A DNA stretch of 64,000 bases from contig CP085825.1 in NCBI GenBank assembly GCA_020809705.1, forward strand, positions 7,440,001-7,504,000. The letters are read 5' to 3'. A program made the position numbers and the translations under genes. This DNA is from Calonectria ilicicola. Its lineage: Eukaryota > Ascomycota > Sordariomycetes > Hypocreales > Nectriaceae. Numbering within the stretch: the first letter of the stretch is position 1; the number at the start of each line of letters is the position of its first letter. Below, piece after piece: positions 1 through 64,000 of this stretch. Below the pieces are notes generated by a model. That model did not search any database and was not told where the DNA came from. It was given only the letters and a program-made list of their open reading frames with translations.

Positions 1-211
1 AGGGCAACTAATTTTTTTTTGTGCAAATGGCTCATGATTCGAGCGTCAATTAATCTTCATGTTCATCTCAGTAACTATTTGACATGAAGCGTTCAAGCTT
101 ATTCCCATGTATCGGTACCCAATTATATTAACAAAACAACGCTCCACTGAGAATGCCCAACACCAGAATTAAACACCTTTGAGCGTCCGCCGAGGTAGAG
201 AAAGCATTGCT

Positions 212-841
212 TTACAGAAGAGCAACGACGAAGCCGGCAGCGGCCATGGCGGCAGCAGCCATGCCAGCGTTGCGGGTAGCACCGCTGGTGGACTTGCCGG
301 TGGAGCTGGCGGTGGCGCCGGAGCCGGAGGCGGTGGAGGCAGAGTCGGAGGAGTCAGAGCTCTTGGAGTCGCTAGAGTCGCTGGACTCAGTGGACTTGGA
401 GCTGGAGCCGGTAGCAGTGGCCTTGGCATCGGAGCCACCAGCACCGGTGGAGCAGACGGGGACCACAGACTCGTACTTGGTGAGAGCAGGGCACTCGGAG
501 GTGAGGGCGTCAATCTCCTTGGAGTGGGCAGAGTACCAGGACAGGATCTCGGAGCTGTAGCTGGCGTACTGCTTGCTCAGGCTGGCGGGAGTAGAGAAGC
601 TGCAGGGGTTGGTCTGGGGGTGCTCGGTGAGGTCCTTGATGATCTCGGCGGGAGGAGTAGGGATGGCAGTGTAGACCGACATCACGGCGGTGGCACAAGA
701 GCCGCTGAGACCGGAACCGGCCTCAGTGGCAGTGGCGCGGGCCTCGAGGTAGCTGCGCTTGCGGTGCTCGTGGACCATGAAGTTGTCGGCAGAGACGACT
801 GAGGCCAGGAGAGTGGCAGCGACGGCAATCTTGGCGTGCAT
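212..841 (-). CDS. Small secreted Ser/Ala-rich protein, possibly GPI-anchored
   Basis: Single-exon frame of 209 residues. The N-terminus reads as a signal peptide (MHAKIAVAATLLASVVSA). A folded-looking segment with four Cys (residues about 45-135) follows, then a low-complexity Ser/Thr/Ala/Gly/Asp stretch (about 135-190). The protein ends in a hydrophobic Ala-rich tail (GMAAAAMAAAGFVVALL), the layout of a GPI-anchored cell-wall protein. The middle part resembles the widespread fungal family often labelled infection-structure-specific protein; that assignment is from memory and tentative. A TATAAA on the minus strand (987-992) lies about 146 bp upstream of the ATG. G+C-rich third positions suggest strong expression. 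The plus-strand frames over the same bases are shadows. No catalytic motif is visible, so a surface or wall role is inference. Confidence 0.8.
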   Translation of the reverse strand: MHAKIAVAATLLASVVSADNFMVHEHRKRSYLEARATATEAGSGLSGSCATAVMSVYTAIPTPPAEIIKDLTEHPQTNPCSFSTPASLSKQYASYSSEILSWYSAHSKEIDALTSECPALTKYESVVPVCSTGAGGSDAKATATGSSSKSTESSDSSDSKSSDSSDSASTASGSGATASSTGKSTSGATRNAGMAAAAMAAAGFVVALL

Positions 842-2927
842 CTTGAAGGATGTTATTAAGAAGTTGTTAAGTGGTGGTTGAAGGTATTAAGTTGGAGACG
901 TTGCTCTGAAGAAGATGAAGTGGTATTCAAGATGTTGTTGATGTGTTGGAACGGATATTCATCTTCGAGGGGGGACAGGAAGCCTCTTTATACAAACTTC
1001 TTGCAAACGGGGAAGACATAACCCACATCAACGGTCGGGTACCGGTCCTGCCTCTGAGTAGCTTCCCCGGAATGCAGCACGGTTTGGCGGCGCCGACAGC
1101 AGGTCTGGATGTCTCAGCTTGAACACAATCTGGGTCCATAGCTAGCGCTTATCCCGAGTCGGATCAACTTTGGCGCCAAGGGGACCTGCGCTAGTCAGGC
1201 TGCCCTACGGCGAGCAAATTAATGTGATAGAATACGCCCAATAATAATATGAAGCAATCAACTAAAGGGGGGCTTGGGGGAAGAGAAGGTTAGCTCCGCG
1301 ACGGCCACTTCCTAACCAGGTACAGCACTGTCTTGAGAGGGTGATGAAAAGCCATGAGAAAGATATCACCCCTGGCAGCGTGCATGAATATCCATGACGA
1401 TATGATTACAATGAGTCGGCAGATGGCATCCTGGGTGACAAGGAGTTGGGACGTCAATGGCAATTAGCCTTGCATCGCATATGGCCGTTGTAGATCAACA
1501 AGGGAGTTGCACATCCTCCAGACATAGTGAAGCTTGAAAAAAGCTTACCAAAGTGCCGATCCAGTGAGACGGATCTAGAGCCAAAAGTCTCGGCTGTCAT
1601 CTGTACCTGCATTAACTTTTCTTCTTCTCCCGAGTCGACAAACTCCCAACATCTCAACACGCACCAGCCCGGCCAAGGCTCGAGCATTAGTCTGGAGGGG
1701 CTGAGCTTCTAGTGGCTTGGATACGAAATCGAGAGCAGGTGCTGGTGGGAGGTCACCACACAGACGTGAATGGGCATAAGGCTGAAAGGCATTCCATGGA
1801 TGTATTCTTGCCATCCGAACAGGCAATGCCATCATTTCCTCAAGGCAAACCCCGGGAGCTGGCGCGGCGCTAGCGGCAATCCTGAGCCGAAGCTCTGAAG
1901 CCGGTGCGTCTTCGCAGATCAGCCCTGAAACTAAGGAGAGGGAGCTGAATAGGCTAGCGGGCCAATCGTCTGGTCTCGTCCGTACAGAAAAGTGGTCTTG
2001 GCCCATTGGACCTGACTTGGCCGTCAGTCACGGGAGTCGGCATGGCTTAAAGTCAAGATGAGTTCTGGATCGAACAGTGCATCTGGGCCCGCGTCGCGGA
2101 TGGCGTGTGGAGCTCTACACTGCCAAGATCCGGCCCTTGGGAAGAACTACGCGACTTCGAAATAGGCAAGGTAGGGAAACGCTTGTTGTGTTTCGTTTCT
2201 TTGCCGCAAGGGAGGAAAGTTGACGAACGAACAACAAACAACACAAGGTGGGGGAGCTAAGGGATGGCACTGCGAGGGGGAGCAACAGGCCTCTTACTGT
2301 CACTATCACTATCATTCTGTGTTTGCTTGTCTGTTGGCGTCAATCGGAGTAATCCCACTCCGTCAATGTTTACTTGGGAGATGGACGCATTCTGTGGGGA
2401 CGGCAGATGGTAGGACAGCAGAAAAAAACGAGCCTATGACCAAGAGAATCGTAGTGTGTCTTGCCCCTGAAATTGATGCTCCCTGCTCATCCCTGCAACC
2501 AGAGGCATGGAAAGCTGCAACGCAGAGAGGTTCGAGGTTGTGATTGGGGGCGCCCGTCAAGCCACGGCTGAAGGCATGAAGAAATTGGAGGGACGAAATA
2601 TCAGCCACACGGCAAACCCTCTTAAGCGTAACGAGTTAAGCTGCAGTAGCTGCTGCCAAGCACTCGAAAAAAAAGAAAAGAAAATTTTGAGTTGGAGCCG
2701 TTAATGATCAGAGAGAATGCTTTTTTCAGCTTTCATGCATAAACAGGTTTTTGAAACAGAACGGGGAAGCATAAAGTGCGAGATAATTCATGCCCACAGG
2801 ATAGGTCCTGCCAAGGCGAAGTATATTCAATTAAGCCCCATTATCAATTACCGAGGAAAAAAAAATAGTAGTATGTTCATGAATCCGAAAACAATCATCC
2901 CCTCCCCTTTCCCCCTTTGTTCATTAA
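842..2927. other. Intergenic region, no gene seen
   Basis: About 2.1 kb between two minus-strand genes. It contains the promoter of the secreted protein at 212-841 and the 3' flank of the chitin deacetylase. Open frames here are short, overlap on both strands and show no recognisable domain or splice-linked continuation. Confidence 0.6.
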
Positions 2928-4537
2928 CTAGTTGGATGATCCGCAAGTTCCGTAGGAGCTCTGGCAGCCAGTTCCGCAGTGAGCTGTTGTGTTGCCACAC
3001 CATCCCGCCGAGGAGCAGCAGGTCGCGCCGGGCTCCTGGATGCAGGTGGTGCCGCCAAAGTTGACGCCGCAGCGTCCGTTTGTGCTGATGGGGGCGCTGG
3101 AGCTTGTGGTGCTCGTCGCGGCCTTTGAGGTTGAGGTCGACTTGGACGAGACTGACGAGGACTTGGATGTGGTAGTGCCACATGTTCCAAACAGAGACTG
3201 GCAGCCAGTGCCGCAGTGGTCCGAAGTCGCACCACACCAACCGGCGGGCGAGCAGCACTTGTCAGTAGGCTCTTCCTTGCAGCTTTGGTTGCCAAAGTTG
3301 GTACCGCAGCGGCCGTCGGTGGTGGCAGGGTAGCTGGCAGTGGATGTCGAGGTGGACGTCTTGGTTGATGTCTGTGTCGACGAAGAGCCGCCGCCGGTAG
3401 TGGTGGCGCCCGAGGAGGAGCGGTACCAGTTGGCCTTGTCGTCGTTGAGGCACTCGCCAACGGTGACAGACTTGAAGCCATTGGCCTTGAGAGACTTAAG
3501 CATGTACTCGGTCAGGTTGTATACGGACTGGTAAACGGGGTCGTGCTCAATGCCCAGCCACTTGGTGGTGGCGGTATCAGCTCCCTCGACGGCGGCGTCC
3601 CATATGTCCTTGGACTGCTGGATGGTGTCGGCGCTGTCGTGGAGGTAACCCTCGGTGTCAAGGTTGAAGTAGGTGACGTGGTAACCCAATTCACCCAACC
3701 AGGCGTCAGTGGTGTCGTTGCTGGCCGAGTAGGGAGGTCGCAGGTAGGTGGGGAAGTATCCCAAAAGGTCAGAGAAAGCAATCTCGTTGTAGATGATCTG
3801 GTTCCAGAACTTTTCCTTGCTGAGAGTCGTCAGTCGCTGATGGGACCAGGTGTGACTGGCAATCTGGTGGCCATCGCTGATCATGCGCCTGATGATGGCG
3901 GGCCAAGGAGTGCTGGCGTCGTTGATGGCGCCCTTGCCTAGGTTTCTTCCAGTGATGAAGAAAGTAGCCTTGGCATCATACTCCTGATACTGAAGTCAGT
4001 ATATTGTGGCTGCTATTGTTGATGTTGTTGGGCAACTAAGCATTGAGACTTACCGCAAGGAGGTCAAGGAGATGCGAGGTGTAGTTCCATGGGCCGTCGT
4101 CATACGTCAAGGCGATGTCGCCATACTCCTCACAGTGGTAGATGGCCTCGCCATAAGGAACGCTGCCCAACTTGGGGCGGGCAAGGTTTGTGGTATCAGG
4201 GCCGCTAGGACGGACATTGGCATCGCAGGCCGGACCGTAGTCGATCTGGCAAGCCGGAGCTGAGCAGTACTCATAACCGTTTCCACACCACCTGGCACGG
4301 CATGTTAGAGATCTGGATCCTATCTCTTGACACACAGTGCAGCATCTCAACTTACCCAGCGCTGGAGCAGCACTCGTCGTTCTCGCACACAGTGCCGAAG
4401 CCGGTACCGCATCGCCCGTCTGTTGTTAGCTGCCGCTTGGTGAGGCCGTGGCTGTGACCCAATCCATGATCCATTGCGATGACATGGGCGAGAGACTCGC
4501 CGGCCATGGCGAGGACCAAAGCACTAAGACTCTTCAT
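2928..4537 (-). CDS. Chitin deacetylase (polysaccharide deacetylase, CE4) with three CBM18 modules
   Basis: Three exons: 4537-4356, 4291-4054 and 3983-2928 (GT..AG introns), giving 491 residues. It is predicted to be secreted and to remove acetyl groups from chitin. Order: signal peptide, a CBM18 hevein-like module interrupted by intron 1 ([15 protein letters not shown]), the NodB/CE4 domain, then two more CBM18 modules (about 361-410 and 442-491) joined by Thr/Ser-rich linkers. CE4 motifs are present: TYDDGP (123-128, catalytic Asp and metal Asp), SHTWSH (metal His184 and His188) and RPPY (222-225). The metal site therefore looks intact. The last module ends at the C-terminus (YGTCGSSN). A TATATA lies at 4667-4672, 130 bp upstream of the ATG. 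Family knowledge: such enzymes modify the fungus's own wall or hide chitin oligomers from hosts. Which applies here cannot be told. Confidence 0.92.
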
Positions 4538-7500
4538 GGCAGCAAAAAGAACGACTGTGTTTGGTTAGAACGAATGGACAAGTCTGAAATAGACCAGACA
4601 GGAGTGCGACACGGGCGTGGTGGGATCAGCAACTACACGATGTCGGCGCGCGGAAGCTGGACATGTTATATACATGCGGCCTGCCAGAGCCTTGTCGTGA
4701 CCTGCAGTAAGTAATATGGACTGCTTACTCCGGCTCACAAGAAAAAACAATAAACCTCTCATCTACCCACCTCGAGGAAGGATTCCGTCCCCCTGACCCC
4801 GGCAGCGATCCTAGACGGCGGTGACGCTCCGCACCCGCACGCAGCGACGCCAACATCATGATGAACTAGCTGCGCCAAGCCAATATCTGGTCGGCACTGT
4901 GGCACGTCCATACAAGGGAAACGTGGCGGCGGCGGGCCGGGGTCGGACGCGGCGCACACCAACAATGGCGTCGATCGTCCAGGCCCGGGTCCCGCTGTCA
5001 GATGGGGAGCATCACATCTAAATCTGGGCCTCATCTGGCTTCGTTTGGAGGCAGAGAGGAGGGGCAACGACTGGTCCGAGCTGGTCTTGTGAGCAGTTAT
5101 CGTTTGGTCTTGCCCTCATGTCTCTCCCCCCCTTCGGCGCGCATTAGGACGGACGCCATGCTGCATCTGGTTCCTGGTGCCTGAGTGAAAAGAAGAGTGG
5201 GCTGCAGCATGCTGAGTGCTGGTGTGCAGCGGTCCTCGTATTCCCCCAAGCCCGCAGGCAGTATGCGCGTGTACCTTCTCGGTATTTTCGGGAGGAACGC
5301 AGCAATCCGCTCTCTGCGCCATGCAATCTTGCGTTGCGTTGTGTCGTGTTGAGTTGAGGTGAGTTGCGAGAGAACCCACAATAAGCTGCTTCCTGTATGT
5401 AACGCTAGGATTACATCTTGAAGCTCCCGTGTTGCGCCAGTTCGGAGTGACAACTGGCCGGGTCATTTTCCCAATTTCCATTTACGTACGGCACATGCAG
5501 ATGCAGCCTTGCTGCAGCTACTACATGGCGGGCCCTGGCTCTCAGGTTGCGCGTATGTAATGCGCGTGTGCTTCATTTCAATTCCAATAGCGTAAAACGG
5601 GCGAGCAAGCCGCCTCACCACGTTTTTTTTTTGTCGTCTACGATCCGAGTCATCACTCTGTTTGATACGCACCAGGTCCCGTTTTTCATATCTCAAAGGG
5701 CAAGACGCGCAGCTCAGCTCGCCACAATGTCCGGGGTCATGATTGGGCACGTTCCGCATCAACGTGCATCGGGAACAACGTTGGGCGCTCCCGCGTACGC
5801 CAATCTTGGACTATATCGGACTTCGGGTTTTGTGTTTCCACCACCAGGGGAGGGGAGAGAGCAGCGTGCACGTCGCGAGCTTTTCTCGGTTTAGGTTGAA
5901 CCTGCAGACAAGGGGACAAGGGGAGGAGAAGGAGGGGGAATATCCCAATGGACTCTTCTCTGGCGAGTCAGACCACAAGGAACGAAGAGCGATCTGCAGA
6001 GCAAGCAGGTGTCTTGATCTGGTGAAGCCATTTGCTTCTCTCCTCAACTGAGCTATCTGGGGGGAGCCCCTCCTTCTTGCAGCTCGACTGGCAGGGATTG
6101 GGAACCGGCTGAACCCCCCAGGACCTTTTTTTGGGGCCCCGAAAAAAGGACAAAAAGGGGAACAAAACGGAAATACAGCCGAAGAGAGGAGGAGACGTGT
6201 GGTGCGCTGTTCGTCAAGCCCTCTTTTTCTGTTCAAGCGAGCTGCGAAGATGACTGCATGGCCAATCTCGGCAGCCGCCCGTGTAACGCCATTTCTTCGT
6301 CACACTCACACACATGCACGCTCTTTTCGTTTTTTGCTTTCTTTTGAATGACGACTGTTCTCAGGTATCAAGGCTAGGTTCATCCTGTTCGGAGACTGCT
6401 TGATTCTGTTTTCTCTTTTTTTTTTCTCGCTTTGCTGGATGATGTTGCTCGGCGCCTCCACTCTGTATGGTGATAAGCTTCCCAGTCTTCTAACCGACTG
6501 CGAGCAGCCCGGATCGTCCTAGCTAGTGGGGGGGGGTTGCTTATTTTTATCCTAATGTTTGTTTGCACAAGACAGACCAAAAAAAAACGAAAAATTCTCC
6601 GCGGTTACATCGGCGTACTTGGGTTCTCGGCTCGAGAAGCGTAACGTAGCCTCCGAGAATGCATGTCCCAAAAACTGCTGTTACATTCATCATGTCAAGT
6701 TTTCCCATGGTTTGCGAACTCGCATCTTCTGGTCGCATTTTCCCCAACGCCTTCCCTTCCTAGTTCCAAGGCACAAATCGGGTGTGTGTGTCCACCGCCG
6801 ATCGTTCAGGGCCAGGGGGTGGTGCTGCTGCTGATGCGGGGGAAAACGAGTGACGCTCTCCACTGTGAACTAGGTTGCTTACCATTCTTGCTGATGGCAC
6901 CCCATTCTGTTCGCTACCACTCGGGGATATTCTCAAAGGGAACATGGCGGAGTTAGCCCACAAGTAAGCCCTAAGTCCTCTCTTTTCTTTTCTTGCTCGT
7001 TGCTTCTTTTCGGCGGTGGCACCACTCCTCCCGATAATGTGCGATAATTGGAGGGGGAGAAACATGCCGTGATATCTCTCAGAAAAAGATACGTCTTGCG
7101 GCGTCGTGTACGTGAAACCGGACAATTTTTGCCAAGGGATTCCGCCAAGAAAAAACCGATGCTTGTCTGGCCCACTTGTTGTCTTGGCTGTTGTCAATAC
7201 GATGAATCCTTGCCGAAACGTGCGTGTGGTGTGTGGTGTAGGGTAGTTTCCCGGATATATTAATGTTGTCAGGTGTATTTCCGATTAGGGAATGATGTGA
7301 ATTGGTTGTGCTACTACTGCAGCCAGCAACAGCCACCAATTTTAACATCTGACGTAAACGCAATCTCCGTTTGCTGATACCGCTGCGTATTGGCCGCGAC
7401 AGCGTGAGGCTCAAGGTGGTGGATATGGTGATTGCAACATCGATTCTGGCTTGTTTCAAGTAACTGGGTAGGATTCCATGCGGCTGAATCAATGAGGTGT

Positions 7501-8809
7501 TGGGGACCTTTTAATCCCCAATCTTTCCCAAGGCAAACAAAAATAGAAATCCTGAGTATGACGCGTCTCTGCGAATTAGTTGGTGCATGCAAGTTGTGAT
7601 CTGATGATAGGGACGATTATTCTTGAGTGAACCTTGCTTTGAGCGAGTTTTTTTCCCCTGCAAACTGGATCGAAGGTGTATCAAAGCGCAACTCTTGCAA
7701 TCCTAATTTTAACTACACCAGTAAACTGCGCCTTGCAATTGACATCGCCCTTGGCCGTGCACAGACTTTGACACAAAACTTTAGCAGTTCCGAAAAATAT
7801 GCCAAGTATACTACTAGCTATGGTGAGCACATGATATATTGAGGCTAGCTAGCCGCTGCGGTTCCGAGGCCTCTGATTTAAGGTTGAGGCTATCTCGGCT
7901 TTGGCGGCTTCGGTGTCTTGCAACGGATGATGCCAGTAGCCATCCTCGGCTAGCTCTATATCCATTGCACCGAGAAGCTTCCCCAGTGTTACGAAATTCC
8001 GGATGAATACGAGCTCTTTTGCTTGCCTCTAATGAACTTTGAATACCCCAGCTGCTCTTTTTAGACTGGATCAAAAGGAATGAACCATTGTGCAATCTTG
8101 AATACATTTATCGCTTTTTGTCTATATGTGCTATGTACATGAAGTAATTCTCTTCCAAATATAGCCTGTGGCTGCCGTGAGTTATTATTAAGTTCCCTTT
8201 ACTCGACAGCAGGTACGATTTGGACTATTAAATTATGGTAGGGGGAGCGATGTCGTTAATTTTAAACTGTGGAAAATTCCGCAGTACCGCACCCCCTATT
8301 AGAAGACTTGCCTTGGTAGTAGTAATCCTCAACTCCATTCGAGCTGCTATTTCTTTGCTGTCCCAAGCGCCTTCCTTTTTGAGGAATCATAAAAGCCTAG
8401 AGTATCTCTTATGTTGACTTTGGCTCGTAGAGGACCCGAAGACCATTCATATTGCGGGATTTGACTTGCTTTGATGGGAGATTGAGGAGGAAGCAAGACC
8501 ATCTCGAATACCATATTTATGGTTGGCTCTAAGGCCTTGCATAATTATGATTCCATTTTTGATGTACACGATGACATGGTAGTATGTTTATCATGATGTC
8601 TCTACCCATCGTAATGTTTTGATCCGACGAACTTCATTTTTCGACAGGCATTATTCATGAATCTGCACCGCAAATCTTCCAGCTTTCTAACTGCAGTTTC
8701 GGAAGAGGTTCGTCTATTTCCCTCGTGCGGTATTCGAAAAATTGAAAATTGGAATGAAACTCCCAATGATCATGAAACGTGAAAAGCTCTTGTTTAGATG
8801 ATGAAGTCT
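4538..8809. other. Long gene-free stretch
   Basis: About 4.3 kb between two minus-strand genes with no convincing coding frame on either strand; the longest frames (141-145 codons) overlap on both strands and lack domains. It holds pyrimidine- and purine-rich tracts (for example 6410-6430 and 6525-6540) and several homopolymer runs. It could be promoter/5'-leader DNA or contain a non-coding transcript; nothing in the sequence decides this. Confidence 0.5.
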
Positions 8810-9866
8810 TCATTCATACTCGGTGCTAATCAGAAGTAGTTCCTCGGTCATATCTGAGCCAGAACTAGATGGAGTGGCATTGTCATATGACTCGATGGCA
8901 GGTGATGGATGCAGATAAAAATCTGTGACATAATCCGGGCCCGAGTAAGACGACAAGTCTTGTTTGAGTTGGTAAAACATGGCTGTGATGTCTTCCAAAA
9001 ACTTGTCATTATGTGGTATTTCCTGTCCAATTCCATCATTTGCACCTGATTGCTGAACAGTAGCTAGAAGCAAGTACCCGGACTGAAGGTGGTGAAGTGA
9101 CTCGGCATGACGACCTAGAAAATGGTCTATGCAAGTAAAGATGATGCAACATGTGAGGATGACGCTGTTTCCCTGGTCGGACGGTAGGTTGCTGAGAGAG
9201 TTGAGGGCCTGGATAGCTTGATTGTACTGCTGAATGCAGGCCTCTTCCATATTGTGGAGAGAGAATATACCAGCGGCCGAGGCGTCTAGATTCTGGTTTT
9301 TGAAGCGCATGTGTGCAGCGCCAAGGGCGCATAGTGCATGCTTTATGGGCACTATTGTATATCCGAGAGGCAGAGCGTGGGAAGTCCAAAACCGAGTTGG
9401 AGCCGTGCTTGTGGCGAGGTCTGGAATGGTGCAGGTTTGGAAGTAATGGAACAGATCAGATTCAATCGATGACGCGGAAAGAGCTTCATTAGGGTTGGGG
9501 AACATGAAGATTTGTCCTGATGCACTCTCATGTTGTGGAATGCTTGTCGGCTGATGCTTCGGCTGATGCGGCTTCTTCGTACGGCGTGCTTGGATTGTTG
9601 GGTAGCCGTCACATGCAAAACCTGTTTTGGTACACCTGAGGCAGAACGGCTTTGCTTCGTCGCACTTTAAATGGCGGGCTCTGGGCTTGAGTTAGTAACG
9701 GATGGATGATGATGGATTTGATGGATAGACTGACTTGCTATGGACAGTGTTAGCTGATTGGATCCAACCATTGCTAAAGGAGGGGTTTTGCATACCATGT
9801 AGCACACCCGGTTCGAACCCTTGGTGCTTTTGCCCGGGTTCGCTTCTCTCGCTTGACCATATCCAT
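8810..9866 (-). pseudogene. Short Zn2Cys6 transcription factor, DNA-binding domain apparently disrupted
   Basis: Exon 1 (9866-9796) encodes MDMVKREKRTRAKAPRVRTG then CAT, the start of a C6 zinc cluster. Exon 2 (from about 9680 to the stop at 8810) supplies the rest: RHLKCDEAKPFCLRC, then TGFACDGY. The remainder (FWTSHALPLGYTIVPIKHAL, ALGAAHMRF) is typical of the fungal-specific regulator region. The donor GTATGC (9795) and acceptor CCCAG (exon 2 from 9680, branch-like CTAAC just upstream) are clear. However, joining them gives TGA where the next Cys codon should be. The acceptor CAAG three bases earlier instead gives a frameshift to TAA. A weaker upstream donor (GTGTGC) would restore the frame but delete the first Cys pair. 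At about 310 residues it is also shorter than usual. It may be a decayed gene, an unusually spliced one, or a sequence error. Confidence 0.5.
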
Positions 9867-12132
9867 TTTTGTAAATGGCTGTCGCTCTCGTGGTTGGCGG
9901 ATGAATAGAAAGGGTGTCGCTTGTGGCTTGTCGTACATGGCGGTTCGCCGAAAAGGGCGAAAACACCGCCTTTACATACAAGGCTCATCGGTGGGCGGAC
10001 ACCCTAGGGCGCGATCGTCAGCGGCCTCATGTTGGCTCTGACAGATGGTGGTTCCGCAAACATGGCTGTGAGTGATCTTTGCGCGCCTTAGTGTGGCGCA
10101 CTGATGCGCTAGAAGCCATTTAGAAGAAGATGAAGGGAGTCAAGATCCCTGGTTTTACGCTGTCTCTATTATGATTGGCCGATGATCTTCATCCACGCAG
10201 GGGCCTCTTCCCCTTCAAAACCATTCCAAACTCTAACCGTAAAGATTGACCAATCAAGTGAGCCATTGAATAATTACGCAGCACACTGGATGAAGCCCGG
10301 TCGCCTCACAGAAGGCAAATTCTGTGCCGCTAGCTAGCCGTTGTAAGGCTGAGGGCATCTGTGACATTTTCTCTCCTTGGGAGGGGGTAACGTTTCATGC
10401 TTCATACTGATGCTAATTTTGGCTGATAGGGAAACCAGCTGTCTTTTGTGGCGATGCCAATTTTGTTTTCTGCTAGAGCCCATTGTGCTTCGAATAAAGC
10501 AAAAGCAACACCGGTGAGAGGAAAAAGGAGGCGGCGCAAGGTCCTTTCGCTTTCTCGCCGCCAAGACGGGAGAGGAACATGCTCAAAAGTGAGACCGCAA
10601 TTTTCGGGGGAAAGCGAGTCTGAGCCCGCCCTGAATTTCCCCGGGGAAAATAGATTATCATATGCCAACCCAGATTGTTTCAATTCCACCTCCGACGGAC
10701 ATTTCTGATCGCGCCCCCCTCATCGCGCCTCCCGATGGCTTGTCTAGATCGAGCCCGTGCCTGGCATGGTCCGTGGACTAGGCTTCTTACGGCCTTTGAA
10801 TCGTCCATGAGCATCCTTGCAAACAGGCAACTAGGGTTGACGCTCGGCATATTTACCGAAACTTCGTCATGCTGCTCCACTATGAGCCTGGCGCAGGAGG
10901 TGCGGGATGGGCAATTCGGCGTTTGGGCTAAGATGCCGACTTGTAGCATGGGGCTCGTATTTTGAACTGACCAGAAGGTTTTTTTTTGCCACATAATAAT
11001 GCTAAACATAATGCCGAAAGGAAACCTTTCACACCCTAAGTCTGCATGCGAGTGGCTTCTTATCGATTAAATAAAGTAGTCTACTCTTGTGCTGGCGAAC
11101 TACCAATTTGAAGTTTTGACTTGTGCCTCTTAGTCAAAGTATGGCATTCAAACTGGATTTCGATGGATCCCGACGTACGCGGAAATGCTACCTTTCCTCA
11201 TAGAACCCGGCAGTGGTCGATTGCGATGTTACGGTACTTTTGCTGTAGTCTGCTCACGCGCGGCCGAACAAATTGAGCCTTAAATTACTGTTTAGGGGGA
11301 ATTGGAGAGCAGATTTTGATGAAACTCTTCACTGAGAATTTGATTAGGCACTGGACGAGCTGGGCTTTGGTGAACCTGTCGACTTCAAGGAGTAGGACAG
11401 CATTAGAGCCGCCCGCTGATCCAATGATGCGATGGCTCGTAAGGAACGATTTCACTCGGACCTCTTTTGAAAGAACTAAGCATAAATAACAATACTGGTG
11501 ACGTTTTTCATCCTACCTTCCCATTACCCCCCGGCCAACTCTCCGCAAGTCTAGACTTTAATTGACGTAATATTAGCTTCGTATCTCGTACATGATCTTG
11601 ATTTCTAGTGGATTCTCCTTAACACCGAATCTACCGGGATTCTGAACGAGGTAGGGTTTCATGTGGAGGAGGTGGGTATACGCCGTTGTCACTAAGAATA
11701 CCATTTCAAGATCCAGCTATGAAATGCGCAGAACATACCTGATCCTTATCTCTCTGATCCTTACACACGATGAGAAATCTGCTACTCTATGTACTGTTTT
11801 CACAACTCCAAGGTCTTCTACTCGAACCTGGAAGAATAATGCTGCCATGTTTAACTTCGGTAGGTTTATTCGTCAACCCACACACAGATCAACCTCAAGC
11901 ACATCGCCATCATTATCCAATACAAGAGCGGCTTCACAAAGAAGTTTATGAAATAAGGTGAAAGATGTTTAATTGGGTAAAGGTGTTAATCTCATGTTGT
12001 CAAGACAACATAACGTTCATGACTAAAACCCAGTGTTGTGACCTGTTGGTACTGGCCCCTCCTGGTTCACCAAATTGATCCCGATATCTTCGATAGCCCT
12101 AAAATGATGTAGAGCTCTAGAACCACGCTCAT
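9867..12132. other. Intergenic region, no gene seen
   Basis: About 2.3 kb between two minus-strand genes. Open frames are short, conflict between strands and carry no recognisable motif. It includes the promoter of the C6 factor and the 3' flank of the small secreted protein at 12133-12479. Confidence 0.55.
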
Positions 12133-12479
12133 TTAATTGGTCGTGTTGGTAGCCTTGACAGCATCAGGGCAGTCAGTCGGTTCTGGGCAGCAGAGAGCCT
12201 TCATGCCGGTCCAGCACTTTTTCCCATCACCCCATTTATCCTCGTCGCAGGTAAACCAGCCCTTTGGGCAAAAGCCGTCGCAAGCTGGCGATGTGCCTTG
12301 CCAGATACAGCCCTGGGGCGCATCGTATCCCTCTCTTCTAATAGAGATAGTTTTATCTGTGTATTGTGTTAGTAAGAACTGATGCATTGTTTATTTGCAG
12401 CAGACATACCGAGAGATGCATGAGGAGTTGCGGAGACGATGGCTCCGAAGGCGAAGAGGGCGAGCATAGAGAAACGCAT
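12133..12479 (-). CDS. Small secreted cysteine-rich protein
   Basis: Two exons (12479-12410 and 12356-12133; intron GTATGT..CACAG) encode 97 residues. The signal peptide is MRFSMLALFAFGAIVSA, followed by a short pro-like segment with a dibasic RR. The mature part has eight Cys in the order GCIWQG, ACDGFC, FTCDED, GKKCWTG, ALCC and DCPDA. The pattern CIWQG..C.G.C..G......GDGKKC.TG.KALCC recurs in many small secreted fungal proteins of unknown function. A CTTAAATA/TATTTAAG element (12611-12618) lies about 130 bp upstream. Size, secretion and Cys density are those of effector-like or wall-associated proteins. No activity can be assigned. Confidence 0.82.
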
Positions 12480-14135
12480 TTTTGGTAATGTAGAAAGGTT
12501 GGATACAGTTGATGAAGGTAGACTGTAGATTGTAGATTGTAGGTTGTGGATGTCAAGAGTGTAGAAGCTGGTGAGTAAAGAAACGAATTGCCATGTTGGA
12601 GATGATGACTCTTAAATAGATGTGTTGATTGGTGTAAGTCTTGTATAATTGCTATTTTGGGCCCGCAACACATCTGGATTGATGATTGCAGGCCCTCACT
12701 CGGCACATCGGGGTCTTTCCGGACAATTGGGCCAAAGCGCAGGACTTTGCTCACTGCGCTGCAAAACCTAAGGGAATGTGTTGTGATGTCATCAGCATCA
12801 CAGCTGGGCAAATCTTAATAAGGCGTAGCTGGAGGTTTGTGATAGCTGAAATAAATGATAGACGATTATGTGTCTGCTCCTATTTTCTGACTAGTTTCAA
12901 ATTATTCTACGTGCACGAGACTATTATTTATATAGGAAAGGCGTCGAAAAACATGTCTGAAATGGCTTCTAAGAAAGTGAGAGAGAGACAATTGGGGATA
13001 GTGAGACGGCACAAACCCAATTTTTGCCACATTTGTAGGCCATGCTGCTTCCATAACACAGCGCCCCATTCATTGTGCGGTGGAATTGGGGCTTGGAAGA
13101 TAAACTCCATCGCGAGCCGCAGGCGAACCGTGCAGGACCCTCATTAAGCCACAGAAGCGAGGATCAACTTTGTATAGCATCACTCTTCATGTGTTAAATT
13201 ACCGCTTTTAGAAAGTGAAGTGAGATTCCGCTAATGCGTGACGTAGTACTGGCCTGTATCTTGCTTCAAATTGTGCTGCATGATTGGCTCCGCCAAAGTA
13301 GTAGGTTTCGGACCCTTTTGCAATTGACTTTGAGGTTATGCAATGTACATAGTCTAAATGATTTGAACTATGCCGATATTGCATGGCATTTACTTTCACG
13401 TGTTAGCATAATGGCATGAATTTGATTCTATCCTACATCAAATCCATTTAACTGTCTAGTTATTTACGAGGGTTAGTCTACGCTGGCATTGCGGTGCATT
13501 TGCATTGACTTAAAAAAGCATCGTTGTCTCACTCTTGTCTCCCCTTTGCATTCACTGCGCGTTTTCTTTGTTTGGCTTGCAGTAGCTTCATCAATAATGC
13601 TCTTCCTTTGGTGCCTGTTATCCTCTGCGGATGTGGTGCACTGCCGCGTGCCATGTGATGCCGGCTGCGTACTTTGACATGTGACGATGCTGGGATTTTT
13701 GATGGCTACTGCTCTGCGGGTTGGGATCGTAAATTTCAACGGTTGAATTCTCGCTAAAAAATGTCCAAGCTACTCAACCTCTGCCTCTCAACCACGGCAG
13801 ACTTCGGCGGAAATAGCGGAGCGCATACATACACTTTTAAGACAACACCAAGTAAAAGAAGAGGGGAAATCTGCAGGTAACCCCTCCTGAGTGATTATTT
13901 GATTGTAGGCCAAACACATAACTAGGCTAGATGCATATATGGCTTGTATTGATAACATATGTATGGTGCACTGGGCTGCGAGATGAATCACCAGAGATCG
14001 ATTTGATATCAGAAAGACTTGTGTTGCACCTTCAAGATTTGTATGACACAGGACCAGATGGAGGTGGTGGGAGATTCAGTATAGAGGATAGAATTGCAAT
14101 TTATATTTCAAGAGGAACTGAAGATGAGCCAGAAA
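12480..14135. other. Intergenic region with one repeat fragment
   Basis: About 1.65 kb with no supported gene. Positions 13451-13518 hold a sequence similar to the poly(A)-linked end of the insertion at 45493-46705 (separate entry). The remaining frames are short and overlapping. Confidence 0.5.
13451..13518 (+). repeat. Repeat fragment matching the 3' end of the 45.5-46.7 kb insertion
   Basis: Aligned without gaps against 46631-46689, I count about 43 identities in 59 positions, including 15 of the first 16 (around TGTCTAGTTATTT) and TGCATT near the end. Both copies run into an A-rich tail: six A here, eleven at 46.7 kb. Most differences are transitions. The shared end plus A-tract fits two copies of one poly(A)-type retroelement, this one short and presumably 5'-truncated. 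I found no clear direct repeat flanking this copy. Confidence 0.55.
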
Positions 14136-14834
14136 TTAAAGTAAGGCAAAATCAACAGCAGCCTCTGCATGAGCAATGCTGGTGTCAATGATAGGAACTG
14201 CGCTGTCTTCTGGTTGCACTAGCATTCCGAATTCAGTACATCCAAGAATAATGACTTCGGCCCCCCTTTCAACGAGATCAGCGATGGCGAGCTTGAACTT
14301 GGTTCTGGTCTCTGAGAGGAAAATGTTCTTTGCCAGCTCTTGATATAAAGCATTATGAACATTGCTTTCGTGCACTCCAGTCGCTACCAAGACATTTAGA
14401 CCGTAATTTTCCTTCAAGCGGCCAACAAAATAGGTTCCAGTCATGGTATAGCGGCTACCAAGGAGACCAACTGTAGTAAACCCGAGTTGCTTCACTTTTT
14501 TGGCTGCGGAGTCAACGATGTGTAGCATCGGGTAATCCACATTCCGCAGAATGTAGCTATCCGCAGTGTGGACTATGTTGCATGCCAGGAGGAAAAAGTC
14601 TGCACCAGCTGCCTTGAGTTTATTAGCTTCGGCAACTAACAAACGGCCAACTTCATCCCAGTTGCCCTCTGTCTGAGCTTTCTCGATGAGCGCAAAGTCG
14701 GTTTGGGCTAGAACGAGATTAGGTGTGTGCAGCCCATTACCACCCATCCGCGTTTTGAAGTATTCGTGAATGGTCTTGTAATAGACCAGCGTGCTTGGCC
14801 AAGCGATACCGCCGACAATACCAATCGTCTTCAT
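14136..14834 (-). CDS. Aspartate/glutamate racemase-family protein
   Basis: Single-exon frame of 232 residues, a usual length for the Asp/Glu/hydantoin racemase superfamily. It starts MKTIGIVGGIAWPSTLVYYK, the family's N-terminal Gly-rich motif. Both catalytic cysteines are visible: Cys85 in LLACNIVH and Cys199 in ILGCTEFG. The residue after Asn86 is Ile where Thr is common (CNT). The fold uses the two Cys as acid/base in cofactor-free proton transfer at a carbon next to a carboxylate. The substrate could be an amino acid or another carboxylate, as in hydantoin racemases, maleate isomerases or decarboxylases. It is a plausible member of the cluster with the SDRs at 15423-16239 and 17640-18551. 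An inverted repeat CTCCGA-N7-TCGGAG lies 277-295 bp upstream. No signal peptide is seen, so it is probably cytosolic. Confidence 0.85.
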   Translation of the reverse strand: MKTIGIVGGIAWPSTLVYYKTIHEYFKTRMGGNGLHTPNLVLAQTDFALIEKAQTEGNWDEVGRLLVAEANKLKAAGADFFLLACNIVHTADSYILRNVDYPMLHIVDSAAKKVKQLGFTTVGLLGSRYTMTGTYFVGRLKENYGLNVLVATGVHESNVHNALYQELAKNIFLSETRTKFKLAIADLVERGAEVIILGCTEFGMLVQPEDSAVPIIDTSIAHAEAAVDFALL

Positions 14835-15110
14835 TTTTCCTAATCAGCTGGTTAGAGACTTTCTTTTTGAGAATGCGGCAGTGGGACTTACACAGAACCT
14901 GTCGTGTTTTTCACTCTCGAAGTAGAAGTAGTGAAGCCAATTAGACACAGTAAAATTTTGACGGAGGTTATCATAGATGTTCTTGGGATTATTTTTTGGA
15001 TTGCAAAGACGAGGAGGGAAGCTTGAAATACCAATGTCCATGGCCGGACATTGGCTTGTCGTAACTTCAAGTATCCGACACAACCACGCAATCAGTTCCC
15101 CACTTTGACG

Positions 15111-15129
15111 CTCCGAATTTCGATCGGAG
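15111..15129. promoter_or_regulatory. CTCCGA-N7-TCGGAG inverted repeat
   Basis: Perfect 6-bp arms (15111-15116 and 15124-15129) containing CCG and CGG triplets, upstream of the racemase-family gene. CGG-containing inverted repeats are typical Zn2Cys6 dimer sites, so it is a candidate site for the regulator at 20664-23072. Function is inference. Confidence 0.35.
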
Positions 15130-15422
15130 ATTTAAGGTGCCGAATTTAATATGAATGTCTAGGTGTGCTAACATCACAGTTGTGACAGGGCATTTTAATA
15201 ACCGACCGCTGCCAAGATTCTGAGGTTTGACAATGACTACTATTCAAATCTAAATTGGATTATTATAGCTTTGTTGGAAATAATAAGTCACAATGGAAAA
15301 TAGCTACAAGATAGTTTATCTGTTAATTCTTGTATTCATAATATGGTCAATAAGAGATTGAGTTGAACTAATCAACATCAACCGGCACTCGTCTAAACCC
15401 AAGTATTTGACGATGGACGATT

Positions 15423-16239
15423 TTAAGCACACATTCCGCCATCGATTCTGATAGTCTCTCCAGTGATATACTTTGACTCGTCTCCTAGGAGAAAAGCAAT
15501 GAGTGCAGCCGACTCTTCAACCTTTCCAAAACGTTTAATAGCGTGGGGTGCAAGAATCATCTCGTCTGTATAGCCAGACTCAGACAATTGTCGGAACATG
15601 GGTGTATCAATACCGCTTCTATAGAGGTTTATTAGAATAAATATCGCATTGGGAGGGGAGGTGAAATACTAACGGGCAAAGAGCATTGACTCTAATCTCG
15701 CGGGCGCCGACTTCCCTTGCAGCAGCTGTGGTGAGAGAAATAACACCAGCTTTGGAGGCAGCATACGCGACAACTCCTGGACCACCTCGGAGGGCTGCCA
15801 CACTGGAAGCATTAACAATGCTGCCTCCATCATTCATAACGGACAACTCTGATCTCATTGAGTACATAGTTCCAGTCAAGTTGATGTTGATAACTCTGTG
15901 CCAATCTTCGTCCTTGATGTCTGTAAACTTGGCGGTCGTGTTATGCAGAACACCGGCGAAGTTGACAGCGCCGTCCAACCCTCCGAGTTGCTGGACGGTG
16001 TTCTTGATCCAACGATCCACGCTCTGAGCATCAGCTACATTGACAACTTCTGTCAGAACCTTGGTTCCAGGGAACGAGTTGGAAATCTCATTTTTCAAGT
16101 CGATCAGTCCTTGCTCTGCAATATCTGAAAGTGACAGAGCCGCTCCACGCTCAGCAAGATAGACGGCAGCACCGCGTGCAATGCCTCTTGCGGCACCAGT
16201 GATTGCAATCACTTTTCCGGAGAATGATTTGGTAGACAT
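15423..16239 (-). CDS. Short-chain dehydrogenase/reductase (classical SDR)
   Basis: Two exons, 16239-15674 and 15618-15423 (intron GTTAGT..TATAG, phase 2), give 253 residues, the usual classical SDR length. Visible motifs: cofactor loop TGAARGIA (14-21, third Gly replaced by Ala), Asp39 after the second strand (suggests NAD(H) preference), NFAG (93-96), Ser145/146, Tyr159 and Lys163 of YAASK, and CPSGIDTPM after the splice. The C-terminal GETIRIDGGM is typical of the FabG/3-oxoacyl-reductase-like group. The ATG at 16239 was chosen because the upstream in-frame Met only adds an unconserved tail. A CTTAAATA element (16329-16336) lies about 90 bp upstream. A 17-bp palindrome lies about 185-200 bp upstream, sharing a 14-mer with the next promoter. 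Substrate unknown. Confidence 0.9.
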
Positions 16240-16418
16240 TGCTGTGGTTTTTATTGAGTGTTGGGGAAACTGAAGAGATTTAATTGTGGATTGAGGATGA
16301 GCAAGAATTACTGATGATTCATTCACCTCTTAAATAGCTTGATGATGAGTTTCTACTAACTAATAGAGTCCGTGTGTATTCCCACTCCGCCGGGGCCTAC
16401 TACCTTGGTGCATCTCCC

Positions 16419-16439
16419 CGTGGAATCCGCGGCGGATTC
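16419..16439. promoter_or_regulatory. 17-bp palindrome GAATCCGCGGCGGATTC
   Basis: Perfect inverted repeat at 16423-16439 (8-bp arms around a central G), about 184-200 bp upstream of the SDR at 15423-16239. Its left half lies in CGTGGAATCCGCGG (16419-16432), found exactly again at 18771-18784. Likely binding site for a Zn2Cys6 factor; the resident one is at 20664. Confidence 0.5.
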
Positions 16440-16731
16440 GCTTCAAGCTATTCTGGACCGACCAGTCTTCGGACCTGGGCCAGCCCTTGTTTCTTTGAGA
16501 ATAAACAACCCTAACCCAACGGAGATGCTGCCGACGTGGCCATGCTAATGTGATTCGCACGGTCAGCCCGGGGTTTGAAGGTTCCGTAGGTTCCCCGCAT
16601 TGTGACCCCAGCCAAGTGTAGGCTTCCCCGCATTTCGTGGAAGCCCATCGCTAAGTTTGGAGAATTGGATCCGTCAGCCTCGCAAACCGCGGTGAAGCCC
16701 CTCACAGTGGTTTTCGGGAGATTTTGGATGC

Positions 16732-16761
16732 GCGGATTCCGCAAGTCGGACTCGGACCGAG
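16732..16761. promoter_or_regulatory. Pair of CGG inverted repeats
   Basis: GCGGATTCCGC (16732-16742; contains the reverse complement of GGAATCCGC) and CTCGGACCGAG (16751-16761; perfect 5-bp arms) lie 9 bp apart, about 500 bp upstream of the SDR at 15423-16239. They fit the same motif class as the other candidate sites in this cluster. Confidence 0.4.
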
Positions 16762-16957
16762 GGAGCTCACCCGCCACATATGGACGTCATCGCGATCGAT
16801 TTGTAATCTGCGTGACAGAGATGGAGATGGAGCTGCCAAGCTTCTTAGTGCCCATTGGTTATTAGACTTGGCAGCAACTTTAACTATGTCAAAACGTCAC
16901 AACAGAGAGCTACCCTTGAGGCATGAATTTCTTTCTCACAACGTTGGATGAATGAAT

Positions 16958-17008
16958 GATTTGCTATGTGATTTGCTATGAGGTATTGCTATGAGGTATT
17001 GCTATCAG
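16958..17008 (+). repeat. Imperfect 12/13-bp tandem repeat, four units
   Basis: Four consecutive units built on GATTTGCTATGT/GTATTGCTATGAG (starts 16958, 16970, 16983 and 16996). Short local slippage-type repeat without coding content. Confidence 0.7.
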
Positions 17009-17639
17009 ACCAATAAGGAGTTCTAAAAAGGAAGAAAGTTATAACCTAATAGTAAGTGGATTGTAGCTCAGGTCCCACAGGATCCTTTTTGTAAAACCGA
17101 GATATGTGCATTTATAATGCGGGCCTAGTTACTTTAAAGCAGTCTTTCACAACTGACTATGTTAAAACCTATGTTCCTTCAAGCGCTTGCGTTGATGCGA
17201 TTTTGGGAGAGGTTTTGGGTATTACGTGATTGTGTTCAAGCAACAACAACGACTGGTATAGGGAAGATTAGTGAATAATCCATGGTGAAACTATACGTAT
17301 ATCGGGGCCTGGGAGGGGCAATACCGGCCATGATAACTTTACCCTAACGCATCAACAAGTATACCCAAAAATGGTCGAAGAGTGCATCAAAGGCGGAATT
17401 AATTGGGACTGGAGGATAGATTAAGAACAAGGGAAGCTATTGTGTCATATAATTCTCAGCCCTGACATTAGGAGACCTCCAGGTGCCTCTAATACATTAA
17501 ATTCATAGTAAAACGAGGCCACTGACGTTAAGTAAGAACTATGTATGTGTATACATAACCTGTATTCTGATATCGCAAATAAGCATGATATATTTAAAAT
17601 GGCGCTCAAGAACGGAGCCATATTACTAATTTCTGCTAT

Positions 17640-18551
17640 CTAGAATAATAGTGATTGCACATAGCGGCTGATAGGCTCTTCCAATTCTGTCAAAGTCTGG
17701 CCAAGAATACACACGCTCATACCATTTGCCTTCTCTGTGGGAGTTGAAAGAAGGATTCCCACTGCATTTGTGATATCCTCCATTTCACTCAGGGGGCAAT
17801 TCTTCCGAACAAACTCCAAGTCGACGACATACTGTGTCAGTGGACTTCTCACCAGGAAGGGAGCAACAAAGCCAATAGAGATTCCATTCTCGAGAACCTC
17901 GGACATCTGCGATGTAGCGCGAGCGAGTCCAAGCTCGGCATGTTTCGAAGCGACATACAGCGGCTCGATGGGGATTGCCATGTATGAAGTCGAGGAGCCG
18001 ACGGTGATGATGCGTCCACCTTTGTTTTTGGCCATATAATGAACAGCCAGTTTCATACCGTACATGTAACCAGTAATATTTACTTCGAAGATCTTGGTGG
18101 TGGGAGGCTTCAATGGACTGTCCTCTTTGTTGTTCTCTTTCTCATCGGCCAAGTAATTGTACTGGACCTGTGTCTTGGCCTCCTTGTACATCTCGGTCTC
18201 TGGGTCATTGGCAAAGATGACTTCTGGATCCTCAACTGCATTGAGGACAACAATGTCGATTTTCCCGTGCTTGTCGTATGTCTGGCGGAAGAGCTCTAGA
18301 TTGTATGCCCACTGAGTTACATCGCATTTGACAAAATCGACATTTTCGCCAACTTCCCGTTGGATTTTTCTAGCTAAAGTTTCGTTGATGTCGGCAATAA
18401 CGACTTTGGCGCCATTGCGGGCCAAGAAACGCACAGTTGCTTCACCAATGCCCGACGCGCCGCCGGTGACAATAGCTACCTTGCCATTGACATGGCCGGC
18501 AACTTGAGCCTCGGGCAGAGGTTGAAGGCGGGGTGTAGCTTGCTGAGACAT
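17640..18551 (-). CDS. Short-chain dehydrogenase/reductase with a long acidic insertion
   Basis: Single-exon frame of 303 residues. The Rossmann start is clear: KVAIVTGGASGIGEA (TG at 29-30, GxxxGxG complete) and an acidic ADIN after the second strand, suggesting NAD(H). The usual NAG motif reads NAV. The active-site Tyr and Lys are in PLYVASKH, with Ser in VGSSTSY. About 50 residues separate NAV from EVNITG, where 20-25 is usual. The extra part is acidic and Lys-rich (around DEKENNKEDS), probably a surface loop. The protein lacks the common C-terminal DGG tail and ends ISRYVQSLLF. Upstream lies CGTGGAATCCGCGG (18771-18784), in the region shared with the divergent CipA/NmrA-like gene. An A+T-rich TTAAATA (18638-18644) is a TATA candidate. 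Substrate unknown. Confidence 0.87.
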   Translation of the reverse strand: MSQQATPRLQPLPEAQVAGHVNGKVAIVTGGASGIGEATVRFLARNGAKVVIADINETLARKIQREVGENVDFVKCDVTQWAYNLELFRQTYDKHGKIDIVVLNAVEDPEVIFANDPETEMYKEAKTQVQYNYLADEKENNKEDSPLKPPTTKIFEVNITGYMYGMKLAVHYMAKNKGGRIITVGSSTSYMAIPIEPLYVASKHAELGLARATSQMSEVLENGISIGFVAPFLVRSPLTQYVVDLEFVRKNCPLSEMEDITNAVGILLSTPTEKANGMSVCILGQTLTELEEPISRYVQSLLF

Positions 18552-19118
18552 TGTATAAAAAGATTTGATGTGTAGTTCTGAAAAGACTTAGTTGATGACT
18601 GCTTGCTGTTCTTGAAATTTCGAATCTACTGGTTGGTATTTAAGCACTTGAAGCGCCTTACGCTATTGAATTAATTTAGATTTTCACTAGCCTTTGCGGA
18701 GACGTGTTAGACATGATCAGGGAAATGCCGTTCTTCCTTGGGTGCGGGGTGAGATGCGAGAAATCCATCGCGTGGAATCCGCGGGGAAGGCGACCCGCAC
18801 CGAGATGGAGATGTCGGTTGTCTTATTCGCGCTTTCCACGGAAACAATAGCCGCGAAGAGGGGTTACACAATGGACTGACATTTGCATGGCATGCACAGT
18901 GTACGTATTTCCAGTTTACGTCATAGCCCCCAAACTAGTTCAGTAGCGAGCATGTTGCCCGTTGTGGTTGTAGTTGTATGTATGGGGTTATATATTCGCT
19001 TGCACTGTTCATTCCAATTCTGATTGCATCGGTTGGGTTTTTTGTACTGAATTTACCAATACTTTTCTGCAACATTGAATCTATTAACTATCATATTGCT
19101 GTGAGAAATACAACCATC
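18552..19118. promoter_or_regulatory. Divergent promoter between SDR and CipA/NmrA-like gene
   Basis: A 567-bp region between the start codons of the divergent genes at 17640-18551 and 19119-20247. It holds the 14-mer at 18771-18784, 220 bp from the SDR start and 335 bp from the reductase start. TATATATT at about 18989-18996 is a TATA candidate for the plus-strand gene. Sharing one promoter region suggests co-regulation. Confidence 0.6.
18771..18784. promoter_or_regulatory. Shared 14-mer CGTGGAATCCGCGG
   Basis: Identical over 14 bp to 16419-16432 in the promoter of the neighbouring SDR. It contains GGAATCCGC, half of the 16.4 kb palindrome. Candidate operator for coordinated control of the SDRs and the CipA/NmrA-like reductase. 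Confidence 0.5.
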
Positions 19119-20247
19119 ATGTCTACTCCTGCTATTAAAGTCGGTATTGTTGGAGCTACTGGGCGGATTGGATCAAGTGTGGTTCCAGGTCTCCTTGCAT
19201 CAACAAGTCCCAAGTTTGTACGAACAGATCATTTCATGATGGTTTATAAAGTGAGAATTGATAACAGATTAAACAGGACGTTTCTGCCTTGATTCGGCCA
19301 GCCTCTTTGCAAAAGGCATCAACCGAAAGGTTAAAGAAGAGTGGAGTCAAAGTCGTCCCGGCCGATCCCAGAGGGTCCCAGGAAGAACTTGTTTCTGCTC
19401 TCACTGGTATTGATGTATTGATATGCATTTTGCCTCCTGACTCTACAAGTGATCAGATCCCACTTGCAGATGCCGCTTTGAAGGCTGGCGTTAAACGTTT
19501 CGTTCCAAACATGTGGGCGACATCATCGCCACCCAGAGGTGTTATGAAGATCCGAGACTGGGTATGTTCAACTCCATGTTCAGGAAATATCTACTAAGTG
19601 GCTCCATGGAAATAACTTTACTGACAATTTCAAAGAAAGAAGATGTGATTGAACACATCAAAAGAATCTACATGCCATATACAATCATTGACATTGCCTT
19701 TTGGCATGAAGTTATGATCCCTCGCGTCGACTCTGGGAAATTAGACCATATTGCTCTTTACTCGAAATACTTCTTTGTGGATGATGGCCTGGCTCCCTGC
19801 GCTACCACCCATATTGATGATGTTGGCCGTCTGGTCGCACGCATTATATCCGACCCAAGAACTCTTAATAAGATGGTCTTTGCGTATGGCGAAGTCACTA
19901 CTCAGAAAGATATGGTGGATTTTATTGAGGACCTTACTGGCGAAAAAGTTCCGCTCACAAAGGTAACATCAGAACAGGTGACAAAGACGGTCAAGAGCGG
20001 TGAACTGGAACTCTGGCCCCAAGTCATTCTTGAGTATGGTTACAACGCGTGGAGCAGAGGTGATAATGACCCCGAAAAGGCTCGCTTCCTTGGCTATTTG
20101 GATGGAAAGGACTTGTACCCCGATTTTCAGGCACAGGGTATAAAGGACAATGTTCGGCATGCATTCCACAGCGGCGGTATTAATCCCGGTTTTGGAAACG
20201 AAGAGAAATGCGAAAGCATAGCCTCTGCTTTGGAAAACTGGAAATAG
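19119..20247 (+). CDS. NmrA-like / isoflavone-reductase-like oxidoreductase (CipA type)
   Basis: Three exons, 19119-19217, 19277-19561 and 19636-20247, give 331 residues (all junctions phase 0). The N-terminus VGIVGATGRIGSS carries the NAD(P) motif GxxGxxG at 12-18. The core RFVPNMW, PPRGVMKIRDWKEDV and YMPYTIIDIAFWHE, plus the later DDVGRLVARII, PRTLNKMVF, RGDNDPEKARFLGYLDGKDL and YPDF, is the pattern I know from CipA-like fungal NmrA-family proteins. These bind NADP(H) and either reduce aromatic or phenolic substrates or act as redox sensors. The active-site Lys of true isoflavone reductases is not obvious. It is divergent from the SDR at 17640-18551 and followed after 416 bp by the Zn2Cys6 regulator on the same strand. 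Confidence 0.88.
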
Positions 20248-20663
20248 TTCAAAAAATCACTTTTCTGCCTTAATTCAATCCATCTGTGTTTATTACTAGC
20301 CTCCCTAGTTGTGATTTGGAGATGGCGTGCCATTTTTCCGGCTCCCATATCTTCGATCAGCATGCACGTTGAGCTTTGTCCTGAATGTAGCGGTTCAATA
20401 ATGAATCGGTATAATTGATCCGATACTACCATTCACCGAGGAAGAAAATATTTGGTAGCATTTAATATTGTTAGTGTGCTGAGACGAAGCCCATTGTAAT
20501 TGTGATATGCATTTGAAACGTGGATTTAGCTTTTGGCTGTCTAGAGTGATGCTATGGCCACGTGAGTGATTAATTGCCGTTCTAGTTTCCCCACACGCCC
20601 CATCAAGCCTTGTTAGGTTTGTGATTCTATGACTCTTGTTGAGTCAATTGGGAGCGTGAAAAA
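20248..20663. other. Intergenic region upstream of the Zn2Cys6 regulator
   Basis: A 416-bp stretch holding the terminator region of the CipA/NmrA-like gene and the regulator's promoter. A CACGTG E-box-like hexamer lies near 20569. I see no copy of the GGAATCCGC motif here. Confidence 0.5.
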
Positions 20664-23072
20664 ATGGTCGACTCTGATCTCCCATCAAAGGCCAGGAGAG
20701 GGCAGCCAAGAAGACGGCTGATAGATGCTACCTGTCATACATGTGCCAGGTGTCGTCAGAAAAAGGTGAGGTGACTTTTCGAGATCCAATAATAGATATC
20801 TTTGTCTAATTACTAACTATATTATAAAAGGTCAAATGTGACGGCAACCGGCCTGAATGTAGCGCCTGTCGCCTCAAGGGCCAGGATTGTGAGTACCCGA
20901 AAGACGCAAGAAAAAGCGTAACGCGAACCAAAAAGGCGGATGTCATTTCACTTCAAAGGCAAATTGAAGAACTCAAACAACAGGTTAATAGACAATCACC
21001 TCGCGAACCATTGATAGAAACGCCTGAAGCTTTCCGCATTGCTGGGTTCAATCCTGAATCTGACTCTCCGGAGCTGACCGCCGCTGAGTCAATGTCTTTG
21101 GGCGATCACTCAACTACACACCGCCAGTCTCAGTCTCATGAACATAGGCCACATATCCCGCAAGTTGAATGGCAAAGGGAACCGCGAATCCAAAGATCCC
21201 CCAGTGATGATTTACCAGTGGCTGAGCGAAGTGGGGAGCTGGATCTTAGCACTGGGATCCTATCACCGAGAGCAACTACCGTGGAACGCGAGATCAATGT
21301 CTACGGTGCTACAAGCCTACTTCATGATCAGTCTTCTGAACAAATTTTAACTCAATCTCAAACGACAGAGAATAAAAATGGTCGTTCCTCAACTACTACT
21401 ACACGAGACCACCTGGTCGCAAATGCTGCGCTGCGTAAACAGGAGGAAATCATCCTGTTCTCCACACCGAGTATAGCTTCAAAAATGGATTTTGACGGCG
21501 TTCCAATGGATACAGCAATGCATCTTTTGGATTTACACTGGAATCGACAGCATTTGTCTTATCTCATCACATACCGTCCTGCGATCATGGATAGTCTTGT
21601 CAACAAAGGGCCCTACGTTAACAAATTGCTCTTGAACGCCATTTATGTGCAAAGTAGTCTATACAGCGACCGAAAATCATTGCGTTTGGATCCCGAAGAC
21701 CCTCAAACTGTGGGAATGGTGTTCTACAGTAGGTTTAAGGCTTTACTTGCAGACTATATCGATAAACCAAGCCTGCCAACCGTGGTAGCTCTCTTGACGT
21801 GTGGGGCTTGTCTGGTGCCACACGGTAAACAGAGTGCCGGCTGGGTGTTTTGCGGTATGGCACATAGAATGATGATCGACCTTGGGTATCATTTGGAGAC
21901 CACAAAAGCGACTCAAAGAGGCCCAGGAATGAAGTTATCGCCAATTGACATCGAGATGAGGCGCAGGGTATATTGGGGAGCATATGTCAGTGACATATTC
22001 CAATCGCTTTTTCTTGGACGATCCCCTACAATGCAAGAATTTTCCGGAAATATATCCAGTGAATATCTGGACTCATACGAGGAAATGGAAGAATGGACAC
22101 CATATCTAGACCCCATTTCCCAGCCCCTAGAAAGTAGCTTTGCTGGGTATCGAGGGCGCCCAACTTATGCTGTGAGCACATTCAGGTGCCTTCTTCAACT
22201 TTGCGAAATCGCCTCTCGCATTATTAGAGCTTTCTATTCGACAAGTAGCTTCAAAAAAGACAGAATAATCCTCATACAGACACGACACGAGATCAGACAG
22301 CAGTTGCATAATTGGAAGCAGACACTACCGACACATTTGCAATTTGACCCAGGCGCAGACCCCGTTCCACCCCCACATCAGATAACTCCACAGTAAATTT
22401 CCCTCAGAACTTGGTTGCTTCAATTTATTGACACAGTGGTTTAGTACAACTTACTGGGCCCTAATCATTCTGACAGAACAAGCTTTTCTTGATCGTGGTC
22501 ATTTTGAATCCCCTGAGGACGTAGCAGCCCAGACCGAGGGAGTAGATATATGCATCCAAGCTGCTCTGAAAATCTGGAGACTTGTAGAGGCATATAAAGG
22601 GACATTCACCCTCAGACGTGCCCAATACGGCATATCATATGCCACCTACTGCGCAGCCCTGGTTATGCTCCAGAAAGCCCACCGAGAGTCAACTGAGCAC
22701 ATTGAGTGCGTAAAATTTCTCTGGTCGGCGCTGTTGCAGTACCAAAAAGGGTGCAGCATCGGACTTAGCAGGCCGCTTAAATTACTCGAATCTCTCTTTC
22801 ACAAATTTGAGAATGTCTCACAGATTATTAATCTAGACGAACCGGAAACTGCTGAATGGCGAAATAGACGTGGTAAGGGCCCCAAGATCATCTATGGAAA
22901 TCAGGAACTAACAAATGTGCTAGCAACTGAAGCAGGTTTGAGACTAGCAAACGAATTCTCAGGTATTTCTCAACCCGAATTTGAATACTGGGGTACTCAG
23001 TGTATGAATTATTTCATTGGCGATGACTGTTTCCTCGACGACACAGTTTTTGGCATGTTCATGTCAGAATGA
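20664..23072 (+). CDS. Zn2Cys6 transcription factor, likely regulator of the 14-20 kb cluster
   Basis: Three exons, 20664-20765, 20831-22392 and 22445-23072, give 763 residues. The zinc cluster is complete: Cys27, 30, 37, 44, 47 and 54 (CARC, QKKVKCD, PECSAC, GQDC) with a basic RRGQPRRR just before. It is followed by a coiled-coil-like dimerisation helix (ISLQRQIEELKQQV). The central fungal-specific regulator domain (PF04082 type) is seen in LLDLHWNRQHLSYLITYRPA, MAHRMMIDLGYHL and RRRVYWGAYVSD. Intron 2 (GTAAAT..TTTAG, 52 nt) was chosen because it removes the stop and rejoins PPPHQITPHTTYWALIIL, a usual family segment. It sits at the end of the racemase/SDR/CipA cluster and is the natural candidate to bind the CGG inverted repeats there; that link is inference. 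Confidence 0.9.
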
Positions 23073-26000
23073 TGCATTTTTGTACATATGAGAGCTGGAG
23101 ATAAGCACGTTAAATAAAAATATATTTTATCCTTGAATAGGCAGAGAGACAGAATTTTCCACTCGAAATATATGGAATTACGCACAGTAGATCACACACA
23201 ACATGACCATGGAGGATCTTTTAGGTTGACAGTCAGGCTATTCCACACACCAGCCGTCATACTCCCTGAGCTTCACATCGACGTAGCCCAATTGAGATGA
23301 CGAGGCATGGACTTGGAGCAAAATATGGCATCAAAGAACCACTGGGAAGGAGGTGGCCAGTTTTATTGCCCCCAGCCAGCGAATTCGTGCTGTATAGCGC
23401 GATTAAAGAGGCCTCAATCTCTGATTGTAGGAGGAACTTGTCCGTTTCATCAGGCTAATTTGAGGCTCCTTTGATGGGGCGTTGGTAGTTCACGATCCAA
23501 GGGCCACTTACGCGTCATGCGCTCGATGGATCTGATAGCCTGTCATTCTTTACCAGAGTAAAAAAAAAATCCGCCGAAATGTTTTATTGCCTCGGCCTAA
23601 TAAAGCTCGGCATTTTTCGCATCAAGATGGTTCAAGATGAGACCATTCCTGATTTGTGTAGCCATGAGACGAAAATCTGATATTGTCAACGTGATGAAGG
23701 CGTTGTCTTCACCGACTGGAATTATTTACGAACTAAAGATCGGGGGTATTGGATATTATTGCGTTGCGCCCTTTCCACTGAAATCGTCCGTCTAAGCCGT
23801 TTCTGAATGGCCTCTCGGCCAGCCTTATGACTCTGGACCCACCGCTCGGGGTATGGCGTGGGGGGAGGCCGCTTGGGGCTTGTTAATAAAATTTTCAACT
23901 ACTAGTCTGTGCTAACATGCTACTCTGAAAGGCCTGTTGACTGATTGTAGCAATTGTTCTCGTGAACGTTGGCCGTGAGAGGTAGTCCAACCATGCTGCG
24001 CAAAACATCCGAAGCTAAAACGTCTAGGGCAGGGATTGTTGATCAATATTTTAACTATGGAAAAATCATCTGATGCGGTCAACCTGTCAAATGTAGACAA
24101 AAGCTGTTCGTTTAAGTCTCCGAGACATTGGTGGAGTAGAGTTAGGATGGAGCTCGTACCGGTGATGGTCCTTGTCCAATATCCACATTGCCACCGTTGA
24201 TGGCCTTTTTTTTTTCTTGTTTTACGGCCGATGAGAAAGGCTTGATTGGTATTGGTTCATTCTCAACCAATTAAGCATTTGCCAAACGGGTTCTACGGGG
24301 CTGTTACAAGGCCCAGAACACTGGTTTATGACCCACGAGTTCAGGTCCGATGTAACATGCAGAGGTGATTTGCTCCTCGGGGCTCGCGGGATGCGCACGG
24401 GAGTGACTGTGCCAAGGGTCCAGCATCGAAGGCGTGACGCCACGACTCCCACACGCTGTGGAGCATTCCATGCCCCCGGTACATCATTACTCAGGCTGAG
24501 GACGACCGCGTGGGATGTCTTGGCAGCAGCGACTAGATCGAGCATGAAGAAATGGCGCTGGTGGCTGAAGAAAAAACAAAATAGGCTAGCTAGAGGAACC
24601 TTTGGATCTAATCTAGCAGAATCGGGACTTTACGGCCATCTGATAACTCAGCGCTTCACCGTTTCTCTGCCACAAAGGAGCTATTGGGGCCTCACTTGCA
24701 GCCAAATTTTGGCCGTGCCAAAGCTCAGGCCAAGACTGGCTGCCGCTCATAGGAGGAGGTACGAAGTAAGTGTTCCCACCAAAGAAGCTAATCTGATGCC
24801 CCCATGCTGACAAAAAAAAATGCTAGAGTAGGATCATTTGGTGGAGCAAGGTCACGTTGCATCCACACGAAGCAACTTGCATTTCGGTCAACATCCCAAT
24901 GCTGGGTTACGGCTAGGCATCCATTTAGTATACAACGGGCGGAGGAGGCTGAACAGAGGTTGAATCTGCGGTCTGGTTGGTGAGCTACGGGAATTTTCGT
25001 GACGCTAACGAAGTGCAAAGAGGGAGAGATCCTTGTTGCAGCCAATTTTTGAATGAGGCATTTCAAAGTTTGTTGAAAATGGGGCTGGGGATTTGATCTT
25101 TTCCAGGCAAAAGTGAACGACACTCTTGCACAAAGCCAACTGCTGAAACTGGCCCCGTTGGCTTGGCCAAAATTTTGTACATGGACTGTATCTTCGCTTC
25201 GGTACTTGTTGCTGGGAGGAGCAGCCACTCAGGTGCTAGAGCCGGCATGTCCTCACATGTTTGAGCGATAATCATTACCGTTTGCGTGGCGCTGAGCTTT
25301 GACGCTAAGACAAAAGGGTAACTGGGCAGGGGTCCACGCCGACCCCAAACCATGCTGATGCAACCCAGAAGGGCATGGATGGTGAGCCCAAGATCAAGAT
25401 CAAGTCGCTGGTTGCGTCGGTGAACCCGCGCCGCTCCCTCCTTCAGCGTTTGAGGCTAGGTAGGTAGGCTACGGGCTTGTGGCGGAAATGGAGGGAGAAA
25501 AACCCTCACCTAGGATCAGCATCATGCCAGCGAGCACAAGCCATCCCTGAGCTAGGCAGCTGTTTAGCAGCAGCAGCGTCATGCAACTGCACAGATGATG
25601 TAGCTGGGATGTCTGCGGGGAGCCGGGCGCCAATGGCGAACCACTGACAGGGAAGCAGACGCGGAGGGAGAGCTGGTCTAGCAGAGTCACGCAGTGTGAT
25701 TAGAGTGATAACTGGCAGTCGATACGTGGACTAACGTTTGCTTTTTTCCATTTAGATGGTTAGCTAGATGGAGAACGGAGCATGTTAGCTAAGAGGCTGA
25801 ACTCAAGGCTATCGAAAAGTTATTTCGTGCAGCCAACCTGGTCTGGAAATTGATGAGAGAGAGCGCGGCGACGTGACCCAAACGCGGCCATTTGGGAGGG
25901 AACCAGATCCTTCTGAACCCAAAGCAAAGGAAAATTTGGACAATGGAAAATAAAAGGAACAAAAGCGGAAATAAACAGGCGTTGATTGCACTCCATCTCA

Positions 26001-26606
26001 AATCCTTTAATGTGCTAGCACTCAATTCATTTAATTAACTGTACCGCACCGTACCGGTAGTGGCCTGTCCCCTGCCTCGTCGCCACGCGAGGCGGCCGAA
26101 GGATTAAGAAAAATGGATTGACTTTTTCTTGCCCACCCACGCCAAGACGTACGGCTCGACAAATCAACGTTTTTGCCATGTCCGAGCTCGGTCCTTTCGT
26201 TAGCAGAGTACCATCGGGCGCACCGAGCTCGTCGTCTCCCGCTTGTGGCTTGTGCGACCGGGACTTGTTGGTTGCTAGTCTTTTCAGTGAGCCGATGTGG
26301 TGGTCTTCTGATCTTTTACTTAGTTCCATCTGATCTGATTAAGGGAAAGCAAGCCACTGACAAGAGCAGGAAGGATTCTTTTGGACCGAGGCCAGGAAGC
26401 GCAACAGAATCAGCCAGCGGATTTATCTAATCAATCTCAGCGGGGCCATCGGGCAATGATCGTCCATAACAACCAGCCAACGCCCACCTTTTGAACAGGC
26501 CTCATCCGCCGCATTCAAATTCAAGCCTTGTCTCCTCCAAGCAGAAACAGAGAGAGAGAGAGACAGAGCAAAGCATTCCGAGCCGCATCATCTGCTCTCG
26601 TTCATC
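23073..26606. other. Long gene-free stretch
   Basis: About 3.5 kb between two plus-strand genes with no supported gene. The last 330 bp are the promoter and leader of the MFS gene, with GATA-type sequences (26329-26340 and 26422-26431) and an AG-rich leader near 26548-26562. The longest frames (146 and 160 codons) have no recognisable domain. Confidence 0.5.
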
Positions 26607-28370
26607 ATGTCCGTCCTCAACGAAGCCGAGGCCAAGGAGACTGGCGGCATCATTGACCGCGAGGTGCCGGCACAGACAGCTGCCGATGCTGTCCGAGACA
26701 TCAAATCTCCCGGTGTTATCCGTGTCGAGGCCATCTCGTCCGTCATCACCACCACCGACCGCATCTTCATCTTCCTGAGTGTCTTCCTCGTCGCCTACGC
26801 CTACGGCCTCGATGGAACTGTTCGATACGTCTACCAGCCCTATGCTACCGCCTCATTCGAAAACCAGTCGCTCGTGTCGACTGTTGCCACCCTCCGTGCC
26901 GTCATTGCTGCTGCTGCTCAGCCCACGTCGGCCAAGATTGCTGATGTCTTCGGTCGTGTTGAGCTCATCTGCCTGTCCGTCTTCTTCTACGTCCTGGGAA
27001 CGATCATTGAGTCCGTCTCTGCCAATGTCTCCCAATTCGCTGCCGGTGCCATCATCTACCAGATTGGCTACACCATGATCATCCTGCTCATCGAGGTCAT
27101 CATTGCTGATATTACCTCCACCCGTGCACGTCTCTTCTTCAGCTACATCCCCGCTCTGCCCTTCATCATCAACACCTGGGTGAGCGGTGACATCACACAG
27201 GCCGTTCTTGGTGTCACAACCTGGCACTGGGGTGTTGGAATGTGGTGCATCATCTACCCGGTCTGCGCCATGCCCCTCATCATCAGCCTTCTTGTTGTTG
27301 GCCGCCGTGCTAAGAAGCAGGGTCTTCTCGATAGCTACAAGAGCTCATTCCAGCAGCTTGGCGCCCGCAACTTCGCCGCTGAGCTCTTTTGGCTGCTGGA
27401 TGTTATTGGAGTGATCTTGATGATTGCCATTTTTGCCCTCATCCTGGTTCCCCTCACCGTCGCTGGTGGTTTCAGCAACCAGTGGAAGAGCGCCCATGTT
27501 ATCGCTCCCCTCGTTGTCGGCTTCGTCTGCATTCCCGTCTTCATCGTTTGGGAGCTCCGCGCACCTCACCCTCTCCTCCCCTTCGCTCTCATGAAGGACC
27601 GTGCTATTTGGGCCCCAATGGGTATCGCCGTCTTGCTCAACTTTGCCTGGACCATGCAGGGTGACTACCTGTACACCGTTCTCATCGTGGCCTTCGACTT
27701 CAGCATCACCACCGCCACTCGAATCACCTCGCTCTACTCATTCTCCAGTGTCATCATTGGAACCCTGCTCGGTCTTGTTGTGTACAAGGTCCGCCGTCTC
27801 AAGGTCTTCATCGTTTGCGGTACCTGCCTCTTCCTGGTTGCTTTCGGTCTTCTCATCCGCTACCGTGGCGACCCGACTTCCAGCGGCCGATCTGGTGTCA
27901 TTGGTGCTCAAGTGCTTCTTGGTATCGCTGGTGGTATGTTCCCATACCCCGCTCAGGCCTCTGTCCAGTCTGCTGTCAAGCACGAGCACCTGGCCGTCAT
28001 GACTGGTGTTTACCTTGCTACCTACAATGTTGGTTCTGCCCTCGGAAACTCCGTCTCTGGAGCCATCTGGACCCAGGTTATGCCCAAGACCCTGGCTAAA
28101 AACCTTGCTGGCATCAACGAGACCCTCGCTGTCTCTACCTTTGCCGACCCCTTCGGTGCCGCTGCCGAGTGGCCCATGGGCGCCCCAGAGCGTGAGGCTA
28201 TTGTCGCCTCGTACCAGCATGTGCAGCGCCTTCTGACCATCACCGGCATCTGCCTTTGCGTTCCCCTCATTGCATTCTCGGTTTGCCTGCGCAACCCCAA
28301 GCTCAACAACAACCAGACTTTGGCTGAGGGCGGAGACAAGTCTGACAGCGAGAACTCTACCAGCGCTTAG
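26607..28370 (+). CDS. MFS transporter, siderophore-iron transporter (SIT/ARN-Mir) type
   Basis: Single-exon frame of 587 residues with a hydrophilic N-terminus (about 50 residues) and about 14 hydrophobic segments. Length and topology fit the fungal siderophore:proton symporters. Family-like segments: [20 protein letters not shown] (a typical SIT N-terminal motif), [25 protein letters not shown] (motif A region), [41 protein letters not shown]-like [14 protein letters not shown], and an extracellular loop with [13 protein letters not shown] before the last membrane segment. Codon use is strongly C-biased, pointing to high expression. Near-matches to the GATA-factor iron-repressor site lie upstream, consistent with but not proof of iron control. 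Which siderophore is carried cannot be read from the sequence. Located in plasma or vesicle membrane. Confidence 0.88.
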
Positions 28371-28803
28371 ATTGAAGGTGCTGGTTCACTGGACTAATGG
28401 CCATAATGGAAAAAGACTTTTTTATAATACCCTAATAAAATACCCGGTTACATTGCTCTGTCATATTTTTATCGCCCCAAAATCTCCTTTTGATGCGTGA
28501 ATCATAATCAGGCGCCATGTATAAATTATTCCATGACAGATATCTCACTTGGTTGTTACACTAATATCCATTTCTTGACATCAATCGATGCGACCTGCTC
28601 AACCCGTGCTGATGTCCTTGATTGGGGCCATTGCCTTCTCGACCTTGTGTTATCAGAATCCTTACCATAGATGGTTTTGATGGGTGTGTTTCGCAAATTA
28701 ACATTTGCTGATAGCCCGAAACTTAATCTGCAATCACGCATGAGGCTTAGTTTAGGAATCCGTTTCCAGAAGACCCCTCACCATCCTGCAGGGAGCTAAC
28801 GAT
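28371..28803. other. Intergenic region between convergent genes
   Basis: A 433-bp spacer between the stops of the MFS gene (plus) and the C9-methyltransferase (minus). A+T-rich 3' flanks; I see no gene or clear structured element. Confidence 0.55.
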
Positions 28804-30492
28804 TTAAACAACAGCGGGGAAAGTAGCTTTCGATTTGGCCCTAGCGACTGCAATAGGACCGTGGACGCCGTGCTGCGAAGGGACTCCTTCAATGCGATGG
28901 GTGCTGTTGAGGTTTTTGACAACGACAAACTGGAAGCAAGTGGCCGAGCCCTGTCGAGAGGCAATGGTGGACCAGGCCAAGAAAAGCTCCCAGATGCGGT
29001 ACCATGCCACACCGTATTTAGCTTTGACGGTATCCGCGTTACCGAGCCAGTTACGGTACCAGCGCCACAGAGTACCACTGTAGTGAACACCGACAGTGTC
29101 AACACTGCACTTCATGTTAGCGTTTCTCTGCACATGGGATATAAATTCTGTGAGATGTCTCTTTCGACAAGTTACTTACCTTTTTACTTCAAACCCAGCA
29201 GCCTCAAGGCACATGATGTAGTACGAGAGGGGTGTGGAGGCATCGGCACCAGGGAAAATGTACTTGTTCAAGTAGAGCCCCCAAACAAAATCCTCGTACT
29301 GCCAAGCACGACGGAGACCAGACAACTGAACGTACATTATGCCATCATCTTTGAGCATGTCGTAGCATTGACGGAAGAAGGTTGTAAGTTTGCGAACACC
29401 AACGTGCTCACCCATTTCTAGCTGAGAGATCTTGGCAAACTGTTGCTTGGGGATGTCACGGTAGTCGGAATGGAGGATTCGGCTCTGAGATTCAGGCACA
29501 CCGGAGCGACGGAGGCCATCGTTTCCCCAAGCAACTTGATTACCAGCAATGGTAACTCCGGTAACCTTGGCACCATAGTTAACAGAGGCAAATCGGGCCA
29601 GAGAGCCCCAACCGCAACCAATATCGAGAAGTGTCTGGCCTTCCTTAAGCTCAAGTTTTTCACACACAAGAGCCATCTTGTTATCCTGCATCTCTTCCAG
29701 TGTCTCCTCGCGAGAGGGGTCTGAGATGACTCCACTGGTGTAGATCATGCGAGGGCCCAAGAAGTAGCTGTAGTGATCATTGCCGGTATCATAGGTGGGA
29801 CGGATCTGCTCATCATCCTGCTTGCGCGTGTGGAAGAGAACACTAGGGCCGAATCCTGACAAGATGAACTTGAAGAGGGGCCAAGTGAAGGCCCAGGTAG
29901 CCCAATCATGACGATACTCGAGGATATCAAGGCAGTCTCCATTCAAGTCCACCTCTTGCTCGATGTATTTATCGATGAAGGTCTGCATGGGGATCTTGTT
30001 GTTGGTGTTCCATCGTTCGCGGTCTTCCGGTTTCTTAAAAGTAAGATATTCCTCAATAGGTCGATTAGGAAGCCTAATTCCCTTTTCGAACGGTCTCGTT
30101 GGAGGGGTGATGCGAGAGGCTGTGTACCACACGGCGATGAGGATCGGGAAGAGGAGGACGAGGGTCAAGAACAAGGTCGTCCAGAAGCCACCGTAAATGG
30201 CCCTGGAGAGCACGATTGGAACACCTAACAACAGACCGATGAGGATGCCATTCGGAAAGAATAGGTTTCCAGGACCGTCAAAGGGGAGGGGAGGATTGGG
30301 GATTGCGGCCGCCTGTTGAATTAGTTCAAGTTAGTTCTAGGCTGCATTGCGGGCCGCTAAAAATAGAGATCTCACGTCTGTGGTCTTATAGTCCGGATTG
30401 TCGGTTTTAAACTTGGACGGTACGGCAGGTGGGGTGGCGATGAAGGTGATATCGCCCTCGAGCTGATCGCCTGTTTTCGTCTCCGAAGCCAT
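28804..30492 (-). CDS. Sphingolipid C9-methyltransferase (cyclopropane-fatty-acid-synthase family)
   Basis: Three exons, 30492-30376, 30312-29180 and 29104-28804, give 516 residues. The enzyme transfers a methyl group from S-adenosylmethionine to C9 of the sphingoid base of fungal glucosylceramides. Two N-terminal membrane segments (NGILIGLLLGVPIVLSRA and FWTTLFLTLVLLFPILIAVW) precede the methyltransferase domain, as is usual for this ER enzyme. SAM-binding motif LLDIGCGWGSLARFA and the family's YDTGNDHYSYFLGPRMIYTS and QLEMGEHVGVRK segments are present. So is the C-terminal WRWYRNWLGN, SRQGSATCFQ and VKNLNSTHRIEGV. The last intron joins EVK to SVDTVGVHYSGTL. A direct repeat of GGACAGATAATTC lies 88-120 bp upstream. 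Family knowledge: loss alters membranes, growth and virulence in several fungi. Confidence 0.93.
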
Positions 30493-30579
30493 GGCTGTCA
30501 ATTGGGGAAATGTATTGGGTTGACAAACCAATTGCTCCCAGATCTGGGAATCGGAGAGAATAAATAGGGGCTTGAAATA

Positions 30580-30611
30580 GGACAGATAATTCAAAACAGG
30601 ACAGATAATTC
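30580..30611 (-). promoter_or_regulatory. Direct repeat GGACAGATAATTC (two copies, 19-bp period)
   Basis: Copies at 30580-30592 and 30599-30611, 88-120 bp upstream of the C9-methyltransferase start. Each contains GATAA, the core of GATA-factor sites. Regulatory role is inference. Confidence 0.35.
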
Positions 30612-31294
30612 CGAAATGCAATCTCTCTTCGAGTTGGGAGGAGGCGGGTGGTTAGGCACCTGAATTCTTTGACCCATCTTAGCTTGGCGACTAGGGTGCT
30701 GGTTGGTTCAGGGTCTTGATGCACAAAGCATGCATTACTCCATGTGCCAACCAACCAGAACTTATGCGCTAGCAATATGCAAACGCACAAATGATTTCGC
30801 CATAACTCGCTACAGCAATATTCCAATTGCAGCTGCATTCCTTATACAGAGGTACAGGCACCAGGGAATTAAAGAATTGAGCACGGGTGATCCTCCACGC
30901 GACACGGATACCCGCTTTTGCGGCCCGGGGGCGCTTCCGCGGCGCTGCTGTTGGCGCTTTGACTGCCATGATGCAAACCACGAGGTAGCATCTAAATGGT
31001 CGCGATCAAAGCACCGTGGCCCGAGAAGAGCTATGAAACCACTGAAACCGCTGAAACCATATTTAATTATAATAACAAAAACAAGATGAATAACAAACAG
31101 AACGAAAACAACATGATCGAAACCCTTCAACTGAAGAATAAAAAGGAGCGAGAAAGCACGGGGAAGATTGTTTCCAGCTCACCATTCCACACTTGACAGG
31201 AGCAAGTAGGTTCGGCTTTGTTAGAGTAATTCATTGACTGAATACTCTCATTTCCATTCTCTGAAAATATTTTCTCATTTTACCCTTCCCCAAA
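30612..31294. other. Divergent intergenic region
   Basis: About 680 bp of promoter DNA between the divergent C9-methyltransferase and arrestin-like genes. An A-rich stretch (31060-31145) precedes the arrestin-like gene. No gene is seen. Confidence 0.5.
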
Positions 31295-32560
31295 ATGGAC
31301 ATCATGAATTTCACCAACGACAGCATCACAATGCTGCCCTCTCATCCTCAGCCCCCCCGCCCGGCGCGGATGTTGAGGCTCGCCCGCAGCCTGCGGAGTA
31401 TACGATCATTAAGCCAACTTCTTCCGCAGCCTGATGTCAAAGAAGTTTTGCTGGACTGCGACATCACAAGCCCTTCTACAATCATGCTTGACGATTACGG
31501 AATGTCAAACTCACTACTCTCTGGAACGCTACGTCTCCAGGTGCTAAAGGACTATGCCGACATTGAGAGCCTTAGCGGCGCTCTGCACATGCACATCAAG
31601 TATAAGCGCCCTTTTAGAAAAGGGTGCTCGGACTGCAAACATAAGAAGGTCGAGATTAAGGACTGGCATCTTATTGGCCAGGAGATCAGACTGCGAGAGG
31701 GCAATCACGCATTCCCATTTCATATCGACATTCCAGCCAGCTCCAAGGCTTCTGTACAAACTTCTATTATTTCAGTTTATTACGAATTCACCGCTGAAGT
31801 GGTATACAAATCCGGGAACACCAACGCAAGATCTGGAGGCAGCGCCAATGCCACCTTCAAACGAATTATCCCAGTCAGGCGTCGCCTATCTATTCCAGAC
31901 TCTCCTCTTTGTTGCGTCAAGACCTCGCCTTCAACAGGAATAGAGATAGAGTGCTGCTATAATTCAATAATCAGCCCGATCGGAGTCAACAAGGTACAGC
32001 TCAAGTTCAACCAATTACGAAGTCCATATCTGGGTCGCGATTCGCTAGTCTGGTGCCTTCAGAAGGGTTCATGGAGGCTAAAAGAGCATATCATGACTTC
32101 CATCGAGCCATGCCGGCATCATTGCAATGATCAAACAACACATAGAGGAGAGTCCCGTTCCATGACGCGGATACTTGCCGGCAAGGACTTTTATGATGGA
32201 TGGCAGCTGGACAAGAACCAAGGAACAGGAAACATGGAAATAGACGTTGCCATCAGCCAAAAACCGACCAACGACTGTGAACTATTCACTCGAGACGCCT
32301 ACGGAAATGATGATGTTAAAGTGGCACATTTTTTGGCCATCGAATTGGTCTTTGTTGCAGAGATTCTCAAGGACGGGAATCCGAACAACGCGAGTCGCAT
32401 CGGGGCTGTAAGAATGCTGTGCACGGAGTTCCGCATTGCGATAGATGAGCCCACAGCAGAGAAGGCCAATTGGATGAATGAGATACCACCTTTTTACGAC
32501 GACTTGTGGCCTAGCCCACCAGGATACGGAAAGACGGAGGAGTTTAATTTATTACGGTAG
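31295..32560 (+). CDS. Arrestin-like protein
   Basis: Single-exon frame of 421 residues. After a basic N-terminus the arrestin N-domain is suggested by LLSGTLRLQVLKDYADIESL, MHIKYKR, WHLIGQEIRLREGNHAFPFH, IDIPASSKASVQTSIISVYY and EFTAEVVYKSG. The C-domain follows from about residue 190 (RIIPVRRRLSIPDS onward). Family knowledge: fungal alpha-arrestins (ART/PalF type) link ubiquitin ligases to plasma-membrane transporters or receptors for endocytosis. I do not see a PPxY ubiquitin-ligase motif in the part read, and the protein is shorter than most ARTs. A role in endocytic sorting is therefore only family-level. The ATG at 31295 is the first in frame. Confidence 0.75.
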   Translation: MDIMNFTNDSITMLPSHPQPPRPARMLRLARSLRSIRSLSQLLPQPDVKEVLLDCDITSPSTIMLDDYGMSNSLLSGTLRLQVLKDYADIESLSGALHMHIKYKRPFRKGCSDCKHKKVEIKDWHLIGQEIRLREGNHAFPFHIDIPASSKASVQTSIISVYYEFTAEVVYKSGNTNARSGGSANATFKRIIPVRRRLSIPDSPLCCVKTSPSTGIEIECCYNSIISPIGVNKVQLKFNQLRSPYLGRDSLVWCLQKGSWRLKEHIMTSIEPCRHHCNDQTTHRGESRSMTRILAGKDFYDGWQLDKNQGTGNMEIDVAISQKPTNDCELFTRDAYGNDDVKVAHFLAIELVFVAEILKDGNPNNASRIGAVRMLCTEFRIAIDEPTAEKANWMNEIPPFYDDLWPSPPGYGKTEEFNLLR

Positions 32561-33151
32561 TAGATCTATCTACCTTGCCTTTGACAGGACCATATTTTTC
32601 TTTGTATTATTTCATTTAGCGTTGGGTTTACTTCTGGTTTTATATTTAAATTATGATTCAATTCACAATCAAATTCAAGACAGACCCGCCTTCATCCATG
32701 ACATGTCAGGAAAATAAAGCGAAGGAATTATTTCATGTGATTCATCTTCTAACCCATTAGGATGACAACAATATCATATCTGAGTCTCACTTTCCCAGGA
32801 CTTCATCTTGCTTCGTTCGGTTGATTGTCTTGGCATCGCAAATTGACTGATTGGGAAGGTGGGGGAGCGTAGCGCCATCGCCAACACATGCAAGTCTGTC
32901 ACTGAGGAAATTTAGCGCAACCAAACTTGAAGATTGGCAAGCGTAGCCGACGGCACTGCACTACATACGTAGAATTTGAGACATTACAGAGTGACATCTT
33001 TTATGAAGGAAAGTTTCCGCGGCTTTGTTCCTGTATTTATATGTTGTTATACATGAAAGTTATTGGCAAGATACAATCTGACGGATGATTTTATTGTACA
33101 ATTGCGAGCTCTATAATTCTACAGCCATTTGACCGCGGAGAGAACAAAACC
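32561..33151. other. Intergenic region, no gene seen
   Basis: 591 bp between two plus-strand genes; contains the 3' flank of the arrestin-like gene and the promoter of the SDR at 33152. No further feature recognised. Confidence 0.55.
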
Positions 33152-34209
33152 ATGAATCAATCGGCTCAAGCAACTAACTTGTTTGATGTTAGCGGCATCG
33201 TTGCTGTTGTGACCGGTGGGGGTAGTGGTACGTGAAGTTTCACTTTAATTCCCAAAAAAAACACCCCATGGTCTGATCTCTACTCAAAGCCAAAGGTTAA
33301 TATGTTGCACCCAGGATTGGGTCTTTTCATGACTCGAGCTCTAGCAGTAAATGGGGCAAAAAAGGTTTATATCCTTGGAAGGAGGAAAGATGTTTTGGAT
33401 GCAGCTGTGAAAACCATTGTGAGTGAGAGTTCCAAAGCAACAAAACTCTATTCTAATGTAGCCGCAGGGTTTGGATAATGTTATTGCGATTCAATGCGAC
33501 GTAACAAATCAAGAAAATCTCAAGGAAGCAACAGCGAATATCGAACATGATGTAGGGTACATCAACCTTCTCGTCGCAAACTCGGGAATTGCTGGTCCAT
33601 CTGGCAGCGTCGCTCCAGGCGCAAGTATTGCGCAATTGCAGGATACCCTATTGAATATCCCCATGGAGGAATTTACAAACACTTATCATGTAAATTGCAC
33701 AGCTGCCTTTTACACAGCAATTGCATTTCTTGGATTACTAGACGAGGGTAACAAGAAGTTGAATTACCAAGGTGGTAGGAGTCAAATTATTACGACAAGC
33801 AGCATTGGAAGCTTCAACAGGAAAATCACCGCTGGTTTTGCATATGGAACAAGCAAGGCTGCCACGACAATGATGATGAAGGTACTAGCCACTTATCTAG
33901 TGCCATACAAGATCCGTGTGAATGTCCTTTGCCCAGGTTGTGAGTGTTACCCTACACAATTTTATAATAAACAGACACTAAATGGACACAGTATTTCCAA
34001 CAGATCTTACGACAAATTTGATCCACGGAAAGAACCCGACCGAGGAAGGAGCGTATCCCCAAAATGAGATTCCGGCTGAGCGTGCAGGGCTGCCCGAGGA
34101 TATTATGGGCCCGCTATTGTATCTTGCATCGCGTGCGGGAGCTTATTGTAACGGAAACTGTGTGCTGACAGATGGAGGCCGTCTCAGTGTGACGCCGGCC
34201 ACGTATTAA
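33152..34209 (+). CDS. Short-chain dehydrogenase/reductase (four exons)
   Basis: Exons 33152-33227, 33315-33418, 33468-33939 and 33992-34209 give 289 residues. Intron 1 splits the cofactor loop, giving VVTGGGSGLG after splicing. A basic GRR follows the second strand (ILGRRKD), suggesting NADP(H). ANSG stands in the NAG position; Ser is in TTSSIGSF and the Tyr/Lys pair in AYGTSKAA. The last splice yields VLCPGLFPTDLTTNLI. The C-terminus GAYCNGNCVLTDGGRLS is a normal SDR end. This is the fungal cytosolic SDR type often annotated as a gluconate/Rhl-like reductase. The substrate is unknown, and neighbours (arrestin-like, F-box) give no pathway hint. Confidence 0.87.
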
Positions 34210-35053
34210 TTAGCGATAGAAGTGTTATTTTTGACTTTTTAACTTTCAAGCTAGAGTAAATGGGACCCCTGCGATAAATGGTGGCCGTTCGAGTTTACAC
34301 TACTTTTAGAGCAACATCTTCTGGCTTCTGGTTCTACAATCGCGTGACGATCCAAGCGGCCTTCCCAAGCCTCACATGTGGTGTGATGCAAAATATATGT
34401 CTTACATTTGGATATTTCTGGGAAAGGTCGGCTGGGTGGGTTAGCTATTGCGATTTGTACTAAGCCTGGATAACTTTCTGAATTTATGTCATACTCAGAT
34501 GCAGGCAACTGATGCTACGCAACGATGTATAAATCGGGTATTGGCTGGATGCCGGAAAGATTTCATAGACTCATCTAGTCCATTATTTTGAAACATGGCT
34601 TTGCACTTACCGTGCTATTTTTGACCCTAGCCGACGCTAATAACCCTCCAACCACCCCGTTGGCGAAGGTGGCGGAGTTAGGCACATGAGGATCGTCGGA
34701 TCGCCAGGACGGTCCTGACAGCTGGCGTTCAAGTGACTGATGCAGTTCTTGTTAAAGAAAAAAAATCTAGTTTGTACATCTATGAATCAAATGTTGTAGT
34801 TGATTTGTTTATTCAGAATGAGAGTTACACAGCTGGATAATTTGTGTTGGCGAATATCCAAAGACCCAGGGGGCTGAGCCACTCGTCTCCCAAATTAGGC
34901 ACATCTACCTTCGGTAAATTTATAGCTGCACGCCGGTTGACTCGCTATTAGTGTCCGAAATGAAGTTAATGGACATGAAAAAGAATATCAGCCAAGTGTT
35001 CTTCGTTTATCTCCACTTTGACTCTCACTTTTCGTCCCTATTTTGCCCCTAAA
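34210..35053. other. Intergenic region, no gene seen
   Basis: 844 bp between two plus-strand genes. A minus-strand frame of 85 codons (34251-34508) has no recognisable domain and I do not support it as a gene. Confidence 0.5.
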
Positions 35054-36622
35054 ATGCCTCTAGAAGCGTTGCCAACAGAGCTTCAGTGCTCGATCATCCG
35101 CCTTCTCGATCCCATCGGCCTCATTTCAATCAGTCAAACCAACAAACGTTTTCGTCAACTCATCAACCCAAAGAAAAAACATTTTGCAGAGCGACTGCTT
35201 GCTCTTGAGGGCCTAGATCAGTATGGGGGGTGCAGCCCCATTCTCCGGTCTCGAGACCAGTGGCTGAGCCCTTACTGGACATCGCCAAAGTGGGAAAAGA
35301 TACGATGGGCCTGCACAGACTGTCTTCGCCTGCTCCCTCACGCGCATTTTGATAGCCACTCTTTACTCAGACTTCGCTACCGTAAGCCTATCCCTGGCTC
35401 TCCTGCTTCCCGCTTGATTAGTACCTGGGAGCCTGCCGACCGCACCAGCCGCTTGAATCTGGACAAAAAGAAGCGCAACACCGAAGAAGCTGCCCAAAGC
35501 GAAAGAACGCTACGCCAGCGATACCTTTTTTGTGTTACCGCTACTAGCCCAATAGGAAACCCAAAACTTCTTCAGGAATATGGAATAGGCGCGTTTCCTA
35601 ACATGAGTCTGGACGAAATTAACCAGATGGACGAGGATGATGTGCTGCAAATTATTGACCACGAAGCACGCTCCATTGAGTTAGAGCGTTGCGGTGACAG
35701 ACGTCGGTTCCGTAGATGTCACGAGTGTCGATATTCACGAGGCGAGATGAGGTCACATACTAGACCTATGGGCATCCCGATATTCCCCATTGTCGCCTGC
35801 CGAACCTACTTGTTCACTACTGGCATTGATCGCTGGTTTCCAGGTTTCACCGAATATCTAGAATGCAAGAGACCGACATTCAACATGTCCGCGCCGTTAG
35901 CAAGTGTAATATCCTACGATAGCCTCTGGGCACACTCTTGGCCAATGTACATGGCACGCTGTCCTGGGTGTACTCGCTGGAAAGAGCTACGAGATTTCCG
36001 ATTTGGCGGAGCCAGCCATCACTTCAAACCCTGCACAAATATGCGTGAATTAGGCATCACATGGGATGGCAGGGAAGTGACTGATGAACTATTGAGCGGA
36101 TCGCGCTGCAATTCCTGTTTTGAAATGGCCAATGGTCGCCAGGAGCTCATCAGGGTGCTGCAGCATTGGATTTTGCGACTTATTGATATTCAGCTTTGTT
36201 ATCTTGCTTGGCGATTTCGGAGTGACTTTGGCACTTTGGCAAGGATGGGGCCCAAGGACTTGCCAAACAAGCAACGATTAGAAATTAAGCATATGATGCG
36301 ACACACTGCATGCATGCACAAGGGTGATGACTATTTACTCACCTATGCTGATGTAGCTCTGCTGAAGCTCCGTCGAGATCAATGGAATGACATGTGGGAA
36401 CAGATGAAACGAAACGGGGAGGTTGATTCAAAATTGAGCCATGTGGATGGTTGGTGTGACTGTTGGACACGGGAATTGAATGACTGGGAATTTCAATGGC
36501 AGTGGTGGATGATGTGTAAGGAGGAGTTGACACATGATCCTGATGTCTTGGGAGAATGGGCATTTGATAGACAAGGCAAAGCCCTCATTCTATCTGACGG
36601 CGCATGGACGGACAAAGATTGA
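35054..36622 (+). CDS. F-box domain protein
   Basis: Single-exon frame of 522 residues from the ATG at 35054; the frame extends a little upstream but without ATG. Residues 1-45 are a typical F-box: MPLEALPTELQCSIIRLLD, then IGLISISQTNKRFRQLI. F-boxes bind Skp1 and bring targets to an SCF ubiquitin ligase. The rest has several Cys pairs (CTDCLRLLP, RRCHECRYSRGEM, ARCPGCTRW, SRCNSCFEMA) that look like zinc knuckles, an arrangement common in large, variable fungal F-box families. The C-terminal half is Trp-rich and charged. No leucine-rich or WD repeats are seen, so the target is unknown. Its stop lies only 69 bp from the stop of the convergent HET-domain gene. Confidence 0.85.
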   Translation: MPLEALPTELQCSIIRLLDPIGLISISQTNKRFRQLINPKKKHFAERLLALEGLDQYGGCSPILRSRDQWLSPYWTSPKWEKIRWACTDCLRLLPHAHFDSHSLLRLRYRKPIPGSPASRLISTWEPADRTSRLNLDKKKRNTEEAAQSERTLRQRYLFCVTATSPIGNPKLLQEYGIGAFPNMSLDEINQMDEDDVLQIIDHEARSIELERCGDRRRFRRCHECRYSRGEMRSHTRPMGIPIFPIVACRTYLFTTGIDRWFPGFTEYLECKRPTFNMSAPLASVISYDSLWAHSWPMYMARCPGCTRWKELRDFRFGGASHHFKPCTNMRELGITWDGREVTDELLSGSRCNSCFEMANGRQELIRVLQHWILRLIDIQLCYLAWRFRSDFGTLARMGPKDLPNKQRLEIKHMMRHTACMHKGDDYLLTYADVALLKLRRDQWNDMWEQMKRNGEVDSKLSHVDGWCDCWTRELNDWEFQWQWWMMCKEELTHDPDVLGEWAFDRQGKALILSDGAWTDKD

Positions 36623-36691
36623 TAAGCAGATATATTATTCTTGCATTCTCATATGAAAGGAGAAAAAAGAAGTGGGAGTGTCTCCAAAGGC

Positions 36692-38708
36692 TCATACCAA
36701 TTTAATAAGATGACCGGTAGAGGAATCAAATTCTATACATGGTAAATCCTCTTTCCCCACAGGTGACTTAAGAGCTTGGTAGCCTGGTTCAAAAGCTTTG
36801 GTCTCCTCAGAAACACGACCTGAGAGGAAGACATGCCCGCATCGTTGATAGGTGCCCGGATTTCCGAGTTCGCCTTGCAAGAGAAGACCTCGAATTTCTG
36901 AATAGACATTCCATTTATCTTCAAGCGACATCGGTGACTGGAGGTCAAAAAGTGGGATGACAAAAAGGCGCTCAGCACCAATGACATCTGGGGAGTCTAT
37001 CCAGACCCGGACGGCATATTCCATGTTTTTGCCCTCTAGGTAGGCATTTTCAGAGTTTCCTTTCAACTCAACAGGATTAAGACTGCAGCGAACAAGCAAA
37101 GACCCTGTGGTCTTCATGGCACGGTCCGTCCACTCTTCTTGGGTGCTGGCTTCGGTAATCGTGGCAAGCGGGATAATGTCGTATCCTTCATACAGATCAA
37201 TCTGCTGCATAGAAACCGGATTGTTTACGGATGCCCAAGACCATGAAGGCGCGAGATTGTTCCTGTAGTTGTCTTGGGATTTCAACTCGTCGATGTGCCA
37301 CGCGAGTTGGATTTCTAGCTTATGCGGATGCCACAAGCCGGCACAATATTGGAGTTTTGACTGATTGCGCATGTACTCTGCCATACCGGACATGGCAATC
37401 AATTTGTCTCCAATAAAGGTAAGACCACAATCTGAATATGTATTCACTATCCGTGCCCACTGAGTTAATGCTCCGTCCAGCGATTTTGGTAATCCTAGGA
37501 ACTGTGACTGTTGGTTCCTGGACCCAACCTTTGAATGGACATCTGTTGTTGACCAGATCTTTGTGCCTAGAGGCATGGATTCTGATGCTGTTAGTTCTGA
37601 GCAATCCCAAATAACTTGATCAGATGCAAAGTGAATTATACGCCCAGAGAGTATGCGTTCCTGTACAACCCAGCAACGTCTGTTCAAAGCCGCATTGTCA
37701 ATCTCTTGAGTGAAGAAAGTTTTGTCACCGAAGCGGAATCGTCCCTTCAATGGGCCATTTTCAACATCCACAAAGTTCTGAGTCACCAGGCTGGGATTTC
37801 TTTCCTTAAAGAATCCTCGATGGCTATTTTTTGAGTTGGTAGCAGCGATGTTACAGAGGGCGTGCTGGTATACTTTGATCATTGTCAATGCTTCTCTTTG
37901 CCAATCCTCGTCCGAGTCTTGGATGATGCACAAAGAATCGATCCAGATGTATCTGAGATCTAGACCACGAAGAACTGTAACCGCATCTTGAAAGGTTTTG
38001 GGGAGCTTTGCCACTGGAATGTCTTGTTTGAACAAAGGAAGTGTTTTCACTTCCAGTTTCAAGATCTCAGCGCCGCCCCAACAATGGCTAAGACTTGCGT
38101 AAGGCTCAGAAACACCAGCCTCGACAGATTCAACCAATCTGAGAGTATTTTCCTGCACTTCTATAAGACGAGTTGGACACCAATACTCAGAAGGTGCTGC
38201 GGCAGTACACGCTTTGTGATGAGTGCGGCAGTGATCAAGCCAGCCCTTGACTCTATCAAGTGTTTCGACTGAACTAGTGTTGGAACTGTAGACGTTCACA
38301 TCGTCTAGGAAGCCAATAATTAGCATGTAACTTTGGAATAGAATAATAGATATCCATACCTTCAGTTCCCACCCTTTCATAGATCAGTTCTCGTTTGGTA
38401 AACTCAAATTCCTTGCAGACTACCCAACCGAACGACATTATCTTACCATTCTCTTGGTCAGTTGGTACTATAAGCCAGTGTTTTACTTGTATTGAAGTGT
38501 TTTCGAGAATTTCTGGGACATTAGGCCCCTTTGTTTCCCTAAGTTTGCGCAGTATGCCGCGACATCCATAGCAGTAGTCGGCCTTTTGTTCTAATCCAAA
38601 CAGTGTAGTAGCATATTCAAACTGAGCTTCCCACTGATCCCATCGCCTCAGGCTCTGCACAAATTGCAAAGGAGTCTTGAAAATTGAGTGGCATTCACTG
38701 CACAGCAT
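36692..38708 (-). CDS. HET-domain protein (heterokaryon-incompatibility family)
   Basis: Two exons, 38708-38360 and 38304-36692 (intron GTATGG..CCTAG), give 653 residues. The HET domain (about 170-330) shows its usual blocks: YASLSHCWGG, LPKTFQDAVTVLRGLDLRYI, WIDSLCIIQDSDEDW, ALCNIAATNS and RCWVVQERILSGRIIHF. The N-terminus has Cys pairs (MLCSECHSIF and DYCYGCRGIL) that may bind zinc; I know no named domain for it. Family knowledge: HET domains trigger or modulate cell death after non-self recognition between fungal strains. Most genomic copies have no assigned partner. The ATG at 38708 is the first in frame after an upstream stretch lacking ATG. Confidence 0.88.
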
Positions 38709-39714
38709 CTTGACGAATGTTGTGAGATTTGATTCAAGATGCCGATTGAGGGGCACGAAAGTGAGGTTTTCTCCCAAGACTCAAAATTTAGTGCCCATCT
38801 CGTTCAGCCACTCTTACGTCAGCGATTTTAACCCACATGACTGGCAGGTCACATTGAGGCGCCACCGATGGCAAGCCAAGTATTAATAAGTCCAATAAAC
38901 TGATGTTTCGTGCTCATGTCTCGTTTATTATTGGACGTGTGGCAAGCGTTCTGAGGCTAAAAGCAGTGTGATGCTAATCCGGTGCTGACTTGTTGGCCGC
39001 AAGCTTATCATGGCCAAGGATGAACAGGGTGGTTCTGAAATGAAATGGGGGATCAATATTGAGCCAAGAAAGATGGCAAACAAAATTATTGGTCTGGCTT
39101 GGGCGAAATATGGACACCGATAATACAATCAGATTGTGGCAAATAACTAAGCGACCGAAAACCACCACTTGAAAGCAACTGGCGCACAATGCACGTCTTG
39201 AAGAGTGGTAAGAATATGGGTCAAATGTGAGTATATCCGGAACAAAGACAGCAAGACGGCACTTTAGGTCATACTAAAGCACTTGAGTCAGATGGAAACC
39301 CTGCAAAGCTGTCATTGAAGGAACTCATCATCCAAGAAAACAGTATTTTAGAAACTTCAGATCCTTGGGAGCTTTTGTAAAAAGTGAAAACCAATAGAAA
39401 AGCCCATTATTCGTGCGCAAAAATTAACAGTCGAAAATCTGGCCGATCCGAGAAACAACGGGGTTCGGTGATGCATGAGGCGCAGGGTTATCCCGGCGAA
39501 TTATATCATAAACGCGCACTTCGGGTGATTTTAGGCGTCAGTGATAACGCTTTCGCTTCGATAGAATTTGGGCCAAGTATTTCATATTACGCGGTAGTGT
39601 GTTGGATTCAATGCCATAGAAATATTAATTAACCCAACTACTGTCTAGCCTCTAACCATCTTCTCTAATTAGCCTATGACTTCCCAGCTTTCTGCAAACA
39701 CCACTTTCATTGAA
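38709..39714. other. Intergenic region, no gene seen
   Basis: About 1 kb separating two minus-strand genes; short overlapping frames only. Confidence 0.55.
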
Positions 39715-40814
39715 TCATGCTTGTCGGCTTTCGGCGGTCCAGAATGGTAGACCGGCCTGGCTTCGTAAAACTCCATAAAGCGCAGCCCCGTCTAGGTTTT
39801 GGCCGCCGTACGCCTTGGCGCTCAACATATTGTTCGTGGCAATGTCCAATGCCGGCATCCTGACATCTAATCCCTGAGCAATTCGAAGCGCATGCTTGGC
39901 ATCTTTGATGGTGTTGGAAACAGCGAATCCGGCCTGGCCTTCTTTGGGCGCGTAGGCTCCGGTTGTCATACGTCGGGAATATCCCCCTAAGACGGGACCG
40001 AAGTTCTCGAAGATTATCTCTTCCATAACTTGAGTGCCAACTCCATTCTTCTCAGCGAGGACCTGTGCCTCTGCGATGGCCTCCAGGAAGACCACGAGCA
40101 GTACATTTCTGGAGAAGTCATTAGCAAATGCACTTGGACACCGAGGCTTGAGAATGTGCTTACCCAGTCACCTTGAGGAGGGCAGAATCTTTGGGGTTTT
40201 CGCCCAAGTTCACAACCTTTCGGCCCATAACGTTAACAATCAAAGGCTCTAGCCTCTGAATTGCTGCTTGATTGCCAGCCATAGCAAATAGTAGGCGTCC
40301 AGCTTCAGCGACGCTGTTTGCTCCAAAGACCGGTGATGCCACAAAATCCGCTCCGACCGCATTAAGCATGACAGAGACTTCGACAGCTGTATCAGGATGG
40401 GTTGTTGAGCAGTCAATAACAGTCTTTCCCTTCAATTCAACGTCCGAATCTAACATTTGCTGCACCAACCCCTTGAGAACATCATCGGTTGAAACCTAAG
40501 AAGTTGTGAGTAATTACGAAATGCTGATGCGATCATTTAGACGCACCATCAAAAATATATCGTCGCATTCCCATGCTAAGTCAACGATCCCATCCTTGGC
40601 TTCGGCTCCATTCTGAGAGAGTGCTTCGCCTTTAGAAAGAGTACGGTTTGAGTACACGAGGGATCTGCCTTCAGATTCAAGCTTTTTGTGGAGGTTCATG
40701 GCCATGAAGAAGCCCATGGAGCCCAGGCCGTACTGTCATAAGATAGAGGTTAGCAGAAGAGCATCGAAAACTTGCATGAGTAACTCATACCCAGCCAATC
40801 TTTCTTGTGTCCAT
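39715..40814 (-). CDS. 3-hydroxyisobutyrate-dehydrogenase-like (beta-hydroxyacid dehydrogenase) enzyme
   Basis: Four exons, 40814-40791, 40732-40547, 40495-40164 and 40108-39715, give 311 residues. Exon 1 has only eight codons (MDTRKIGW) and joins to YGLGSMGFFMA, restoring the NAD(P) motif GxGxxG (10-15). Further family features: substrate-side VIDCSTTHPDTA, the Gly-rich VASPVFGANSVAEAGRL region, and the catalytic-Lys helix (DSALLKVTGNVLLVV). The C-terminal helical domain has GVGTQVMEEIIFENFG and KDAKHALRIAQ. The usual DAPVSGG loop reads ASPVFGAN, so substrate preference may differ from true 3-hydroxyisobutyrate dehydrogenase. Family members reduce or oxidise short beta-hydroxyacids, tartronate semialdehyde or glyoxylate. 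Standalone gene without related neighbours. Confidence 0.88.
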
Positions 40815-43800
40815 TGTATTGCGATGTTATTGCGTTGGCTTCTGAGGACTTGAACCTCATTCTCCATTCTTTCCATAGCTATATAGTCTTCAACGCTGCC
40901 AGGTCCTTACCTCGATTCAGCCGATGTCGGCGACTGCAAAGATTGAAGAGCTATCGCCAGCTCCATACCTAGCTACCATGACTCGACTCCGAGTTCTATC
41001 CCTATCTCGACTACATGGAAAAGATTGCGTGTTAGTCCAAGAACTTGCCCCTCGGAGCTTTGGTCCGAAGACATGCCTGAGATATCGCTCCCAGTAATTT
41101 CAGTAGCGCGGCGATCTAGAGCTCAAACCATATCGCAAAATGAGGCTCTGATTAAGTGGGCCTCGGTGTAGAACTGCGAATCGGCACAGGGCCGCTATCT
41201 TTTCCGAGTGTCGGATGCCGTTCCGATGTATTTGACTCTCGGTGAGATTTGCCCCCCAAAAAGGTCAAAATCTGGAATTATGATATTTTTAATAGACGGA
41301 AGCGAATCTTACCTCAAAATCAACGCCAAGGCCGAGCGGATCAGAGATGCGATAATCTCAAGCGGATGCTGCGTCCGATCATTATGGGGTCGTCGTCGAT
41401 GGAGCTCCACTGAGACACTGACCATACCACCCGACAGTCCGCCTTCGGCCTTGACGTTTCATCATTCTTCAATATACACCCTCTTTCTGAAAAAGTTGTT
41501 GGGTCTATCGGTATTTCAAATGATCACAGACACAACGTGTGGGCTCCCGTGCGGTATTTATAAGGACAGTGCGTCAATGAACAGGCCCAAGTCCTGCCCT
41601 TGGGACGGTTCCATCAAAACAATCGACCTACACCCCAAAGTACGCCATGCTTCAATGCGCTTAATCAATTATTGACCCACGTATCAATCGTTGATTGTAG
41701 GCCAAGCTTGAACACTTTTTGTGTCCCTGCATAGTAAACGGTTACAACCAGCTTGGGGACTTGAAGGGTCTCTTTGCTTGCATCTAAAACGGATTCCTGC
41801 TAGGAATGAATCTTGGCTTTGGACTGACAAAATTGGTGCTAGTATCAAAGAGGGTTTAGTCTTGGAATTTACAATGCGCATAGGTAACAGAACGCCTCAT
41901 TCTAGAGCACTTTGAAACTGATGGCTCTGAACTAGTTTCGGCTTCATTTCCTAATCCCGCGATTCGCATCCCGCGGAACCCGTAGATTCCACATTGCTGT
42001 TCAGCCAAACTTACTGTCAATAATCGTGTCCAGTTATTCCCTGGCAGGCCCCTCCTGGGTTCTGGGAGCCGTATTTTTTGCAAATTCGTCATGAGCAACG
42101 CAAGTTTGTGTTATTATTCCGCCAATCAAATTTACCCTGGTTGTGAATCTGTATTCCTCTCTCACTTTAGTCAAAATATAACCTGCATGCTCCGTCAATA
42201 GGGTAGCCGAAAAAAGGAATAAAAAAAAATAGATGCACATGCTGAGATCACCGCCCTTGGTGCGACAGATGAAAATATTTCGTCCCATGCAATTGGGTCA
42301 AATCAAGGGACGAAAAAGAGACAGGTTTATGACAACTTGACACAAATCTTTGATTCAAATTAATTGAGGCCCAAGGGAAGTCTCGGCAGGCCCACTAAGT
42401 AGGCTGGCCGGGCCGAGGCTGCCACAAGACGACGTCAATCACCCCCCCTTGCAAGGCTGATTAACTCACAGTGCACTTTTTGTGCCAAGCCGACGGCAGC
42501 CTCACGGACCTTGAGTTTAGTATAGTGGCGCACATCATCCGTCCTGGGATCTTGGGCATTGATGCTTGGGCCGTTATTCCATACGCGTACAGCCTCTAGC
42601 GTTTGTTAGTTGGCACTAGAAAGTATCAAGATTCCAGGAGGCCTGCTAGACGCGGTCTGTCCGCCTGTTGGTTGCCATCAATGAAGTTAGGCTTAAGAAA
42701 TTCCTCGATGTTCTTTCAATCATCTGCTCTCTGCTTTTATTTCTGCCCGGGCATGTCCGAAGAAAGCGTGATATTTTCAACCAGGGTTTTGAAATCTAGT
42801 GCCCTTTCAAGTTTTATGCAAGCCTTTGGCGGTACGTCAATTAAGTGCCATGGGCGAAGTTCTTGAAACAAACTTGGTGGATCATTATTGATTGTCAACA
42901 TGCGGTCTTCTGTGAATCCGGCGTGATACAGTGTAGAATAGTACAAAAGAGACTGCTAAACCTACATTTAGCTAACCTAATCACCTACCACGGCAAAAGA
43001 GAGCCAATAAATGAAAGAGAGGATGATGGAACCCTTCGTAAATCAATCTATCAACCGGCCGATCTGCCGAATGGAGCTAGGATAGCGTACATTCATCCAT
43101 ATACGAACCTCATATCAAGACCAGATGGTAAGATCAAAGTAGCAGTCTGGGTTTCGGGCGCTCCGAAGGGAATCCAACTGAATTCAGAATCGCCGAACAG
43201 ATGCATGCAGTATTGAAACCAGGGCCAACCAAGAAGGCGGGGATGCTTACCATGAATCCTAACCAGTTGGGGAGTTTATGTGAGGCGGGAAGCAGCCAAT
43301 CCTTTTACAACATTGAATAAATCTTAGCACCAGCAACCTGAAGCTGAGGGATTAGTAAATTAATCACCCATACCCTGTGTTTATGTGGCTTCCGGAGTTG
43401 AACACCTACGCTAGACTAGGGCCAACCTAGTTACATTTGTCTGCCAGCTGGCAGTGACAGGGCATTATGCCTGAAATGTTTCAACCCAAGCCTTGTGGGA
43501 GGTTCCTTGCAGCCGGTTCATAATTCATTTTTACCTTGAAGATATTAATTCATCTAAAGACAGTCTTATAGGAGAGAAAAATAAAATTCCACGAAGCTTC
43601 TTCGAAATCCTTTTTGGTCTCCTTTTAGTGTCTGCACGGTTGGCGCTCAAGCATCATCTACAGTCAGCATTGACCAACGCCCGCCATGGCACATATGGGC
43701 TATTGCAGAGAGGCAAAATAGAGGTTGAATGTTATCCAGTCAAAACGGTCACCCCTGTTGACACATACCACCATAAACCAGACACACGCGGCTTCTTGCG

Positions 43801-44460
43801 TCATGTATCTTGTTTTTATTCTCCCACATTCCATTCTACCTGTGCTGTGTACAGGCCGAAGGTTGACAGTTACATGCGCCATCAAAAAAAGGCAGACTGG
43901 CGGATTTCGTAAGACAATGAAGCTTCAACACATTCTTTAGTCAGTCACATGTATGAGAATCACCAAAACAATTCTCTGTCAAGACCTAACAGTAATCATA
44001 AGAACTGGAACGGAACTGATGCACAGTTGATAATGTTTTCAAGAGGCCCACCTCCCGATCTACTACCTCCCTAGTCCTTGGTAGCGTGACGGTAGAACTC
44101 TAAACCTCCTACCTTAGTTTCATGCACGGCTACCGTTAATACCGAATGCCACCATGGAGATTTTTCCAAAAGCAGTCAGATCTGGGACTTGTAGACTTCA
44201 CTTGTTTGTTCTTTCTCGTCGAGTCTCTCCTGTCGCTCCTCTTAAAGAGACCTTCTTGCTCATCCATTCCAGTAATTTCGCTAAACATCCATTCTCCTCT
44301 TTATTACACCCTCAACACTCTCTTCGGCCTAATTATATGCTAATTAGTCCATGAACAGATTACTGATTCTGCTCTTTATTCATTTATCGAACTTGTTTTA
44401 GACTTAACTACTACGTCGGTAGTGGTCTTTTTCCTTCCATTATCATCGTCTCTTTACATT
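40815..44460. other. Long gene-poor stretch
   Basis: About 3.6 kb without a supported gene. A minus-strand segment at 42600-42946 reads like protein (69 codons from an ATG, then stops) and may be a gene relic; I cannot identify it. The plus-strand frame at 43000-43216 overlaps other frames and is not supported. Confidence 0.45.
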
Positions 44461-45549
44461 ATGCCAACTAACAAACCCCGCTGCCTAGAACGGGTTTTGC
44501 TCGCGCTTTGTTGTATCCCAATAAACCAACTAGACGACGATGAATCTTGCAATCAATTACCTTTAGTTGCTGTTTCCACGAGCAACAAATTCGAGTCGAT
44601 ACCAATCAATAACTCTACTAAGAATGAGTTCTCGATTAGAGTTGACACCGAGTTTACTTACCAATCCAATACAATTAAAAGTCGACTAGAATACCCTCGT
44701 CCTGCAACCTCGCCATTCACAATGGAAAGGAATATTTGCATCGGAGATAGATTTCACCATAATCGACCAGCATCGGCTTCTTTGACACCATTTGCACCTA
44801 TTTTATCAGAGTCATACCGAATCAACTCTGGTTCGCCACCCTCCACAGCGGAGCCAATTCTTCCTCCAGCTCAACTTCGCTTGCTGGAGTCGTTTGAAGG
44901 TTTCCCTCTTGGAAACAAGGTCTCTGATAATCAGGCTCATCCAGCTCCGAACGACTCACCCGAGTCTCATGTACTGGTTTATAGCCCGGAAGATAATAAG
45001 GGAGCACCGGGAAATGATCGTGCAGCGTCGCTCACTAAGATTTCAAAAATACCTTCAATATATCAGTCATTTTCTTCGTCGCCAACAAACCTGGAGCCAA
45101 CTTTAGCTCATCCGACAGCTCGATTCCAATCATTCGACCGTCCGAAATACTTCTCTCCTTTATCATTCCACTTTCCTCGCAAGCAACCGGAATCCACGCG
45201 CGAATCCGTTTGCAACATGGACGATAATTTATCATATCATTCTATACCATCAATTCTTACCAAGCAAAACAATCCAGATACACGGCCGTTATCACCTTCT
45301 CTGCCAACAATACTTTCACCACCACCCCGAAAAAAAGACATTCTTCAAATATCAACCCTAATTGGTCCTAATCCCAAAACCAATATGAACATCCAGAAGG
45401 ATTCGGTTATAATTGGTTCTCGTCCATCCACAGCAAACAGTAGCCTTCGAAGAACTATTTCGATAGCCAATTCACGAAATAGACGACATAGTCCCTCCTG
45501 GGTTTGGAGAGATAAAACACCCACTGTGAACGAGCTGATTGGGGCCTGA
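44461..45549 (+). CDS. Pro/Ser-rich hypothetical protein, 3' part displaced by an insertion
   Basis: Open frame of 362 residues from the ATG at 44461. I do not recognise a family. Composition is Ser/Pro/Asn-rich with many short motifs such as RPASASLTPFAP and LPTILSPPPRKK, the look of a largely disordered protein. The first 25 residues have two Cys (LALCCIPINQ) but no clear signal peptide. The last 19 codons, after RNRRHS at 45492, lie in what appears to be inserted DNA. The same 14 bp and the same reading frame recur at 46706-46719 and continue for 49 acidic codons (SDWFADDEA, LLEEYEDLD) to a stop at 46869. The ancestral protein would thus have had about 393 residues. The present product has lost its acidic C-terminus, if it is made at all. 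Confidence 0.55.
   Translation: MPTNKPRCLERVLLALCCIPINQLDDDESCNQLPLVAVSTSNKFESIPINNSTKNEFSIRVDTEFTYQSNTIKSRLEYPRPATSPFTMERNICIGDRFHHNRPASASLTPFAPILSESYRINSGSPPSTAEPILPPAQLRLLESFEGFPLGNKVSDNQAHPAPNDSPESHVLVYSPEDNKGAPGNDRAASLTKISKIPSIYQSFSSSPTNLEPTLAHPTARFQSFDRPKYFSPLSFHFPRKQPESTRESVCNMDDNLSYHSIPSILTKQNNPDTRPLSPSLPTILSPPPRKKDILQISTLIGPNPKTNMNIQKDSVIIGSRPSTANSSLRRTISIANSRNRRHSPSWVWRDKTPTVNELIGA
45479..45492 (+). repeat. Left 14-bp direct repeat (candidate target-site duplication)
   Basis: ATAGACGACATAGT, identical to 46706-46719. It flanks the 1213-bp insertion on the left and lies in the coding frame as AGA CGA CAT AGT. Confidence 0.75.
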
Positions 45550-46705
45550 AGAGCGTTTTTATTCAAACTATGGCTTAGACTGGGCTATATTCCTCCCTAG
45601 CACGTCTTCGTGTTGGATTAATATAATCCATAGCCGTTGTTGTGCCTGCAATAGCCAAGTTATTGATGGAAGGCATCATTTCCTTCCTTTTACCCCAAGC
45701 TGCAACACAGCCTTTCCCAACCAGGCTGAAGAACCAATCAATAGCCTTACCCCCATAGCGGATAAGGGCCTCCTTGACAATTTCAATAGCAACACTTTTC
45801 ATGATGTTGCTGAATGTGGCTTCATCCTCCTCCTTTTGGCAGGCTGTTCAGTTGATTGGAGGCATCGCGGGCGGTGGGTATGTGAGCCGCTGAACGTCTA
45901 CGCTACCGAGTGAGATTTTAATCTTTGCCAGTTGGTTTGTTTGTTCGTGCGCGTGCAGCTGTTGCTCGAGGTATGTTAGCTCTTTGTGAAGAGGAGCGAT
46001 GTTGTGTGCTGTGGTGTGTGGAGCTCCTTACAGCGGAGGCCGTGTTGTTTGTGATTGACGTGCGAATGGATCGACGACGTTGATATCAGTCAGAGGCAGA
46101 GGCAGAAGAAGTGCGTTGAACGTTCGCACAAGTCTTCTTGAAGGTGTGAATTGAGATGACATCTTCAGTGAAAAATCCGCTTCTTTTATCTGCAGATTCA
46201 GATACCTCTTTGGCCGCATTTCTAGGTTTTCAAACATCTGTTTGACTTGAAGGCATTCAGACTTCTGCGTTCCCTTGGAACCGCTGTTATGACTGCTGTT
46301 GTGTGGGCCCGTTCCAAAGGTTGAAGAAGCTTTTCACCCAACCGGCTGAACACAACGGTATTGTTAACTCTAACGTTGGTTGTGTCAAAACCTTCATCGT
46401 TACATGACTCATCCAACCGAGTAAGTGTTTTTATTGGATCTGGATGTTCCATGATTCTAGAAGTTTACTATTCAGGAGGGTCGATCAGAGGTTGTGGTAA
46501 GGTCACAAGTGGTGAGCACATATACCAATATAATTGACTGGTAATAGCAGCCTATGCATTTACTTTTGGGTATTTTGGTTCATTGGTTCCAAGCCTCACA
46601 CCATTACGCGTGTTCAGGTAAAAACTCTTCAATTGTCTAGTTATTTCCTAAGGCTAGGGTACTTCGGCCTTGTAGTGCACCTGCATTAATAAAAAAAAAA
46701 ACTCG
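45493..46705 (+). mobile_element. 1.2 kb insertion with poly(A) end and 14-bp direct repeats (non-LTR/retroposon-like)
   Basis: A 1213-bp segment bounded by identical 14-mers (45479-45492 and 46706-46719). Eleven A lie at 46691-46701, almost touching the right repeat. No terminal inverted repeats are visible. Poly(A) plus a long direct repeat is the usual signature of target-primed reverse transcription, as for LINEs, SINEs and retroposed transcripts. The 59 bp before the A-tract resemble 13451-13509, again followed by A, so the end belongs to a repeat family. No reverse transcriptase frame is visible, so the copy is truncated or non-autonomous. The most protein-like frames inside run on the opposite strand (45575-46452) and are broken. 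The insertion falls in the coding frame of the Pro/Ser-rich gene starting at 44461. Confidence 0.6.
45575..46452 (-). pseudogene. Degenerate minus-strand coding sequence inside the insertion
   Basis: On the minus strand a 76-codon frame begins MEHPDPIKTLTRLDESC (46452-46222). Another frame overlaps it (from 46237) and runs to 45575, broken only by one TAA near 46030 and one TGA near 45849. Segments such as KELTYLEQQLHAHEQTNQLA (coiled-coil-like), EEDEATFSNIMKSVAIEIVK and EALIRYGGKAIDWFFSLVGK look like true protein. The pieces suggest one gene of about 290 codons damaged by a frameshift and two stops. I could not remove these with canonical introns. I recognise no family. Its direction is opposite to the poly(A) end. 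Confidence 0.35.
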
Positions 46706-46719
46706 ATAGACGACATAGT
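46706..46719 (+). repeat. Right 14-bp direct repeat (candidate target-site duplication)
   Basis: ATAGACGACATAGT, identical to 45479-45492, preceded by AAAAAAAAAAACTCG. Confidence 0.75.
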
Positions 46720-46869
46720 TATGGTGAGAGCGACACGTTAAGTGATTGGTTCGCAGATGACGAGGCCACACCACAAGTACAAATGTTCAGAAACACACCA
46801 ATGGAAATGTTCACCTCGGATAAAAAGCCGATGACTTTCCTTCTGGAGGAATACGAAGATCTAGATTGA
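46720..46869 (+). pseudogene. Orphaned 3' part of the Pro/Ser-rich gene
   Basis: 49 codons plus TGA, in the same frame relative to the 14-bp repeat as the upstream gene (offset 1227 bp, divisible by three). It is acidic, with SDTLSDWFADDEATPQ and FLLEEYEDLD. It has no start of its own. Best explained as the former C-terminus of the gene beginning at 44461. Confidence 0.6.
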
Positions 46870-48239
46870 CAAATTTCCATCGCATATCAATTTTTCTCAG
46901 TAAAACAATATTTCAAAATAGATTCATTACTTAGACACCGATATAGAGATCATCCAAACACTACTTCAAAGACACTAGCACTAAAAAACTGCTATACGGA
47001 CCAATTTGATAGAGCGAATTATTATGTACCAAATTTATTTACACCATTGTAATGGGGAGCGTGGGTTCGAACTCTCGGCCTTTTGAAAAATTGGCTTTGG
47101 TCGGCGGAATATTCAGTCCGGCTACAACACCAGTCTTAGTGATAAGGAGGTTCCGGTCTCAACACAGGAAGAGGACCAACACACCACCATCAACAGTTCT
47201 TTTCACTAGTTTTGATGCTTTCTTTTTGACTGATTGTTTGATCTACTTGCCTAGGTGATGTTCATGATTTTATTTAATTTCATTGCGTCGAATTTTATTT
47301 GTTTTCCCTCCCTATGAGTCGTTGACCGATCTCGCGCCTCTTTCAGCAGCCGTTGCAAATAACTGACGTTTTTGCCTTTTCAGGCTGTGTGCGGTTTATG
47401 ATACTTCCAACTCCGCTCCATTTAATCATCCTAATCTGTATCGTAAGCACGATTTTGATTTGTGACCTGATGCGTGATGAGGGGATCATGTGGATGTACT
47501 TAGTACAACTGCTATAGGGTAGTCGGGACCTTCAGTTAGTTGAAGAAGGAATCAACCTTCTTATACCCACATTGAATAGTCCCTAGTGACCACCAATCGC
47601 ATCATGATCTTTGCTCAAGTTTTAGTAATGATCAATTTTGTGGTTAGACACAAGGACCAGCCATCAAACATACTTGAGATGAAAGTGTCTTAAGCACGGA
47701 TGAGACTAACCGGGCTCAGACCCGTGTGATAATTTGGCAGATACGCGCACAGTTCAAGTGCACCGAGCGCTGCAAGTAAATCCGGCGGGAATGATTTTAG
47801 TGCAATAACCCATTGTATCAGAATTATGTGGCTGAATCAGCTTGGCATGAAAATCAAGTTATATTGACCACTTACTATTACGTAGGCATTGGGATTTCGA
47901 ATGCATAATTTAGGGCTTATGGAAGTGAGATCCTGGGGGGTTTTTTTTAATAAAAAACCTCAATTAGGGTGTTATTGAGAAGTTTAACCGCCTGCGTCCA
48001 AAAGCAATAATAAACCATCCCAGAGACAAAGTTTCCGCAAAGTAGAATTGATCAAGCATATTCAATCTCATACTCCGGGACCCTATCATCCCAAGACTTG
48101 AGGCAAAAGCTCAATCCAACCTTCCGCTGGCTAGTACCTACTACAGTAGTGCTAGGAACGCGATAACCCGTACCAAGATCGGATACGCCCCAGAAGTGTA
48201 ACACTTTGTACATCAACTAAACTACACTGCAATTACAGC
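46870..48239. other. Intergenic region, no gene seen
   Basis: About 1.4 kb of moderately A+T-rich DNA with short frames only; it includes a CG-containing tRNA B-box-like string near 47065 that does not fold as a tRNA. Confidence 0.5.
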
Positions 48240-48263
48240 AAGGTCTGGTTGCAACCAGACCTT
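48240..48263. terminator. Perfect 24-bp palindrome in the 3' flank of the FAD monooxygenase gene
   Basis: AAGGTCTGG, TTGCAA, CCAGACCTT form a perfect inverted repeat of 24 bp with no spacer. It starts 20 bp beyond the stop codon (48283) of the monooxygenase. It could form a hairpin in the 3' UTR, or a DNA-binding site. Whether it acts in 3'-end formation is unknown. Confidence 0.3.
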
Positions 48264-48282
48264 TAGAAATTCAATCTCGCTT

Positions 48283-49827
48283 CTACTCAACGACAATGGC
48301 CTGCCTAACTGCCTCCTGGATAATCTCCTTCTCGGCGCGTACCTCCGTTGCCTGCCGGGCCGCCTCCATGCGCTTTGCCATCTCAGCTCGCAGCTCCGCC
48401 GCTGTCTTGCTGTAGAGCTGGCCTCTGGCAGTAAGCTCCACATTGTCCAAGATGGGCGCATTTGCCTGGTCAGAAAGGATGCGCAGGAGCCACTCATCCT
48501 CGGGGAGCGACATCAATCCCCTGAACATTTCAGCGGGTCCGGGCATGCAGAGCATGGCCTTGCACAGAAATTGGGACTTTTGCAACGCAATCCTGGATGC
48601 ATTTATACGCTCCTCAGCGTAGGCGGTCAAAGCAGACTTGATAGCTTCGCTCGAGAGCTTCTCGCCAGGTGCGCATGCCTGCTTAGCCTTTACGAGGTTG
48701 TTCAGCAGGACGGCGCACGATTCGATGCCCTGGTTGGCACCTTGACCGCCCGCAGGGGTAGTCTTCAAGCCGGCATCACCAACAATGACGGCGCGGTTAG
48801 TGTGCCATCTGTCTGCCACACCCTCCTCGACAGCAATCTTGATGCACACGGTGCGGTCGGGAAGCAAATCACCAAACTTGAGGTGGGGGGTGATTTGAAC
48901 ATGTGCGACAGACTGGCAGAGGGCTTCGGCTTCAGCATCCGTGTATCGCGGTGCCTGAGACATTGGGATAAGCTTGTGGTGGTTCTCGAAAACAATCCAG
49001 AACACGACACCGTCGGTGCCGGTGAAACCGATGGCATTCTGGTTCTCGCGAGAGACGACAAACCGCTCACCAGGGGCAATACCCTTGATCGGGGGTGTCA
49101 TTCCGTAGACGGCGGAGAAGCCGACGTCAATGTCTGTTGATTTCGGGTCAGTCAATGCGGGCTGTGGCTTATCGGAGAAAAAAACTCACAATCATCTGCA
49201 GAAAAGGTCTTCTCCTTGGAGAAGTAGGAGTCGACATATCCGCGGACGGCGCTACGGACGCCATCTGCGCCGACTACGATGTCCGCCGTGATAGATAAGC
49301 CGTTGGTGGTGGTGACACGAACATGGTCATCAGCCTCCTCGACTGAGCAAACGCGTGCATCTGTCCTGATGCAATCCTTGCGCTTGATGTGGCTCACCAT
49401 AATAGAAAGAAGCTTAGGTCGTTCAATGAACATGAGAGGGTAACCAATCCTGCATCGTGGCACACACAAAACCAATTAGACCAAAAAGAAAAAAAGGGGG
49501 TAACCAATAAGCATGGCGCGACGGTGATACGAACCTCTCGGTAAAACGCCCAACGGCGCCTGAAGAAGACAACAGGTTTCCTGCATCATCATAGACATAA
49601 GTGTGCTCAATGGGCACGGTGGCGGCTTCAATCTCGTCTGCAATTCCTAGCTGGTCAAGGATACGCAGGCCGTTTGGCTGCATGCCGATACCGGCACCCC
49701 TGTCTGATTCCAGTGAGTCTCGGCCCTCCAGGAGGATGTAGCTAATGTTCAGCTTCTCGCACATCAAGGCGAGTGTGACACCGGCAATACCGCCCCCAGA
49801 GATAGCAATTTCGTAGTGTTGAGCCAT
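48283..49827 (-). CDS. FAD-dependent monooxygenase (PaxM/AptC-like group A flavoprotein)
   Basis: Three exons, 49827-49535, 49449-49190 and 49133-48283, give 467 residues. The dinucleotide motif GGGIAG (11-16) follows strand AIS. LLEGRDS marks the ribose-binding acidic end, [19 protein letters not shown] is the typical helix, [12 protein letters not shown] is the DG motif, and [21 protein letters not shown] is the second FAD (GD) motif. The GD motif has Leu where His is common (GDAxH). [16 protein letters not shown] is characteristic of the PaxM/AptC/AdaC-type monooxygenases of fungal polyketide and terpenoid clusters. The C-terminus is a charged helix ([14 protein letters not shown]) without the membrane segments of PaxM itself. 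It is divergent from the PKS across 2.6 kb, so it probably hydroxylates the PKS product. Candidate operator repeats lie at 50025-50065. Confidence 0.88.
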
Positions 49828-50024
49828 GTTTTTCTTAGTCTTGGAAAAGAGATGTTTGTTAAGTTTGGAAATGTTGTCGAAGAGTCTGGTAACCCAGCCT
49901 AATCCCTTCGTTTTATCCATTTTTTGGCTGCCTTGAGAGAGCATCTAGAGTTCCAATGTCAACCCATTTTCTATCGTGATATGACGACCTTCAAGAAGTC
50001 TGGCATGATTCAGTCCCTGCTTGA

Positions 50025-50065
50025 TTCGGAAATGCCGAAACGTCACGAGTGCCGGAACCCTTCCG
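50025..50065. promoter_or_regulatory. Two adjacent CGG inverted repeats
   Basis: TTCGG-AAATG-CCGAA (50025-50039) and CGGAA-CCC-TTCCG (50053-50065) have perfect 5-bp arms. They lie about 200-240 bp upstream of the monooxygenase start, in the region between it and the PKS. They are Zn2Cys6-type candidate sites. No cluster-specific regulator is inside the window next to the PKS. Confidence 0.4.
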
Positions 50066-50211
50066 AAGATAGTACTATTGAAACTGAGGGAAATACAAAA
50101 GCCACGTGCTCGCGTACATGGGAATATGCAGGTCCACCCAGTAGTTTCAATCCTACAAAACCCGGTTTTGGCAACCCGTATGCATATATTACGGTTTAAT
50201 CAAGGGTCCAG

Positions 50212-50694
50212 TCAACCACGTTTTTGTATCTTGCAGTGTCTCTTTGGCGGCACTAGCGCCATTTGAAGATAAAGTTTGAGGTTCTGCCTATCCGATGTTA
50301 CAAAACCACATGTAAGGACTGCAGAAAGTCCACTCTGGTGAATAGTGATGACAGCTTTGACCTTCCTATTATGGGCATATCCATCATGTAGGTCAAATCC
50401 ATGTGCAACGTCAACTACAGAAAGAGGAAACGTTGCGGCGGTTGGAAATATTTGTTGAAACACTGTAACATGACGTGGCGTCGATGGGCTGAATTCTTAG
50501 CCTAGCTTTGTTGCCCACATTCCGTCGCGCCTTGTCACATTGCCACAGTGATCCACTTCTATTTCTACCTTGTAGGTTCCACGGGAGTTCGAACTAGGAT
50601 GCGAAGCTCCGCTGTTCCTGTTGCCACCATCCGTAATTACGCTGATTGGCTGCGTGGCATATGGTGGTGTAATTGGAGGATATGTATGGGCCAT
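50212..50694 (-). pseudogene. Possible relic gene: collinear frames split by one TAA
   Basis: A 65-codon frame beginning MAHTYPPITPPYATQPISV ends with TAA at 50497-50499. The same frame then stays open for about 95 more codons to 50212, through TAATFPLSVVDVAHGFDLH and VKAVITIHQSGLSAVLTCGF. Together they would form about 160 residues of protein-like composition, unbroken except for that stop. I could not remove the stop with a good canonical intron and recognise no family. It lies in the PKS/monooxygenase intergenic region. Confidence 0.3.
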
Positions 50695-52406
50695 GATACA
50701 ATTCTCAAGTTGTATTCGTTTTATCCCTCACTGTTATAGGATATTGCCGACCACAGGGATAGAAGAAAATGTAGGCTGCAGAACCTATCATAGTGTGTAC
50801 TTTGATACGAAACTCAAGGTTCTAGTAATTTTCACCCTGGAACGAAAAATGAATCAATATTCCTACGTGATAAGGGTGATAAAAAACCAAAACCTTGCTG
50901 AACGCCACACGTTCCCAGTGTGACGGTCCATGCATGAGGTGTGAAGGCCGATAGCCGGCGTCCGTTTTCGTAAATATTGCTCCGCAACAATGCAGCCATC
51001 AGGAATACACTCAGCTTTTGACCAATGGAATGTCAGTTATGTCATACTATCTTACATATCCAGGACGTAACTGGAATGCAAAAAGACCGTTGCCTATCTT
51101 TTTGGCACGGGGTCTGGGACTGCGGGGTATGAATTTCCCGTTGGTGGCCAATCTAGCACAATGGATTTGATGGACCCCTAAACCGGATTTATTTACCTAA
51201 AATCTACTCCATCTACTGCTTACACTCGCCTCCCCCCCTGCCTACTGTATCTAATCTGGTATCTCGTCTGGGTCCCGCAGTGTGGGGGGGGGGATTGTGG
51301 GGGGATAGTACGAGAACGGCTGGGCCCGGTCTTATCGACGGCAAGAGCCCTGAGAAGCCTGATTAACTTTGCAAGGGCTTCTTAGGGGCGATTGTGTCCT
51401 GCAGCCATTACCGCGGAAGCGAGTTTTGTACTTTCTCTTGAGCCATGATGCCGCGGCTGAGCAACACGGTTAGAGTTGCCAAGTCGGAAAATTGGGAACT
51501 CGGCACGGGATGTTGCGTGGCCACGCGGCTCTTGCACGGCCATACCGATATCCCCCGCTTTTTAAAGTTGAAGAAGGCATCCAGTTGCCGCTTTCAAGAC
51601 CCGGGTTTAAATCCTACCTTATGCCGCTTTGGGTTGAGCAAAAGATGATTGCCAACGATCTAGGGAAACTATCTCAGTATGATCTAAACTCTCGTTAGGG
51701 AACGATCAACTATATATCTTTACCAATTGCATAGATCGCCCTCTTTATTCTTAACTTTGTTCTGTAAAAAAGAAAAAGGGGTTGGGATGAATGAATTGAT
51801 AGTGTAGTTGATGTGATGGGTTCCAAACATCCGGCAGGCAGCAGGGGGATCACACATGGGCCAACCAAGGGCGTGGAGGGTGTCGAGGGTGACAATCTCG
51901 TCCTTGTGTAACTCTACCATTTGATCACATAATTGTACGGCGAATTTTCAATACACCAATGATTGGTTCTTGCATGCCCGTTTCATCCGTTACACGCGGG
52001 TTTTCCATTACCCGCGCCTAGTCTGCATTGAGTTTTTTTTTTCTCTTGGTTCCCTCTTCGACAGCCGCAACCCATGTAAACCTTGTTGGTGCCCCTGGTA
52101 AACCCAATTTGCTTCCTCCACAAACTTGATACCAGTTGCCGCTTACCTGGTACAACGGCAAAAACAGCCTGCCAAACACGTGGGTCGGGACGGCGATTTT
52201 TGGAAGAACGCTGCAGAGTTGCATGTATTGGTGATAAGCAATTCAACGTAGAAGTTGTACTCGGGTTGCATGTAAGACTCAGTCCCGAAGCGACGAGAAC
52301 ATTTAAAGGAGCACATATTCACCGTCGTAACTGAAAGACATCATCAACCTACTTCCATAATTCTACAGACTCTGCTTTGAGAATCATACTGCATAGATTA
52401 TTCAAG
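50695..52406. other. PKS upstream region
   Basis: About 1.7 kb before the PKS start with no supported gene. ATTTAAAG at 52301-52308, about 100 bp before the ATG, is a TATA-like candidate. A G-run lies near 51286-51305. Confidence 0.5.
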
Positions 52407-55400
52407 ATGAGCACCAGCCAAGTCTTTGTATTTGGCGACCAGACCGGTAACTTTGTCACCGGACTTCAGCAGGTTCTTCTTGACCGAAGCAATCCACTAC
52501 TGGTCTCATTTGTCGAACGATCATACAAGGCATTGAGACAAGAAGTCCAGCTTTTACCGGCAACTGAACAGCACTTCTGGCCATCATTCACAAGCATCCA
52601 GGAGCTCCTGGTCAGATACCAAAAGGTTAAGCCAAATGTAGCACTTGAGAGCGTGCTTTCCTGCCTTTACCAGCTATGTTGCTTTATCAAGTATGCCCCC
52701 CCTTTGCATCAAAACAAGCAGCAGAACTTTTTTTTAACATTTCCAATTAGATCTTTTGGACGTGAAAACCGCTTCTACCCCTCTGGGCCTCACAACCATG
52801 TTGTCGGTCTATGTGTTGGTTCACTGGCAGCGGCTGCTGTCAGCTCATCGCAGTATCTCACTGATCTCTTGGTCACGGGTGTCGCCGCTCTCCGTGTTGC
52901 AATGAGAGTTGGACACTTCGTCCACCGGGCAAGCTTTCAATTGGACGCCCAGAGCATAGACTCGACCGAGTCATGGTCATACATTATCCCCCCCAAGCAC
53001 CAGGAGGATGTCATGAAAGCGATCAGCCAAGAAAAGGTATGCGTCACTGTGGCTAAATAGCACCCCTTTTGATATTTCTCGTCCTAACAAGTATCTCTGT
53101 AGCTTCCAAAGTCTAGAGTTCCCTATGTCAGCGCCGTTGGAACCCAAACCATTACAGTGAGCGGACCTCCAAGTGTCCTCCCCCGCCTTCTCCGCGAAAC
53201 CTTGCCATCAACCGTCCCTCTGATTTCTGTCCCGGTACACGGACCCTACCATGCACCCCATATTTTCTCATTATCCGATGTGGACCACATCCTTAGCGAT
53301 TTCAGTGCCCTGAAGGAGTTTAGACCAAGGCTGAGTGTGCTGCGCACCTCGCCCGGGCATGTTGAGCCGGCAGGCGACTTTGTTGCGCAGCTTCGCGAAG
53401 CAGTTCAGGATATTATCCTGAGGCAATTAGATGTGACTCACTTGACGGCGGAGATCACCAAGCTTGTGGCTGACGCTTCATCTCCATGCACAATCGTGCC
53501 CATTTCCAGTGGAGCTGGGAAAGGCATTGTTGCAGCTGTCCAGTCAGCGACTGGACAGACCTGCACCATTGACAACAGTATTATGGATGCAGTCAGTGCG
53601 CATACAACTATTACAAGGGCATGCGGTCCATCTGGAAGACCACAAGACTCCAAGATTGCCATTGTGGGAATGTCTGGAAGATTCCCAGATGCTGCCAACA
53701 TTGACGCCCTGTGGGATCTACTGTACAAAGGTTTAGATGTTCATCGGCCTATTCCAGCAGACAGATGGGGCGTGGAATCGCATTACGATCCTACAGGTCG
53801 TCAAAAGAACACCAGCAAGGTTCTCAATGGCTGCTGGATTGACGAGCCCGGTCTGTTCGACAGGAAGTTCTTCAACATCTCCCCAAAGGAGGCTCAACAA
53901 ACTGATCCTGCCCAGCGACTGGCTCTCGCCACTGCTTATGAGGCTCTTGAGATGGCTGGTATCGTTCCCGATCGAACACCTTCAACACGACGTGACCGTG
54001 TGGGAGTGTTCTACGGTGCGACAAGTGATGACTGGAGAGAAATCAACAGTGCTCAGAACATTGACACCTACTTCATCCCAGGTACGGTATCCCAAATTTG
54101 ATTAGTTTCAGTGTGAAATATATCTAACAATCAACACAGGTGGTGTCAGAGCCTTCACCCCAGGCAAGCTCAACTACTTCTTCAAGTTCAGCGGACCCAG
54201 TGCAAGTGTCGATACTGCCTGCTCTTCAAGTCTTGCCGCCATCAACATAGCTTGCAATTCATTGTGGAACAACGACTGTGACACGGTTATTGCCGGTGGC
54301 ACAAACATCCTCACCAACCCCGACAACTTTGCGGGCTTGGACAAGGGCCATTTCCTGTCGCATACTGGTATGTCTTGTTTTTTCCCCACCACATGGATTT
54401 TTGTATTGACATCAATTTCAAAGGAAACTGCAACGCCTTTGATGATGCTGCAGATGGATACTGCCGAGCCGATGGCATTGGCACGGTTGTTCTGAAGCGG
54501 TTGGAAGACGCTGAAGCTGACAATGACCCGATCCTTGGTGTGATCCTGGGTGCATACACCAACCACTCTGCCGAGTCTGTGTCAATTACACGACCCCACG
54601 CAGGAGCCCAGCAGTACATTTACTCTAAGCTGTTGACTGAGTCTGGAATCAACCCTCACGACGTTGGCTACGTGGAGATGCACGGAACTGGAACTCAGGC
54701 TGGTGATGCCACCGAGATGAAGTCTGTCCTCGATACATTCGCTCCCGACCACGCCCGTGCTGAGTCGCAGAGTCTTTACTTGGGCTCAGTCAAATCTAAC
54801 ATCGGCCACGGTGAATCTGCTTCCGGTGTCATTGCGCTGATCAAGGTCCTCCTCATGATGGAGAAGAATGCCATCCCACCCCACTGTGGTATCAAGGGAA
54901 AGATCAACCGGAACTTCCCTACTGATCTCAAGGAGCGCAACGTGCACATCGCATTCAAGCCTACAGGCTGGGACAGGTCTACTGCTGTTAGTGGCACACG
55001 CCGCGCAATGGTCAACAACTTCTCTGCAGCTGGAGGTAACACTGCTCTGCTGATTGAGGATGGTCCTTTGCCAACACAATCGAGAGAGTCCAAAGATGCT
55101 CGCACCCACCATGTTGTGACTGTCTCTGCAAAGTCTACCACTTCTCTCAAGAACAATCTCCGAAACCTGAAGGAGTATGTGAAGCAGGGCCAGCAGGGAG
55201 CCGACTTCCTAGCCAAGCTCTCGTACACTACCACAGCACGAAGAATGCACCACACTTTCCGTCTAGGTATGATTGCTCAAGACGTCGACTCTTTAATTCA
55301 ATCCATCGACAAGGCCATCGAGCGACAAGACATCACAAAAACCAAGACTGTTGTTCCCAACGTCGGCTTCGTCTTCAGCGGTCAGGGCGCCCAATACTCA

Positions 55401-58400
55401 GGAATGGGCAAGGCATTCTACGAAAACATCTCTTCCTTCAAGTCAGATGTGTTGTCTTTCGATGGAATCTGTGTTTCCCACGGCTACCCATCCATCCTGT
55501 CTGTCATTACCGGAGAAGCAGATCTCCAGAATGCTTCTCCTCTTGTTTCTCAGCTGGGCACTGTCTGCTTGCAGATGGCTCTGAGCAACCTCTGGATTTC
55601 CCTTGGTATGAAGCCAGCCTTCGTTATAGGTCACAGTATTGGCGAATACGCCGCCTTGTACACCGCTGGTGTCTTGGCTGCAACAGAAGTCATTTATCTG
55701 GCCGGAGCAAGGGCCCAGCTCCTAGAGGCCCAATGTGAAGCTGGCACACATGCCATGCTTGCCGTGAAAGCCCCTCTGGCACAGTTCCAGCAGTTGTTCG
55801 ACCAGACCCCACTTGAAGTTTCTTGCTTCAACGGACCCAAGGATATCGTTCTCGGTGGAGAAGTTGCCGCCATTGACGAGTTGGCCCAGAAGCTGGCTAG
55901 CGCCAATATCAAGGCTACTAAGCTACATGTGCCATTTGCTTTCCACTCTGCCCAAGTTCAGCCAATTCTTGACGACCTCCAGAGTGTTTCCAGTGGTCTC
56001 ATGTTCCGTGCACCAAAGATTCCCGTTGTGTCCACACTCTTGGCTCAGATCGTTGGACCTGACGACTCCGCCAGCTTCAACCCTGAATACATCTCCCGTC
56101 ACTGCAGGGAAGCAGTCAACTTCAGTGGCGCCATCCAGAAGGCTACCGACGAGAAACTTATTGTCGCGGATACTCAGTTTATTGAGATTGGACCTCACAA
56201 TGTTTGCTCGATGCTACTGAAGGGCAACATTGGACAGACCGCCAATGTGGTTCCTTCGCTCTCTCGCCAGGAGGATGGTTGGACAGTGCTGACCCGCAGC
56301 CTTGTCTCGATCTATGAGGCCGGTCATGCCATCGACTGGAACCAGTTCCACTATGACTTCAAGGATTGCCACGAGGTTCTCCGCCTGCCAAGATACAGCT
56401 GGGATAACGAGAATCACTGGATCCAGTACATCAATGACTGGACACTAACCAAGGGAAATGCACCTGCCACAGCCGTCGTAAGCACGGCCCAAAAGGTCCA
56501 TGACTTCAGCACTTCTTCTGTTCACCAGATTGTCCAAGAAACCGTCGATGGTCCTATCTTGACACTCATCGCTCAATCTGACTTGGGCAGCCCATTGCTC
56601 GCTGAGGTCGCTCAGGGACACAGAGTCAACGGAGCCAAGCTTTGCACTTCGGTATGTTCTATATTTAATATTATCTACACGTCACAGAAACTAATATTTG
56701 ATAGTCGCTGTATGCCGATGTTGCATGCACTTTGGGACAGAGGGTCCTCGACAAGCACAAGCCGGACCTCGCAGGCTACTGCACTGAGGTTTTCGGCATG
56801 GCAATTGATAAGCCTCTCATCTTGAAGGAGGAAGGTCAAACCTTGTTCAGAGCTGAAGTGACCTACGACAAGAGCACACTCGCCGCTAAAATGTCCATTT
56901 ACAGCGTTGACTCTACTGGACGCAAGACCAACCACCATGCAAACTGTGGCCTTCGTTTCGAGAACCCCAACGTCTGGATGGAAGAATGGGACCGCACTCA
57001 TCACTTGGTTGATAGGAGCATCGAATGGCTCGAGAAGAGACAAGAGCAAGGATTTGACACCTCCTTCACCAAGGGCATGGTGTACAAGCTGTTCTCCATT
57101 CTGGTAGACTACCACGACGAATTCAAGGGTCTTCAGGATGTCATCCTCAACAGTGATGAGTATGAAGCTACTGCCAAGGTCAAGTTCCAGTCCAAGGAAG
57201 GCAACTTCTTCCAACATCCTTTGTTCATCGACAGCTGCGGTCAGACCACGGGTTTCCTGATGAACGGACACCAGAAGACTTCCATGGATCAGGTGTTCAT
57301 CAACCATGGATGGAGGTCTATGAAACTTGCCAAGCAGCTCAGCTACGATGTGACCTACCGCACCTATGTGCGCATGCGACCCGTCGATGGAACCAAGTAC
57401 GCGGGTGATCTTTACATCATTGAGGATGGTGTTATTGTTGCCGTCTTCGGAGGAATGACTGTAAGTTTTACACGGCCACCCACTTGAACCAAATGCTAAC
57501 CTTTCCCAGTTCCAAGGCGTTCCACGACGTGTCCTTGACACCGTCCTGCCACCTCTGAATGCTAAGCGGTCTAACCCAGCAGCCCGACCAGTTCCTGCAG
57601 CATCCCAGTTCAAGTCCGCTCCAACTCCAGCTGCAGCAACTCTGCAGCCCGTGCCTGCACCCGCCACGAGCGCCAAGTCTCAGATGAAGCCTCTGCTAAA
57701 TATTTTGGCTGATGAGATTGGTCTTGAACTCGACGCCCTTACCAGCGATCTTTCCTTCATAGACTATGGTATCGACTCATTAATCTCTCTTACCATGGCC
57801 GGCAGAATGCGCGAGGAGCTTGGCCTAGATGTCGAATCGGCTATATTCACAACATGCCAGACACTTGGTGACCTGCAGAAAGCCCTGGCACCTCAGATGT
57901 CAATCTCCATTGAAGCCCCTGCACCCCCACCTATTCAGACTTTCGAGCCCGCACTTGCTGCACCTGCTGCACCCGCTGTAAATGCCCACTCTCAGATGAA
58001 GCCGGTGCTAGCGATTTTGGCTGAAGAGATTGGTCTTGAAATCGACACCCTGACCAGCGATCTCGTTTTCACAGACTACGGTGTTGATTCATTGATCTCT
58101 CTTACCATGGCCGGCAGAATGCGTGAGGAGCTTGGCATGGATGTTGAATCCTCCATTTTCACAACCTGCACTACTATTGGTGACCTACAGCGAGCCCTTA
58201 TCGGTGAGGTTTCGTTTGAAGTCCCAACCCATTCCAGCACTTCTTCTGAGCCAGACACCGCGACAAACATCACCACGCCTTCTGAGACAGAGAGCATCGC
58301 AGATGTCAAGGGACAAAAGTCTAGGGTCTTGACAAAGACCCTGTCACAATACCAAGCTACTTCTGTCCTCCTCCAAGGCAAGACAAAGCAGCATGACCAC

Positions 58401-59156
58401 ACGCTGTTCTTGTTCCCTGACGGATCCGGTACTGCCAGTAACTACGCCAGCATCGACGCCGTTCTCCCTGATAGCGTGCTTATTTACGGCTTGAACTGCC
58501 CCTGGCTGAAGGATGCTGAACCCCTTCTTGAGTTCGGCTTGCAAGGCTTGACCAGCTTGTACGTCGCCGAGATCCGCCGCCGACAACCCCATGGTCCATA
58601 CAACTTTGGAGGCTGGTCAGCTGGTGGTATTTGCGCCTACGAAGCTGCAGTCATGTTGGCCAACCAAGGCGAGGTGATTGAGAACATTATCCTCTTGGAC
58701 TCTCCCAGGCCAATCGGTCTCAAGAAACTGCCACCTAAGCTTTTTGAGTTCTTGACCGCTAGTGGAATCTTTGATGCCGGTTCAGAAAAGCCACCTGCCT
58801 GGTTGATCAAGCATTTCCTGGTCTTCATTGAGGCACTGGACAAATGGCAGCCCGTCCCATGGCCTGCGGCCGTTCGCACCGGTGCGGAAGCACCCAAGAC
58901 ACACATTCTTTGGGCAGAGGACGGAGTCTGTAAATCTGAATCCGATTCCAGACCTGAGTACTCCGACGATGACCCTCGGGAAATGCAATGGCTGCTTGAG
59001 AACAGGACTGATTTCAGCCCCAACCGCTGGGATCTTTTGATCCATGGCGCTGAGATGGTTATTGAGCGTATCCCAAATGCCAACCACTTTACGATGATGA
59101 AGAAGGGAGAGAACAGCAAGGCACTAGCAGCCTTTTTGAGGGGGGTCTTTTCTTAA
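52407..59156 (+). CDS. Non-reducing iterative polyketide synthase, SAT-KS-AT-PT-ACP-ACP-TE
   Basis: Seven exons: 52407-52690, 52751-53036, 53103-54081, 54140-54367, 54424-56651, 56705-57460 and 57510-59156. Together they encode 2135 residues, a normal length for this class. Order and catalytic residues: SAT with Cys116 (GLCVG); KS from about 374 with Cys544 (DTACSSS), HGTGTQAGD and NIGHGES; malonyl AT with Ser997 (GHSIGEY); PT with His1325 (GHRVNG) and Asp1511 (FIDSCGQ); ACP1 Ser1677 (YGIDSL); ACP2 Ser1781 (YGVDSL); TE with Ser1957 (GWSAGG), LLDSPRP and NANHFTMM. All domains look functional and no reducing domain is present, so it should make an aromatic polyketide from malonyl-CoA. KS blocks such as [20 protein letters not shown] and [17 protein letters not shown] resemble the wA/naphthopyrone-type enzymes. 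The product is unknown. The FAD monooxygenase at 48283-49827 is the likely tailoring partner. Confidence 0.95.
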
Positions 59157-59939
59157 ACAATTGTGTATATTAGACATTTCCTTGAGCTCTTGAACGTATT
59201 GAAATTTCCTTTAGTATGAGATAATAAACCGGCTGTCCCATACTTTTCGCTTCCAAAGCACATTTGACTTGAGAACATGTTCACTTCGCCTCAATAACCA
59301 AAAGTTTAAATAACATTCATCTCATGCATTAGGCCCGATCTATGCTCCATACTTATCCGTAGAATGCTTGTCCTGACATTTCGGCAACGATGAAAGGCTA
59401 ATTAGCGCTTGCGTCTTATAATGCTTGTATCGTTGAAAGCGGTCCCGCTTTGGAGACGCGTCTAATAAAACTCAAGCGCCCTGTTACACACACACACGCA
59501 TACGCACACAGACGTCACAACATTTGACGCATCGTGGGCTTTTTTCTGACCACTGCCCAATTCAAACGCTTAGTTAGTCATTCTTCTTCACCACTTAGGC
59601 TTGCCGAAGTGGGCAATGAAAAACGTGAGCCCATGTGGTTTGCGTCACCCGGACGCAGTGAAATACTAGGGACATTGTGGGCAACTTCATATGAATCATA
59701 CAGGAGATCTCCTAATTGCTAAAAATAAGAATAATCACAGTTGGTCTGCTTAATGACTTTTTGCTCGAGTTTACGAAAGCTCTTCCTCTTCCCGGGTTTG
59801 ATTGATTTGATTGATCAGAATCTCTTTAAACTGATATCGGATTTGGTCCCGTGACCTTATCAGTGTGTGGCTGTGTGGCGCTGTGGCGCTGTGTTGCTTA
59901 AGGTCTGTTAGGGCCTACTAGCATAATTGCCTTCTTATT
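59157..59939. other. PKS 3' flank with simple repeats
   Basis: No gene seen. It contains a CA-rich microsatellite (about 59484-59510), GATTGATTTGATTGAT (about 59800-59815) and GTG/GCGCTGTG repeats (about 59864-59892), before composition changes sharply to A+T. Confidence 0.55.
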
Positions 59940-62900
59940 GACCTTTTGTTTCTTTTTTCTGAGTAATGGCGAGGAAGAGATAGATTATGTTAATTATAAG
60001 ATTATGATGATAGTAAAATATTATGATTATAGTTTCTTAATTGCTTTAATTAAAGCTAAGGTAATTAATTTTAATTTGGAAGTATAATGTATAAATCCAA
60101 TCTTTAATTATATTAAAATATTAAATGCTTTTTAGTTTATTTCTTAATATATATATTGTAGAAAGTATTAGAATTTAAGTTTATTTTGCTATTGTAGACC
60201 TTATTGAGATAAAGCTATTAGAGGAAATTTATAATATAAAAATTATTTATATTATAGCTCTTAGCTTAGTTAATTATTAGAAAATTTAATATATATGAAT
60301 TGTAAAAGACTATAGAATTTAGAATTATATAATATATATAATCTATGCCAATAGGAAGCTACTATTAAATGCATAAGGCATTTAATATACCAACTTTTTA
60401 ATAATGAATATTCGATTTATATATTTTGTTTATAATTATTTATAAGTGATTTATATACTCTTTATAATAACTACTATTTAAAAGCCCTAATAAAAGTAGA
60501 TTATATATTAACTTTAATAATAAATCAAACCCTTAAAGAGTAGCCTTTATAAATAATACAAGCAATACCCTTATAAGACCTAATATTAATTAATATAAAC
60601 CTAAATTAATATATCCTTACCAAATTATATTATTTCTTCTAATTTTATACCTAGATCTTATAAGCTAGGTATATCTCTACCTTTAATAGAATGGAACTAA
60701 TATTCCATCTTTAATAACTTTATTATTAATTACTTAAGATAGATTATTATTAATTATATAATAATTATATCTTTCTCACTTTAGAGTATAATCATTTTAT
60801 CAATCTTAGTTTACTTACTATACATTTTACTCTACACCCCTCTTATTAATTAAGAAAATAGACTAATATTGCTTAAATGGAAAAAGAAAGCTCTAATATT
60901 GCCACTATATTCATCTACTTTTTAATAATGGCTTAATTATATTAATTTACTTATATCTACCTTAAATTATTAAATTAATAGCTTTTTCTCATTTTCTATC
61001 CTTAGAACTACTGAAAGTTTTATTTATTCTTAGCTACCTGTAGATATTATTATAACTAGCTACATTTATTATAAACTTTTAAACTTATTATTAAGTAAAT
61101 ATAATATATGCTGGTTTCTATTTAATAAGATTATATAGAAAAGTACAACGAATTCAAGAAATATACTACTAGAAGCTATAGAAAAGGTCTAATAGCTTCT
61201 TAAGAATTATAACCCCTATATTAGAACTATATGATATATAGTAACTACTATTTAATCTAATATAATACCTATTACTATTAAATTAAGAGATTTCCTAGCT
61301 AATAGTAAGATTGCTATAATTATTAATATTTAAAACCTTAGCAAGATAAATCCTTATAAAGTTCTCTTTTTCTTTATAAAGGATAAAGTCAATTTATTAA
61401 TATTCTTTTATAATATTATAAGCTTCTTCAATATCCACTACTATTTCTATATAGCACCTTTGGCTAGGGAATATCTAATCTACATACCCTTAATAGATTA
61501 TTATACTAGGTAAATAATAATAAGTAATTAGAGATTAATAGCATTTATAATCTCACCTAACTTTAATAATACTATAATATAATTCTTAAAGAATCCTAAT
61601 TTTATTAATTTAATTAACTTACCTTAGAATATATAGTAGATATATTTTTATATATTAAAGACATTAAGTTATAATATTTAAAAATAAGCTATCTAACTTA
61701 AGCATCTGGTCTTAATTTAGATAATATTAATTTTAGTATTAATAGATTATAATATACCTTACTATTAAACTTTTTAGGCTCTTATGCTTAGGCATCTAGT
61801 TAAGTAGCTGATGCTCTTGCACTTGTATAAGAATTTAGAAAACTAATATTCTTTATAATTATAATTATAAACTCTCAATGGTTAGAAATCATATCCTAAT
61901 TACAACCAAATTAGCACTTTATAGAAGCTATAATAGTCATCTGTAGGGCATTTTATATGCAATTCCAATCCCTTAAGAGTTTTATAAAAAACCACTTTAG
62001 GTGAGCTATATATATAATTAGTATTATTAAGTTCTAAAAGTATGACTTGCTATATACATATATATTTCTTAAAATAAGTAATATATTAATTTATTAATAA
62101 TTATATATAAAATATAAGATTGATTACTAATTATATTTTAAGTATTTCTAGAATTAATTATAAAAGCTCTTAATTTAATTATATTTATAGAATTATCTTA
62201 CTTAACTATAGATATATTTTTATATAAAATAATACTATATATAAATATCTATAGCTACAATTACCTAAATAACACAAGATTATACTATAATAAAGATAGA
62301 TATTATAGATTTAGTTTTTCTCAACCAATATCAGATCATATAACAATCAACTTCCAAGGTTATATCTATTTTTAATACTAGCATAAAGAAGATACCTAGA
62401 TAGTCTTATATATACCCTCTTTAATATAATATATAAATTTACATATTCACATTAATATATACCTCTCTATCTATATTTTTATATATCTCTTTAAGTATTT
62501 ATTTAAAAGGCCAGACTATACTAGCTTTTGGTTGTAAGAAGATGTAAATAATAAAATCTTAAATGAATTCCATGATTATATCTCCGGCTAATATCTTTCT
62601 TTAATAGAAATTACTTATTAACTTCTCTCTTTCAATATTATCTTTAAATACCCCCTATATAATATCTTCTAATATATCTTAAAAATAAGTAATTAAGCTA
62701 GTTATAATGCTTAATAAACTAATCCTTTATAAGTGATCTTTTATAGTACTTTTAATAATCTAAATAATAGTACTTACTTTATCTAACTTACTTAAAGTTT
62801 TATATATAATATTACTATAATATATAGATCTTAGATTATACTTTAAAAGATAATTATATATTTATTTATTATATAGAAATAAAATATAGGTTATAATAAT

Positions 62901-64000
62901 AAATATTTATAAAAAGATATAATACTAAAGTAATTATATATATCTATAATATACCTCTATATATTAGAGAATTATTTTATTTATATACTTTACTTTAATA
63001 TTAAATTATTATTACTTTTATAGAATTATAAATAATTAATAATATTTAGTATATAATATATTAAGAAATAATAATTACCTTAAGTCTCTTCTAGAATATA
63101 TCTAAAGCTACTTACACTATAAAGAAGGCTATAGTATCATATTATTAACCTACTCAATTATAATTCTTATTTACCTTAATTATTTTAGATTTTCTTTTTT
63201 CTATAATTACTCTTTAGAATTAATTCCGTACTCTAATGTCCATAAACTTCTTACTCTACTACCATAAATAACAAGCTATATCATATACTTTACAATTAAT
63301 ATCTCAAATCTTAAAAGATTATAGAATATTATTAAATTAATTTAGACTTTTAAAACCTTCTTAAATAGAAGAAGAACTTAATATAAAACTATTTATATTT
63401 TCTAATCAATAATAAAAGCTTTTCTCAAATAACTAAAAAGATTATAATAAATTGAATCTAGAATAGTAAAATGTATTTGATACAATTTACTCTACAATTT
63501 CTCACAGCAGCTGCTTTTTTATTGACAGAAAGGCTAGATGAGGTAAGACCTTCTTAGTTAATATATTATATAATTATATTTAAGGAGAGGGAGGTATTAT
63601 TTATATTACTGGCTTAATAGTATTAAATATAATTTTTTACAAATATAATTATATAGTATACTTTATATTCGGAATTCTTATAAGAGAAAATTTATCTAAT
63701 CTAATATCTTCCATCCGATTTAATTCTAGGTAAGCTTCTATTATTAGATATATATTTTTTATTATATAGGAAGAATTATTTATAATAAATAAAGTAGTTA
63801 TTAAGTATATAGAAGAGCTTTTACAGAATATAATAGAGAATGATCATTTATTTAGATATAAAACCTTTGTTGGAATTGGGGATTTCCACCAAGTTACACC
63901 AATTACCCTATATATAACTATTACTACTGCAGTCTTTAATAGCTCAATCCAATCATCCTCACTATAGTTATATTTCTGGATTTTATAACTTTCAACTTTA
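59940..64000. repeat. A+T-rich island, probably RIP-decayed repeat DNA
   Basis: From about 59.94 kb to the window end the sequence is overwhelmingly A and T with very frequent TA steps. No frame of 60 codons or more is open on either strand. C survives mainly outside CA contexts, as expected after repeat-induced point mutation (C to T at CpA). A few less decayed patches remain (about 63485-63545 and 63870-63950). I could not identify the original elements; decayed retrotransposons are likely. The block continues beyond the window. Confidence 0.75.

What the first reader, a model, noticed from the sequence alone, without database searches (positions are those of the whole stretch)
45479..46869. 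Gene split by a poly(A)-ended insertion with a 14-bp target-site duplication
Seen: identical 14-mers at 45479-45492 and 46706-46719, eleven A next to the right copy, and a host reading frame that ends 19 codons into the insert yet resumes in the correct frame after the right repeat for 49 acidic codons. Known: long direct repeats plus poly(A) mark target-primed retrotransposition. Inference: a fairly recent non-LTR/retroposon insertion removed the C-terminus of a Pro/Ser-rich protein.
Basis: partly seen in the sequence, partly recalled or inferred. Interest (0 to 1): 0.75.

Follow-up and report, generated by a model that had tools for sequence, protein, structure and literature searches.

The report
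Spliced RNA copied back into gene
A fungal open reading frame is interrupted by a DNA copy of a noncoding-looking RNA from which 22 introns had already been spliced out, one member of a family related to an intron-packed locus on another chromosome.

Summary
In detail: a 1,213-bp insert (45493-46705) lies between two 14-mers inside a 393-codon frame. It belongs to a dispersed family and is a spliced retrocopy. One intron-bearing relative was found, on C10 (2,768 bp). The window insert equals it minus 22 introns, with three substitutions and two extra A. Six full-length copies were found, each with its own 13-15-bp duplication; they use 140 introns, 135 GT-AG. In a splice-blind alignment of four copies, 87 of 93 junctions fit GT-AG, against 0.9% by chance. 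The six isoforms differ and none is contained in another, so each was read from an unspliced template. The family has at least 45 five-prime and 69 three-prime ends and a conserved two-hairpin 3' end.

Best reading: a non-autonomous target-primed retroposon whose template is the spliced RNA of an intron-rich master locus. The A-run is encoded in that locus and followed by CTCG, so it is not an added poly(A) tail. The mobilising enzyme was not found. That intron density shields the source from repeat-induced point mutation fits two mutated copies but is untested.

The parts
44461..45492 (+). Host open frame, first 344 codons (Pro/Ser-rich, no Pfam family, no homologue found)
45479..45492 (+). 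Left target-site duplication ATAGACGACATAGT
45493..46705 (+). Retroposon insert, 1,213 bp: C10 sequence minus 22 introns. Exon-exon junctions follow window positions 45585, 45839, 45950, 45955, 45976, 45991, 46025, 46042, 46058, 46065, 46074, 46093, 46119, 46132, 46170, 46201, 46314, 46367, 46425, 46452, 46515, 46613
   Evidence: positions are 45492 plus the copy coordinates
45493..45522 (+). Conserved 5' end CCCTCCTGGGTTTGGAGAGATAAAACACCC; 45 places in the genome (this one and C10 included) match its last 29 nt with up to 3 mismatches; probable transcription start (inferred)
45878..45931 (+). Segment kept as exon here but spliced out as a GTATGT..CAG intron (C10 positions 543-596) in the other five full-length copies
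46650..46688 (+). Conserved two-hairpin 3' module (AAGGC/GCCTT, then TAGTGC/GCATTA)
46691..46701 (+). A-run of 11; encoded as A9 in C10, 4 to 17 A in the first run of the 33 collected ends
46702..46705 (+). Terminal CTCG, found at 29 of 33 collected ends (22 of them collected by a pattern that requires it); the next base begins the target duplication
46706..46719 (+). Right target-site duplication ATAGACGACATAGT
46720..46869 (+). Displaced 49 codons plus stop in the frame of the host ORF

Best explanation
A locus on C10 (2345811 down to 2343044, minus strand; not in the window) makes a noncoding-looking RNA that starts at CCCTCC and runs to or past CTCGAT. The spliceosome removes 22-24 small introns, in a different combination each time. 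A LINE-type reverse transcriptase/endonuclease acting in trans recognises the conserved 3' hairpins, nicks a target before AT, starts reverse transcription at the CTCG end next to the A-run, and inserts the cDNA with a 13-15-bp duplication. The window insert is one such event and cut a host open frame. Shown: insertion with duplication, intron-exact relation to C10, mutually independent isoforms, fixed ends, conserved 3' structure. Inferred: transcription of C10, action of a LINE in trans, C10 being the actual source rather than its closest surviving relative, and loss of the host C-terminus.
For: Spliced alignment of four copies to C10. Intron table of the six full-length copies found: 56 distinct introns, 140 uses, 135 GT-AG. 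Splice-blind alignment of four copies: 87 of 93 junctions placeable at GT-AG, chance 0.87% per junction. 19 of the 22 introns of the window isoform have a YTRAY branch-like motif upstream of the acceptor (my count from the list; no chance rate computed). No copy's exon set is a subset of another's; ordered pairs differ by 18 to 169 positions. Duplications in 16 of 33 collected 3' ends, the C10 locus counted among the 33, against 3 of 1,056 controls. Only C10 was found to carry the introns contiguously (one search scored 40 of 101 candidates). 3' hairpins: consensus energy -9.37 against -1.51 (sd 1.57) in shuffled columns, 0 of 200 as low, 26 of 33 sequences used. One stem pair reads C-G 13, T-A 5, T-G 4, non-pairing 4 in the 26 of 33 ends that matched the search expression.
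Against: No RNA data. C10 differs at two exon positions (35, 2140) from each of the four little-mutated copies and has no target duplication, so it may be a sister of the real source. No mobilising enzyme identified: of 150 listed RT matches only three lie within 10 kb of a located 5' or 3' end, and the LINE ORF upstream of C10 has no endonuclease match and is shorter at its N-terminus than its relatives. Five of 140 intron uses end in a non-AG acceptor. 17 of the 33 collected ends show no exact 10-nt duplication at that offset.
Confidence: 0.88

Rival explanations
1. The C10 copy is an ordinary element that gained many introns (introner-like insertions) after the dispersed copies were made; the window insert was never spliced.
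For: C10 is the only contiguous intron-bearing copy found, and no chronology can be read from intron presence alone.
Against: Segments intronic in one copy are exonic in another: C10 positions 543-596 are kept in the window copy and removed in the five others, 1121-1147 are kept in the five others and removed in the window copy; alternative donors 4 nt apart recur. The intron sequence must have been in the template. A divergent stretch in L016 (79% identity) keeps the intron at 827-881.
Confidence: 0.05
2. Several source loci or active copies exist; copies are made from other copies as well as from a C10-like master.
For: Copies of a second subfamily share both ends but differ in the middle. 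C10 is not identical to the copies, and among the four little-mutated copies T at 513 is in the window copy and L002 only.
Against: None of the six full-length copies can derive from another by further splicing. No second contiguous intron-bearing locus appeared in the searches (searches scored 40 of 109 and 40 of 101 candidates).
Confidence: 0.2
3. An ordinary LINE or SINE insertion with no link to splicing.
For: Target duplication, A-rich 3' end, 5'-truncated copies.
Against: No reverse-transcriptase coding seen in the insert and no Rfam match in it. Of the 22 gaps of the window copy against C10, 21 are placeable at GT-AG without any splice-site reward.
Confidence: 0.02
4. A DNA transposon or rolling-circle element.
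For: Fixed ends.
Against: The two ends are not inverted repeats of each other (CCCTCC... and ...CTCG), the duplication is 13-15 bp and varies, some copies are 5' truncated, and introns are missing.
Confidence: 0.01

Closest known systems
SpIREs, spliced integrated retrotransposed elements of human L1 (PMC5860796, abstract and section list seen)
   Same: Copies of a transposon RNA that was spliced before insertion; the integrated copies record splice events.
   Different: SpIREs come from intra-5'UTR or 5'UTR/ORF1 splicing of a coding LINE and are described as generally dead ends. Here 22-24 introns are removed from a noncoding-looking RNA, and all six full-length copies found are spliced.
Processed pseudogenes / retrocopies (general knowledge; listings)
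   Same: Intron-free copies of an intron-bearing parent, with target duplications.
   Different: The parent shows no evident protein coding. The 3' end is an encoded A-run plus CTCG with conserved hairpins, not an added poly(A) tail.
SINE families mobilised by stringent LINEs (review PMC3747384, passages read)
   Same: Non-autonomous, structured conserved 3' end.
   Different: 1.1-1.2 kb long, with a spliced precursor; no Rfam match; no LINE with the same tail found.
Master-gene retroposons such as the BC1 RNA gene and ID elements (recalled, from no call)
   Same: One source locus feeding dispersed copies.
   Different: BC1 is a short, unspliced Pol III RNA; this source is 2.8 kb with more than 20 introns.

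Membership tests
Target-primed (non-LTR type) retroposon insertion | Variable-length target-site duplications at independent sites | tested here: met
   13-15 bp in the six full-length copies; 16 of 33 collected ends against 3 of 1,056 controls
Target-primed (non-LTR type) retroposon insertion | 5' truncation of some copies | tested here: met
   L015 and L013 keep only 58 and 72 nt of the 3' end between duplications
Autonomous LINE (e.g. Tad clade) | Encodes reverse transcriptase and endonuclease | tested here: not met
   Longest complete ATG-started ORF in the insert is 76 aa, antisense; no sense ORF reached the 40-aa listing cut-off
Processed retrocopy | Lacks introns that the parent has | tested here: met
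Processed retrocopy | Untemplated 3' poly(A) tail at the junction | tested here: not met
   A-run and CTCG are encoded in C10
Processed pseudogene of a protein gene | Parent codes for a protein | tested here: not met
   No sense-strand ATG ORF of 40 aa or more in the spliced window insert; alternative donors 4 nt apart would shift any frame. Only this isoform was read for ORFs
SINE | tRNA-, 7SL- or 5S-derived Pol III head | tested here: not met
   Rfam scan of L001, L008, L026 and L091 at E up to 0.5 gave one sub-threshold match outside the insert; A and B boxes not scanned
SINE | 3' tail shared with a partner LINE | tested here: inconclusive
   69 3' ends located.
SpIRE (L1) | Derived from a LINE RNA | tested here: not met
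   The C10 LINE ORF matched only its own two loci among the 91 held; other LINE proteins were not compared with the insert

The most novel reading that the evidence does not exclude
The intron density of the source is an adaptation to a genome with repeat-induced point mutation. Because the source's exons are 5-254 nt long and interrupted, it presents no long unbroken homology to its own spliced copies, so it escapes the mutation that would kill a normal repeat, while variable splicing also limits the homology among the copies. The family would be a retroposon that uses the spliceosome as armour.
Probability: 0.2. Interest if true: 0.9.

Novelty: new variant of a known kind. Interest (0 to 1): 0.72.

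Why it matters
It gives a natural archive of splice isoforms of a single intron-dense RNA, written into the genome one molecule at a time. It shows a retroposon family whose template is a spliceosome product. It also makes a specific question testable: can introns protect a mobile source from a homology-sensing genome defence? In the two mutated full-length copies the C-to-T/G-to-A changes pile up in the first 347 nt, which all six isoforms share (L004: 42 of 161 C/G sites against 8 of 362 in the rest; L007: 62 of 161 against 51 of 353).

Tried and rejected
Considered that the insert is part of a long autonomous LINE whose 3' UTR it forms: the LINE ORF upstream of C10 is single copy at DNA level, has no endonuclease match, matched only L091 and L008 among the 91 loci held, and the 14 bases after the C10 CTCG occur nowhere else in the genome. 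Considered a snoRNA host gene: no Rfam match in source or insert. Considered a second intron-bearing source on C5: only one retained intron was seen there. Looked for homologues of the host gene: none. Considered that the insert is itself an intron of the host gene: it starts CCCTCC, not GT. Paper searches showed no report of a family of spliced noncoding-RNA retrocopies in fungi; only listings were seen, except for PMC5860796 (abstract and section list), PMC3747384 and PMC12543289 (passages). Limits: 22 of the 33 collected copies came from a pattern that requires CTCGAT, so the frequency of CTCG ends and of AT at the target is overstated. Copy counts are lower bounds (tool statement).

Full report
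Observation. The insert proper is 45493-46705, 1,213 bp. Between the A-run and the right 14-mer lie four more bases, CTCG. Two other exact 14-mer pairs within 1.5 kb occur in the window outside its AT-rich and duplicated parts, so the pair alone would not prove a duplication; the family does.

Repeat family. A search of the window's own genome (69.9 Mb, 12 contigs) with 45400-46900 gave 75 matched pieces, 40 of 109 candidates scored. Copies L002, L003 and L004 start at the same CCCTCC, end at the same A-run and CTCG, and sit between different repeats. With L005, L007 and the window there are six full-length copies; their duplications are ATAGACGACATAGT (window), ATGACTGAGATAAT, ATGATGGGATCCAAT, ATAATATTTATAA, ATAAACAGCCTAG and ATAAAATATATTA. 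Of 33 collected 3' ends (C10 among them) 16 show an exact duplication of at least 10 nt at offset 0, against 3 of 1,056 mismatched pairs. Pattern counts allowing 3 mismatches give 45 five-prime and 69 three-prime ends, with none for the reversed control patterns. Copies of a second subfamily share both ends with a different middle. Copies of 58 and 72 nt, cut at the 5' side and flanked by duplications, also occur.

The source. One relative, on C10 minus strand (2345811 down to 2343044), is 2,768 bp counted to CTCGAT. The window insert matches it in 23 pieces of 5 to 254 nt with three substitutions and two extra A in the A-run; the gaps begin GT and, in 21 of 22, end AG. One search lists the introns of the six copies: 56 distinct, 22 to 24 per copy. 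Alternative donors (often four bases apart), tandem acceptors, cassette exons and intron retention account for the differences. The window copy keeps the 54-nt intron at C10 positions 543-596 and skips the exon at 1121-1147 that the other five carry. Because that alignment rewarded splice sites, I repeated it without any reward on the four copies free of heavy mutation: 87 of 93 junctions could be placed at GT-AG, against 0.87% for random placements of the same ambiguity. With the rewarding alignment 135 of 140 intron uses are GT-AG; the five others (four distinct introns) are unexplained.

Independence. For each ordered pair of the six copies I counted C10 positions present in one and absent in the other: the smallest count is 18. 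A copy made from another spliced copy could only lose positions, so the six are separate read-outs of an unspliced template. The genome searches with the C10 sequence found its introns contiguous nowhere else (17 of 17 candidates scored, 40 of 101). A divergent stretch in L016 keeps one intron, and weaker matches hint at retained intron pieces elsewhere (L025; C5:6405612 and C11:3500919, not followed up). C10 itself shows no target duplication: the 14 bases after its CTCG occur once in the genome, and no 6-mer is shared between 65 nt around its left end and 45 nt around its right end. At exon positions 35 and 2140 it differs from each of the four little-mutated copies, and at 513 the window copy and L002 have T where L003 and L005 agree with C10. 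So C10 is the source, or the nearest relative of it that was found.

Coding. The spliced window insert has no complete sense ATG-started ORF of 40 aa or more; the longest of either strand is 76 aa, antisense. The Rfam scan of L001, L008, L026 and L091 gave a single sub-threshold match, outside the insert. A short antisense ORF touched Pfam PF07410 below its cut-off (18.4 against 27.1 bits), which I take as chance.

Three-prime end. The last 40 or so nucleotides before the A-run form two small hairpins. For 26 of the 33 ends (left out: the C10 end and six short or odd ends) the consensus energy is -9.37 against a shuffled-column mean of -1.51 (sd 1.57), 0 of 200 as low. The fifth pair of the first stem is C-G in 13, T-A in 5, T-G in 4 and non-pairing in 4 of the 26 ends that the expression matched, 7 of 33 not matching. 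The alignment tool's own alignment of 18 such pieces misplaced the first arm because of gaps, so I did not use it for pair counts. The first run of A ranges from 4 to 17, A9 in C10; 29 of 33 ends close with CTCG and 25 of those are followed by AT, figures inflated by the collecting pattern. Structured 3' ends are common in LINEs and SINEs with stringent template recognition (PMC3747384, passages read). That a LINE does the work here is an inference.

The LINE next door. A 936-codon open frame with a reverse-transcriptase domain (Pfam RVT_1, E 2e-23) ends 205 bp upstream of CCCTCC on C10. It is single copy at DNA level and has no Pfam endonuclease match. A search with 504 of its residues gave 52 proteins, best 53% identity; the five relatives that I compared begin 105 to 234 residues earlier than the stretch matched on C10. 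Whether this frame supplies a promoter or anything else to the source is open. Of the 150 RT matches listed, two others lie within 10 kb of a located end: C10:4051281, on the strand opposite to the copy around it and with stops, and C7:5258383, 7.8 kb away and with stops. Neither was examined further.

Mutation pattern. Copies L001, L002, L003 and L005 differ from C10 by 2-3 substitutions. L004 and L007 carry 50 and 113 C-to-T/G-to-A differences and one other each; 41 of 50 and 92 of 113 are in CpA/TpG or CpG context, as expected of repeat-induced point mutation. Both lie in flanks of 10% and 17% G+C. The changes concentrate in the first 347 nt, which all six isoforms share without interruption: 42 of 161 C/G sites against 8 of 362 in L004, 62 of 161 against 51 of 353 in L007. 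RIP efficiency is described as depending on length, identity and periodicity of the matched repeats (PMC12543289, passages read). This suggests the armour idea. It rests on two copies, and position in the element and homology length are confounded.

Host. A search with a sphingolipid C9-methyltransferase-like frame of the window gave 674 hits at E up to 1e-120; among the 120 listed the best is 75% identical, from Pestalotiopsis. The genome is that of a filamentous ascomycete, perhaps a Sordariomycete; this rests on one gene. The host frame cut by the insert has no Pfam family and no homologue found. Copy L003 also lies in a long frame, 122 plus 381 codons on the opposite strand.

Literature. 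Nine searches listed no report of a spliced noncoding-RNA retroposon family in fungi. Most subscription-journal papers and preprints are not in the library. SpIREs of human L1 (PMC5860796, abstract) are the nearest described phenomenon.

Noticed in passing
G000 C5:703-1293, C11:532-1125, C9:5218932-5219522, C11:4171287-4171877, C7:5676210-5676803: Reverse-transcriptase domains within about 0.5-3.1 kb of contig ends on several contigs: candidates for telomere-associated retrotransposons.
   Followed up: no
window 60001-64000: AT-rich block, 19-21% G+C against 42-56% in the other 2-kb bins of the window, as expected of RIP-mutated repeats.
   Followed up: no
window 53103-59156: Frames of a polyketide synthase with two similar carrier-protein segments; 57678-58110 shows repeats at a spacing of 312 bp. 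Domain reading is from memory.
   Followed up: no
C10 positions 999-1048, 999-1050, 1148-1198, 2258-2319 in copies L003, L007, L003 and L005, L001: Five intron uses with non-AG acceptors; three of the four distinct introns end in ATAT, 7-9 nt upstream of AG acceptors used by other copies. Unexplained.
   Followed up: partly
L003 (C6:614701-615863): Another full-length copy interrupts a frame of 122 plus 381 codons on the opposite strand.
   Followed up: partly
L020, L021 (C7:655802, C7:2755825): 3' tails with CTCGA partly repeated (AAACTCGAAACTCGAT; CTCGAGAAAACTCGAT), resembling slippage at LINE tails.
   Followed up: no
C10:4048013-4054531: A reverse-transcriptase match with stops (C10:4051281, opposite strand) lies between a family 5' end and 3' end, possibly a nested insertion.
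   Followed up: no
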